Assembly (NCBI RefSeq): GCF_002252625.1 | Contig: NZ_NQKW01000022.1 | Location: 1-43,547, forward strand | From: Synechococcus sp. 1G10 | GTDB taxonomy: Bacteria; Cyanobacteriota; Cyanobacteriia; PCC-6307; Cyanobiaceae | Direction of reading: 5' to 3' | Length of the DNA stretch: 43,547 nt | Shown: piece by piece, positions 1-43,547 of the stretch | Position numbering within the stretch: position 1 is the stretch's first letter | Layout: each line of letters opens with the position of its first letter | Made by a program: the position numbers and the translations under genes | Notes under the pieces: generated by a model | What the model saw: only the letters and a program-made list of their open reading frames with translations | The model's database searches: none | What the model was told of the DNA's origin: nothing

Positions 1-116
1 ACACGAAGAACATTCTTCTGAACGAAGGTCTGCGTGCCTGGATGGCACCGGCCGACCAGCCGCACGAAAACTTCGTCTTCCCTGAAGAGGTTCTGCCCCG
101 CGGCAACGCTCTCTGA
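1..116 (+). CDS. psbD: Photosystem II D2 protein, C-terminal fragment
   Basis: Reading from base 3, the frame encodes the last 37 residues of D2, including [20 protein letters not shown] and the ending LPRGNAL, then TGA at 114-116. D2 pairs with D1 in the photosystem II reaction centre in the thylakoid membrane. The 5' part lies outside the window. In cyanobacteria one psbD copy overlaps psbC and a second copy stands alone. Here no psbC follows and an intrinsic terminator lies about 70 bp downstream, so this is probably the monocistronic, often light-inducible copy. That copy assignment is inference; the D2 identity is clear from the conserved tail. Confidence 0.95.
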
Positions 117-184
117 TTGTTGCCAGACGACCCTGCTGTTCGCCTCTCCTTCGGGCGGGTTCAGGGATCTTTCTCACGATCATC

Positions 185-211
185 AAGGCGCCCAAAGGGG
201 CGCCTTTTTTG
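185..211 (+). terminator. Intrinsic terminator after psbD
   Basis: A G+C-rich stem pairs AGGCGCCC (186-193) with GGGGCGCCT (197-205) around a three-base AAA loop and is followed by a T run to about 210. It lies about 70 bp downstream of the psbD stop and has the expected plus-strand polarity. Confidence 0.85.
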
Positions 212-432
212 TTGGCCGCCCCCTTGGGTCATGGCTGTCTTCCGCGATGACGAGCTCAGGATGGTGATGCTTGTGCTGGCCAGCTCACCAGCTCTCGCCA
301 GGCCTGGAGATTCCCCTAGATTCACTGTGTTCCGTCAGCAGTGTCGTGGAGCAGGTCTTCAGGCCCAGTGCCCGATCAGCCCGCTTCGAAAACGTCACCG
401 GCTGGCTTTATCCCCCCAAGGAGGAGGTGCCC

Positions 433-486
433 GTGAGCCACAGTTCCATGACCCAGGGTCTGCTGATCGCGGAGAACGCCGGCTGA
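433..486 (+). CDS. Possible 17-residue peptide (low confidence)
   Basis: A near-perfect Shine-Dalgarno run, AAGGAGGAGGT at 418-428, precedes a GTG at 433. The frame encodes MSHSSMTQGLLIAENAG and stops at 484-486, about 57 bp before a strong intrinsic terminator. The frame stays open upstream to base 271, so a longer product is possible. I do not recognise the sequence. The SD plus downstream terminator is the only support; chance is a real alternative. Confidence 0.2.
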   Translation: MSHSSMTQGLLIAENAG

Positions 487-542
487 TTTCGGCGCCAGTT
501 TCCTGATCAATCGGTTCCGCGCCAGAGCGGACCCGGCGAACG

Positions 543-588
543 CCCCCGCTGCCGCGCTCCTGAGCCTGGCAGCGGGGGTATCGTTTTT
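543..588 (+). terminator. Strong intrinsic terminator of an unassigned plus-strand transcript
   Basis: A perfect 11-bp stem pairs CCCCCGCTGCC (543-553) with GGCAGCGGGGG (568-578) and is followed by T5 at 584-588. The T run lies on the plus-strand 3' side, so it terminates plus transcripts. The adjacent minus-strand gene ends at 603, and no T run is present in the minus direction. Confidence 0.8.
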
Positions 589-602
589 GGGCCGCTTTTG
601 AT

Positions 603-2315
603 TCAGTCGGGCCGGCGATCGAGCTGCCGCTGGATCGAGCCGATCAGCTCCTCAAGCTGGCGCCGCGCTGGCCGTAAGTCGGGCGCGTTCCGCTGCAGGA
701 GCACCACCCCATCGGAGAAGGCACGCACTCCGTAGGGCTCAGGCAAGGTGCTCAGCGCTTCAAGGCTGTTCTCCAGTGCTTCACGATCATTGGGGAAAGC
801 CACCGCGTAGCGGCGCAACCAGTCGAGATCGACCGCGATCCAGTCGACGGCATTTTGGCGACCCTGGCGATCTCGGTAGATCACCCCGTTAGGGAAGCGG
901 ATCAGCACCGGTCTCAGCGCCAGATAGGGAACCAGGGGGGTGGTGGCGGCCACGCTGGCGCCCTCAGGGATCAGCCTCAGCAGATCCCGGGCGTTTGCCC
1001 CGTGGCTCCACTGGCGCGGCGGGGAGCTGTAGACCCAGGGATCGATGCTGTCAGGAATCAGGAACGAGAGGCTGCGATTGGGGTTGGCCAGCAGGGTGAA
1101 CAGCAGGGAGAGCGCAATGCAACCGCTCCACACCCGCCGCAGGCGCCGCCGCGCAAAGGTCTGGGGATGGCGGCTCCACCACTCGATCGCCCCGGCGAAC
1201 AGCCCCGGCACCACCAGCAGCGCATAGCGAAGGTTGATCGAGAGGGGATTGTTCGATCCCTGCGCCAGCAGCAGGCCCAGCAGGGGCAGGCCCATCAGCA
1301 GCCAGCTGTCGAGGCTGATCAGCGGCACCAGCATCAGGGGCAGACCCTGGGCCAGCAGGTAGCGCAGGGTCTCCCCCGGTGGCCAGATCAGCTCCCGCAG
1401 CACCACCCACGGCTGACCGAGGGCCTTGAGCAGCACCTCCAGGCTGCTGGCCTGCTGTGCCTCATCGATGTACTGGCCGAAGTTCTCCACCATGAAGCGG
1501 CGGGAGTTGTCGTCGCTGAAGAGCGGCATCAGCACGTTGGTGACCAGCAGCACCCAGCCCATGCCCAGCGCGGCCAGCCCCAGAGCCAGGGGCCAGCGCT
1601 GGCGTTGACGCACAAGAATCCAGAGGCTCACCCCCACCAGCAGCACGCCGGTGTCCTCCCGGATCATCGGCACCGCTAGCGCCGCCACCGTTACCAGCCA
1701 CCAGTTGCGGCGCTGCAGTCCGTACCACAGCAGCAGGACCGCCAGAGGCAGCTGGGCCAGGTCGGTGAAGTTCCCCCAGGTGGGGCCGATCACCGCATTG
1801 GCGCCGAAGAAGCTGCAGGCCAGGAAGGCGGCCAGCCAGGGATCCTCCAGCCGTTCCTGGGCAATGCGGTGCAGCACCAGCCCGGCGGCCGTCATCAGGC
1901 CGACCTGCACCAGCGGAAGGGCCCAGATCCCCAGCAGCCCCACCAGGGGCACCCAGAGCAGCAGGGCTGGGGTGAAGTGCTGGCCCAGGCGGTGATAGCC
2001 AAGGGATGGAGGTTCCCCGGCGTGGATCACGTTGGTGGAGAGCTGGGAGGAGAGGGTGCTCTCGAAGGGATGGCCGTGCAGCCCGCTCCAGATCGTCTGC
2101 AGAAAAATGCCCTGGTCGTAGGAGGCGGTGAGCACCTGCAGGCGCCACCACTGCAGCAGAAGCCCCGTCAGCGCGAACAGCGCCGCCGCCACCAGCACGG
2201 TTCGCCCAGCCCGGACCTGCTCAGGGGGCTTCAGCGGCAGGGGACTTGGCTCCTCCTGCGCAGATCCAGCGTTGCCAGCTGTCGCCACCGAGGGCCTCCA
2301 GGTCACAGGTGGCAT
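603..2315 (-). CDS. DUF2079 family polytopic membrane protein
   Basis: A 570-residue hydrophobic protein with many membrane segments. Near the N-terminus it carries the family's typical block, with YDQGIF...W (about residues 66-75) and LGYHRLGQHFTPALLLWVP (about 104-122). DUF2079 proteins resemble GT-C lipid-linked glycosyltransferases, but their reaction is not established. It is the last gene of a three-gene minus-strand operon with two GT39-like proteins, which suggests surface glycan work. The start shown overlaps the upstream gene by 95 bp and has a poorly placed SD. A GTG at 2198, just before the first membrane helix, is a plausible alternative start giving about 531 residues. Confidence 0.75.
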   Translation of the reverse strand: MPPVTWRPSVATAGNAGSAQEEPSPLPLKPPEQVRAGRTVLVAAALFALTGLLLQWWRLQVLTASYDQGIFLQTIWSGLHGHPFESTLSSQLSTNVIHAGEPPSLGYHRLGQHFTPALLLWVPLVGLLGIWALPLVQVGLMTAAGLVLHRIAQERLEDPWLAAFLACSFFGANAVIGPTWGNFTDLAQLPLAVLLLWYGLQRRNWWLVTVAALAVPMIREDTGVLLVGVSLWILVRQRQRWPLALGLAALGMGWVLLVTNVLMPLFSDDNSRRFMVENFGQYIDEAQQASSLEVLLKALGQPWVVLRELIWPPGETLRYLLAQGLPLMLVPLISLDSWLLMGLPLLGLLLAQGSNNPLSINLRYALLVVPGLFAGAIEWWSRHPQTFARRRLRRVWSGCIALSLLFTLLANPNRSLSFLIPDSIDPWVYSSPPRQWSHGANARDLLRLIPEGASVAATTPLVPYLALRPVLIRFPNGVIYRDRQGRQNAVDWIAVDLDWLRRYAVAFPNDREALENSLEALSTLPEPYGVRAFSDGVVLLQRNAPDLRPARRQLEELIGSIQRQLDRRPD

Positions 2316-3873
2316 CCTGAAGCCGCAGGCGGCCAGGGTTGCCGGGTTCCAGCTTGCCGATGCCGTCTACGGGGCGCAGCAGAACCCTGAAGCGTTTCGG
2401 CCAGTGGTCGCGGGGTCTGTCGGGCAGGTTGAACAGCTCCTGCTCTGCGTACCAGCGCAGGCTCGGGCGCTGCCCCTCATTGCCTGGCATATGGATCGGC
2501 AGCTCGGCCGTGGTGCTGTCGCTCCCGACGTCTCGGGCCAGCTCAGCGGCGGGCAGCACCGACCAGGTTTCGTTCAGTTCCCAGTTCCAGAACGGGCTCA
2601 GGAAGAACAGCAGCAGCGAGGCGCTCCAGCCCAGCAGCAGCAGCGACAGCCCCAGTCGTCGCTTGCCCTTGGCCGGCCTGCTCAGGGCGATCCCCCCCAG
2701 CAGCAGACCCAGCCCCGCCGGCAGGGGCAGTAAGCGGAACGACTGCGGGACCAGCAGTGAGGCCAGCAGCAGCAGCCCCCCCAGTGCGGCCCAGAACCAG
2801 GGCAGCCGTCTCAGAACTCCCCTCGGACGGGGAGCTTCCACCAGCCTGGCCAGAATCGGCCCACAGATCAGGCAGAAGGGTGGCCAGAGCAGCAGGCTGT
2901 ACCAGGGCAGCTGGGTCTTCATCGGCAGCACCGTCAGGCTGGCCGCCAGGCTGAGTCCCAGGCTCCAGCGCCCCGCCGGCTGCCGCCGCTCTCTCCAGGC
3001 CAGGACCAGGCCGATCGGCCAGAGGGGCAGCCAGGGCCACCCCCCCTCCAGCACCTCCAGCAGCGGCTCAAGTGGACTGCCGTGGTGCTCTTCCACCGTC
3101 GAGGTGAAGCGCAGAAGTCCCTGGCCACCCCACATCAGCAGGGCCTCGGAGCCCCTTTGCAGGCCATGCCAGCCGTGCCAGGCCATACCCACCGACAGCC
3201 CCAGGCCCAGCCCCAGCCCCAGGCGCAGCCAGGCCCGCCGATCCAGGTCGCGATCGAGCCAGCGCAACAACAGGCCCGTGGCCAGCACCGGCACCACCAC
3301 CGGAGCCTTCAGCAGCAGCAGCGCACTGCCCCCGGCGCCGGCGATCAGACCACCCACCAGCGCCGTTCGGGGCCGCGGCCTGGCCAGCAGCAGGCCCAGC
3401 CAGAGGAGGGCCATGGCCGTGAGCTGGGCCCCATCGAGCATCGCCAGCCGGCCGTGGCGAGCTAGTGGCATCAGAGTCAGGGCAATGGCTGCCGCCCCCA
3501 CGGCGGCCATGGGCTGGCGGGGTCGCAGGCGCAGCTGGATCGCGCCGATCAGCGGCACCAGCAGGCTTGAGACGATCGCCGGCGCCAGACGGATCACCCA
3601 CTCCGGTGGCCGGGCGGTGGCCTCGCCGCTGAGGGCCCGCCAGAGCTGGATCACGCCCGCGATCAGCCAGTGCAGGCCCGGAGGCTTGTTCAGATAGCTG
3701 GATCCCCAGAAGGTCGGCAGCAGGGTTTCGGGCCAGGAGGCCTGGCTGGTCTCCAGGGCCACGCGGGCCACGATGCCCTCATCCCAGTCGCGCAGAGGCA
3801 GGTTGCCCAGGCCGGCCAGGGCCAGCACCAGGGCCACGGCCCAGAGCCCGAGCAGAGCGCGGCTCACTCTCAT
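2221..3873 (-). CDS. GT39/ArnT-like membrane glycosyltransferase
   Basis: 550 residues starting MRVSRALLGLW, with about a dozen membrane helices. The first periplasmic loop has LRDWDEGIVARVALE, holding the acidic Asp-Glu pair typical of GT-C enzymes of the ArnT/GT39 class. It is followed by TFWGSSYLNKPPGLHW, a match to the family's Y..KPPL.YW motif. Such enzymes transfer a sugar from a polyprenyl-phosphate donor to a lipid or protein acceptor on the outer face of the inner membrane. The open frame extends upstream to 4137, but the ATG at 3873 shares one base with the preceding stop (TGATG), supporting translational coupling. Substrate unknown. Confidence 0.8.
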   Translation of the reverse strand: MRVSRALLGLWAVALVLALAGLGNLPLRDWDEGIVARVALETSQASWPETLLPTFWGSSYLNKPPGLHWLIAGVIQLWRALSGEATARPPEWVIRLAPAIVSSLLVPLIGAIQLRLRPRQPMAAVGAAAIALTLMPLARHGRLAMLDGAQLTAMALLWLGLLLARPRPRTALVGGLIAGAGGSALLLLKAPVVVPVLATGLLLRWLDRDLDRRAWLRLGLGLGLGLSVGMAWHGWHGLQRGSEALLMWGGQGLLRFTSTVEEHHGSPLEPLLEVLEGGWPWLPLWPIGLVLAWRERRQPAGRWSLGLSLAASLTVLPMKTQLPWYSLLLWPPFCLICGPILARLVEAPRPRGVLRRLPWFWAALGGLLLLASLLVPQSFRLLPLPAGLGLLLGGIALSRPAKGKRRLGLSLLLLGWSASLLLFFLSPFWNWELNETWSVLPAAELARDVGSDSTTAELPIHMPGNEGQRPSLRWYAEQELFNLPDRPRDHWPKRFRVLLRPVDGIGKLEPGNPGRLRLQDATCDLEALGGDSWQRWICAGGAKSPAAEAP

Positions 3874-5834
3874 CACTTGTCCTTGTTCAGCTGGTCGGTC
3901 ACCCTGCGGGTGGCCTGGGGAACCGAACGCAAGGCCCGCTGCAGGCTGAAGGGATCTGCCAGCAGGGCGCCGCTCACATCGGCGAGGGCGTTCAGCACAG
4001 GCTCCTGATGCCCACGGGCCGCCGCGGTGGCCACGGCATGGGCGCGCCAGGGATTCCAGCCGGCCAGCAGCACCACACTGCGGTATGCCGGCGGCCAGGG
4101 GTTCGCTGGGTCCAGGGTCTGCAACCTGCTGAACCACTGATCCGCCTGGAAGGGGCGATTGCGCAGCACGGCCAGCAATGCCAGCGCCCAGAGGGCGTCC
4201 CGATCGCTGGGATCGGAGCGCAGGCGCTGCTCGGCCCAGTCGATCACCCGCCCCTGGTAGTGCCGGTGGCCATCGAGCTGGTGCTGGGGGCCGATGGCTT
4301 CGAACACCGGCGCCAGCCCGGCCGGGCCCCGCTCCAGACCAGAGGCCAGCTCAATGAACCGGCGATCGAAGCGGGTCGTGACGGGCACGGGCTGGCGGCG
4401 GGTCCAGAGCTCCACGGGTTCACCGTCGCTCCAGGGCCAGCTGCCCACCAGCCGGAAGCGGGAGTCCTGGCGAATCGCTCTGGCCAGCTTCCGTGAGGCT
4501 TCCCGCCGCATGCCAGCCTCGCCTGTGGTGAGCAGGATCCACTCCGCCTGATCCAGCACCAGCTCTCGCTCCCTGGGCTGTCGGCCGAGCTGCCGGGCAA
4601 CGATCTGCCCTCCCCGTGCCCGCCCGAACACCGTGGCGGTGTGCTCGTTGAGCTCGGCGGCATTGGGGAGCACCACCAGGGTGCGGGGCTGATCACCCAC
4701 CTGCTGGCGCATGGTGGCCATCACGTCTGGCAGTGGTGAGCGGGGCTGCCAGCGGATTTCGCCGGCCTGGGCGGCCACCGCGCTGCCCGCACTGGCCGCC
4801 AGCCCCGCCGCCAGGGCACCCCAGCTGGCGCGCCCCCAGCCCTGCCTGATCAAGGCCTGTCCCAGCTGCCACCAGCCCCAGCTCAGCAGCAGCACCAGCA
4901 GGGGCAGCACCGGGGTAATGTAGCGGGGGTCCTTATTGGGACTGAGGGTGGTGAGGAGCCAGCCACTGAGAGCGCAGCCGATCAACCAGCGCCAGCCCCA
5001 ACCGCCCTGAGCCCGGTCCGTCCCATCGGCTTTAACGGCCAGCAGCGTGCCCGCCAGTGCTGGCAGGCTGTTCGCCAACCCCAGCTGCTGGGGCCAGAGC
5101 CTGGGGTACCAGAGCAGGCTGGCCAGGCTGAACGGTGGCGGGTCACCCTCCTGGGCGGCCGACTCCAGCACCGCTCGGTTGGTGCCGCCGATCGTGGTGA
5201 TCCAGTTGTGCTGCAGCCAGGGGAGCACCAGGGCGAGCACCAGTACAAGGGCGGCCAGCGCCTGCCAGCGCCGCTGGGCTCTGCCCAGCCCCTGCAGCGC
5301 CACCCACAGGGCCGGGGAGAGCAGCACCAGCAAAGCGCTCTGCTTCACCAGCACAGCCGCCGCCAGCGCCACTGCCGCGACGGCGGCCTGGTGCCAGCGT
5401 CCCCCTCTGGGGTCGGGCGACGCCCAGCGGCCCAGCAGCCAAAGCGCCAGCACGCTGGTGGCGGCGAGGGGAAGATCGAGGGTGAAATCAAGCCGCAGGC
5501 TGAGCAGGGCTGGTGTGGTGGTGGCGAGGGCGGCCGCCAGAAGGCCGAAACCCGGCGACACCAGTTGGCGTCCCCAGCAGGCCAGGCTCACCAGCAGCAA
5601 TCCCTGCCAGATCGCCAGGGCCCAGCTGGCCTGATCGGGGCTGTCGCCAGTGACGGCGATCACAGAGCCATTCACCAGGCTCGCCAGCGGTGGCACCTTG
5701 GGGGAGAGATCGAGCAGACCCTGCCAGCCCGGCCAGCCCCCACCTGGAAGCAGGCCGAGGGCGCGGCCATGGTCCACGGCGCTGTTGAGGTAGTCAGCCT
5801 GATCCCAGGCCGGCAACCGCTGGTCCAGCTGCAA
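3873..5834 (-). CDS. GT39-like polytopic glycosyltransferase with C-terminal repeat-like domain
   Basis: 653 residues from the TTG at 5834. WDQADYLNSAVDHGRALGLL near the N-terminus and PKVPPLASLVNG match the catalytic first loop of GT39-type enzymes, and about ten helices follow. The last 250 or so residues are soluble and end in a TPR-like stretch (RDALWALALLAVLRNRPFQADQWFSRLQTLDPANPWPPAYR). It is the first gene of the operon and is coupled to the next by a one-base overlap. The true start is probably upstream. Codons between a stop at 5937-5939 and the TTG encode a membrane helix (PWLWWLVLAAIWLAGSLADQ) but contain no ATG, GTG or TTG; CTG at 5921 is the only near-cognate start noted. Confidence 0.75.
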   Translation of the reverse strand: MQLDQRLPAWDQADYLNSAVDHGRALGLLPGGGWPGWQGLLDLSPKVPPLASLVNGSVIAVTGDSPDQASWALAIWQGLLLVSLACWGRQLVSPGFGLLAAALATTTPALLSLRLDFTLDLPLAATSVLALWLLGRWASPDPRGGRWHQAAVAAVALAAAVLVKQSALLVLLSPALWVALQGLGRAQRRWQALAALVLVLALVLPWLQHNWITTIGGTNRAVLESAAQEGDPPPFSLASLLWYPRLWPQQLGLANSLPALAGTLLAVKADGTDRAQGGWGWRWLIGCALSGWLLTTLSPNKDPRYITPVLPLLVLLLSWGWWQLGQALIRQGWGRASWGALAAGLAASAGSAVAAQAGEIRWQPRSPLPDVMATMRQQVGDQPRTLVVLPNAAELNEHTATVFGRARGGQIVARQLGRQPRERELVLDQAEWILLTTGEAGMRREASRKLARAIRQDSRFRLVGSWPWSDGEPVELWTRRQPVPVTTRFDRRFIELASGLERGPAGLAPVFEAIGPQHQLDGHRHYQGRVIDWAEQRLRSDPSDRDALWALALLAVLRNRPFQADQWFSRLQTLDPANPWPPAYRSVVLLAGWNPWRAHAVATAAARGHQEPVLNALADVSGALLADPFSLQRALRSVPQATRRVTDQLNKDK

Positions 5835-5974
5835 CCAGAGCTGGTCGGCCAGGCTGCCCGCCAGCCAGATGGCGGCAAGGACCAGCCACCACAGCCAGGG
5901 GCGTTGGGACCGGGTGTTCAGGGCCTTGGCGGCGGTTCAGGCCATTTTGGACCAGCTGCCGTCCTCGCAGCCGT

Positions 5975-5990
5975 TGTGCTTTCTGTCACA
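5975..5990. promoter_or_regulatory. CRP-like inverted site upstream of the first porin
   Basis: TGTGC-TTTCTG-TCACA matches the CRP consensus TGTGA-N6-TCACA at nine of ten defined positions. It lies 75-90 bp before the porin ATG. Cyanobacteria encode cAMP-receptor-like and NtcA regulators of this family. No clear -10 hexamer was placed relative to it, so function is inference. Confidence 0.35.
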
Positions 5991-6051
5991 CCTCCCCTGG
6001 CCGTCTGCTGGGCTGGGGGTGATTCTTCATGACAGGCGCATTGCGCCAACT

Positions 6052-6061
6052 TGTGTGAGGA
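6052..6061 (+). promoter_or_regulatory. Yfr1-type pairing site overlapping the porin 1 ribosome-binding site
   Basis: TGTGTGAGGA contains GTGTGAGG, the exact complement of the core of the cyanobacterial sRNA Yfr1 (ACUCCUCACAC). GAGG at 6057-6060 is also the Shine-Dalgarno element, five bases before ATG 6066, so pairing here would block translation. It is fully complementary over ten bases to 7794-7803 in the 3' untranslated region of the same gene. Confidence 0.7.
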
Positions 6062-6065
6062 CCCC

Positions 6066-7739
6066 ATGAAATTTTTCCGGCAATTGCTGCTGGCACCTGT
6101 CGCCCTCGGACTGATGGCCCCCGTGGCCGCCACCGCCGGCGAAATGAACCTGGACGGCATCAACCAGTACGCCGCCTCCGAGGATCAGGTCACCAGCATC
6201 ACCCAGTTCTCCGACGTGCAGCCCACCGAGTGGGCCTACCAGGCGCTCTCGAACCTGATCGAGCGCTACGGCTGCGTCGCTGGCTATCCCGATGGCACCT
6301 TCCGCGGCAAGAAGCCGCTGAGCCGCTGGGAAGCCGCCGCTCTGCTCAACGCCTGCCTCGATCGGATCACCGAGGTGACCGATGAGCTGCGCCGTCTGCT
6401 CAAGGAGTTCGAGAAGGAACTCGCCATCCTGCGCGGCCGCGTCGACAACCTCGAGGCCAAGGTGGGTGAGCTGGAGGCCAACCAGTTCTCCACCACCACC
6501 AAGCTGCGTGGTGTGGCCACCTTCACCATCGGCGGCAACAGCTACGGCGGCGACGGCCGGGCCACCCTGGCTGAGTCCGCTCTCCTCGGCAAAAAAGTTG
6601 CCCCTGGCCAGAACTTCTCTGACGCGGCTGCTGCTCAGCAGGGCGCTGTTGCCTTCAACTACAACCTTGATCTCTTCCTCGACACCAGCTTCACTGGTAA
6701 GGATCTGCTGCGCACCCGTCTGCGGGCCGGCAACTACGGCTCCAGCCCCTGGGGTGCCGCTAACCCTGACAACCTGGTGGGCCTGAACGCCTTCGAGATC
6801 GCCTTTGAGGGTTCTCCAGGTGCCGACACCGTGATGGTCAACCGCCTCTTCTACCAGTTCCCCCTGGGCAGCAGCTTCACCGCCACGGTGGGTGCCAAGG
6901 TCCGTCAGGACGACATGCTGGCCTTCTGGCCCAGCGTGTACCCCGCTGACACCGTCCTCGACATCTTCACCTACGGCGGCGCTCCCGGCGCCTACCCCCT
7001 GACCCTCGGCTCTGGTGGTGGTCTGTGGTGGAAGAGCGGCGGCTTCAGCATCAGTGCCAACTACGTGGCCGCCAACGGCAACGTGGGTAACCCCAACGAC
7101 CGTTTTAACGGCGGTGGTGGTGGCATCGGCACCGAAGGCTCCGCCCAGACAGGCAGTGCCCAGATTGCCTGGAACAACGAGAACTTCGGTCTCGCAGCCA
7201 TCTACACGTACACCTCTCCCGAGGGTGGTCTGGCTGGGCTCTACGGCGGTAACGGCACCCCCCTGGCCAACCTCGGGTATGCCCTCTCCGACAGCGTCAA
7301 CTCCGTTGGCATCAGCGGCTACTGGCAGCCCTCCAACTCCGGTTGGCTCCCCTCGATCAGCACCGGCTGGGGACTTAACTCCCACTCCGCCAGCAATGGC
7401 TCTGCGGGTATCCTTTCAGATGCTATCGACGGTGCCCAGACCCAGTCCTGGTACGTGGGTCTGCAGTGGTCCGACGTCTTCATCAAGGGTAATTCCCTCG
7501 GTATGGCGGTCGGCCAGGCAACCTTCGTGACCAAAACGGGTGACGATGACTTGCTTGAAGCCAACGACGGCAACTACGCCTGGGAGTGGTGGTACAAGTT
7601 CCAGGTGACCGACAACATCTCGATCACCCCTGCGGTCTTCTACCTCAGCAGGCCCTTGGGTCAGCTCCAGAAGGGTGGTGAAACCGACGCTGGTTTCGAC
7701 AACTTCGGTGGTCTGGTCAAGACCACCTTCAGGTTCTGA
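6066..7739 (+). CDS. somA: SomA-type outer-membrane porin (SLH + OprB)
   Basis: 557 residues. A signal peptide (MKFFRQLLLAPVALGLMAPVAATA, cleavage near 24) precedes an SLH domain at about 48-105 (FSDVQPTEWAYQALSNLIER, CVAGYPDGTF, LSRWEAA). A short coiled coil follows at about 110-140 (ELRRLLKEFEKELAILRGRVDNLEAKVGELEA), then an OprB-like beta-barrel ending in an aromatic residue (TTFRF). SomA porins are the main outer-membrane channels of cyanobacteria; the SLH domain binds peptidoglycan-linked polymer. ATG 6066 is chosen over the in-frame TTG at 6051 because it begins the signal peptide and has GAGG five bases upstream. A near-identical N-terminal region occurs in the next gene, a tandem duplication. 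Confidence 0.92.
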   Translation: MKFFRQLLLAPVALGLMAPVAATAGEMNLDGINQYAASEDQVTSITQFSDVQPTEWAYQALSNLIERYGCVAGYPDGTFRGKKPLSRWEAAALLNACLDRITEVTDELRRLLKEFEKELAILRGRVDNLEAKVGELEANQFSTTTKLRGVATFTIGGNSYGGDGRATLAESALLGKKVAPGQNFSDAAAAQQGAVAFNYNLDLFLDTSFTGKDLLRTRLRAGNYGSSPWGAANPDNLVGLNAFEIAFEGSPGADTVMVNRLFYQFPLGSSFTATVGAKVRQDDMLAFWPSVYPADTVLDIFTYGGAPGAYPLTLGSGGGLWWKSGGFSISANYVAANGNVGNPNDRFNGGGGGIGTEGSAQTGSAQIAWNNENFGLAAIYTYTSPEGGLAGLYGGNGTPLANLGYALSDSVNSVGISGYWQPSNSGWLPSISTGWGLNSHSASNGSAGILSDAIDGAQTQSWYVGLQWSDVFIKGNSLGMAVGQATFVTKTGDDDLLEANDGNYAWEWWYKFQVTDNISITPAVFYLSRPLGQLQKGGETDAGFDNFGGLVKTTFRF

Positions 7740-7779
7740 TCAATCCTGATCAGTTGATCAGCTTCGGCTGATTCTTTCC

Positions 7780-7818
7780 CCAGCCAGATCAACTCCTCAC
7801 ACACCTTGATCTGGCTGG
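7780..7818 (+). ncRNA. Hairpin presenting a Yfr1 core motif in the porin 1 3'UTR
   Basis: CCAGCCAGATCAA (7780-7792) pairs perfectly with TTGATCTGGCTGG (7806-7818). The 13-nt loop exposes CTCCTCACACACC. With A7792 this gives an exact copy of the 11-base Yfr1 core ACTCCTCACAC (7792-7802). Canonical Yfr1 carries the core unpaired between two hairpins, with a terminator next to it. Here it sits in an apical loop 40-80 bases after a porin stop codon, with the terminator only at 7866. It is therefore a Yfr1-like element, not clearly Yfr1 itself. It may act within the mRNA or as a processed 3' fragment; that part is inference. Confidence 0.6.
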
Positions 7819-7865
7819 TTGCCTACTCCTGAACCGATTTGACTCTCAGCAGTTCTTTCTTTTTC

Positions 7866-7890
7866 GCCGTGGTTTCCGCCACGGCTTTTT
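7866..7890 (+). terminator. Intrinsic terminator after porin 1
   Basis: GCCGTGG (7866-7872) pairs with CCACGGC (7879-7885), loop TTTCCG, followed by T5. It closes the porin 1 transcript about 127 bp after the stop and places the Yfr1-like hairpin inside the mRNA. A weaker UUCG-loop hairpin (ATCAGC-TTCG-GCTGAT, 7757-7772) lies closer to the stop. Confidence 0.8.
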
Positions 7891-7934
7891 AATGAGCATT
7901 TTTGGTAGTGCTGCGCTTTTGCGCTCGATTCTGG

Positions 7935-7973
7935 ATGGCTCAAATCCCCTGCGGGACAGGGGATTTGAGCCAT
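7935..7973. repeat. Perfect 16-bp inverted repeat upstream of porin 2
   Basis: ATGGCTCAAATCCCCT (7935-7950) is matched by AGGGGATTTGAGCCAT (7958-7973) around the loop GCGGGAC. It follows the porin 1 terminator and precedes the likely porin 2 promoter. No T run follows, so it is not an ordinary terminator. It could be a remnant of a small mobile repeat or a DNA-level regulatory structure; neither is shown. Confidence 0.7.
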
Positions 7974-7987
7974 AGTATGTGACCGTC

Positions 7988-8005
7988 GACACATGGTCAT
8001 GTGTC
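7988..8005. promoter_or_regulatory. Operator-like palindrome upstream of porin 2
   Basis: GACACATG-GT-CATGTGTC is a perfect 8+8 palindrome centred near 7996.5. That is about 57 bp upstream of the start site expected from a TATAAA at 8042-8047, a position typical of activator sites. The binding protein is unknown, and the sequence is not a CRP or NtcA consensus. Confidence 0.4.
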
Positions 8006-8041
8006 CGTGGGCTGCGGCCCTAATCTGTAGTTTTGGTAGTA

Positions 8042-8047
8042 TATAAA
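8042..8047 (+). promoter_or_regulatory. Probable -10 element of porin 2
   Basis: TATAAA lies 41-47 bp before ATG 8089 in locally A+T-rich DNA, unlike the GC-rich surroundings. No -35 hexamer is seen 16-18 bp upstream. This fits an activator-dependent promoter, and the palindrome at 7988-8005 is a candidate site. Confidence 0.4.
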
Positions 8048-8074
8048 TGTGTCCTTTTGGACCGTCCCTCAATT

Positions 8075-8084
8075 GGTGTGAGGT
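8075..8084 (+). promoter_or_regulatory. Yfr1-type pairing site overlapping the porin 2 ribosome-binding site
   Basis: GGTGTGAGGT contains the same GTGTGAGG as porin 1, with GAGG (8080-8083) five bases before ATG 8089. The base after the core is T here but A in porin 1. The 3'UTR copy of porin 2 (ACCTCACAC, 9795-9803) carries the matching A, giving nine perfect pairs. Confidence 0.7.
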
Positions 8085-8088
8085 TTCA

Positions 8089-9774
8089 ATGAAATTATTT
8101 CAGCGTCTGCTGCTGGCGCCGGTCGCCCTTGGGCTTGTAGCTCCCATGGCCGCTTCGGCCGGGGATCTTAATCTGGACGGCATGAAAAAGTATGCCGGCA
8201 AGAAAGATCAGGTGACCAGCATCACCCAGTTCTCTGATGTTCAGCCCACCGAGTGGGCCTATCAGGCGCTCTCAAATCTGATCGAGCGCTACGGCTGCGT
8301 GGCCGGCTACCCCGACGGTACGTTCCGCGGCAAACAGCCCCTGAGCCGCTGGGAAGCCGCCGCACTGCTGAATGCCTGCCTCGATCGGATCACGGAAGTG
8401 ACCGATGAGCTCCGCCGGCTGCTCAAGGAGTTTGAGAAGGAGCTCGCCATCCTGCGCGGCCGCGTCGACAACCTCGAGGCCAAGGTTGGTGAATTAGAGG
8501 CCACCCAGTTCTCCACCACCACAAAACTTCAGGGTCAAGCCACCTTCGTCATTGGTGCAATCACTGCCAGTGGTGATCGTCCCGGTGCCGGTGTGTTCGG
8601 GGCGTCCCCCACCTTTGGCAGCCGTGATGCGGCCGAAAAATACAACGCTCAGTTCGGAGCAACCACCTTCAGCTATGACCTGCGGCTGAACCTGCTCACC
8701 AGCTTCACCGGTAAGGATCTGCTGTACACCCGCCTGCGTTCGGGGAACTTCGATAACGCCTTCAACGGAAACGGGGTTAACCTCACTGCTCTGGATGTTG
8801 CCAGCAATGGCATCGGTGGCACCGACGCGATCGGCATTGATCGTCTCTACTACCGCTTCCCGGTAGGCCGTGATTTCACCTTCATTGTTGGTCCTAAGGC
8901 CCGGAACACTGAATCGCTCGCCGTCACCCCCTCGGTCTACGGAAGTGGCAAGGGTGACCGCATCCTTGACCTGTTCAGCCTGTATGGTGCCCCCGGCGTT
9001 TACAACAAGGCGACCGGCTCCATGTTGGCCGGTATCTGGAAGCAGAACGTCAAGAAGGGCCAGGGTGGTTTCAGCTTCGGTGCCAACTATGTGGCCCAGC
9101 AGGGATTTGCCGGTCAATCTTTTGATGGCAACGACAACGTCTGCGCAAGCAGCGAAGGCGGCATCGGCACCGATTGTGCCCGTGGCAACTTCCTGGCCCA
9201 GCTGAACTACACGGCTCCCCAGTGGAACGTTTCGCTAGCCTATCGCTATGGCCAACAGGCCACCAATTTCAGGCGGGGCACGAACTTCGTGGCCAGCAAC
9301 AGCTGGTTCCTGACCACTGGAGATACGAACAGCGTGGCGGCCAACGCCTACTGGCAGCCCAAGGAAAGTGGCTGGTTGCCCTCGATCAGTCTGGGCTGGG
9401 GTCTGAACAGCCTCTCCGGCAACGAGAACAATGCCCTGGGGATTGAATTTATTGATCCCTATGTGACCGAGAGCCAGAGCTGGTTCGTCGGCCTGCAGTG
9501 GAACGATTTGTTCGGCAAGGGTAATGCCGCTGGCATGGCGGTCGGTCAGCCCACCTTTGCCACGGCCCTTACCCGTGGCAGCAGCGACTCCGGCAATACC
9601 ACTCCAGCCGATGGCAACTACGCCTGGGAGTGGTGGTACAAGTTCCAGGTCACCGACAACATCGCCGTGACCCCGGCGATCTTCTACCTGAGCCGTCCTC
9701 TCGGACAGCTCACCGGCGAGGACAACAGCTTCAGCAACTTCGGCGGCCTCGTTCAGACCACCTTCAAGTTCTGA
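8089..9774 (+). CDS. Second SomA-type outer-membrane porin (SLH + OprB)
   Basis: 561 residues with the same plan as its upstream neighbour. A signal peptide (MKLFQRLLLAPVALGLVAPMAASA) is followed by an SLH domain, a coiled coil and an OprB-like barrel, ending NFGGLVQTTFKF. The N-terminal 140 or so residues and the final WEWWYKFQVTDNI region are nearly identical to porin 1; the central barrel has diverged in loops (for example NVCASSEGGIGTDCARG with two Cys). It probably passes a different solute range. ATG 8089 is chosen over the upstream in-frame ATG at 8047 because it opens the signal peptide and has GAGG five bases before it. It has its own promoter region and terminator. Confidence 0.92.
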   Translation: MKLFQRLLLAPVALGLVAPMAASAGDLNLDGMKKYAGKKDQVTSITQFSDVQPTEWAYQALSNLIERYGCVAGYPDGTFRGKQPLSRWEAAALLNACLDRITEVTDELRRLLKEFEKELAILRGRVDNLEAKVGELEATQFSTTTKLQGQATFVIGAITASGDRPGAGVFGASPTFGSRDAAEKYNAQFGATTFSYDLRLNLLTSFTGKDLLYTRLRSGNFDNAFNGNGVNLTALDVASNGIGGTDAIGIDRLYYRFPVGRDFTFIVGPKARNTESLAVTPSVYGSGKGDRILDLFSLYGAPGVYNKATGSMLAGIWKQNVKKGQGGFSFGANYVAQQGFAGQSFDGNDNVCASSEGGIGTDCARGNFLAQLNYTAPQWNVSLAYRYGQQATNFRRGTNFVASNSWFLTTGDTNSVAANAYWQPKESGWLPSISLGWGLNSLSGNENNALGIEFIDPYVTESQSWFVGLQWNDLFGKGNAAGMAVGQPTFATALTRGSSDSGNTTPADGNYAWEWWYKFQVTDNIAVTPAIFYLSRPLGQLTGEDNSFSNFGGLVQTTFKF

Positions 9775-9794
9775 GCCTGCTACCCGCGTCCACA

Positions 9795-9806
9795 ACCTCA
9801 CACACC
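9795..9806 (+). ncRNA. Yfr1-like core in the porin 2 3'UTR
   Basis: ACCTCACACACC lies about 20 bases after the porin 2 stop and directly before the terminator stem. It is therefore probably single-stranded, as the core is in canonical Yfr1. Positions 9795-9803 pair perfectly with the porin 2 ribosome-binding region (8076-8084). It matches the Yfr1 core in CCTCACAC but has A instead of T before it. Confidence 0.5.
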
Positions 9807-9830
9807 ATGGCCCCCGTCAGGGGGCTTTTT
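9805..9830 (+). terminator. Intrinsic terminator after porin 2
   Basis: GCCCCC (9810-9815) pairs with GGGGGC (9820-9825) around GTCA, followed by T5 at 9826-9830. It lies about 35 bp after the porin 2 stop. Confidence 0.85.
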
Positions 9831-9877
9831 CATGGCTGGAGCTCTTGTCATGATGGGCTTAGCTCCCAGTACCCCCC

Positions 9878-10555
9878 TTGAAGGCAGCCCTGGCCAGCAG
9901 CGATTTCTATGCCGTCCTGGGCGTTCCAGCCACGGCTGAGGCGGCTGAGATCAAGGCGGCGTACCGCGCCCTGGTCAAACGGCACCATCCCGATGCCGGT
10001 GGGGATGACACCGTGATCCTGGCCATCAATGCCGCCTGGGCGGTTCTGGGAGATGGCGAGCGGCGTCGCACCTACGACCTCAGCCGGCAACCCTCGGCTC
10101 GGGGCAGGCGGCCTGGCTCCAGAGTCGTCACCCCAGCCCATCGCGGTCTCGATCGCGATGGGGCCCTGCTGAGTTGGTTGCAGCAGGTCTACGGGCCGAT
10201 CGATCGTCTGCTCGCCCAGGTGATCAACCCTTTCCCCGGCCAGTTGCGTGCCCTTGCCGCCGATCCTTACGACGACAGCCTGATGGCCGCTTTCTGCGCC
10301 TATCTGGAGCAGAGCAAGAGCCGCATGGACAAGGTGGAGGTGCTCTACCGTTCCATTCCTTGTCCGAGCGAGGCTCGGGGTTTTGGCCTCAGTCTCTATC
10401 ACTGCCTCAGCCAGGTGCAGGACGCCCTGCTGGAGCTGGAGCGCTACACCCTGGGCTACGTCGACAGCTACTTGCACGATGGTCGCGAGATGCTGCGGGA
10501 AGCCAAGCAACGACGCAGCCGCCTGAAGGAAGAGCGTCGAAGCCTCGATCTCTAG
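9878..10555 (+). CDS. J-domain (DnaJ-like) protein
   Basis: 225 residues. The N-terminal 65 or so residues form a J domain (FYAVLGVPATAEAAEIKAAY, then RHHPDAGG with the HPD triad at 37-39 and INAAWAVLGDGERRRTYD). J domains stimulate the ATPase of Hsp70/DnaK. There is no Gly/Phe region, zinc finger or DnaJ C-terminal fold; the rest is an Arg-rich, largely helical region seen in cyanobacterial short J proteins. The partner is unknown. The start is a TTG at 9878 shortly after an in-frame stop at 9851. It converges on ndhO with a 4-bp overlap. Confidence 0.85.
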   Translation: MKAALASSDFYAVLGVPATAEAAEIKAAYRALVKRHHPDAGGDDTVILAINAAWAVLGDGERRRTYDLSRQPSARGRRPGSRVVTPAHRGLDRDGALLSWLQQVYGPIDRLLAQVINPFPGQLRALAADPYDDSLMAAFCAYLEQSKSRMDKVEVLYRSIPCPSEARGFGLSLYHCLSQVQDALLELERYTLGYVDSYLHDGREMLREAKQRRSRLKEERRSLDL

Positions 10556-10800
10556 CAGGCCTCGAGCTGATCGAGCCGCAGCCATACGTCCGGAACCGGC
10601 AGGCGCCAACGCAACTGCGCGAAGTCGCCATTGATGGCCAGCACTTCGCCTGGACCTTCGAACAGGTAGTCGGGGGCAGTGGGATCGCTGGCGGCCGCTT
10701 CAAGACTGCCCAGATAGGCAATCCTGCTGACCTTCACCAGGGAGCCTTTCTTGATGGCAGCGGCCTTGGGGGCGATGGCATCTGTTGGGGTCTCGGCCAT
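10552..10800 (-). CDS. ndhO: NAD(P)H-quinone oxidoreductase subunit O
   Basis: 82 residues matching NdhO. KKGSLVKVSRIAYLGSLEAAASDP and YLFEGPGEVLAINGDFAQLRWRLPVPDVWLRLDQLE follow the family closely. NdhO is a small cyanobacteria/chloroplast-specific peripheral subunit of the NDH-1 complex, which serves cyclic electron flow, respiration and CO2 uptake at the thylakoid membrane. The length is normal for the family. It is transcribed divergently from the epimerase gene (80-bp gap) and its stop overlaps that of the J-domain gene. Confidence 0.92.
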   Translation of the reverse strand: MAETPTDAIAPKAAAIKKGSLVKVSRIAYLGSLEAAASDPTAPDYLFEGPGEVLAINGDFAQLRWRLPVPDVWLRLDQLEAC

Positions 10801-10879
10801 TGACAGTGAGCACTCCGCTGAAGATCACGCTAGGCCCTGCTCGGCGGCCTGGGAAGCCTCTTAGCCTCGGAATCGGTTT

Positions 10880-11830
10880 GTGCTGCCTGGGCCCGTGAGA
10901 CTGCTGCTGCTGGGATGTACGGGGTTCGTGGGGCGCGAGCTGGTGCCCCAGCTGCTCGCTCGGGGGCACCAGCTGGTGGTGGTGAGCCGTCAGCCGGTGC
11001 CTCTGGTGGGGCTGGAGCACCCTGAACTGCGGAGAATCCAGGCGGATCCGGCCCTGGCAGCCTCCTGGCAGGAGCCGGCTCTGATCGCTGCCGTGGCCGA
11101 GGCGGACGGGGTGGTGAATCTGGCCGGGGAGCCGATTGCGGAGAAGCGCTGGAGTGACGAGCAGCGGCGCAGGCTGATCGACAGTCGCCTGGGCAGCACC
11201 AGCCACCTGGTGGAGGCGCTCAGGGCCCATCCCCGGCCGAACAGGGTGCTCTTGAGCGGCTCCGCCGTGGGCTACTACGGCAGCAGCGAGGACGCCCGCT
11301 TCAGCGAATCGAGCCCTGCGGCGCCTGATCTGCTTGGTCAGCTCTGCCGCGACTGGGAGGCTGCTGCCGATCAGGCTCCCGCCGACTGCCGGGTGGTGAA
11401 ACTGCGGATCGGCATCGTGCTCGGCCCCGATGGAGGTGCCCTCGGCAAGATGTTGCCGGTGTTCCGCTCCGGTCTGGGCGGCCCAATCGGCTCCGGACGG
11501 CAGTGGATGAGCTGGATTCATCGCACCGACCTCTGCGCCCTGATCGCCAGCGCCCTGGAGATCCTGGACTACCAGGGCGTGTACAACGCCGTGGCTCCCC
11601 AGCCAGTGCGGATGGGGCAATTCGCGGCGGCCCTTGGCCGGGTGCTGAAGCGTCCCAGCCTGTTGCCGGTGCCCGCGCCGGTGCTGCAGTTGATGCTCGG
11701 GGACGGAGCCTCGGTGGTTCTGGAAGGCCAGCAGGTGGTCACCGAGCGGCTGGAGCTCCAGGGCTTCATTTTTCGCTACCCCGATCTCGACTCAGCCCTT
11801 GCCGCTGCCACCAGCCCAGCAGCCCACTGA
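10880..11830 (+). CDS. TIGR01777-family epimerase (SDR39U1-like)
   Basis: 316 residues. It opens with a Rossmann nucleotide motif (RLLLLGCTGFVGRELVPQLLARGHQ) and has VVNLAGEPIAEKRWSDEQRRRLIDSRLGST and GSAVGYYGSSED, a tight match to the TIGR01777 NAD-dependent epimerase/dehydratase family. The C-terminal segment matches the attached DUF1731-like domain. The physiological substrate is not known. GTG 10880 is used; GTG 10895 (MRLLLLG) is equally plausible and closer to the family's usual start. The end overlaps the convergent small membrane protein gene by 65 bp. Confidence 0.88.
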   Translation: MLPGPVRLLLLGCTGFVGRELVPQLLARGHQLVVVSRQPVPLVGLEHPELRRIQADPALAASWQEPALIAAVAEADGVVNLAGEPIAEKRWSDEQRRRLIDSRLGSTSHLVEALRAHPRPNRVLLSGSAVGYYGSSEDARFSESSPAAPDLLGQLCRDWEAAADQAPADCRVVKLRIGIVLGPDGGALGKMLPVFRSGLGGPIGSGRQWMSWIHRTDLCALIASALEILDYQGVYNAVAPQPVRMGQFAAALGRVLKRPSLLPVPAPVLQLMLGDGASVVLEGQQVVTERLELQGFIFRYPDLDSALAAATSPAAH

Positions 11831-12071
11831 CCAGGGCGGCCCCCATCAGCAGGCCGATCGCCGGGGTGAACAGGGGATCCCAGAGCCTCTGAAGCAGCTG
11901 GAGCGGTGCCTCCACATGCTGGCTGTGCAGAGTCACCGCCAGGGCAAACCAGACCGCCCCCGCGATCACCAGGAACACATCGATCACCAGCACGGTGTCG
12001 ATCCAGCTCTTCAGCCGCGGCGCAAGGGCTTCAGCGCTGGCGGCATCACTGGAGCGGGGCTGAGGGTTCAT
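11766..12071 (-). CDS. Small two-helix membrane protein, unknown function
   Basis: 101 residues from ATG 12071 (MNPQPRSSDAASAEALAPRLKSWIDTVLVIDVFLVIAGAVWF). It has two membrane segments, about 27-48 and 70-90, and a charged tail (RDRGSEK). I do not recognise a named family. Small conserved proteins of this form occur in picocyanobacteria. It overlaps the end of the LpxB-like gene by 26 bp, suggesting coupling in the same minus-strand operon. The open frame extends upstream to 12251, but that part is a shadow of the LpxB-like gene. Confidence 0.65.
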   Translation of the reverse strand: MNPQPRSSDAASAEALAPRLKSWIDTVLVIDVFLVIAGAVWFALAVTLHSQHVEAPLQLLQRLWDPLFTPAIGLLMGAALVSGLLGWWQRQGLSRDRGSEK

Positions 12072-13272
12072 CGAGGACCTGCAGGATCTGCCAGGCCATC
12101 CTGGCGGCACCGCCGGGACCACCGATGCGCTCCAGGCCGTTGCGTCGGCAGCGCTCTCCAAGATCGGTGTGCTGCAGCTGGTGCAGCACGTCGCCCACCA
12201 GCGTGGCGGTGCCGCCAAGGCTGCGCTCCGAGCCCGGCTCTCCCTCGGCACTGAACAGCGAGGGCCCCAGCAGGCGTCGTTGGGCCTCGGCGAAATTGGG
12301 GCTGAACTGGGGGCCGCCTCCAGCCAGCTGAACCACGGGTTTGCCCAGGCCCACGGCCTGTTCCGTGGCCGTGCCGGTCATCGCCAGCAGCAGATCGGCC
12401 TGCTGAACCACCGCCTGGAATTCCCCCCAGTGCAGCCTCAGCTCCAGCTCCCCGCGGCACAGGCGCCCAGACGGCTCCAGCTGCCAGCCCAGGGGTCGGC
12501 TGAGCCTGGCCACTGTCGCTGCGTCGATGGCCCCCACCAGGGCGGCGTTCAGCTGGAGGCCGCCGCGAACCTGCAGGGCGGCAGGCAAGCGGGTGAGCAC
12601 CTGCAGCATCAACTCGAAGTTGCGCAGGGCCTCTGGCAGGCGGCTGCCAGGCAGCAGCCCCAGCCGGGGGCTGGACGCCCCGACCCCTGGTCCGTCGAGG
12701 GAGGGTGCGCTCTCAAGGACCCTGTCGAGGAAGGGGTTGCCGAGAAAGTCCACAGGCCGCCCGAGCTGGTGGCTCAGGTCTGTGGCGGTGAACGCATCCC
12801 GGCTGAATACCCTGCGGAAGCGGCGGCTGCGCAGGCAGCTTCCACAGGGCCAGGGCAGGCGCAGGCGGCCTTCGTAGTGGCTGGAGTAGGCCACCAGGTA
12901 GGTGACCACCGGCCGGCGGCTGCACCAGGCGGCCAGTACGGGGATCACATCTCCGACCACCACCACCGCGGCGCAGTGCCGGGCTTCTCGGAAAAACAGC
13001 ACCAGCTGGCTGAGCAGGTAGGTGAGCTGGCCCTGCACCAGTTCAGTCAGGCGTCCGCCGAGGCTGGTATAGCCCAGGCCGCCGGTGCTGAATTCGCGGG
13101 TGTGCCCGAGCACGGGCAATCCAGCCTGGCGGTAGGCGCCGCCATGACCCACCAGCGGCAGGGCCACCACCTCCAGCCCCAGTTTCTGGAGCTCCTGTCC
13201 GATCAGGCTGCCGCTGAGGTCTTCCCCATGGCCGTTGCTGAGCAGCAGCAGGCGCCGGGGGGGATCGCCCAT
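12046..13272 (-). CDS. Lipid-A-disaccharide synthase-related protein (LpxB-like, TIGR03492 type)
   Basis: 408 residues from ATG 13272, which has GGAG eight bases upstream; a TTG at 13293 is the longer alternative. RRLLLLSNGHGEDLSGSLIGQEL resembles the N-terminal substrate loop of LpxB-type GT-B transferases, and the C-terminal half has LLAMTGTATEQAVGLGKPVVQLAGGGPQF, the nucleotide-sugar binding part. The family is specific to cyanobacteria and relatives and is distinct from true LpxB; its product is not established. It lies between a TPR gene and a small membrane protein in one operon. Confidence 0.82.
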   Translation of the reverse strand: MGDPPRRLLLLSNGHGEDLSGSLIGQELQKLGLEVVALPLVGHGGAYRQAGLPVLGHTREFSTGGLGYTSLGGRLTELVQGQLTYLLSQLVLFFREARHCAAVVVVGDVIPVLAAWCSRRPVVTYLVAYSSHYEGRLRLPWPCGSCLRSRRFRRVFSRDAFTATDLSHQLGRPVDFLGNPFLDRVLESAPSLDGPGVGASSPRLGLLPGSRLPEALRNFELMLQVLTRLPAALQVRGGLQLNAALVGAIDAATVARLSRPLGWQLEPSGRLCRGELELRLHWGEFQAVVQQADLLLAMTGTATEQAVGLGKPVVQLAGGGPQFSPNFAEAQRRLLGPSLFSAEGEPGSERSLGGTATLVGDVLHQLQHTDLGERCRRNGLERIGGPGGAARMAWQILQVLDEPSAPLQ

Positions 13273-13289
13273 CGTGGGGGCTCCAGGGA

Positions 13290-13718
13290 TCAACCCTGCA
13301 GCCAGGCTTTGACCTTCTCCAGGGCACCCCAGCCTGGGCGCCGCCTGAGCCCATCGGCTATCGCCTCGTTCAGTTCGCTGGCCAGCTCCGGTGATACGGC
13401 GGTGATGCGCAGCACCAGATCAATGTGCTCCCGCACTCCTTTGGCGCCCGACTCGAGCATGGCCAGACAGAGGTTCACCCGCGACTGGGGGTCTTGGGGG
13501 TTCAGCTTGACCGCCATCCGGGCTGAGCGCAGCGCTGCTTCGGATTGGTCCTCGAGCAGCTGCAGCCAGGCAAGGCAGGTCCAGGCTGCCGCTAGGCGGG
13601 GAGCCTGGGACGTGATCGTCAGGAAGTCGTCGATGACGTCAGCGGCTGCAGCTCCCTGCTGGTAGCGGCCAATGGCCTGATCGAACAGGGCTTCGGCGGA
13701 CTTGGTGGTGGCCGTCAT
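13290..13718 (-). CDS. TPR-like helical repeat protein
   Basis: 142 residues, all predicted helical, with a TPR-like pair (AAAWTCLAWLQLLEDQSEAALRSARMAVKLNPQDPQSRVNLCLAMLESG at about 43-92). No signal peptide or membrane segment. TPR proteins are adaptors. It is first in the minus-strand operon, 17 bp before the LpxB-like start. The C-terminal end (RRRPGWGALEKVKAWLQG) resembles conserved cyanobacterial proteins, but no function is assigned. Confidence 0.75.
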   Translation of the reverse strand: MTATTKSAEALFDQAIGRYQQGAAAADVIDDFLTITSQAPRLAAAWTCLAWLQLLEDQSEAALRSARMAVKLNPQDPQSRVNLCLAMLESGAKGVREHIDLVLRITAVSPELASELNEAIADGLRRRPGWGALEKVKAWLQG

Positions 13719-13775
13719 CGGCTGCGGCTGCGGGTGACCCAGAATCCCACGCTGAAGGTCCGCATCTGCGGCGGT

Positions 13776-14204
13776 TCAGACGGCGAAGGAGCTGCCGCAG
13801 CCGCAGGTCTGGCTGGCATTGGGATTGGTGAAATTGAAGCCACCACCGATCAGGGCCGAGCTGAAATCCAGCTGCATGCCGTAGATGTACAGCAAGCTCT
13901 TGGGATCGCTCACCACCCGGAAACTGGGGGCGCCATCAGGTTCGTAGATGTAATGCTCGTCATCGTCGCGAATCGCGGCGCTGTCGATGAAATCCATGGT
14001 GTAGCTCATGCCGCTGCAGCCGCCGGAGCGCACCCCCACCCTCAGCAGCTTGTCGTTGCCCTGCTGCTGCATCAGGGCGGCCAGCTGCTTCATGGCTGGC
14101 TCAGTGATGCGGATGCCCTTGCCGTCTTTGCCAGTGTGAGTGGCCACAGGTGCCGCGGCGTCCTGGGTCGGGGCGGGAGCATCGGCGGTGGTGGGGCTGC
14201 TCAT
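13776..14204 (-). CDS. IscA/SufA-type iron-sulfur assembly protein
   Basis: 142 residues. A 30-residue Pro/Ala-rich leader precedes an A-type carrier domain. The three cluster-ligand cysteines are present: Cys63 in [10 protein letters not shown], and Cys134 and Cys136 in the terminal TCGCGSSF. A-type proteins hold and deliver Fe-S clusters. The domain is close to the HesB/IscA/SufA family; which subtype cannot be settled by eye. It is divergent from zds, with a 122-bp intergenic region carrying a 12-bp inverted repeat. Confidence 0.9.
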
Positions 14205-14242
14205 GGGCGAGGCCTGCGGCAGGTGGGACGGATTGTCAGGTC

Positions 14243-14303
14243 ACTCTATGGAGCAATCTCGAGCTCTGGTGTGCCGCCGTCGCCGTGGACGGCTCCATAG
14301 AGT
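14243..14303. repeat. 12-bp inverted repeat between iscA-like and zds
   Basis: ACTCTATGGAGC (14243-14254) is perfectly repeated in inverse as GCTCCATAGAGT (14292-14303), 37 bp apart. Both arms lie in the divergent intergenic region, and the second ends 23 bp before the zds GTG. It could form a long hairpin in the zds leader, or two half-sites for a regulator. Confidence 0.65.
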
Positions 14304-14326
14304 CGGCTCAAATCAAGGAGTCAAGG

Positions 14327-15811
14327 GTGCGCGTCGCCATCGTGGGAGCTGGTCTGGCCGGTCTGTCAGCCGCAGTCGATCTCTGTGATGCCGGCCACCA
14401 GGTTGACCTCTATGAATCCCGCCCGTTCGTGGGCGGCAAAGTGGGCAGCTGGGTCGATGCGGACGGCAACCACATCGAGATGGGTCTGCACGTCTTCTTC
14501 TTCAATTACGCCAACCTCTTCGCGCTGATGCGCAAGGTGGGGGCCTTCGGCAACCTTCTGCCCAAGCAGCACACCCACCTGTTCGTGAACAAAGGCGGCG
14601 ACGTGCGTGAACTTGATTTCCGCTTCCCGATCGGAGCCCCTTTCAACGGGCTCAAGGCTTTCTTCACCACCCCGCAGCTCGACTGGATCGACAAGCTGCG
14701 CAATGCCCTGGCCCTGGGTACCAGCCCGATCGTGCGTGGTCTGGTGGACTACGAGGGGGCGATGGGAGTGATCCGGGCCCTTGATCGGATCAGCTTCCGC
14801 GAGTGGTTCCTCGGCCATGGTGGCAGCGCCCGCAGTGTGGAGCGGATGTGGGATCCAATTGCCTATGCCCTGGGCTTCATCGACTGCGAGGCCATATCAG
14901 CCCGCTGCATGCTCACCATCTTCATGATGTTCGCCTCCAAGACCGAGGCGTCCAAGCTGAACCTGCTCAAGGGTTCGCCGCATCGCTGGCTGCACCAGCC
15001 CATCCTTGATTACATCGAAGCCCGCGGGGCCAGGCTGCACCTCCGCCACCGGGTCAGTGAGGTCTGCTTCGACGAGGGACCGGGGCCAGAGGCGGCGCCC
15101 CAGGTCACGGCCCTGCGTCTGAGTACCCCTGATGGAGAGATAAGCGTCGAGGCCGACGCTTATCTGGCGGCCTGCGACGTGCCCGGCATCCAGCGGCTGC
15201 TGCCGCCCTCCTGGCGCCGCTTTGCCCAGTTTGAGAACATCTACCGGCTGGAGGCGGTGCCGGTGGCCACGGTGCAGTTGCGCTACGACGGCTGGGTCAC
15301 CGAGCTCGGGGAGGGCGAGGCCCATGCCGCTGCCCGCCGTGATCTCAGCCGTGCGAGCGGACTGGACAACCTGCTGTACACCGCTGACGCCGATTTCAGC
15401 TGCTTCGCCGACCTGGCTCTAGCCAGCCCTGCCGATTACCGGCGCGAGGGGGAGGGGTCCCTGTTGCAGTGTGTGCTCACCCCCGGTGACCCCTGGATTC
15501 CTCGCCGAAACGACGAGATCGCGGCATTGGTGGACGCCCAGGTGCGTGAGCTGTTCCCCTCGGCCCGCGGCCTCAACCTGATCTGGAGCAACGTGGTCAA
15601 ACTGGCTCAGTCGTTGTACCGCGAGGCCCCCGGCATGGAACCCTTCCGCCCGCAGCAGCGCACGCCGGTGGACAATTTCTTTCTGGCTGGCAGTTACACC
15701 CGTCAGGACTACATCGATTCGATGGAGGGGGCCACTATGAGTGGACGTCTGGCGGCTGCCGCCATTCTGGATCAGCCGGTGCGGCTCGCCTCCGTGGCGG
15801 CCGTCGCCTGA
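14327..15811 (+). CDS. zds: 9,9'-di-cis-zeta-carotene desaturase
   Basis: 494 residues. Starts [19 protein letters not shown], an FAD-binding dinucleotide fold, followed by [33 protein letters not shown], characteristic of plant-type CrtQ/ZDS. The C-terminal [25 protein letters not shown] is the conserved flavin-binding carotenoid-desaturase motif. It introduces two double bases' worth of desaturation into zeta-carotene to give prolycopene on the thylakoid membrane. GTG 14327 is chosen because AAGGAG (14315-14320) lies six bases upstream; the open frame from 14150 overlaps the neighbour. It is followed after 5 bp by an SRPBCC gene. Confidence 0.95.
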
Positions 15812-15816
15812 TCACC

Positions 15817-16260
15817 ATGGGACGTTGGCTTGAGCACAGTGTGACAACGGAGATCAAGGCTCCGGTGGACCGGGTCTGGGAAGTCTGGAGCGATCTGGAG
15901 GCGATGCCGCGATGGATGCGCTGGATCGAGTCAGTGGTCACCCTTGATGATCCCGATCTCACCGACTGGACCCTGGCGGCCCAGGGATTCCGCTTCCACT
16001 GGAAGGCCCGTATCTCCCACAGGATCGAAGCTCAGCAATTGCACTGGGAGTCGGTGGGGGGTCTGCCTACCAAGGGGGCCGTGCGGTTCTATCCCCAGTC
16101 CGAGAGGCTGACGGCTGTCCGGCTGACAGTCAGCTACGAGCTGCCGGGAATCCTTGCGCCGCTGATGGAACCGACCATCCTTGGAGGAATCGTCACCCGG
16201 GAACTCCAGGCCAACCTGGATCGATTCCGGGACCTTGTGGAGCAAGAGCATGGCCAGTGA
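15817..16260 (+). CDS. SRPBCC/polyketide-cyclase-like protein
   Basis: 147 residues with the START-like SRPBCC pattern: EHSVTTEIKAPVDRVWEVWSDLEAMPRWMRWIESVVTLD at the N-terminus, beta strands with FHWKARISHRIEAQQLHWESVGG, and a long C-terminal helix (LQANLDRFRDLVEQE). The fold binds hydrophobic ligands. It starts 5 bp after zds and so is probably co-transcribed; a carotenoid-related role is possible but not shown. The next gene overlaps its stop. Confidence 0.85.
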   Translation: MGRWLEHSVTTEIKAPVDRVWEVWSDLEAMPRWMRWIESVVTLDDPDLTDWTLAAQGFRFHWKARISHRIEAQQLHWESVGGLPTKGAVRFYPQSERLTAVRLTVSYELPGILAPLMEPTILGGIVTRELQANLDRFRDLVEQEHGQ

Positions 16261-16855
16261 TCACCGGCATCAACCCGGCATGAATCAGGCGCGAACCGTG
16301 ACGGGCCTCGCCCTGCTGCCTCTCCTGCTCGCGGCTGGCCTGTCGGGCTGTGGAGGCACACCCACCGCCGATCTTGGCTCGGTGCCCCCTCCAGCCCCCG
16401 TTGCACCTGGGGCAGCCCCGACGACACCCAGCAATTCCGCCCCGGCGTCAGCCGCCATTGCCAAAGCAGGCTTCACTCCACTGCCCACGGTCCAGCAGGT
16501 TGAGGCTGCGATGCCCCAGGGCCGGCTGGACCCCTTTGCGCCACTGGCGGTCACCAGGGCTACCAGGGTCACCAGGGATGGTGGTAGACCCCGGGCCGTT
16601 GTGGTCCAGCCTCCGCTCACCCTCCCCGATGGTTTCCGTTTCCAGGGCGTGATCAGCAGCGGCGGTCGCCCCATGGCTCTCGTCCAGTTCGGCGGTCAGA
16701 GCGGTTCCCTGGCCGTTGGTGATGCAGGCGGCCGCACCACAGACCTCCTGCCCGAGGCCTGGGGTGTGGCCTCGATCGATGTACTGCTCGGTCGCCTCAC
16801 CCTTGTGAGCCGTCAGGGTCAGGCCAAGAGCCAGGTTGTGATCGCCGAGCTCTAG
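16250..16855 (+). CDS. Lipoprotein with PilP-like C-terminal region
   Basis: 201 residues from ATG 16250, which has GGAG seven bases upstream. An alternative ATG at 16280 (MNQART) gives a tidier signal peptide. Hydrophobic TGLALLPLLLAAGLSGCGG contains a lipobox (LSGC), so it is probably a lipid-anchored exported protein. A Pro/Ala-rich linker follows. The C-terminal part, with GRLDPFAPL, FRFQGVISSGGRPMALVQ and LPEAWGVASIDVLLGRLTLV, recalls PilP-type pilus or GspC-like proteins, but this is not firm. It converges on hemD with a 4-bp overlap. Confidence 0.7.
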   Translation: MASDHRHQPGMNQARTVTGLALLPLLLAAGLSGCGGTPTADLGSVPPPAPVAPGAAPTTPSNSAPASAAIAKAGFTPLPTVQQVEAAMPQGRLDPFAPLAVTRATRVTRDGGRPRAVVVQPPLTLPDGFRFQGVISSGGRPMALVQFGGQSGSLAVGDAGGRTTDLLPEAWGVASIDVLLGRLTLVSRQGQAKSQVVIAEL

Positions 16856-17652
16856 AGCCCGCCAAGGGCTCGGCCGCAGGCCGCCATCAGCCCGTCCAGG
16901 TCATGGGGGTCTGCTTCGGCGTCCACCCGTCCAAGCAGCTCCAGGCAGGCGGTGCTGGTCTGGGGACCGATCGACACCAGGGCCACGGAGTCCAGCCGTT
17001 CACGCCAGCCCTCCTTCAGGTCCTGCTGCAGCAGCTGCACGGTGTGGCGCACGGTCTTGCCGCTGGTGAAGGTGATGGCGTCCACCTGACCCTGGCGCAG
17101 GGCAGCGGCGGTGGCCAGGGGGAGATGGGGCGGACAGCGGGACTCGTAGGCGGCGGCCTCCACCACCCGCGTGCCGGCTTCGGCGAAGGCTTCCGCCAGC
17201 AGGGTGCGGCCACCGCTCTGGACCCTGGGCAGCAGCAGGCGCTGCCCCCAGCCCGAGACCGGGAAATGCTCAATCAGGCTGTCGGCCACAAAGCTGGGAG
17301 GCACGAAATCGGCTGGGGCGCCCAGCTGCTCCAGTCGGGCTGCGGTCTTGCGGCCAACTGCTGCGATCTTGAGGCCACGGGGGCGATCACTGAGATTGCG
17401 CCCGATCCGCTGCAGCCGCTGTTCCACAGCCTCCACCCCGTTGACGCTGGAGAACACCAGCCAGTGAAAGCTCTCCAGCTCTTCGAGCGCATCGTCAAGG
17501 GGCCCCCATTCATCGGGCGGGCCGATCACCAGAGCGGGAAGGTCCAGCACCCGGGCGCCGGCCCGCTCGAACATCGCGCGAGCTTCGCCCAGCTGCTGCT
17601 CGGCCCGCGTCACCGCCACCACCCGACCTGAGAGCACGTCCACCTCCTCCAT
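16852..17652 (-). CDS. hemD: Uroporphyrinogen-III synthase
   Basis: 266 residues, normal for HemD. LSGRVVAVTRAEQQLGEARAMFERAGARVLDLPALVI is the N-terminal domain, HWLVFSSVNGVEAVEQRL is a conserved signature, and AITFTSGKTVRHTVQLL with SIGPQTSTACLE is the second domain. The enzyme closes hydroxymethylbilane into uroporphyrinogen III in the cytoplasm, for haem, chlorophyll and bilin synthesis. Its ATG shares one base with the stop of the preceding GT2-TPR gene, so the two are translationally coupled. Confidence 0.93.
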   Translation of the reverse strand: MEEVDVLSGRVVAVTRAEQQLGEARAMFERAGARVLDLPALVIGPPDEWGPLDDALEELESFHWLVFSSVNGVEAVEQRLQRIGRNLSDRPRGLKIAAVGRKTAARLEQLGAPADFVPPSFVADSLIEHFPVSGWGQRLLLPRVQSGGRTLLAEAFAEAGTRVVEAAAYESRCPPHLPLATAAALRQGQVDAITFTSGKTVRHTVQLLQQDLKEGWRERLDSVALVSIGPQTSTACLELLGRVDAEADPHDLDGLMAACGRALGGL

Positions 17653-18860
17653 CAGTCGTCCAGTCTCACCATCGCCCCTGCCTGCCGCTGTAACTGCTCG
17701 GCGGCGCTGGTCTGGCCCTGCTGACGCAGCAGGGCAATGGCCTGGCGAAAACTGGCGCGGGCCGCGCTGATGTCGCCCGCCAGCAGCTGGGCCACCGCCA
17801 GGTTCTGGTGGGTTTCGGCGTGCTCGGGGGCCAGGCTCACGGCGATGTCGTAAGCCTTGAGGGAGCCGCGAATATCGCCGAGGCGGCGGCGGATCAGGCC
17901 GAGGTTGTACCAGCCCAGAGCCAGCTCGGGTGCCCCGCGCGTGACGGCTTCCGCCAGCTGGGCCGCCTCTTGTGTGGCGCCGTCCTGCAGCTGCAGGGCC
18001 GCCAGGTTCAGTCGTGCCGCCACCTGCAGCCGTGGATCGAGCGGCAGCTCCAGGGCCTCCCGGTACAGGGCCTCGGCCCTGGCGGGGTGGCGGCTGGCCT
18101 CGGCCATCGCCAGGTGCAGCAGCAGTTCAAAGCGTTCGGGGTGGGCTCCGGGGGGGCAGCCAGCCAGCCCGGCCCTGAGCAGGGCAATCCCACGCTTCAC
18201 ACGCCCCTGGCTGATCTCCAGGCCACCGAGTTTGGCGCTGGCGTAGGCATTGCCGGGGTGCTCTCGCAGCTCCTGCTCCATGGCCCTTCGCAGTTGCCGC
18301 GCCTTGCGCCCATCGGCAAGCCTTTCCGGCCGGTAGCCCTCATGGAGGATCGCCGGCTGGGGGCAGTCCACCACTTTCCAGTGGGGCTCCTTTGCCAGAA
18401 GCTCGGCCACGCTGTCATCCACCATCGCGTGATACGGGCGGCTCCAGCGGATCTGGGGGTGACGCCGGAACAGACGACTGACGCTGGAGTAAGGCGATTG
18501 CAGCGCGCCCACTTCCTGGCGCAGCAGGTTGATCAGCAGCGTGTCGGGATCGGCCATCAACGCGAGCAACGGTTCACGGGCCTGCTCCAGCAGCTGCTCA
18601 TCGGCATCAAGCACCAGCACCCAGGTGCCCCGCACCCACTCCAGGGCCAGGTTGCGGGCTGGTGCGAAATCCCCGGGCCAGGTGATGCGCTCCACCCGGG
18701 CGCCATGGTGTTCAGCCACCGCCACCGTGTCGTCGCTGGAGCCGGTGTCCACCACCACCAGCTCATCGGCGAACCCCGCCACCGACTCCAGGCAGCGGCC
18801 GAGGCGCTCGGCCTCGTTGCGCACGATCATCGAGAGGCTGAGCACGGCGGCGGCCCGCAT
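17652..18860 (-). CDS. Family 2 glycosyltransferase with C-terminal TPR repeats
   Basis: 402 residues. The N-terminal GT-A domain has LSLSMIVRNEAERLGRCLESVAGFADELVVVDTGSSDDTV and the metal-binding DXD motif in WVLVLDADEQLL. From about residue 200 there are TPR repeats (for example ELALGWYNLGLIRRRLGDIRGSLKAYDIAVSLAPEHAETHQNLAVAQLLAGD). The architecture occurs in SunS-like and other cyanobacterial GT2 enzymes; donor and acceptor are unknown. It is soluble. It lies 50 bp after the glycosidase gene in the same direction and overlaps hemD by one base. Confidence 0.88.
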   Translation of the reverse strand: MRAAAVLSLSMIVRNEAERLGRCLESVAGFADELVVVDTGSSDDTVAVAEHHGARVERITWPGDFAPARNLALEWVRGTWVLVLDADEQLLEQAREPLLALMADPDTLLINLLRQEVGALQSPYSSVSRLFRRHPQIRWSRPYHAMVDDSVAELLAKEPHWKVVDCPQPAILHEGYRPERLADGRKARQLRRAMEQELREHPGNAYASAKLGGLEISQGRVKRGIALLRAGLAGCPPGAHPERFELLLHLAMAEASRHPARAEALYREALELPLDPRLQVAARLNLAALQLQDGATQEAAQLAEAVTRGAPELALGWYNLGLIRRRLGDIRGSLKAYDIAVSLAPEHAETHQNLAVAQLLAGDISAARASFRQAIALLRQQGQTSAAEQLQRQAGAMVRLDD

Positions 18861-18910
18861 CCAGGCGTGAGGTTAGGGGCGAGAGGTCAGGACTTCAGGC
18901 GTGATTGGAC

Positions 18911-20563
18911 TCAGTCGGTGAAGCCGCCCTCGGCGGGGCTGCCGGCGGCCAGGCCGAGCCTTGTGAGCAGCGCGGCCTGGGCCAGGGGCATCTGGGCGGG
19001 GCTGTAGCCCGCGGGAATTCCACTGGGAAGCAGGGGCTCCAGGGCCTCCCACAGGTAGGGACTGCCCAGCACGGTCAGGCCCGCCAACCGACCAATCCGC
19101 AGCAGCTGCCGGATCACCGCGGGCCAGGGTTCATCGGCTCCGGCGCTGCCGCGGAAGGGATTACCGCGCACGAACAACTGCAGGAACAACGGCCCATCCG
19201 GCAGGCGCTCCAGGGCGAGGGGTGTCTCGGCGTTCCCGCTCCAGGGACTGGGGCCACGGGCGTCCAGCAGGCAGCTCCTGTAGCCGGCCGCGGCTGGCCG
19301 CAACAGAGCCGGCGCCATCGCAGGCAGGAAGGGACAGGCCAGGCTGTTGTCCAGGCGGATCAGGTTGACCCCTGGCCCCGGAGGCAGGCCCTGGTGCCCC
19401 CGCGTGTTCAGACTCATTTCCACCAGCTCCCGCGCCAGGGCCTGATCCTGCGGAGTCTCCAGCTCGCCCAGTCCCTCCAGTGGTGCCACGGAGGCGGCCG
19501 GGGCCCGGGAGCCTGCGTCGGCCAGGGCCTGCTCGCGCCGCCGCAGGCTCTGGTTGAGCTGCTCCAGCGGCAGGCGCCGGCTGCGGAAGGCCTCCACCAG
19601 GCCGTCGATGGCGGCATCGGCATCGGCGGGCATCAGAATCAGATCCGAGCCGGCCTCGAAGGCCAGCACGGCGGCCTCCGCTGCGCCCCAGCGGGAGGTG
19701 ATCGCCTCCATCACCAGGGCGTCGGTGATCACCAGCCCCGTGAATCCCAGCTCGTGCCGCAGCAGCCCCGTGAGCACGGGCCACGAAAGGGTGGCCGGCC
19801 GCAGCGGATCCAGGGAGTCCAACTGCAGGTGGGCGGTCATCACCGCCGCGCAGCCGGCGGCCATGGCCGCCCGGAAGGGAGGAAGCTCGATCTCCTCCAG
19901 CCGCTCCCTCCCATGGGGCAGCCGGGGCAACTCCAGGTGGGAGTCGTCGCTGGTGTCTCCGTGACCAGGGAAGTGCTTGGCGCAGCAGAGCACACCTTCG
20001 GCCTGGGCACCCTCCACGAAGGCCGCCGCAAGGGCCGACGCCGTGTCGGCGTTCTCCCCCCAGGCGCGCACGTTGATCACCGGGTTGTCGGGGTTGTTGT
20101 TGACATCGCAAACCGGAGCGAGCACGCCGTTGAGCCCCAGCAGGCGCGCCTGGCGGCCCGTGCAGTGGCCGTAGCGGCGGGCCAGGGAGAGGGCGCCTTC
20201 AGGATCGCTGCGGTGCAGGCGCCCCACAGCCAGGGGTGGCACCAGCCAGCTGGCCCCCTCGAATCGCTGCCCCACCCCCTCCTCCACATCGGCGCAGATC
20301 AGCAGCGGTTGCTCCGACCAATTCCGCAGTTGTTCGCTGCGCAGCCGCAGTTCGGCGGCACTGCCCCCCAGCAGGATCACCCCACCCACGCCTTCGGCCA
20401 GCAGCCGCTTCAGGGTGGCGTTCTCCAGTTCCCAGAGTGGGTAGCGCCGCTGACCGTCACTCAGGTGGCCGCTGCCGCGGATCACCAGCAGCCGGGCCAC
20501 CTGCCTGCGCAGTTCAGCAGCCGGTGGCAGGGGCTCCAGGGCCTGGGGCAGAGCCGTCGTCAT
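18911..20563 (-). CDS. Glycoside hydrolase family 3, beta-N-acetylhexosaminidase-like (NagZ-like)
   Basis: 550 residues. The GH3 signature is intact: KHFPGHGDT at 196-204, DSHLELP near 207-213 (the NagZ Asp-His dyad region), and [13 protein letters not shown] with the predicted nucleophile Asp281. It probably releases N-acetylhexosamine from peptidoglycan fragments. At 550 residues it is longer than E. coli NagZ (about 340) and has a C-terminal GH3 extension of about 170 residues. No signal peptide, so it is probably cytoplasmic. ATG overlaps the rbfA stop by 4 bp. Confidence 0.88.
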
Positions 20564-21009
20564 CGCCCGCTGCCGTCGCCTCCGTCGCCGGCTTCAGCTG
20601 TGAGGGCTTCATCAGAGGGGGCAGGCTCATCAACGGCCAGGGCGTCCCGTTGCTGCCTCTCCTCTCCCAGTTGGCTGAGCAGCCCGAGCACCGCCCCGCC
20701 CCGCTCCAGGCCCCGATCGAGCAGGAACTGCACCTCGGGGGTGCGGCGCAGATTCAGCCGCCGTGCCAGCTCCCCTTTCACGAAGGGTGCCGCCGACTTC
20801 AGACCGGCCAGGGTCGTCTGGCGGTCCTCGTCGCTCCCGAAGACGCTCACGAAAATCTTGCAGTGCTGCAGATCACCCGCCACCTCCACCTGGGTGACGC
20901 TGACCATGCCCAGGGAGACCCGCTCGTCCTTGATGCCGTTCACCAGCAGCTCACTGATCTCACGGCGAATCAGGGAAGCCATCCGCTCGACCCGTCGGCC
21001 CTGTGCCAT
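20560..21009 (-). CDS. rbfA: Ribosome-binding factor A
   Basis: 149 residues starting [31 protein letters not shown]. The KH-like core is visible ([22 protein letters not shown]...[36 protein letters not shown]). RbfA binds 16S rRNA in the late 30S assembly step. The last 30 residues are an acidic tail. ATG 21009 is chosen; the frame extends further upstream only over the DUF751 gene. It sits 2 bp after DUF751 and overlaps the GH3 gene by 4 bp, a compact operon. Confidence 0.95.
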
Positions 21010-21011
21010 TC

Positions 21012-21218
21012 CTATGCCAGTGGTGCTGGATTCACCATGGCACGCAGCACCAGGCTCAGGCTGATCATTCCGCTCACCAGAGCACCCACCAGGGCTATGG
21101 CGGTGACCGGGTTGCTGCTCCGTTTTGCCAGGGGTTCGAGCACGGAGTTGAACACACCGAGGCTGAAGGCCACCAGGTAGCGCGGGTAGCGCGTCACGTT
21201 GAGGAAGAAGTCCTTCAT
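21012..21218 (-). CDS. DUF751 (Ycf33-like) small membrane protein
   Basis: 68 residues: [61 protein letters not shown]. The [14 protein letters not shown]...[10 protein letters not shown] pattern matches DUF751/Ycf33, a small protein conserved in cyanobacteria and algal plastids, with two membrane helices. Its role is not established. It begins the minus-strand operon with rbfA and the GH3 gene. Confidence 0.88.
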
Positions 21219-21331
21219 GGCGCAGGAGGGGCAGTGGGTGGCAAGTCGTTGAAAGGCGAGGCAGTGGCTGGGTGCCGCCCACGCCGGGAGAACATGAGGG
21301 CTACTCTGCCGCCCAGAGGACCGCGCCGCTG

Positions 21332-22075
21332 ATGCTCGAGCTCCACCAGTTCCGCCACTCCTCCTTCTGCGAGAAGGTGAGATTGATCCTGGCCGCCAAA
21401 GGTCTGGAGTTTCGCGTCATCGAGGTCACCCCCGGGTTGGGGCAGCTTGAGCTGTTCCGTCTCTCAGGTCAGCGTCAGGTGCCGGTGCTCGTGGATGGAG
21501 CCGAGGTGATCGCCGACTCCAGCGCCATTGCCCAGTACCTGGAGCGCCAGGTGCCGACCCCTCCTCTGATTCCCGAGGATCCGGCCGAACGGGCGCGGGT
21601 GCTTCTGCTCGAAGACTGGGCCGACACCGCTCTGGCCAGCGGGGTCCGGCAGGCCCTGCTGCAGGCGGCAAGCTCGGATTCGGTGCTGCGCGGCGCCCTC
21701 CTGCCTGAAGCCACCCCTGCGGTGCTGCGCTCGCTGGTGGGGGCCCTGCCCACGGACCTGCTCGCGTCGCTTGGCGACACCATCGGCCAGACAGAGCGGC
21801 GCCAACTGCAGGCGAACCTCGAGCAGCTGGCGGTGCTTCTGGCTCCCGGCCGTTTTCTTGTGGGTGATCGCCTCTCTCTAGCCGATCTGGCGGTGGCGGC
21901 CCAGCTGTCGCTGCTGCTCTTCCCGGCCAGCTCCGGTGCCCCCCTGGCTGGCCGTGGCGTGCCAGGCCTGGCCGACCATCCTCTGCTCAGCAGCCTGTTC
22001 GCCTGGAGGGATGGCCTGTACCTCTCCCTCGGCCGCATTGCTGTCAGCGAGCCGGTTTCCCCGATCACACCCTGA
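21332..22075 (+). CDS. Glutathione S-transferase family protein
   Basis: 247 residues from ATG 21332. The N-terminal thioredoxin-like domain has MLELHQFRHSSFCEKVRLILAAKGLEFRVIEV, with the SxFCxKVR active-site region typical of GST-N_3. RQVPVLVDGAEVIADSSAIAQYLE holds the cis-Pro and the glutathione-binding Asp-Ser. The C-terminal half is helical with FLVGDRLSLADLAVAAQL. It is probably cytosolic; the substrate is unknown. Its stop lies 9 bp from the convergent DUF6816-like gene. Confidence 0.88.
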   Translation: MLELHQFRHSSFCEKVRLILAAKGLEFRVIEVTPGLGQLELFRLSGQRQVPVLVDGAEVIADSSAIAQYLERQVPTPPLIPEDPAERARVLLLEDWADTALASGVRQALLQAASSDSVLRGALLPEATPAVLRSLVGALPTDLLASLGDTIGQTERRQLQANLEQLAVLLAPGRFLVGDRLSLADLAVAAQLSLLLFPASSGAPLAGRGVPGLADHPLLSSLFAWRDGLYLSLGRIAVSEPVSPITP

Positions 22076-22084
22076 TCCGCGTAC

Positions 22085-22780
22085 TCAGGGGTTGCGGCTG
22101 AGCAGCAACCAGAGGTCATGGCTGTCGCCGGCATGGGCCACCAGCCCCTGCTCCGGTGACGGATAGCTGGCCTGCCACTGCTCCGCCCGGATCAGTTCGT
22201 GGCCAGGAGTGCTGTCCACCAGCCGGTAACGGCTGAGGGTCTCCACGCGGCTGATCCGGGCTCCGCTGGGGCCGTGCAGCACCTGCAGGGCCAGCTCGTC
22301 GCTCAGAAAGCTGTCGCCCAGAGCCACAGTTTCTGAACCAACCTGGCTGCGGCGTCCGATCACGGTGGATTCCAGCTCCAGATCACCGCGCAACAGAGCC
22401 AGCTGGCGGTTGGGGTTGGCCGGGTCGTTGGCGACCGAGAGCAGCTGACCTCCCAGCAGCGCATCGCCCACCTGGGTGGCGTTGAACGCACGATCCCCCA
22501 CAACTGCCCCGTGCTGATCCATCAGAAAGCGCACGGCGTAGGGCGGAATCGGCGCTGCACTGCCCTCCTCCAGGCTGTGGACCCACCAGGCCCCGGCGAA
22601 CCAGTCGGGGTAGCGGAGGTCGCTGCGACCGGGTCGGCTGAGCGGAGCCGGCAGACTCCATTCCGGCCAGGCCACCAGCCGCCGCTCCAGCGGACCTGGG
22701 CCGCCGCTGGCCGCCATGACATGCCCCGGCCAGAGGGCGATCAGGGCGGCGAGGATGAAGGCGATCTGTGAGCTGAGCAT
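22085..22780 (-). CDS. Exported DUF6816-like protein
   Basis: 231 residues. MLSSQIAFILAALIALWPGHVMA is a signal peptide. The mature part has YPDWFAGAWWVHS and a beta-rich body, resembling a conserved protein of cyanobacteria and chloroplasts that I associate with DUF6816; function unknown. AGGGGG lies about seven bases before the ATG. This ATG (22780-22778) overlaps the crr7 ATG (22779-22781) on the opposite strand. Confidence 0.65.
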   Translation of the reverse strand: MLSSQIAFILAALIALWPGHVMAASGGPGPLERRLVAWPEWSLPAPLSRPGRSDLRYPDWFAGAWWVHSLEEGSAAPIPPYAVRFLMDQHGAVVGDRAFNATQVGDALLGGQLLSVANDPANPNRQLALLRGDLELESTVIGRRSQVGSETVALGDSFLSDELALQVLHGPSGARISRVETLSRYRLVDSTPGHELIRAEQWQASYPSPEQGLVAHAGDSHDLWLLLSRNP

Positions 22781-23042
22781 GTCCGACCCCCTGCTGCGGG
22801 AACTCGATCATTACGTGGTGCTGGAGCCCTCCCGGGGTGAACGCATTCTCACGGCTGCCGAAACACTCAGCTGGCTCACCACCCAGCTCGCTGAACTGGA
22901 AGAGCCCCCTGCCGACCTGCGCTCCCTGCCCAGCGACCGTGAACGGGCCGAGCGACTGCTGGAAACGGCCTGTGAACTGGAGTTGGAGCCCGGCATGGCT
23001 GTTCAGTGGTTTGCCGTGCGCCTGGAGCCCCCAGCCCGTTGA
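22779..23042 (+). CDS. crr7: CRR7-family protein (chlororespiratory reduction 7)
   Basis: 87 residues. DHYVVLEPSRGERILTAAETLSWLTTQL and LETACELELEPGMAVQWFAVRLEPP match the CRR7 family. In plants CRR7 is needed for assembly of the chloroplast NDH complex; a similar NDH-1 role in cyanobacteria is inference. It is soluble. The ATG shares the CATG with the divergent upstream gene, and no strong SD is visible. It converges on aroK, 22 bp away. Confidence 0.85.
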   Translation: MSDPLLRELDHYVVLEPSRGERILTAAETLSWLTTQLAELEEPPADLRSLPSDRERAERLLETACELELEPGMAVQWFAVRLEPPAR

Positions 23043-23064
23043 AGCATGAACACTTTGATGGAGT

Positions 23065-23763
23065 TCAGTTCCGATCCGAGGATTCCTGCAGACCTGGAAC
23101 TGCTTGCAGCTCTGCTGTGCTGTTCAGGCTCGCCGCGCTGGCGCCGTTGATGTCGATCAGTTCGGTGGGAGCCTGGGGTGGTGCCTCCCGCTGGCGCAGC
23201 ACCGTCGGGATCGCCTCCAGGACCTGCAGAGCCACGTCCGCGGCCGCCCGTCCGTCCTGGGGCACCCTCAGGTCAGCCTGGCTGTAGAGAGGACGGCGCT
23301 CGTCCAGCAGCTGGCGCAGCCGCGACTCGGGATCAGCCGTGGTCAACAGGGGCCGCTGGCCTGGATCGGCTCGCAGGCGCTCCAGCAACAGCTCCTCGGG
23401 GGCGTCCAGCCACACCACCAGCCCCTGCCGCATCTGGCCCCAGTTGACGGGGCGGCTGACCACGCCACCGCCTGTTGCCACCACCAGGGAATGCCAGCAG
23501 GCGATGCGATTGAGCACGGCCGACTCCAGTTTGCGAAAGGCCGCTTCTCCCTGGTGCTCGAACAGTTCCGGGATGGAGCAGCCGGCGTGCTGCTCGAGCA
23601 CGCTGTCGGCGTCGATGAAGCGATAGCCGAGGGCTTCGGCCAGCGGGCGTCCCACACTGCTCTTGCCCGCCCCCATCATCCCCACCAGGTAGATGTTGAG
23701 GCCCTCCAGGCTCCCCGGCAAATCCGGGCTGACGCTGGCGGGGGAGGGCTGTTCAGAGGCCAT
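23065..23763 (-). CDS. aroK: Shikimate kinase
   Basis: 232 residues from ATG 23763. Walker A GMMGAGKSS at 28-36, substrate-binding DADS at 51-54, and ATGGGVVSRP around 96-105 define the enzyme, which phosphorylates shikimate in aromatic amino acid synthesis. RLRADPGQRPLL is the lid. The body is slightly longer than E. coli AroK, with 20 extra N-terminal residues and about 35 extra at the C-terminus. It is divergent from the pterin synthase gene (55-bp gap). Confidence 0.95.
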   Translation of the reverse strand: MASEQPSPASVSPDLPGSLEGLNIYLVGMMGAGKSSVGRPLAEALGYRFIDADSVLEQHAGCSIPELFEHQGEAAFRKLESAVLNRIACWHSLVVATGGGVVSRPVNWGQMRQGLVVWLDAPEELLLERLRADPGQRPLLTTADPESRLRQLLDERRPLYSQADLRVPQDGRAAADVALQVLEAIPTVLRQREAPPQAPTELIDINGASAASLNSTAELQAVPGLQESSDRN

Positions 23764-23818
23764 CGGGGCTGGTCGGCGAAGACTTGGGTCCGGCGTTGCC
23801 AGGGGCGGAATCCCTAGG

Positions 23819-24805
23819 ATGACCCAGCAGGACGCCGCCGAGTCGATGGCCACCGGGATCCTGGCGATGCCCGCCACACCCAGCACTGGCGTTTCAGCCG
23901 GCATCAACCACCACGGCCGCGGCCGTGGCTGCGTGATCACCCGACGGGCCCTGTTCAGCGCCAGCCACCTATACCGGTTGCCGGAGCTGAGCCATGAGGA
24001 GAACGTCAGCCGCTTTGGCCGTTGCAGCCTCGCTCCGGGTCATGGTCATAACTACGAGCTGATCGTGGCGATGGCTGGCCCGCTTGATGGCGATGGCATG
24101 GTGCTCAACCTGTCTGATGTCAAACACGCAATCCGTCGGGAGGTCACCGATCCCCTCGATTTCCGTTTCCTCAACGACTGCTGGCCGGAGTTCGATCTGA
24201 GCCGGCCCGAGGGTTGCCTGCCTACCACCGAGGCTCTGCTCCAGGCGATCTGGACACGACTGGCCCCTCACCTGCCGCTCGTCGGTCTGCGTCTCTACGA
24301 GCAACCCATCCTCTGGGCCGATGTCATCGGCAATCCCATGGAAGCCTTCCTCTCGATCCGTACCCACTTCGCCGCCGCCCACCGCCTGGCCCGCGAAGAG
24401 CTGTCCCAGAGCGAGAACGAATCGATCTACGGCAAGTGCGCCCGTCCCCATGGCCATGGCCACAATTACCTGCTGGATGTCACCGTGCGCGGTGCGATCG
24501 ATCCCCGTACCGGCATGGTCTGCGACCTGGGTGAGCTGCAGGGTCTGGTGAACGAGCTGGTGGTGGAGCCCTTCGATCACACCTTCCTCAACAAGGATGT
24601 GGCCCATTTCGCCAGCTGTGTCCCCACGGCTGAGAACATCGCCCTGCACATAGCCGATCTGCTCAGCGCTCCGATTGCCGCCACTGGTGCCTCGCTTCAC
24701 AAGGTGCGTCTCCAGGAGAGCCCGAACAACGCCGCTGAGGTGTTTGCCGAAACGCCCCTGCTCGATACTCGCCCCGCTGTGCTTGAGGCTCTGGCCGGCG
24801 CTTGA
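23819..24805 (+). CDS. Double-domain 6-pyruvoyl/6-carboxytetrahydropterin synthase
   Basis: 328 residues with two PTPS/QueD domains in tandem. Domain 2 (about 178-310) is complete: zinc ligands His188, His213, His215, catalytic Cys207 (GKCARPHGHGHNY), Asp253-His254 (PFDHTF) and pterin-binding Glu300. Domain 1 (about 40-170) keeps His50, Cys69, His75, His77 and Glu161, but the Asp-His pair is Asp114-Phe115 (PLDFRF), so it probably cannot turn over. The spacing in GHGHNY matches the eukaryotic-type PTPS signature. It may make a cyanobacterial pterin or queuosine precursor. It overlaps the RibD-like gene, suggesting one pterin/flavin operon. ATG 23819 is chosen; MATG at 23846 is an alternative. 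Confidence 0.88.
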   Translation: MTQQDAAESMATGILAMPATPSTGVSAGINHHGRGRGCVITRRALFSASHLYRLPELSHEENVSRFGRCSLAPGHGHNYELIVAMAGPLDGDGMVLNLSDVKHAIRREVTDPLDFRFLNDCWPEFDLSRPEGCLPTTEALLQAIWTRLAPHLPLVGLRLYEQPILWADVIGNPMEAFLSIRTHFAAAHRLAREELSQSENESIYGKCARPHGHGHNYLLDVTVRGAIDPRTGMVCDLGELQGLVNELVVEPFDHTFLNKDVAHFASCVPTAENIALHIADLLSAPIAATGASLHKVRLQESPNNAAEVFAETPLLDTRPAVLEALAGA

Positions 24806-25449
24806 GCCTGCCCCAGCTGCGCCTGGTGCTGGCCATCAGCCTCGATGGCCGCCTCGCGCCAGCCCAGGGAGGTGCCGCCCAGCTTGGAGCTGCCGGAGAC
24901 CGCGCCGTGCTCGAAGAGGCGCTTGCCTGGGCTGATGGTTGCCTTGTCGGGGCTGCCACGCTGCGGCTGCACCGCAGCACCTGCTTGATCCATCGCCCTG
25001 AGCTGCTGGCGCGTCGCCGCCTGGAAGGGCGCCAACCTCAACCCACCGCCGTGGTGGTGAGTCGCGGCCGAGGACTCGAGCCGTGCCTTCCATTCTTCTC
25101 CCAACCACTGGAGCGCTGGCTGCTTTCGACGGGGCCCGCCCAGCTTGCTTTTGATGGCCATGTGGCTCTTGGTAACTGGCGGGCTTCCCTGGCGGAACTG
25201 GCAGGGCGAGGGTTGCGCCGGCTGGTGTTGCTCGGTGGCGCCGAACTGGCCACGGCCCTGCTGGCGGAGGGACTGGTGCAGGAGCTGCAGCTCAGCCTCT
25301 GCCCACTGCTGCTGGGTGGCAGCCATGGCTGGGTCAGTCCCCTGGCGCCCGACCTCTCGGGTCAGAGCTGGGAGTTGCTGGAGCACCGGCCCCTGGGGGG
25401 CGGTGAACTGCTGCTGCGCTATCGCTGCAGTGCTCCTACGGCAGCGTGA
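24802..25449 (+). CDS. RibD C-terminal-domain/dihydrofolate-reductase-like protein
   Basis: 215 residues. RLVLAISLDGRLAP, DRAVLEEALAWADGCLVGAATLR, TAVVVSRG, LRRLVLLGGAELATALLAEGLVQELQLSLCPLLLGG are the NADPH and substrate loops of the RibD-C/DHFR-like fold. In RibD this domain reduces a pyrimidine intermediate of riboflavin synthesis; without the deaminase half the substrate is uncertain and could be a pterin. TTG 24802 overlaps the stop of the pterin synthase gene (TTGA). It converges on the next gene with a 14-bp overlap. Confidence 0.85.
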   Translation: MSLPQLRLVLAISLDGRLAPAQGGAAQLGAAGDRAVLEEALAWADGCLVGAATLRLHRSTCLIHRPELLARRRLEGRQPQPTAVVVSRGRGLEPCLPFFSQPLERWLLSTGPAQLAFDGHVALGNWRASLAELAGRGLRRLVLLGGAELATALLAEGLVQELQLSLCPLLLGGSHGWVSPLAPDLSGQSWELLEHRPLGGGELLLRYRCSAPTAA

Positions 25450-25888
25450 CGGGCCGTTTGAAGCGGCGTTGAAGGTCTTCCAGCGACACTTCCTTGAGAC
25501 TGTCGGCGGGCAGCCCCAGCAGTTTGGCAACGCAGCGTTTCACCACCACCTCGCTGTCGTCGCCCAGCCTGCCCCGGGCCAGTTCGCTGATCACCCCGAA
25601 GCTGCGCCCGCTGCTCTCGGCCTCGGAGATCAGGCAGGCGCTGGCTGGTACGGCCAGACGGCGGCAGGGTTCCTTCAGGCTGCGCTCCAGGTTGGCCTGG
25701 CCGCCGGCGGCAGCGCTCACGCACGCTTCGCTGAGCTTTCTCTCCAGCTGGGGTCGCATCAGGCGCAGCACCGGCCCCAGCAGACTGGCCGAGGCGGGCA
25801 GGGGGCTGCCCAGCCCGGAGGCCAACGCCCCTGACAACGTCAGGACTGCTGCCGCCAGGATCGACAACCGGTGCAGTCGTTGCGCCAT
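25436..25888 (-). CDS. Exported protein of unknown function
   Basis: 150 residues from ATG 25888. MAQRLHRLSILAAAVLTLSGALASGLGSPLPASA is a signal peptide. The mature part is helical with three cysteines before the C-terminal region (ACVSAAAGGQ, EPCRRLAVPASACL) and a fourth at VVKRCVAKLLG. These could form disulfides in the periplasm. No family recognised. The longer frame starting at 26005 overlaps the divergent DUF482 gene and is unlikely. Confidence 0.65.
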   Translation of the reverse strand: MAQRLHRLSILAAAVLTLSGALASGLGSPLPASASLLGPVLRLMRPQLERKLSEACVSAAAGGQANLERSLKEPCRRLAVPASACLISEAESSGRSFGVISELARGRLGDDSEVVVKRCVAKLLGLPADSLKEVSLEDLQRRFKRPVTLP

Positions 25889-25934
25889 GCCGTTAGTTTT
25901 GCCCCTCGCCGTCGAGCCCACGTGATCCTCTGCC

Positions 25935-27113
25935 ATGGCTGAGCTGCAGGCCCGCTGGCACCGGGCCATGACGGAGATTTCCCGTGAAGCCTGGCAGGAG
26001 CTCACGGGGCCCGCGGGTCTTCCGTTCTACGGCTGGAGCTGGCTGCACGCTCTTGAGCGCTCCGGCAGCATCGTGCCCCGCCAGGGCTGGCAGCCCTGCC
26101 ATCTGAGCCTGTGGCGCCAGGAGCGGCTGATTGCCGTGGCGCCGCTCTACCTCAAGGGCCACAGCTACGGGGAATTCGTCTTCGATCAGTCCTTCGCCCA
26201 GCTCGCCGGTCAGCTGGGCCTGCGCTACTACCCGAAGCTGGTGGGCATGAGCCCGCTCAGCCCGGTGCAGGGTTATCGCTTTCACATCGATCCCAGTGAA
26301 GACGGGCCAGAGGTCACGGCCCTGATGCTGGAGCTGATCGATCGCTTCTGCCGCGAACAGAAGATCTTCAGCTGCAACTTCCTCTACGTGGATCCCCAGT
26401 GGCAGCCCTGGGCCGAGGCCGCTGGCTGCGCCACCTGGCTGAACCAGCAGAGTCTCTGGAGCAATGCTGGATTCAGCAGCTTCGAGGATTATCTGGCTGG
26501 CTTCAATGCCAACCAGCGGCGCAACATCCGCCGGGAGAGGCGCTCGATCGCCGCGGCCGGTCTGCAGGTGACTCCCCTGGCGGGGTCTGCGATTTCCGCC
26601 GCCATGCTGGAGCGGATGCACCACTTCTACGCCCAGCATTGCAGCCGCTGGGGGGCCTGGGGCAGCAAGTACCTCAGTGAGGAGTTCTTCCGGCTGGATG
26701 CCTTTGAGTTGCGGGAGCATCTGGTGCTCTTCAGTGCCCATCGGGGCGATCCGCAGGAGCCGGTGGCGATGTCGCTGTGCGTGCGCCATGGCGAGGCTCT
26801 CTGGGGCCGCTACTGGGGCAGTGATCGGGAGATCGAGAACCTGCATTTCGAGGTCTGCTACTACGCCCCGATCGAGTGGGCGATTGAGCAGGGCATCCGC
26901 TGCTTTGATCCAGGGGCTGGCGGGAGCCACAAGCGGCGCCGGGGTTTTCTGGCCGAGCCCCGAGCCAGCCTGCACCGCTGGCAGGATCCGGGCTTCGATC
27001 GGCTGCTGCGTCGCTGGCTGCCCGAAGCCAATGCCCAGATGCTCGAGGAGATCGAGGCGGAAAATGCCGAACTGCCTTTCAGCCGTCGGGATCTGCCCTT
27101 GGGCACCTGCTGA
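25935..27113 (+). CDS. DUF482/GNAT-fold acyltransferase
   Basis: 392 residues. FYGWSWLHALERSGSIVPRQGWQPCHLSLW, YLKGHSYGEFVFDQSFAQLAGQLGLRYYPKLVG and the later AGFSSFEDYLAGFNANQRRNIRRERRSI match the DUF482 family (peptidogalycan-biosynthesis-like GNAT proteins, related to FemX). The ending has FDPGAGGSHKRRRGF. The substrate has not been proved; an amino-acyl or acyl transfer is likely from the fold. Cytoplasmic, no signal. DUF4346 follows 22 bp downstream. Confidence 0.88.
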   Translation: MAELQARWHRAMTEISREAWQELTGPAGLPFYGWSWLHALERSGSIVPRQGWQPCHLSLWRQERLIAVAPLYLKGHSYGEFVFDQSFAQLAGQLGLRYYPKLVGMSPLSPVQGYRFHIDPSEDGPEVTALMLELIDRFCREQKIFSCNFLYVDPQWQPWAEAAGCATWLNQQSLWSNAGFSSFEDYLAGFNANQRRNIRRERRSIAAAGLQVTPLAGSAISAAMLERMHHFYAQHCSRWGAWGSKYLSEEFFRLDAFELREHLVLFSAHRGDPQEPVAMSLCVRHGEALWGRYWGSDREIENLHFEVCYYAPIEWAIEQGIRCFDPGAGGSHKRRRGFLAEPRASLHRWQDPGFDRLLRRWLPEANAQMLEEIEAENAELPFSRRDLPLGTC

Positions 27114-27135
27114 AGCCGCTGTTTACGATCAGAGC

Positions 27136-27558
27136 ATGGATAAGCGATCCTCGATCACGTCTTCACCCACCTATGCAGCTCCACCCTTGCAGGAGCTGCG
27201 AGAGCTCGATGAACGCCTGTCGCAGCGCCCTATCGACCTCGATCCCGCCGGCTATGTGCTGATCAGCCTGGATCGCGAGCGGGGAGAGTTGATGGCGGAG
27301 CTCTACAGCAACGGCATCAATGCCAGAGGCCTGGCCACTGATCCTGAAACCGGTGAAGTGCTCAGTTGCCGTGGAGCTGCCCCCCGCCGGCCGTTGACGG
27401 TGTTTCGAGGCCGCACAGCCAAACAGCTGGGTATTCAGCTGACTGAGGGGCCATCCCCAGCCCCGATCAGCAGGCTGGATCACGCCCTTTACCTGGGCCG
27501 TGAACTGCAGAAGGCCGAAGCGGCCCTGCGTTCCGGCGACTCCTACATCCAGGACTGA
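27136..27558 (+). CDS. DUF4346 family protein
   Basis: 140 residues from ATG 27136. DPAGYVLISLDRERGELMAELYSNGINARGLATDPETGEVL and VFRGRTAKQLGIQL match DUF4346. In some bacteria this domain is linked to dihydropteroate synthase-related proteins, and in cyanobacteria it is a stand-alone protein; its function is not known. The frame upstream (26677-27135) is a shadow of the DUF482 gene. It follows that gene by 22 bp, so co-transcription is likely. It converges on the radical SAM gene. Confidence 0.82.
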   Translation: MDKRSSITSSPTYAAPPLQELRELDERLSQRPIDLDPAGYVLISLDRERGELMAELYSNGINARGLATDPETGEVLSCRGAAPRRPLTVFRGRTAKQLGIQLTEGPSPAPISRLDHALYLGRELQKAEAALRSGDSYIQD

Positions 27559-27583
27559 AGGGCCTGCTTGAGCTCAGGGTTTC

Positions 27584-29188
27584 TCAGGCTGGCTGGAGTT
27601 CCCTCACATCTGACGTGGCGGGAGGGGGTTCCGGCGGCAGCGACTGCAATTGCACCTGAATCTCTTCGGTGACGATGCTGCGGTATTCCATGAAGTGCTC
27701 GTTGTGGGCCAGCACAACGAGGAACTGCTCGAGCTGATCGGGATTCGTACGGGCCATGGCCAGCAGGTAACGCCAGAACCGACCGCGGGTGTCGCGGATC
27801 AGGCCCTGGCGCCAGATCACGATCAGGAGGGCCCGCACGTCTGTCCAGCTGGGAAGCTTGAAGCCGGAATGCTCCGGCTTCAGGAAGGGCTTCCAGCGGG
27901 GCTTGCCCACCTTGTGGTAATAGCTGAAGACCCTATCCATGTAGGCGTTCGGCTCATAGAGGTTGCAGAAGGCCTCCACGTATTCGTTGGCGATGTCGCG
28001 GATAGGGCGGGTGGGCACGAAGTTGAGCAGGTTGGTCTGGTTCACCCCCTTGGCGTCAGCCTTGTCCTGGATCAGCCGTCCTTCCTTCTCCAGCCGATGC
28101 CAGAGGCCGGTGTTGGGCAGGGCCTGCAGCATTCCCATCATCGCGGCGGGGATGCCTGTGCGGGTCACGAACTCGACGATGCGTTTGCCGGCACCGGTTT
28201 TCTCCCCATCGAAGCCGATGATGAAGCCGGCCATCACCCGGATGCCGTAGGAGGTGATCCGATCCACGGATTCCTCCAGGGAGCTGCGGGTGTTCTGCAG
28301 CTTCCGGGCCGTTTCCAGACTGGCCTCATCCGGGGTCTCGATGCCGAGGAAGACGCTGTCGAAACGGCTCTCGGCCATCATCAACATCATTTCTTCATCG
28401 GAGGCCAGGTCCACCGACGCTTCGGTGGCGAAGCTGAAGGGGTATCCGTGCTCAACCTGCCATTGCTTCAGGGCCGGCAAGAGCAACTTTGCGTTGCGCT
28501 TGTTGCCGATGAAGTTGTCATCCACCAGGAAGATCGAGCGCCGCCAGCCCAGGTCGTAGAGATATTGCAACTCGGCGATCAGTTGCTCGGGTGTCTTGGT
28601 GCGGGGCTTACGTCCATACAGGACGATGATGTCGCAGAACTCGCACTGGAACGGGCAGCCCCTGGAGAACTGCACTGACATCGAGTCGTAGGCGTCGAGC
28701 TCGAGCAGATCGAAACGGGGAATGGGGGTACCGGTCACGTCGGGCTTCTCGCCGTCCGAGCTGAAGCGTCCCTGCTGCTCGCCCCGCTCAAGGGCCTCGA
28801 TGAACATCGGCAGGGTGATCTCACCCTCATCGAGCACCTTGAAATCGGCCAGAGCTATCTCTGGGGCATCAGGGGTTGAGCTGGCGAAGGGGCCTCCCAC
28901 CGCAACAGGCAGACCCCGCTGCTTGGCCTTGGCGATCTGGGCGGCCATGTCGGCTTTCTGCACGATCATCCCGGAGATGATCACCAGCTCCGCCCAGGCC
29001 CACTCGGCCTCGGTCACCTCGCGCACATTGCGATCGACGAGCTTGTACTCCCATTGCTGGGGCAGCAGGGCCGCCACCGTGACCATCCCCAGTGGCGGGA
29101 GCAAGACCTTTCGGTTCACGAGCTCGAGGATTTTCTCGTAGCTCCAGAAGGTCTTGGGGAACTCCGGGTAGACGAGCAGAGCGCGCAT
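27584..29188 (-). CDS. B12-binding-domain radical SAM protein
   Basis: 534 residues. An N-terminal cobalamin-binding-like Rossmann domain (about 1-150: ALLVYPEF, LLPPLGMVTVAALLP, GLPVAVGGPFAS) is followed by a radical SAM core with SRGCPFQCEFCDI (Cys178, Cys182, Cys185) and a DUF4070-like C-terminal part. The N-terminal domain lacks an obvious DXHXXG, so cobalamin may be bound base-off without a His ligand, or not bound. Such enzymes methylate or rearrange unreactive carbons, for example in bacteriochlorophyll or hopanoid tailoring. The substrate here is unknown. Confidence 0.9.
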   Translation of the reverse strand: MRALLVYPEFPKTFWSYEKILELVNRKVLLPPLGMVTVAALLPQQWEYKLVDRNVREVTEAEWAWAELVIISGMIVQKADMAAQIAKAKQRGLPVAVGGPFASSTPDAPEIALADFKVLDEGEITLPMFIEALERGEQQGRFSSDGEKPDVTGTPIPRFDLLELDAYDSMSVQFSRGCPFQCEFCDIIVLYGRKPRTKTPEQLIAELQYLYDLGWRRSIFLVDDNFIGNKRNAKLLLPALKQWQVEHGYPFSFATEASVDLASDEEMMLMMAESRFDSVFLGIETPDEASLETARKLQNTRSSLEESVDRITSYGIRVMAGFIIGFDGEKTGAGKRIVEFVTRTGIPAAMMGMLQALPNTGLWHRLEKEGRLIQDKADAKGVNQTNLLNFVPTRPIRDIANEYVEAFCNLYEPNAYMDRVFSYYHKVGKPRWKPFLKPEHSGFKLPSWTDVRALLIVIWRQGLIRDTRGRFWRYLLAMARTNPDQLEQFLVVLAHNEHFMEYRSIVTEEIQVQLQSLPPEPPPATSDVRELQPA

Positions 29189-29280
29189 GCTGAACCGGTT
29201 CGTAGGGCGCCAGCCTAAGGGGAACCCACCGAAGCAGGGTTGCTCTGCTCTAATGAGCGAGTTGTATTCCCGTGCAGGCC

Positions 29281-29373
29281 ATGGCGGCAGTTTTCTACCT
29301 CGCTCTGGTGGCCGCTGGGCTGGTGACGGCCTTCCTTCTGTCCACGGTTTTACGCGGCATCAAGCTGATCTGA
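29281..29373 (+). CDS. petL: Cytochrome b6f complex small subunit PetL
   Basis: 30 residues: one membrane helix ([21 protein letters not shown]) and the end RGIKLI. The size, single helix and KLI tail match PetL, which stabilises the cytochrome b6f dimer in the thylakoid membrane. It is too short for typical ORF calling. An in-frame GTG three codons upstream (29272) is an alternative start. It overlaps the end of the convergent MFS gene by 24 bp. PetM is the main alternative, but its length and ending fit less well. Confidence 0.72.
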   Translation: MAAVFYLALVAAGLVTAFLLSTVLRGIKLI

Positions 29374-30588
29374 GCCCCCTGGATTCAGGCGCAGTCCCCA
29401 GCGGCTGGTGAGCTCCAGTAGCCCCAGCCCCAGGCCAATGCTGCCCATGAGCGCGAAGGTGGCTGGCAATCCGATCCTCAGGGTGAGCACGGCGGCGATC
29501 AGGCCACTGAAGCCGCCGCCGCCGAGGAAGGCGATCTGGCCAAGGCCTGCCATACGTCCGCGCAGCACCACCGGAGCTCCCACCTGCAGGATCAGGTTGC
29601 TGCCTGCCAGCAGACCAGCGGTCCCCGCTCCGATCAGAAAGGTCATCCCCAGCCGGAAGACCGTGGGCGCACTCAGGGCCATGCCCAGCTGGGCGAGGCT
29701 GGTGATCACGGCACAGGTGCCAAGAAGCAGGGAAGGGCGCTCGCTCAGCCACTGGCTGCGTCGTTGCAGCAGCAGCCCCCCGCTGATACTGCCCGCCGCC
29801 AGCACGCTCGTGAACCAGCCCAGGGCCTGGGGGGATGGTCCCAGCACCTGGGCGGCGATCAGTGGCGCCAGACCGGGATGGAAGAAGACCGCCAGGCACG
29901 CAAGGCCCGTGAACACGAGCACGTGGCGAAGGCTGGCGCCACAGCCCCGCCAGGCGCTGGCCAGGCTGGAATCAACGCCCATGCCGCTGCGCCGCTCGGC
30001 GCTGAGGTTGGGTTGCAGCAGCCACAGCACCGTTGCGATCGGCAGCAGGTAGGAGGCCGCGTCGATGGCCAGGGCCGTGGCTGGTCCCGTCAGGGCGAGC
30101 AGCAGCCCACCGATGGGTGGCCCCACCAGCTTGCCGACGTTGAACACCACCGAGAAGGAGGTGAGGTAGGGAGCGAGCTGGGCCGGCTCATCCACCAGCA
30201 GGGCGCAGTACTTGTTGCGAGCAGTGAGCTCGAAGGCGCTGGCCAGACCCACCACCAGGGTGCTGAGCAGGAGCAGGCTCACCTGGGCGGCTCCCGTCAG
30301 CAGAGGGATGGCCACTGCCCCCAGGGAGGCGCCGGCCACCAGGCCCCACTGGGAGCGGATCAGCACCCGCTCGCAGCCGATCCGGTCGGTGAGCACCCCG
30401 GCAGTGCCGCTGGCCAGCAGACTCGGCATGGCCAGGGCGGCGAAGTGCAGGGCCAGCAACAGCGGATTGCTGGTCTGGTCCATCAGGATCCAGCCCTTGG
30501 CGGTGAGTCCGGCGAAGGAGCCGGCGGTGCTCAGCCCCGAGGCGATCAGAAAGGTGGTGCGCTGGTTGCGGCGGATCCAGTGCCTCAA
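29350..30588 (-). CDS. MFS transporter (MFS_3/enterobactin-exporter-like)
   Basis: 412 residues with about 12 helices. [44 protein letters not shown] (loop 2-3 motif) and [16 protein letters not shown] are typical of the MFS_3-type drug/siderophore efflux group. The substrate is unknown. The start is TTG 30588, which overlaps the rimO stop as TTGA; the longer frame reaching 30777 lies inside rimO and is rejected. It is probably co-transcribed with rimO. Confidence 0.85.
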
Positions 30589-32018
30589 CCGCGGCTTCCG
30601 CGGGTGGCCAGAGCCTCCTCCACCATGGCCCGGGCACCCACCACCTCGCCCTGAAGGTCGTAGGGGGTGGAGGCCGTGATGAGCACCGGCACCATGGTTC
30701 CGGGGGAGGCGCAGAGGCCGCCGGCGCCCGGGCTCACGCGCACTTCCCCGTCCACATCGGGAGCGAAGCGGGCACAACGCCCGATCATCTCGCCGCTGCT
30801 GGGGTTCTCCTGCTCGATCAGGACATCAACGATCCGGCCCACCCAGCTGGCATTGCGCTCGGCCGCGATCGGTTGCTGAGCCGCCATCAGGCGGTTGCGG
30901 CGCTCGATCGCCACCTCGGCCGGCACAGGATCGGGCAGATCCACCGCAGCGGTGCCGTCTTCCGGAGAGAAGGTGAACACCCCCACATGATCGAAGCGCT
31001 GCTCCTCCACGAAACGGAGCAGGTGCTCGAAATGCTCCTCGGTTTCACCGGGGAAGCCGACGATGAACGTGGTGCGCAGCACCGCATCGGGAAGCTGCTG
31101 GCGGATCCGTCCCAGCAGCTCGGTTGTGACGCCGGTCTGCCAGGGGCGGTTCATGGCCCGCAGCACCTCGGGATGGCTGTGCTGCAGCGGCAGATCCAGA
31201 TACGGCAACACGTTGGGCACGTCCCGATAGGCGCTCAGCACCTCTGATGTGAGGCCGGTGGGATAGGCGTAGTGAACCCGGATCCAGGGGATCTCCACTT
31301 CTCCCAGGACCCGCAGCAGCTCCGCAAGCTGGGGCTTGCCGTAGAGGTCGAGGCCGTAGTTGGTGGTGATCTGGCTGATCAGGATCAGCTCCTGTACCCC
31401 CTGGGCGGCGAGCTGATGGGCCTCCGCCACGACCGACTCGATCGTGCGGGAGCGTTGGTCGCCTCGGAGCCTGGGGATGATGCAGAAGGCGCAGCGGTAG
31501 TCGCAGCCTTCCGCCACCTTGAGGTAGGCCACCGCCTCGGAGGTGGTGCGGTACCGGGGCAGATGCTCATCGCCCACGAAAGTGGGCACCTCGCTCACAC
31601 GGTTCACCCGCTCACCGGCCTCCACCCGCTCCAGCACCTCCACGATGTGCTGGTAGTCGCCGGTGCCGACGATCGCGCGTGCCTCCGGCAGCGATTCCAG
31701 CAGCTCCTCGCGGAAATGCTGGGCGAGGCAGCCGGCGATGATGAGTTCCTTGCCCTGCTCTGCCAGCTCAACCAGGGTGCGCACCGATTCCTGACGGGCG
31801 TCCTGGATGAAGCTGCAGGTGTTCACCACCACCACCGCCGCATCGCGCTCATCGGCGCTGATCCCGTAGCCCGCCTGGGCGAGCAGTCCGAGCATGTGCT
31901 CGGTGTCGACCCGGTTCTTTTCGCAGCCCAGGTGAGCGAAGGCCACGGTCGGACGGCTGCTGCCGGACTCCCCGGGCCGAATCGATCCTGCTGGGAAAGC
32001 TGCGCTGGCGGGTGACAT
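30585..32018 (-). CDS. rimO: Ribosomal protein S12 methylthiotransferase
   Basis: 477 residues from ATG 32018. The N-terminal MTTase domain has its cluster cysteines in HLGCEKN (Cys32), NTCSF (Cys68) and AGCLAQ (Cys97). The radical SAM core has CDYRCAFC at 172-179. The C-terminal TRAM domain follows from about 405. Cys32 lies in [12 protein letters not shown], which is specific for RimO rather than MiaB. RimO adds a methylthio group to an Asp of S12. It precedes the MFS gene with a TTGA overlap and is divergent from btpA. Confidence 0.95.
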
Positions 32019-32130
32019 GGGTGCGGAGGCCGAAAACCTTGGCCGTGGGTCGAACCCCTGGGGCCAATCAGTCACCCTAGGGATTCCCGGGTGCCTCGGC
32101 CTGGCTCGTTCTCCTGCTGCGGCCATTGCC

Positions 32131-32967
32131 ATGCCCTGCTCTGAATCCCATTGGCGTGAGCTGTTTCCCCAGCCCTGTCCGCTGATCGGGGTGATTCACC
32201 TCGGTCCCCTGCCTGGATCACCGGGCTGGGCCGGTGATATGGGGCATCTGGAGGCCGCCGCCCTCGCCGATGCCGAGGCCTATCTCATCGGTGGCGTCGA
32301 TGGCCTGATCGTGGAGAACTTCGGCGATGTGCCCTTCTGGCGGGGACCCGTGCCGCCGGAAACGGTGGCGGCCATGACCAGGCTGGCCCTGGCGGTGGTG
32401 CGGGCCACAGAGCGGCCTGTAGGCATCAACGTGCTGCGCAATGACGCGCTGGCGGCTCTGGCGATCGCCCAGGCCAGTGGCGCTCTCTTTCTGCGGGTGA
32501 ATGTGCTCAGCGGCGCCACGGTCACCGATCAGGGGTTGATCGAGGGGGTGGCCGCCGAGCTGCTGCGCCGGCGCCGGCTGCTGGGTGCCGAATCGGTGAG
32601 GATCCTGGCCGATGTGCTGGTCAAGCACGGAGCCCCCCTGGCACCGCTGTCGATGGCGGAGGCCGTGAGCGATGTGCTTGAGCGCGGCGGCGCCGATGGT
32701 GTGATCGTCTCGGGTACGGGCACCGGCAGACCCACCGATCCGGCTGATCTGGAGCAGGCCAGGGCCGCGGCAGCCGGGGCGCCTGTACTGATCGGCAGCG
32801 GGGCCAATGCCCAGACGCTGCAGAGGCTTTCGGCTGTCTGTGACGGCGTGATCGCCGGCACGGCCCTCAAGCGCAACGGCTTGATCTCGGCGCCGGTGGA
32901 TCCCGAGCGGGTCAGTGCTCTGAAGCGGCTGCTGCCACAATCAGCCCAGATAAAGCCCTTGCCGTGA
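32131..32967 (+). CDS. btpA: BtpA family photosystem I biogenesis protein
   Basis: 278 residues from ATG 32131. [79 protein letters not shown] and [17 protein letters not shown] define the BtpA TIM-barrel family. In Synechocystis BtpA is a thylakoid peripheral protein needed for stable photosystem I reaction-centre proteins. The next gene overlaps its stop by 4 bp (GTGA). Confidence 0.93.
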
Positions 32968-33884
32968 CCTCCACCCGCTTGAGCAGTCGTCTGAGCAGCC
33001 GTCGACGATCTGACGCCGGACTGCGCTGGGTTCGTGTGGTGATGGCCGTTCTGGCCACGATCGGTGGCATCGACACCGGCGCGATCACTCTCAAGCGCTG
33101 GGGCCTGCTCTCCCCACTCAGCTGCCCCGGAGGCGCTGAAGGCTGCGACAAGGTGCTCAACAGTGCCTGGGGCAGCATCTTCAGCCAGCCGCTCTCGCTT
33201 TTCGGCTTCCTCGCTTACACCACGGTGCTGGTGCTGGCGGTGCTGCCGTTGATCCTCAGGGGCGAGGCCCGCATGGCCATCGCCGAACGCAGTTGGTGGG
33301 GGCTGTTCCTCCTCACCGGCGGCATGGCCGTGTTCAGCCTGCTCCTGATGGGGCTGCTGATGTTCAAGATCAAGGCCTTCTGTCTCTTCTGTGTGCTCTC
33401 GGCTGTTCTCAGCCTGAGCCTGTTCGTGCTCAGCCTCATCGGCGGCCAGTGGGACGACCGCGGCCAGCTGGTGTTTCGTGGGGTTCTTGTGTCCCTGCTG
33501 GTGGGGTTGGTGGGTCTGGGCTGGGCCGCTTCCGTTGATCGGCCCGCCGCCATGGGCACCCGCGGCACACCACCGCCCGTCATCAGCGTCAGTACCCCAG
33601 CCACCCTGGCCCTTGCGGAGCACCTCAGTCAGACAGGTGCTGTGATGTATACCGCCTACTGGTGCCCCCACTGCCATGAACAGAAGGAACTGTTCGGCAA
33701 GGAGGCCAACGCCAAGCTGAAGGTGATCGAATGCGCCGCCGATGGCGTCAACAATCAGAAAGCGCTCTGCGACAGCAAGAAACTTGAGGGATTCCCCACC
33801 TGGGAGATCAACGGCAAGCTGGATTCCGGCGTGAAGCCACTCGCCAAGCTGGCCGAATTGAGTGGTTTCAAGGGCCGGCTCTGA
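32964..33884 (+). CDS. VKOR-thioredoxin fusion (disulfide-bond-forming)
   Basis: 306 residues. The N-terminal VKOR domain has four helices, the loop cysteines Cys54 and Cys61 (SCPGGAEGC) and the active-site CxxC Cys140-Cys143 (AFCLFC). A fifth helix (about 170-190) links to a thioredoxin-like domain with WCPHC (234-237). This is the known cyanobacterial arrangement in which the VKOR half passes electrons from the Trx half to quinone, so that secreted or lumenal proteins form disulfides. GTG 32964 overlaps the btpA stop. It converges on nadB with a 17-bp overlap. Confidence 0.93.
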   Translation: MTSTRLSSRLSSRRRSDAGLRWVRVVMAVLATIGGIDTGAITLKRWGLLSPLSCPGGAEGCDKVLNSAWGSIFSQPLSLFGFLAYTTVLVLAVLPLILRGEARMAIAERSWWGLFLLTGGMAVFSLLLMGLLMFKIKAFCLFCVLSAVLSLSLFVLSLIGGQWDDRGQLVFRGVLVSLLVGLVGLGWAASVDRPAAMGTRGTPPPVISVSTPATLALAEHLSQTGAVMYTAYWCPHCHEQKELFGKEANAKLKVIECAADGVNNQKALCDSKKLEGFPTWEINGKLDSGVKPLAKLAELSGFKGRL

Positions 33885-35595
33885 ACTCACAGGCCAGCGT
33901 TAAGTCGGGGTACCCACTCAGCAACGGGGTGGTGTGGATCGCCTCACCGCGCCGTTGCAGTGAGTGGCGCTGCCAGAAGGGCTGGGGCGCCGGGCAGTCG
34001 GTCCGATAGTGGCCGCCGCGGCTCTCCCGGCGGAACAGGGCAGCCTCCACCAGCAGATCCGCCAGGGTGAGCAGTTGGCGCAGATCGTTGAGGGGGCGCA
34101 GAACACTTCCACCTCCCGGCCCAAGTGTCAGCTGATCGCCGGGCTCGAGCTTTTCCAGGGCCTGAATCCAGGGCTGATCGTCCAGCTCCTGTCGCTGGTG
34201 GCGGATCAGCCGCAGGGCCTCCCGCAGGCCCCGCTCCTGGCGCTCGACTCCCGCCACTTGCCAGCAGAGATGGCGCAGCAGCTCGCTCTGGGCCAGCAGG
34301 TCGCTCTCCAGGGGCTGGGCCTGGGCGAGAGAGGAGGGGCAGCTGCCCCCCCCCGCAGGCGAGGGTGATTCCCAGGAGCGTGGCCAGGGCTGCTGCTCCG
34401 GCAGGGACAGGTGCCGCAGCTGCCCGGCAAAGACCAGACATTCCATCAGTGAATTGCTGGCCAGCCGATTGGCCCCATGCACGCCTGTGCAGGCCACTTC
34501 CCCCACGGCGTAGAGGCCCGGAAGATTGGTGGCGGCGTCCAGGTCGGTGCTCACACCACCCATCCAGTAGTGGGCGGCTGGAGCTACGGGGATCGGCGCC
34601 GAAATGGGCTCCAGGCCCAGCTCACGGCAGCGGCGCAGGATCGTTGGAAATTGACGGTTCAGTCGCTCCTCTCCCACCGGCCGCAGGTCGAGCCAGAGGT
34701 GGTCAACGCTCTGGGCCTGCATGGTTCGCACCAGGGCACGGCTCACCTGATCGCGGGGCGCCAGATCGGCACTGGCGAGGTCGGCCACCGGACTGTGGCC
34801 GTGGGCATCGATCAGGCGGGCGCCTTCACCCCGCACCGCCTCGGAGATCAGGAAGTGGGGGGCCCCTGGCAGCATCAGGGCGGTGGGGTGGAACTGGACG
34901 AACTCCAGATCGCGGATGGCGGCCCCGGCCCGCCAGGCCATCGCCACACCATCGCCCGTGGACTGGGAAGGATTGGTGGTTTTCTCGAACAGGTGGCCGC
35001 CGCCGCCGCTGGCCAGCACCACGGCGCGGGCCCCAAGCCAGCGCACCTGATCGTTCTCCAGCACCTGCAGGCCGAGACAACGGCCATGCTCAACCCAGAT
35101 CTGAAGGGCCATTAGCCCCTTGCGCTGCACCAGCCCCGGACGGCGCAGCACCTCCCGCTCCAGGGCATCCACCAGAACGCCTCCAGTGCGGTCCTGGGCG
35201 TGGAGCACCCGCCGATGGCTGTGGGCGGCCTCGAGGGTTGTGCTCAGGCCACTGCCGTCGCGGTCAAAGGCCATGCCCAGCCCCAGCAACCGTTCAACGC
35301 AGGCCGGAGCCTGCCGAACCAGCAGATCGACAGCGCCTGGATCGCAGAGACCTGCCCCTGCCCGCAGGGTGTCATCGCGGTGGCTCTCCAGGCTGTCCTC
35401 AGCCCGGGTGACTGCGGCGATGCCGCCCTGAGCCCAGCGGCTGGCGGTTCGGGGTCCGTGTTCCTTGCTGAGCAGGAGCACCCTCAGTTCTGCGGGCAGC
35501 TCCAGGCAGGCCATCAGCCCGGCAGCGCCACCACCCACCACCACCACATCCCAGCACGGAGCCAGGGGTGGTCGGGTGTGGGGTGTCGAGGTCAT
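33868..35595 (-). CDS. nadB: L-aspartate oxidase
   Basis: 575 residues. The FAD fold VVVVGGGAAGLMACLELP, the SRWAQGGIAAVTRAEDS signature, GGVLVDALEREV, HPTALMLPGAPHFLISEAVRGEGARL, and YAVGEVACTGVHGANRLASNSLMECLVFAG match NadB. It oxidises aspartate to iminoaspartate, the first step of NAD synthesis in bacteria. The helical C-terminal domain is present and the length is close to the usual 530-560. It ends inside the 3' end of the VKOR gene (17 bp). Confidence 0.95.
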   Translation of the reverse strand: MTSTPHTRPPLAPCWDVVVVGGGAAGLMACLELPAELRVLLLSKEHGPRTASRWAQGGIAAVTRAEDSLESHRDDTLRAGAGLCDPGAVDLLVRQAPACVERLLGLGMAFDRDGSGLSTTLEAAHSHRRVLHAQDRTGGVLVDALEREVLRRPGLVQRKGLMALQIWVEHGRCLGLQVLENDQVRWLGARAVVLASGGGGHLFEKTTNPSQSTGDGVAMAWRAGAAIRDLEFVQFHPTALMLPGAPHFLISEAVRGEGARLIDAHGHSPVADLASADLAPRDQVSRALVRTMQAQSVDHLWLDLRPVGEERLNRQFPTILRRCRELGLEPISAPIPVAPAAHYWMGGVSTDLDAATNLPGLYAVGEVACTGVHGANRLASNSLMECLVFAGQLRHLSLPEQQPWPRSWESPSPAGGGSCPSSLAQAQPLESDLLAQSELLRHLCWQVAGVERQERGLREALRLIRHQRQELDDQPWIQALEKLEPGDQLTLGPGGGSVLRPLNDLRQLLTLADLLVEAALFRRESRGGHYRTDCPAPQPFWQRHSLQRRGEAIHTTPLLSGYPDLTLACEFRAGP

Positions 35596-35603
35596 GGGGC
35601 CGC

Positions 35604-35632
35604 AAAAAAAGCCGCCGGAGACCGACGGCTTT
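35604..35632 (-). terminator. Intrinsic terminator of psbU
   Basis: On the minus strand, the stem CCGTCGGT...CCGGCGGC (plus 35611-35618 with 35622-35629) is followed by T7 (plus A run 35604-35610). It lies about 25 bp after the psbU stop. Confidence 0.85.
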
Positions 35633-35655
35633 CGGAGGGTCGCGACTTTAGGGGT

Positions 35656-36033
35656 TCAGCGGTAGACGCCCGGGTTGATGCGATCGTCGCCTTCATTCAG
35701 GGCGATTGAGGGTGGGGTCACCGTGAAATTGTCCTTGTACTTCTCGAACAATTCCTTCTGCCGATCCGTCAGATCCAGGCTGAGCACGTCGTCGATCTCC
35801 TCGTAGGGACCCCCGAGCACGATCTTGCCGGCCAGGGTCGGATACATGCCGGGGAATTGCTGAAAGCTGCGCACGGGTGAGTTGTTGAGATCCACCTTGC
35901 CTTGACGGGCCGCGATCTTCTCGTCCGCCACATTGCGGAGCTCCTCCGCCTGGACCGCCGGAGGCAGGAACAGGGAAACCAGCAGGCCGGCCAGCAGTAC
36001 GCCGCTCATCATCCAGGCAACCAGCCGTTTCAT
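35656..36033 (-). CDS. psbU: Photosystem II 12 kDa extrinsic protein
   Basis: 125 residues from ATG 36033. A signal peptide (MKRLVAWMMSGVLLAGLLVSLFLPPAVQA) is followed by EELRNVADEKIAARQGKVDLNNSPVRSFQQFPGMYPTLAGKIVLGGPYEEIDDVLSLDLTDRQKELFEKYKDNFTVTPP, the PsbU sequence with its helix-hairpin-helix. PsbU sits on the lumenal side of photosystem II and stabilises the water-oxidising cluster. GGAG lies about eight bases upstream of the ATG. A strong terminator follows on the minus strand. It is separated from the DUF3120 gene by about 170 bp containing a hairpin at 36088-36104. Confidence 0.95.
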   Translation of the reverse strand: MKRLVAWMMSGVLLAGLLVSLFLPPAVQAEELRNVADEKIAARQGKVDLNNSPVRSFQQFPGMYPTLAGKIVLGGPYEEIDDVLSLDLTDRQKELFEKYKDNFTVTPPSIALNEGDDRINPGVYR

Positions 36034-36087
36034 TGCAGTTCTCCGTGGTGTGGATCGGTGAGGATCGCCGTTGGATGGAGGCCTTGA

Positions 36088-36104
36088 CTCGGAAGCACTC
36101 CGAG
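36088..36104 (-). promoter_or_regulatory. Small hairpin in the psbU leader
   Basis: CTCGGA-AGCAC-TCCGAG forms a perfect 6-bp stem 55-70 bases before the psbU ATG. It may influence leader stability; no promoter could be placed with confidence in the surrounding 170 bp. Confidence 0.25.
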
Positions 36105-36204
36105 CAGGGTCAGGGGCAACGCTACAGGCCAGTTGGCGGATCAATCCACACAGCGCCAAGCCTTTTGCAGTTCTTCAATTCCCGCCCCGCAGTTCCGCTT
36201 CCCT

Positions 36205-37032
36205 TCAGATCAATCCACTGAGCTGGGGGCTGAGCAGGGCGGCGATCAGGAACAACCCGTCCACCGCCAGGGTGGTCAGCAGGGTGGCTGCGGCCAATCG
36301 CCCGCCAGTACCCAAGCGGCGGAATCGGCGCGCCAGCAGCGTGAGGGCCACCGCCATGCCCAGAACAAGGGCCAGCGAGGCCGGCTCCAGCACCTGTACT
36401 GCTGCCCGATGCAACAGAGCGGGTGCTTCATGGACCGGAGCGCCCAATACCTGCGGCCAGAGCGGCATCACCCCCGTGAGGGCGATTGCCCCATCGGTGC
36501 AGGCGGTACCCAGGAGTGAGGCCAGATAGAAGTGGGAGGCGCTGCGCCAGCGACCGCTCAGGCCTGCCAGCGCCAGAGGCAGGGCGAAGGCCTCGATCGG
36601 CAGATGCCAGAGCGGATGCAGGCGACACCATCCCCAGAAGAGACAGCCAGCCAGCCAGCTGCCACTGAAGCCGACCAGCAGCGGCCCGAAACCGCGGTAG
36701 CGATCAGGGCCCCGCAACTCCAGCAGCAGCCCGGCGGCCATGATCACGGCTGTGAACAGCGTGGCGCTGCTGGGGTGCAGGCGGACCCAGGGAGCCTGAA
36801 GGAAGACAGGCACCACCACAAGGGCAGCGCCCACCATGGGCAGAAGAGCTGCATGTGATCCTCCCAGGGGCGCCTTCAGCGCTGCGCTGGATGGGCGCAG
36901 AGAAATAACGAGGGTCTCGGGGACCAGGGCGGACGTGGGAGGTGTGGCGGTGGCCCCGATCACCTGGTTCTGTGAAGAAAGGTACGCAACCTTAAAGGAC
37001 GCCGGAGGTGGAGCTACGCGCCGGGCGGTCAT
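36205..37032 (-). CDS. DUF3120 family membrane protein
   Basis: 275 residues. Helices around VGAALVVVPVFLQAPWVRLHP, GPLLVGFSGSWLAGCLFWGWCRLHPLWHLPIEAFALPLAL, HFYLASLLGTACTDGAIALTGVMPLW match DUF3120, a polytopic protein conserved in cyanobacteria with unknown function. The N-terminal 65 residues up to MVGAAL are poorly conserved in character. A GTG at 36963 or the ATG at 36837 could be the real start, and a shorter start would leave room for divergent promoters before uppP, which is otherwise only 32 bp away. Confidence 0.78.
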   Translation of the reverse strand: MTARRVAPPPASFKVAYLSSQNQVIGATATPPTSALVPETLVISLRPSSAALKAPLGGSHAALLPMVGAALVVVPVFLQAPWVRLHPSSATLFTAVIMAAGLLLELRGPDRYRGFGPLLVGFSGSWLAGCLFWGWCRLHPLWHLPIEAFALPLALAGLSGRWRSASHFYLASLLGTACTDGAIALTGVMPLWPQVLGAPVHEAPALLHRAAVQVLEPASLALVLGMAVALTLLARRFRRLGTGGRLAAATLLTTLAVDGLFLIAALLSPQLSGLI

Positions 37033-37064
37033 AGGGTCACTGGCTCCGCCGCGCCATTCCGCGC

Positions 37065-37937
37065 ATGGGCTCTGCCCTTTCAGCCCCGGTTCCAGGCTTT
37101 CTTGAAGCCTGCTGGCACGCCCTGGTCCTTGGCATCGTGCAGGGCCTCACTGAATTCCTGCCGATCAGCAGCACCGCCCATCTCAAGGTGGTGCCCGTAC
37201 TGCTCGGCTGGGGCGATCCTGGGGTGGCGGTCACGGCCGTGATTCAGCTGGGCAGCATCGCGGCCGTGCTCGTCTACTTCCGCCACGACCTGGCGGAGGT
37301 GCTCTCGGGGGTCAGCCGTGCCTTCCGCCATGGGCAGTGGGGGGATCATTCGGCGCGGCTGGGGGTGGCCATGGGCATCGGCACCCTGCCGATCGTGCTG
37401 GCCGGCCTGGCCATCAAAATCCTGTGGCCTGCCTACGAGAGCTCGCCGCTGCGCGGCATCACCTCGATCGCCCTGATCTCGATCGTGATGGCACTGCTGC
37501 TGGCTCTGGCCGAGCGGAGCGGTCGACGCCAGAAGGATCTGCTCCAGGTGCGCCCGATCGATGGCCTGCTGGTGGGCCTCGCCCAGACCTTGGCCTTGAT
37601 CCCCGGGGTGTCGCGCTCCGGCAGCACCCTCACCGCATCGCTCTTCGATGGCTGGCAGCGGGCAGCGGCGGCCCGGTTCTCGTTCCTGCTCGGAATCCCG
37701 GCGATCACCCTGGCCGGACTGGTGGAGCTGAAGTCAGCCTTCGCCACCGGAGCCAGCCTGGGTCCGATCCCCTTGTTGATCGGTATTGCCTCAGCTGCCG
37801 TGGTGTCCTGGCTTGCGATCGCCTGGCTGCTGCGCTTTCTGCAGCACCACAGCACCTGGATCTTCGTGATCTACCGGTTGGCCTTCGGGCTGCTGCTGCT
37901 GCTCTGGGTCTGGCGGATGGATCCAGCCGTCAGCTGA
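37065..37937 (+). CDS. uppP: Undecaprenyl-diphosphatase
   Basis: 290 residues with about eight helices. The two UppP/BacA motifs are present: GIVQGLTEFLPISSTAHL (Glu and Ser-rich) and PGVSRSGSTLTASLFDGW. The enzyme dephosphorylates undecaprenyl diphosphate so that the carrier can be reused for peptidoglycan and surface glycans. This fits the glycan-related genes elsewhere in the window. ATG 37065. A 46-bp gap leads to the next gene. Confidence 0.93.
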   Translation: MGSALSAPVPGFLEACWHALVLGIVQGLTEFLPISSTAHLKVVPVLLGWGDPGVAVTAVIQLGSIAAVLVYFRHDLAEVLSGVSRAFRHGQWGDHSARLGVAMGIGTLPIVLAGLAIKILWPAYESSPLRGITSIALISIVMALLLALAERSGRRQKDLLQVRPIDGLLVGLAQTLALIPGVSRSGSTLTASLFDGWQRAAAARFSFLLGIPAITLAGLVELKSAFATGASLGPIPLLIGIASAAVVSWLAIAWLLRFLQHHSTWIFVIYRLAFGLLLLLWVWRMDPAVS

Positions 37938-37983
37938 AGCCCTCAGCCGCCCACACTGAAACTCTCCGCTTCGAGTCTCCGCC

Positions 37984-39372
37984 GTGTGGAACGAACCCTC
38001 CGCAGGTCTACCCCTGGCCCCTGTGGATTCAGCCCGCCAGCCCCAGCCAGCCGTGGTGGCCGCCGTGGAGCCCGGGTCGATCGGCGAAGACCTCGGGTTC
38101 CAGCCCGGGGACAGGCTGATCAGTATCAACGGGGTGCGGCCCCGCGACCTGATCGACCTGCAGGTGCTGGTGGGGGAGGAGGAGCTGAGCCTGGAGGTGG
38201 AGGACCCCGATGGCACCCGCCATCAGGTCGAGCTCGAGAAGGATGCCGATGACGGTCTGGGGCTTGCTTTCACCGAGGCCCTCTTCGATGGCCTGCGCCA
38301 GTGCAACAACCACTGCGCCTTCTGTTTCATCGATCAGCAGCCCCCCGGCCGGCGCCAGAGCCTCTATGTGAAAGATGACGACTACCGTCTCAGCTTTCTC
38401 TACGGCTCCTACCTCACCCTCACCAACCTCACCGCGGCGGATTGGCAGCGGATCGAGGAGCAGAGGCTTTCGCCCCTGTTTGTCTCGGTGCATGCCACCG
38501 ACTCCGAGTTGCGCAGCCGCCTGCTGGTGAACCCAAGGGCCGGCCTGTTGCTCGATCAGTTGCGCTGGTTCGGCGAGCGGCGGCTGCAGATCCATGCCCA
38601 GGTGGTGGTCTGCCCGGGGGTGAATGATGGAGCGGCCCTGGAGCGCACCCTGCTGGATCTGGCCAGCTTCGGGGACGGCGATTGGCCGGCCGTGCTTTCC
38701 GCCGCCGTGGTGCCCGTGGGTCTGACTCGCTTCCGTCCCCCGGGGGATGGTCTGGTGCCGGTCGACCGCGCCTGCGCCCGCCGGGTGATCGAGCAGGTGG
38801 AGCCCCTCCAGGACCGCTTCCGGGCGGCACTCGGCAGCCGCTTCGCCTGGCTCTCCGACGAGTGGTATCTCATGGCCGGCCTTCCCCTGCCGGAGCGCGC
38901 CAGCTACGAGGATCTGCCCCAGCAGGAGAATGGGGTCGGCAGTATCCGTGCCTTTCTTGAAGCTCTAGATCAGGCCACCAGCCGCCTGCCCCGCCGCCTG
39001 TTGCAGCCCCGGCGCCTGAGCTGGGTTGTCGGGGGCTTGGTGGCCGAGGCCCTGCAGCCAGTGGTCGATCGCCTCAATGCCGTCGAAGGGCTGTCGCTTC
39101 GACTCCATGGTCTGCCCAGTCCCTACTGGGGGCAGGAGCAGGTGGTCACCGGCCTGCTCACGGGCTCAGATCTCCTGGCCGGCCTGGAGGGTCAGGAGCT
39201 GGGGGATGAGCTGCTGCTTCCCTCGGTGATGCTGCGTCAGGGGGAGCCGGTCTTCCTGGATGACTTCAGACTTGAGGACCTGCAGCGTCGGTTGCCTGCG
39301 CCGATCCGCCTGGTGCAGGGGGCGGATGATTTCGTGGCCGCCTGCCTCGGCATTCAGGCCTCGGCTCTTTAA
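37984..39372 (+). CDS. TIGR03279-type radical SAM/PDZ Fe-S protein (DUF512)
   Basis: 462 residues from GTG 37984. An N-terminal PDZ-like region (about 20-85, PGSIGEDLGFQPGDRLISINGVRPRDLIDL) precedes CNNHCAFCFIDQQPPG (Cys107, Cys111, Cys114), a cluster motif of radical SAM type. A DUF512 C-terminal region (VVGGLVAEALQPVVDRLNAVEG, VTGLLTGSDLLAGLEG) follows. It matches the cyanobacterial FeS-containing family of unknown reaction. Related DUF512 proteins occur in many anaerobes. TolC follows on the same strand. Confidence 0.88.
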   Translation: MWNEPSAGLPLAPVDSARQPQPAVVAAVEPGSIGEDLGFQPGDRLISINGVRPRDLIDLQVLVGEEELSLEVEDPDGTRHQVELEKDADDGLGLAFTEALFDGLRQCNNHCAFCFIDQQPPGRRQSLYVKDDDYRLSFLYGSYLTLTNLTAADWQRIEEQRLSPLFVSVHATDSELRSRLLVNPRAGLLLDQLRWFGERRLQIHAQVVVCPGVNDGAALERTLLDLASFGDGDWPAVLSAAVVPVGLTRFRPPGDGLVPVDRACARRVIEQVEPLQDRFRAALGSRFAWLSDEWYLMAGLPLPERASYEDLPQQENGVGSIRAFLEALDQATSRLPRRLLQPRRLSWVVGGLVAEALQPVVDRLNAVEGLSLRLHGLPSPYWGQEQVVTGLLTGSDLLAGLEGQELGDELLLPSVMLRQGEPVFLDDFRLEDLQRRLPAPIRLVQGADDFVAACLGIQASAL

Positions 39373-39397
39373 GCTCGGCCCAACAACGGTTATCTGT

Positions 39398-41134
39398 GTG
39401 CGGCCCTCCTTCCTTGCCTCTGCAGCCTTAGCAGGGATGGCTCTGGTCCCTTGCTTTCAGGGCGTGAGCCTGGCCCAGGACGCAGTTCCAGCGGCTGTTC
39501 CGGCTGAGGCTGTGCTTGGACGCCCAGCCCAGCCCGTGCCGATTCCCCTGGCTCCGGAGGTCATGGGAAACCGGCCCAAATCGGACCCCACCGTTCTTCC
39601 ACCGGCGGCTACCGAGCTTGAGCCCGGTTTAAAACCCCTGGCCTCTCCACCCTCCCTGGCGCTGCCCACCAGGCCTGCCCAGGTCAAAATCCAGCAACTG
39701 CGGCCCTTGGGCCTCCGGGAGGTGGAGACCCTGGCCGAGACCAATAACCCCTTCCTCAAGGCGGCGGCCTCCCGGGTGGATCAGGCCAGATCCAACCTGC
39801 GCGCAAAGATCTCAGCCTGGTATCCCAACATCAACCTCTCCACCGGGAGCGCCTTCCCGGCCCTCACCAACAGCTACCGGTTTCGCTACGACGCCGACGC
39901 CACCGGCCCCCTTGCCACGCCTGAGTCGCGCACGAAGGGGCAGACCCTTGGGGCCAACATGAACATCGGGATTAGCTGGGACCTGATCAATCCCCGGCGG
40001 GTTCCCCAGATCTCAGCGGCCCGCGACGAGTTCGAGCGGGCCCAGAATCAATACTTGATCGAGCTTCGCCGCAAGCGCCTTGAGGCCGCCACGAATTACT
40101 TCAAACTTCAGCTTGCCGATGAGGGCGTGCGCATCGGTCAGGAATCGGTGCGGGCCTCATTGGTGAGTCTCAAGGATGCCCGAGCCAGGTTTCAGGCGGG
40201 GGTCTCCACCAAGCTTGAGGTGCTCCAGGCGGAAACCCAGCTGGCCCGTGACCAGCAGTTGCTGACCAATTCCCTGGCCGAGCAGTCAGTGGCTCGCCGG
40301 GCTCTGGCCTCCCTGCTGGATCTTCCCCAGGACGTCACGCCGACGGCCAAGGAGCCGGCCCGGGTGGTGGGCACCTGGACGCCGTCGTTGCAGGAAAGCA
40401 TCGTGGCGGCCTATGCCTTCCGTGAGGAACTCGATCAGGTCATCCTGCAGATATCAATTGCCAACAGCAATGCCAATGATGAGATCGGCAAGGTTCAGCC
40501 GTCTCTGAGCATCGTCAACAACTTCGGCTGGGATCGCAGCAACGGCCGGAATGGGGTTCCGGTGGATCTGCCGATCAACATGGGCAGTTACACCTACGGC
40601 GTCGACAATTCGATTGGCCTGAATCTGAGCTGGAATCTCTTTGACGGTGGCCGGGCCGCCGCCCAGTACCGCCAGCAGAAACAGGCGGCAGAAGAGCAGC
40701 GTTTCAACTTCGCCGACCGCCGCGACCAGATCAGGCTGGAGGTGGAAACCAGTTTCTACAAGCTCCTTCAGAACAATCGCGACATCACCACCACCTCCCG
40801 GGCGGTAATCTCTTCTCGCGAAGCGCTGCGCCTGGCCAGGCTGCGCTTCCAGGCTGGTGTCACCACCCAGCGGGAGGTCGTAGACAGCCAGCGCGACCTC
40901 ACCCAGGCGGAGGTGAGCTACGCCCGCGCCGTGACCGACTACAACCTCCAGCTGGCCGAACTGAGGCGCAGCACGGGCCTGGATCAGGTGGCTTTCTGTC
41001 AGCCGCCCACGCTCCCCTCCAGCAAGCCGGCCTCCGATCCCACCACCCAGATTCCGATCGAGCCCCAACCGCTGTTGCCGGCCTGTCAGTCTGAGGTGCG
41101 TGCGCCGGATGGGCGTGGTCCACTCTCCCCCTAG
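39398..41134 (+). CDS. TolC-like outer-membrane efflux channel
   Basis: 578 residues from GTG 39398 with a signal peptide (MRPSFLASAALAGMALVPCFQGVSLA). A Pro-rich linker (about 30-100) precedes two OEP repeats rich in coiled-coil helices (VDQARSNLRAKISAWYPNINLS, FELQ-like, LEVLQAETQLARDQQLL; then AAEEQRFNFADRRDQIRLEVETSFYKLLQNN, REVVDSQRDLTQAEVSYARAVTDYNLQLAELRRSTGL). It probably forms a trimeric channel for type I secretion or efflux; no inner-membrane partner lies in the window. ATG 39437 is an alternative start. Confidence 0.88.
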   Translation: MRPSFLASAALAGMALVPCFQGVSLAQDAVPAAVPAEAVLGRPAQPVPIPLAPEVMGNRPKSDPTVLPPAATELEPGLKPLASPPSLALPTRPAQVKIQQLRPLGLREVETLAETNNPFLKAAASRVDQARSNLRAKISAWYPNINLSTGSAFPALTNSYRFRYDADATGPLATPESRTKGQTLGANMNIGISWDLINPRRVPQISAARDEFERAQNQYLIELRRKRLEAATNYFKLQLADEGVRIGQESVRASLVSLKDARARFQAGVSTKLEVLQAETQLARDQQLLTNSLAEQSVARRALASLLDLPQDVTPTAKEPARVVGTWTPSLQESIVAAYAFREELDQVILQISIANSNANDEIGKVQPSLSIVNNFGWDRSNGRNGVPVDLPINMGSYTYGVDNSIGLNLSWNLFDGGRAAAQYRQQKQAAEEQRFNFADRRDQIRLEVETSFYKLLQNNRDITTTSRAVISSREALRLARLRFQAGVTTQREVVDSQRDLTQAEVSYARAVTDYNLQLAELRRSTGLDQVAFCQPPTLPSSKPASDPTTQIPIEPQPLLPACQSEVRAPDGRGPLSP

Positions 41135-41201
41135 AGAGTGCCCGGCGGGGGATCAACCCGGGTGGCCGGAAGGTTTCGTTGCCTGAATCTTGCCCTCCAC
41201 C

Positions 41202-42611
41202 ATGGCTCTCTCCAGTTCGCCGCCCAGCCTCTCGATCGCCAGCACCGTGCGGCTGGGGCTGTTCCAGGGGAGCCTCGGTTTTCTGGCGGTGATCTTTGCC
41301 GGCATGCTCAACCGGGTGATGATCAGTGAACTGGGATTTCCTGCGTTGTTGGTCGGTGGGGCCTTGGCCTTCGAGCAATTCGTGGCCCCATCGAGGATTC
41401 TCTTCGGCCAGCTCTCCGATGCCCGGCCCCTGGCGGGCCGCCACCGTACCCCGTACATCTGGCTGGGCGCCGCCCTTTTCTGCGGGCTGGCAGTGCTGGT
41501 GGTGCCGGTGATTTTCCGGCTGGCTGCGGCCCGGGAGCTGGGGGATGGGGCCGCGACCATTCTGGGCACAGTCCTGATGTGTGCCCTTTTCGCCGCCTAC
41601 GGGCTGGCTGTTTCGATGGCCACCACCCCCTATCTGGCCCTGGTGATCGACCGCACCCAGGAGCGGGAGCGACCCCGGGCGGTGGGAATCATCTGGTGCA
41701 TGCTCACCGTGGGGATCGTGGTGGGAGCGGTGGTGATCTCCCGCAGCCTCAAGGGGCTCGACGGCGTCACTGACCCGCTTGTGCTGGAGGCTGTGCTCTC
41801 TCGGTTCATGGTGCGGGCCGCTCTGGCGGTGATGGGCCTCACCCTGGTTGCGACCTGGGGCGTCGAGCCCGCCGCTCCGGCTACCACCAAAACCGTCGGC
41901 GGCGGCACCAGCCCAGCGCGGGACGATGCGATCACCATGCCCCAGGCATGGCGTCTGATCACCTCCAGTCGGCAGGTGGCAGTTTTTTTCCTGTTCGTGG
42001 TGCTCTTCACCCTGGCCCTGTTCATCCAGGACCCGATCCTTGAGAGCTATGGCGCCGACGTGTTCGCCATGCCGATTGCTGCCACCGCCTCGCTTAATGC
42101 CTTCTGGGGGGTCGGCACCCTGCTCGGCCTGGTGCTGGCGGGTTGGTGGATCGTGCCCAGGCTGGGTAAGTACGCCACGGCCAGGCTTGGCTGTCAGCTG
42201 ATTCTGGCCTCGATGCTCCTGCTGATCCTGAGCGGACTGGTGGGTGAGGTCCCCTTGCTTCAGGCGGTGCTGCTGCTCTTCGGGCTGGCCTCCGGCATCG
42301 GCACCAACAGCACCCTGTGCCTGATGCTTGATCTCACCTTGCCGGAAGCCGCTGGCACCTTCGTGGGTGTGTGGGGCCTGGCCCAGGCATTCTCCCGCGC
42401 CACGGCCAAACTGATCGGTGGCGGATTGCTGGATCTGGGTCGTGCCATCATCCCCGGCCAGGGTCCTTTTATTCCTTATGCCCTGGTCCTGGGCACGGCC
42501 GCGCTGATCGCCCTGGCGGCCCTGCGGGTGCTGGTCGCCCTCAATGTTCACCGCTTCCGCGACGACACCACCAGGCAGCTGACCCAGGTCCTGACCACCG
42601 AACTCGGATGA
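41202..42611 (+). CDS. PucC-family MFS carrier (BCH1-like)
   Basis: 469 residues with about 12 helices. TVRLGLFQGSLGFLAVIFAGMLNRVMISELGFPALLVGGALAFEQFVAPSRILFGQLSDA, RHRTPYIWLGAALF, MATTPYLALVIDRTQERERPRAVGIIWCMLTVGIVVGAVVIS and LMLDLTLPEAAGTFVGVWGLAQAFSRA mark the PucC family. Relatives take part in light-harvesting complex assembly or chlorophyll handling in photosynthetic bacteria. ATG 41202; TTG 41190 is less likely. The next ATG overlaps the stop (ATGA). Confidence 0.9.
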   Translation: MALSSSPPSLSIASTVRLGLFQGSLGFLAVIFAGMLNRVMISELGFPALLVGGALAFEQFVAPSRILFGQLSDARPLAGRHRTPYIWLGAALFCGLAVLVVPVIFRLAAARELGDGAATILGTVLMCALFAAYGLAVSMATTPYLALVIDRTQERERPRAVGIIWCMLTVGIVVGAVVISRSLKGLDGVTDPLVLEAVLSRFMVRAALAVMGLTLVATWGVEPAAPATTKTVGGGTSPARDDAITMPQAWRLITSSRQVAVFFLFVVLFTLALFIQDPILESYGADVFAMPIAATASLNAFWGVGTLLGLVLAGWWIVPRLGKYATARLGCQLILASMLLLILSGLVGEVPLLQAVLLLFGLASGIGTNSTLCLMLDLTLPEAAGTFVGVWGLAQAFSRATAKLIGGGLLDLGRAIIPGQGPFIPYALVLGTAALIALAALRVLVALNVHRFRDDTTRQLTQVLTTELG

Positions 42612-43414
42612 CTGCCACCTTTACCGCAATTCCACCCGAGGCTCTGAGGCTCACGGAATTGCTTGATGCCGTTGCCGAGCGGCAACGCAAGGATTTCGGC
42701 CACATGGCCTCGGAAGCCAAAGCCGATGGCAGCCTGATCACCGCCTGTGACCGCTGGAGCGATGAAACCCTGGTGCGGGGGCTGGAGCTGCTTTATCCCG
42801 GCGAGGGGGTTCTCAGTGAGGAGGGCCGCAAGCTGGTGCCCTCCACCGACGCCTACTGGGTGGTCGATCCCCTTGATGGCACCACCAACTTCGCCGCCGG
42901 GATTCCCTACTGGGCGATTTCCCTGGCTCGCTTCGAGGGAGGTGTCCCCGTGCTGGCGGTGCTGGATGTGCCTCCCTTGCGCCAGAGAATCATCGCGGTG
43001 CGTGGGCTGGGCGCCTGGCGCAATGGCAAATCCTTGAACCCGCCGGGCGATGAGGCCCAGGCGGCCGGGTGTGCTTCGCTCTGCAGCCGTTCGATCGGGG
43101 TGCTGCAGAAGCTGCCGGATCGGCGCTTCCCCGGCAAGATCCGCCTGCTCGGGGTCGCCAGCCTCAACCTTGTGAGCGTGGCCATGGGCCAGACCGTGAT
43201 GGCGCTGGAGGCCACCCCCAAGATCTGGGATCTGGCTGCAGCCTGGCTGGTGCTGAGTGAATTGCAGTGCCCCATGCGCTGGCTGGTGCGCAGCCCTGAG
43301 CAGCTGAGGCCTGGCGACGACCATGGCCACACTGATTTTCCGGTGCTGGCCGCCAGCAGCCCGGAGGCGCTTGAGCGCTTTATGCCCTGGGCCGAAGCGC
43401 TTCTTCGGGGTTGA
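42608..43414 (+). CDS. Inositol monophosphatase-family protein
   Basis: 268 residues. WVVDPLDGTTNFAAGIPYWAISLA is the catalytic metal-binding motif, LSEEG supplies the Glu, and IWDLAAAWLVLSE the later Asp. The fold removes phosphate from sugar or nucleotide substrates (inositol phosphate, histidinol phosphate or PAP). Which one cannot be said. ATG 42608 overlaps the PucC-family stop by 4 bp, so the two are probably co-transcribed. Confidence 0.9.
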   Translation: MTATFTAIPPEALRLTELLDAVAERQRKDFGHMASEAKADGSLITACDRWSDETLVRGLELLYPGEGVLSEEGRKLVPSTDAYWVVDPLDGTTNFAAGIPYWAISLARFEGGVPVLAVLDVPPLRQRIIAVRGLGAWRNGKSLNPPGDEAQAAGCASLCSRSIGVLQKLPDRRFPGKIRLLGVASLNLVSVAMGQTVMALEATPKIWDLAAAWLVLSELQCPMRWLVRSPEQLRPGDDHGHTDFPVLAASSPEALERFMPWAEALLRG

Positions 43415-43547
43415 GCCCCGAGCACGGCTTGTTCTGTGGTATGTTTTTGAACTGCGCGTGAGCCGGAAGGCGAGCGCTGCAGGGCTTGCAACTGAAGTGG
43501 GGGCGAGAGCCTGCCGTCGGTGTTGTAAGTTTCAAAAGCGGTCGGGA
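43415..43547 (+). other. Unassigned sequence at the window end
   Basis: 133 bp with no convincing gene. A weak CGGGG-TTGAG-CCCCG hairpin spans the end of the phosphatase gene (43406-43420). The stretch after TATGTT (43440-43445) is G-rich and could be the leader of a gene or structured RNA that starts beyond the edge. I see no clear motif in it. Confidence 0.3.

Follow-up and report, generated by a model that had tools for sequence, protein, structure and literature searches.

Yfr10- and Yfr1-like motifs at the 3' ends of two tandem porin genes of Synechococcus sp. 1G10

Tandem porin genes with matching motifs at both ends

The window analyzed here, a 43,547-nucleotide stretch of Synechococcus sp. 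1G10 DNA, carries two tandem genes encoding SLH and OprB-type porins (Table 1). Five bases upstream of each start codon lies GTGTGAGG, and both porin mRNAs carry a 3'UTR motif complementary to their own SD region. In both, this 3' module lies between the stop codon and the terminator and is complementary to the parent mRNA. A preliminary description of the locus had placed two motifs at the 5' ends and two in the 3'UTRs, and all four positions were as it claimed.

Table 1. Porin genes and RNA features at the locus.
Feature	Position	Strand	Basis
Porin 1 CDS, SLH + OprB-type porin	6066..7739	+	ORF; Pfam OprB 54.5 bits, SLH 35.8 bits
GTGTGAGG site over porin 1 RBS	6053..6060	+	sequence
First porin 1 3'UTR hairpin	7748..7773	+	fold; CTGATC halves conserved in genus (alignment, 9 genus members)
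Yfr10-like hairpin, porin 1	7780..7818	+	fold and letters; compensatory stems in relatives; top model match genome-wide, 9/9 genus members
Porin 1 core, exact ACTCCTCACAC	7792..7802	+	sequence, fold
Porin 1 intrinsic terminator-like hairpin + T-run	7866..7890 (stem 7866-7885)	+	fold, terminator scan, letters
Porin 2 CDS, SLH + OprB-type porin	8089..9774	+	ORF; Pfam OprB 57.6 bits, SLH 35.6 bits
GTGTGAGG site over porin 2 RBS	8076..8083	+	sequence
Porin 2 core ACCTCACAC, predicted unpaired, just 5' of terminator	9795..9803	+	sequence, fold
Porin 2 intrinsic terminator-like hairpin + T-run	9809..9830 (stem 9809-9826)	+	fold, terminator scan, letters

Counting both strands, the window contains four CCTCACAC sites: the two porin ribosome-binding sites (RBSs) and the two 3' cores. 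Because 2.16 sites are expected and 20 of 100 shuffles reach at least four, the raw count alone is unremarkable and would suit chance similarity or a C-rich linker. In the two porin 3'UTRs, however (∼180 sense positions), the genome rate predicts ∼0.002 sites, and two are present. Across the whole genome the word occurs 61 times and its reversed control 56 times, and it is therefore without genome-wide enrichment. The 3'UTR enrichment, the genome-wide word count, and the hairpin display described below rule out chance, and islands conserved within the genus also speak against it. The four motif sites are not due to chance, an explanation to which we assign a negligible probability.

At the 3' end of porin 1, the predicted fold places the core atop a 13-bp stem, where a 13-nt loop (7793-7805) exposes CTCCTCACACACC. 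The first A of the core closes the stem, and opening the 8-nt part is predicted to cost 0.0 kcal/mol. This is the arrangement by which Yfr10 is defined, a Yfr1 motif exposed in a loop atop a stem (PMC6778093). Yfr10 (RF02362) is a free-standing small RNA (sRNA) of Prochlorococcus that carries ACUCCUCACAC in the loop, and its stem is poorly conserved (PMC6778093), likewise the case here. Unlike Yfr10, the porin-1 element lies inside an mRNA 3'UTR with a separate terminator, the loops of its relatives retain only the CCTCACAC part, and the hairpin scores 14.3 bits against the Rfam model RF02362, far below the cut-off of 43. Conserved islands were evident in this 3'UTR in an alignment of nine genus members.

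The 3' end of porin 2 is built differently, with an unpaired core directly 5' of the terminator as in Yfr1 (RF01116) and the same complementarity to porin RBSs. Opening the 8-nt part of this core is predicted to require 1.6 kcal/mol; thus, both porin cores are predicted to be accessible. Of the two cores in the window, only that of porin 2 has a T5 run within 60 nt. The terminator scan found no terminator-like site between stop codon and core in either porin. In contrast to Yfr1, porin 2 has ACCTCACAC and no 11-mer: AACCTCACAC stands in place of the Yfr1 undecanucleotide ACUCCUCACAC. It also has no stable 5' stem (the fold shows three weak pairs), and it scores 15.4 bits against RF01116, far below the cut-off of 38.

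Co-occurrence and structure among porin relatives

To survey the family, we drew on two best-match lists for the window porins, one of the matches listed among 121 genomes and one of the best 77 loci, adding 40 regions hand-picked from the first list with a preference for tandem and non-third-type porins, together with further loci. These yielded 258 porin open reading frames that had 150 nt or more of 3' flanking sequence, 215 of them distinct. Twelve 5'-truncated frames were kept for hairpin counts and set aside from the 5'/3' tables, leaving 203. Genes were typed as porin 1 or porin 2 by best BLAST hit, which does not imply orthology. All P values reported here ignore relatedness, and related sequences are not independent.

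An RBS site of the same kind as that of porin 1 was present in 157 of the 203 distinct, 5'-complete porins. Within 150 nt of the stop codon, CCTCACAC was found in 48/157 porins with this GTGTGAGG-type site versus 2/46 without it, and in both of the latter the RBS reads GTGTGAGA. With a relaxed motif, a 3' CTCACAC accompanied 63 of 160 porins with a GTGTGAG RBS site and 0 of 43 without. A 3' complement of at least 7 nt was detected in 75 of the 157 (6.3 expected), and the porin 3'UTR core was enriched both over permuted words and over shuffles. The converse does not hold: 109 of the 157 porins with an RBS site lack CCTCACAC inside 150 nt of the stop, and at loci of mostly small-genome relatives the RBS site occurred in 18/27 porin genes and the 3' core in 0/27. 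Together, these sequence comparisons support 3' cores that are conserved, that resemble Yfr1 in motif, and that occur among the sampled porins only alongside a GTGTGAG RBS site.

Two layouts recurred. Porin-1-type genes display the core in a hairpin loop, as in Yfr10, and porin-2-type genes leave it unpaired directly before the terminator, as in Yfr1. Locus L041 of Synechococcus sp. WH 5701 has the two elements as well. Per-gene folding placed the core in the apical loop of a stem of 7 bp or more in 26 of 31 porin-1-type genes (0.37 expected) and in 0 of 25 porin-2-type genes (0.28 expected). Since MAFFT alignment left the hairpin stems unaligned, we relied on per-gene folding, loop-anchored stem counts, and a model-fitted alignment. 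By loop-anchored counts, 28 porin hairpins carried 18 distinct 7-bp stems, and each of stem positions 1 to 9 was occupied by three or four Watson-Crick types. Porin-1-type stem sequences have thus been replaced almost wholly with pairing kept. In the model-fitted alignment, which favors its own structure by construction, the stem covariation score was 0.536 versus 0.209, and 0 of 500 shuffles scored as high.

We used the porin hairpins to build a covariance model, R1, which placed its top match at the porin-1 3' end in 9/9 genus genomes. At E ≤ 0.01 across the 121 genomes it gave 33 matches, of which 19 lay at porin 3' ends, 4 overlapped Rfam Yfr10 (RF02362) matches in four genomes, 3 were additional free-standing hairpins, and 7 fell elsewhere. 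The model therefore recovers free-standing Yfr10 genes in small-genome relatives.

A constant core on changing stems would also suit a loop bound by protein, or an element that merely stabilizes the 3' end with its pairing incidental, and the Yfr1 motif was at one time considered as a possible protein-binding element (PMC2190773). However, the conserved 8 nt complement both the RBS site and the Yfr2 5' motif, the core is found in two different structural contexts, and Yfr1 and Yfr10 no longer left footprints on ppa mRNA once the motif was mutated (PMC6778093). We therefore regard a protein-binding or stabilizing role as quite improbable.

Candidate pairing partners of the 3' cores

The preliminary description had proposed perfect pairing between the two ends of each message, over 10 bp in porin 1 (6052-6061 with 7794-7803) and 9 bp in porin 2 (8076-8084 with 9795-9803), and both duplexes are correct. 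Their predicted energies are -20.2 when RBS1 pairs with the hairpin segment of porin 1 and -16.9 when RBS2 pairs with core 2. Each 3' core could accordingly fold onto its own RBS and block initiation, as in icaR of Staphylococcus aureus, in which a 3'UTR motif complements the SD region of its own mRNA (PMC3868564); in pairing of the icaR type, the double-stranded RNA is cut by RNase III and initiation is blocked. The preliminary description also pointed to one compensated position, A6061/T8084 matched by T7794/A9795. That match breaks in relatives. The position was rejected as evidence because T stands opposite T in porin 2 of loci L040 and L007 (the L007 porin 2 3' end being identical to that of L038) and A opposite C in L008 and L009 (L009 matching L036).

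Covariation between the two ends of one mRNA was not detected among relatives: the test position was paired in 28 of 49 cases versus 26.1 expected (P = 0.14), and the positions flanking the core showed none (P = 0.14 and 0.54). Own 5'/3' pairs were no better than swapped ones (-16.41 versus -16.34, P = 0.33). These tests are weak because the core is nearly invariant. With positive values denoting weaker pairing, the core flanks added nothing beyond chance to pairing with RBS1 (z = 0.2 and -0.7) or RBS2 (z = 2.7 and 0.3). The porin motif also differs from icaR in being common to a trans-acting sRNA system and to sister genes. Strict cis pairing is accordingly an unlikely account, though less so than protein binding.

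A search of the genome for canonical Yfr1, proposed alongside the original claims, located a separate copy elsewhere, and the genome also has a Yfr2-type (Cyano-1) RNA. In published work, a reporter with a porin 5'UTR is repressed by Yfr1 and relieved of repression by Yfr2, and Yfr2 pulls down both Yfr1 and Yfr10 (PMC6778093). The Cyano-1 RNA of this strain contains GTGTGAGGAGT, which complements the porin-1 core exactly. These observations raise the alternative that the 3' core serves only as a decoy, a landing site on which abundant porin mRNA soaks up Yfr2 and frees Yfr1, with the RBS no direct partner. In duplex predictions for 19 genomes, the porin-1 core paired better with its own Yfr2 than with its own RBS in 18, with one tie (mean -21.7 versus -16.9), and the core flanks lean to A-type Yfr2 in both porin types (z = -3.3). 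Furthermore, in five genomes with GTGTGAGGGGT Yfr2 (G060, G032, G083, G026, and G055), the matching C is present in the porin-1 loop, and Yfr1 retains its T.

The decoy account is nevertheless challenged on several fronts. Matching between the porin-1 core and Yfr2 across genomes was not significant (P = 0.15; P = 0.15 with representatives only) in 22 genomes hand-picked for having both sequences at hand, with a single Yfr2 copy taken from any genome that had several, a set that omits G107 and G092; for the core and its own RBS, in the 19 genomes with an RBS, P was 0.88. Mismatched combinations occur, with C opposite A-type Yfr2 in G117, G089, and G014 and T with G-type Yfr2 in G016. The two omitted genomes likewise have A-type Yfr2 together with a porin-1 loop that carries C, which speaks against matching to Yfr2. 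Flank bias to G-type Yfr2 is weak (z = -0.9 and -1.2). For the porin 2 core, co-folding ranks RBS2 (-14.6) and RBS1 (-13.5) above Yfr2 (-12.5); porin 1 values (-4.4 to -5.1) are uninformative because co-folding does not score loop contacts. Finally, a decoy leaves unexplained the absence of a 3' core without a 5' site in sampled porins. We consider a decoy-only function the most plausible of these alternatives, although still improbable.

Porin messages and the Yfr1-Yfr2 system

Our preferred reading is a Yfr10/Yfr1-type module at porin mRNA 3' ends that acts on GUGUGAGG RNAs, namely porin RBSs and Yfr2; we put its probability at approximately 0.5 and favor it over strict end-to-end pairing. 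Of the two readings offered previously, the one in which Yfr1-like RNAs arise from the 3'UTRs and act on the porin family fits better, because the porin-1 element is built like Yfr10 and its model finds Yfr10 genes; compensated 5'-3' self-pairing gained no support from the covariation test. As a whole, the earlier account is partly supported: its sites and pairings stand, its compensation argument does not, and it had missed the hairpin-loop display, the terminator-adjacent layout, and the Yfr2-type RNA. Sequence comparison shows that the element exists and is conserved, that it has a structure whose stems change in a compensatory way, that it is linked to porin genes and co-occurs with the RBS site, and that it resembles Yfr10. 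We infer that transcription reaches the terminator, that a 3' fragment is released, and that pairing brings about repression.

According to the favored model, porin 1 would supply a Yfr10-like hairpin whose loop holds the core, and porin 2 a Yfr1-like unpaired core with the terminator directly after it. The CCUCACAC core, released as a fragment or still tethered, would pair with GUGUGAGG at the RBSs of its own and sister porins and at the 5' end of the Yfr2-type RNA, whose relatives antagonize Yfr1. On either course, porin message level would feed back negatively on porin translation, by a direct route with porin RBSs blocked or by an indirect one with Yfr2 occupied and Yfr1 freed. Since the porin 3' end copies the pairing motif of porin-repressing small RNAs, the message seems to be organized target first and effector last.

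More tentatively, the two halves of a single sRNA code may both be written into porin mRNAs, the 3'UTR replacing, in these lineages, the free-standing Yfr10 gene of Prochlorococcus, a proposal that we hold a little less firmly than the module itself. The RBS of each porin mRNA would bear the target word, GUGUGAGG, and its 3'UTR the effector word, CCUCACAC; the message would thus be at once a Yfr1 target, the carrier of a Yfr10-type regulator, and a binder of the antagonist Yfr2.

Precedents exist for mRNA 3' ends that regulate their own transcripts by pairing, OppZ and CarZ of Vibrio cholerae among them (PMC9438474). RNAs of that type are released by RNase E and act on the parent mRNA; porin pairing, unlike theirs, would fall on the gene's own RBS. 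ApcZ of Synechocystis concerns a different operon and target, and the part of its description consulted does not mention the Yfr1 motif. Searches of published main texts turned up no account of motifs like these in porin 3'UTRs of cyanobacteria. An Escherichia coli GFP reporter has already been used with Yfr1, Yfr2, and a porin 5'UTR.

If the favored reading is true, no protein regulator would be needed to couple porin message level to the balance between Yfr1 and Yfr2. The locus would also provide a clear case of an mRNA whose 3'UTR carries the pairing module used by a family of sRNAs that counts this very mRNA among its targets. The compensatory stem changes of the porin element span several genera, and under the more tentative reading of a single code an sRNA gene and an mRNA 3'UTR would be able to substitute for one another in evolution.

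Complementary motifs at the two ends of porin mRNAs

Each of the two tandem porin genes in the window carries GTGTGAGG across its ribosome-binding site (RBS), with the ATG five bases downstream, and a matching core in its 3′UTR. Both RBS sites and both cores were present in the sequence where the preliminary description had placed them, and the four CCTCACAC sites in the window all correspond to porin 5′ sites or 3′ cores. This 8-mer is not enriched in the whole genome (61 sites versus 56 for the reversed control). None of the 57 genomic sites outside the window, all read with their surroundings, has a T5 run within 60 nt downstream. The porin-2 core has such a run, and the porin-1 core lacks one because its terminator stem starts 64 nt downstream. 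A third porin of this genome (locus L235) lacks both the 5′ site and a 3′ core.

Coordinates of features in the window and elsewhere in the same genome (G000)
Feature	Position	Strand	Remarks
Porin 1 gene	6066-7739		SLH/OprB-type, tandem with porin 2
First hairpin, porin 1 3′UTR	7748-7773		Ahead of the Yfr10-like hairpin; CTGATC/TGATC halves conserved within genus
Porin 1 core hairpin	7780-7818		Predicted fold; 13 bp, 13-nt loop containing the core
Porin 1 3′UTR core	7792-7802		ACTCCTCACAC, reverse complement of RBS site
Inverted repeat	7936-7972		Perfect, 16 bp (TGGCTCAAATCCCCTG / CAGGGGATTTGAGCCA), between porin 1 terminator and porin 2 leader
Porin 2 gene	8089-9774		SLH/OprB-type, tandem with porin 1
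Porin 2 3′UTR core	9795-9803		ACCTCACAC, reverse complement of RBS site
Another exact ACTCCTCACAC	G000:C9:10468-10478		Locus L182, ~30 nt upstream of an ATG, after GGGCCCTTTT
Cyano-1 RNA (RF01701)	G000:C58:36661-36730	(-)	Locus L236; 48.6 bits; sole copy in this genome

Porin loci were drawn from 121 family genomes, 116 of which gave a match, and the best 77 named loci, as well as from 40 chosen regions and 20 mostly small-genome relatives, for 215 distinct genes (203 of them 5′-complete) in a sample biased toward relatives of the two query porins. With G[TG]GTGAGG as the strict RBS site and 150 nt from the stop codon as the search span, CCTCACAC was found in 48 of the 157 genes with the RBS site versus 2 of the 46 without it; the other 109 genes with the site have no 3′ core in this span. 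As a control, 168 permutations of CCTCACAC averaged 1.46 in the same 157 genes. Terminator words apart, CCTCACAC is the commonest 8-mer in the 3′ regions of these genes, and CCTCACA is the most over-represented 7-mer (63 versus 3.7 in dinucleotide shuffles). Complementarity of at least 7 nt to the RBS site was detected at the 3′ ends of 75/157 genes (6.3 expected) and in 2/46 porins lacking the site (1.1 expected). In both core-bearing genes without the strict site, the RBS reads GTGTGAGA. When the site was relaxed to GTGTGAG, 3′ CTCACAC was present in 63 and absent from 97 genes with the site, and present in 0 of the 43 genes without it (Fisher 1.3e-8, ignoring kinship among sequences that are not independent).

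The 3′ motifs recur in close relatives: the core is found in porin 1 of 9/9 and in porin 2 of 8/9 genus members, the exception being locus L039, where porin 2 carries CCTCGCAC in its place. Conserved blocks in the genus alignment comprise the core, the core hairpin, and the terminator. Among the 20 mostly small-genome relatives, none of the 27 porin genes has the 3′ core, though 18 have the RBS site. A second CTCACAC lies between hairpin and terminator in four porin-1-type 3′UTRs (L069, L108, L111, and L150).

Two predicted layouts of the 3′ core

The 3′UTR of porin 1, whose core is predicted to lie in a hairpin loop, folds as a whole with z -5.6. The porin-2 core is predicted to be unpaired immediately 5′ of the terminator stem, and this short 3′ end is not unusually stable overall (z -1.2). 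A terminator scan detected terminator-like sites downstream of both cores and none between stop codon and core in either porin. Opening the cores is predicted to cost 0.0 (porin 1) and 1.6 (porin 2) kcal/mol, compared with 5.9 and 5.7 kcal/mol at the respective RBS sites.

Family genes were assigned to porin-1 or porin-2 type by best BLAST match, which does not imply orthology, and each was folded singly, with expectations from shuffled flanks. The core occupied an apical loop with at least 7 closing base pairs in 26/31 porin-1-type genes (0.37 expected) versus 0/25 of the porin-2 type (0.28 expected). Stems differ nearly throughout between lineages yet remain paired: 28 hairpins include 18 distinct 7-bp stems, and each of positions 1 to 9 from the loop shows three or four kinds of Watson-Crick pair. 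A model-fitted alignment of 40 hits with E up to 1, 35 of them distinct, had 98 double-change cells (shuffles, 47.5) and a covariation score of 0.536 (shuffles, 0.209), with 0/500 shuffles as high for either measure; how many pairs showed a double change did not discriminate (11 versus 10.7). The median distance from core end to T-run was 28 nt in porin-2-type and 68 nt in porin-1-type genes.

Likeness to Yfr10 and Yfr1

Yfr10 is described as a Yfr1 motif in a loop atop a stem, with the remainder poorly conserved (PMC6778093). The porin-1 element is alike in its predicted anatomy, but it sits in an mRNA and by score is not a member of the Rfam family (14.3 bits; cut-off, 43). The porin-2 element resembles Yfr1 but lacks the 11-mer and scores below the Rfam threshold for that family (15.4 bits; cut-off, 38). 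A model (R1) was constructed from 28 porin hairpins. In 9/9 genus members its top hit anywhere in the genome was the porin-1 3′ hairpin (E 2.6e-8 to 3.4e-6), with the next-best hit elsewhere in those genomes at E 0.006. At E<=0.01, R1 gave 33 hits spread over 31 of the 121 family genomes; 19 of these hits, from 8 genera, lie at porin 3′ ends: 15 were placed by porin match coordinates and 4 (L330, L335, L340, and L341) by a porin open reading frame ending 9-52 nt upstream. Four further hits overlap Rfam Yfr10 matches (G001, G070, G085, and G113), and three are free-standing hairpins with a ACTCCTCACAC loop, located in small genomes where no long reading frame covers them (L333 and L334, at G038:C1:1379472 and 1730222; L339, at G062:C28:1161), two of them identical in sequence and from one genome. 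RF02362 gave no match at E<=0.01 at these three places. Of the remaining seven, six fall inside open reading frames and one (G077:C1:725717) was seen as sequence only.

Rfam Yfr10 itself was detected at E<=0.01 in 15/121 genomes (7 above cut-off), none of which has a porin-end R1 hit at E<=0.01, and a search of the 1G10 genome gave no match. In G119 it occupies 346661-346738, the coordinates published for MED4 (PMC2518516).

Candidate partners and consequences for porin synthesis

Yfr1, Yfr10, and their porin targets are already known (PMC6778093, PMC2518516, PMC6974561, PMC2190773). There is precedent for a 3′UTR pairing with the Shine-Dalgarno region of its own mRNA (icaR; PMC3868564) and for autoregulation by 3′UTR-derived small RNAs (OppZ and CarZ; PMC9438474, PMC7398697). 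The literature searched, largely open-access main texts, yielded no description of Yfr1/Yfr10-type motifs in porin 3′UTRs, nor did passages of PMC5069720, PMC7368042, PMC13414033, and PMC6202907. Yfr21, a 205-nt microarray transcript adjoining MED4 porin gene PMM1121 and negative by northern blot (PMC2518516), may be a porin UTR.

Canonical Yfr1 is present in the 1G10 genome (59.8 bits) and in 101/121 family genomes; its core is ACTCCTCACAC in 20/20 further genomes read. The 5′ motif of the Cyano-1 RNA, GTGTGAGGAGT, lies at the RNA start and is perfectly complementary to both the porin-1 core and the Yfr1 undecanucleotide. We read this RNA as probably Yfr2-type, judging from the motif and not from a tool assignment.

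Tests between these candidate partners gave a mixed outcome. Covariation of each 3′ core with its own 5′ site, suggested earlier by one compensated position, was not seen within mRNAs (28/49 paired versus 26.1 expected, P 0.14; other flank, P 0.54), and own and swapped duplexes had similar energies (-16.41 versus -16.34, P 0.33). For porin-1 cores in 19 genomes, predicted duplexes averaged -21.7 with the genome's own Yfr2 versus -16.9 with its own RBS, and Yfr2 was stronger in 18/19, with one tie; cross-genome matching was not significant for either (Yfr2, P 0.15; RBS, P 0.88). Core flanks favor A-type Yfr2 in both porin types (z -3.3), with little toward G-type (z -0.9 and -1.2) and no lean toward the RBS. 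In five porin-1-hairpin genomes with a GTGTGAGGGGT Yfr2, the loop has the matching C and Yfr1 keeps T. Since five genomes combine loop C with A-type Yfr2 (G117, G089, G014, G107, and G092) and G016 combines loop T with G-type, this match may reflect one clade's history. For the porin-2 core, co-folding ranked RBS2 (-14.6) and RBS1 (-13.5) ahead of Yfr2 (-12.5), with RBS values close to those of Yfr1 itself (-14.9 and -14.6).

Taking these sequence comparisons together, we give roughly even odds (about 0.5) that porin mRNAs carry a Yfr10/Yfr1-type module pairing with GUGUGAGG RNAs. Its partners would be porin RBSs and Yfr2, and it might act as a released fragment or tethered to the mRNA. Porin RBSs as partners would explain why the core was never found without a 5′ site in the sampled porins, and Yfr2 as a partner would explain the flank bias. 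MED4 Yfr1 represses a PMM1121 5′UTR-GFP reporter fusion 4.7-fold and Yfr2 relieves this repression (PMC6778093), so porin synthesis would be under negative feedback through either branch.
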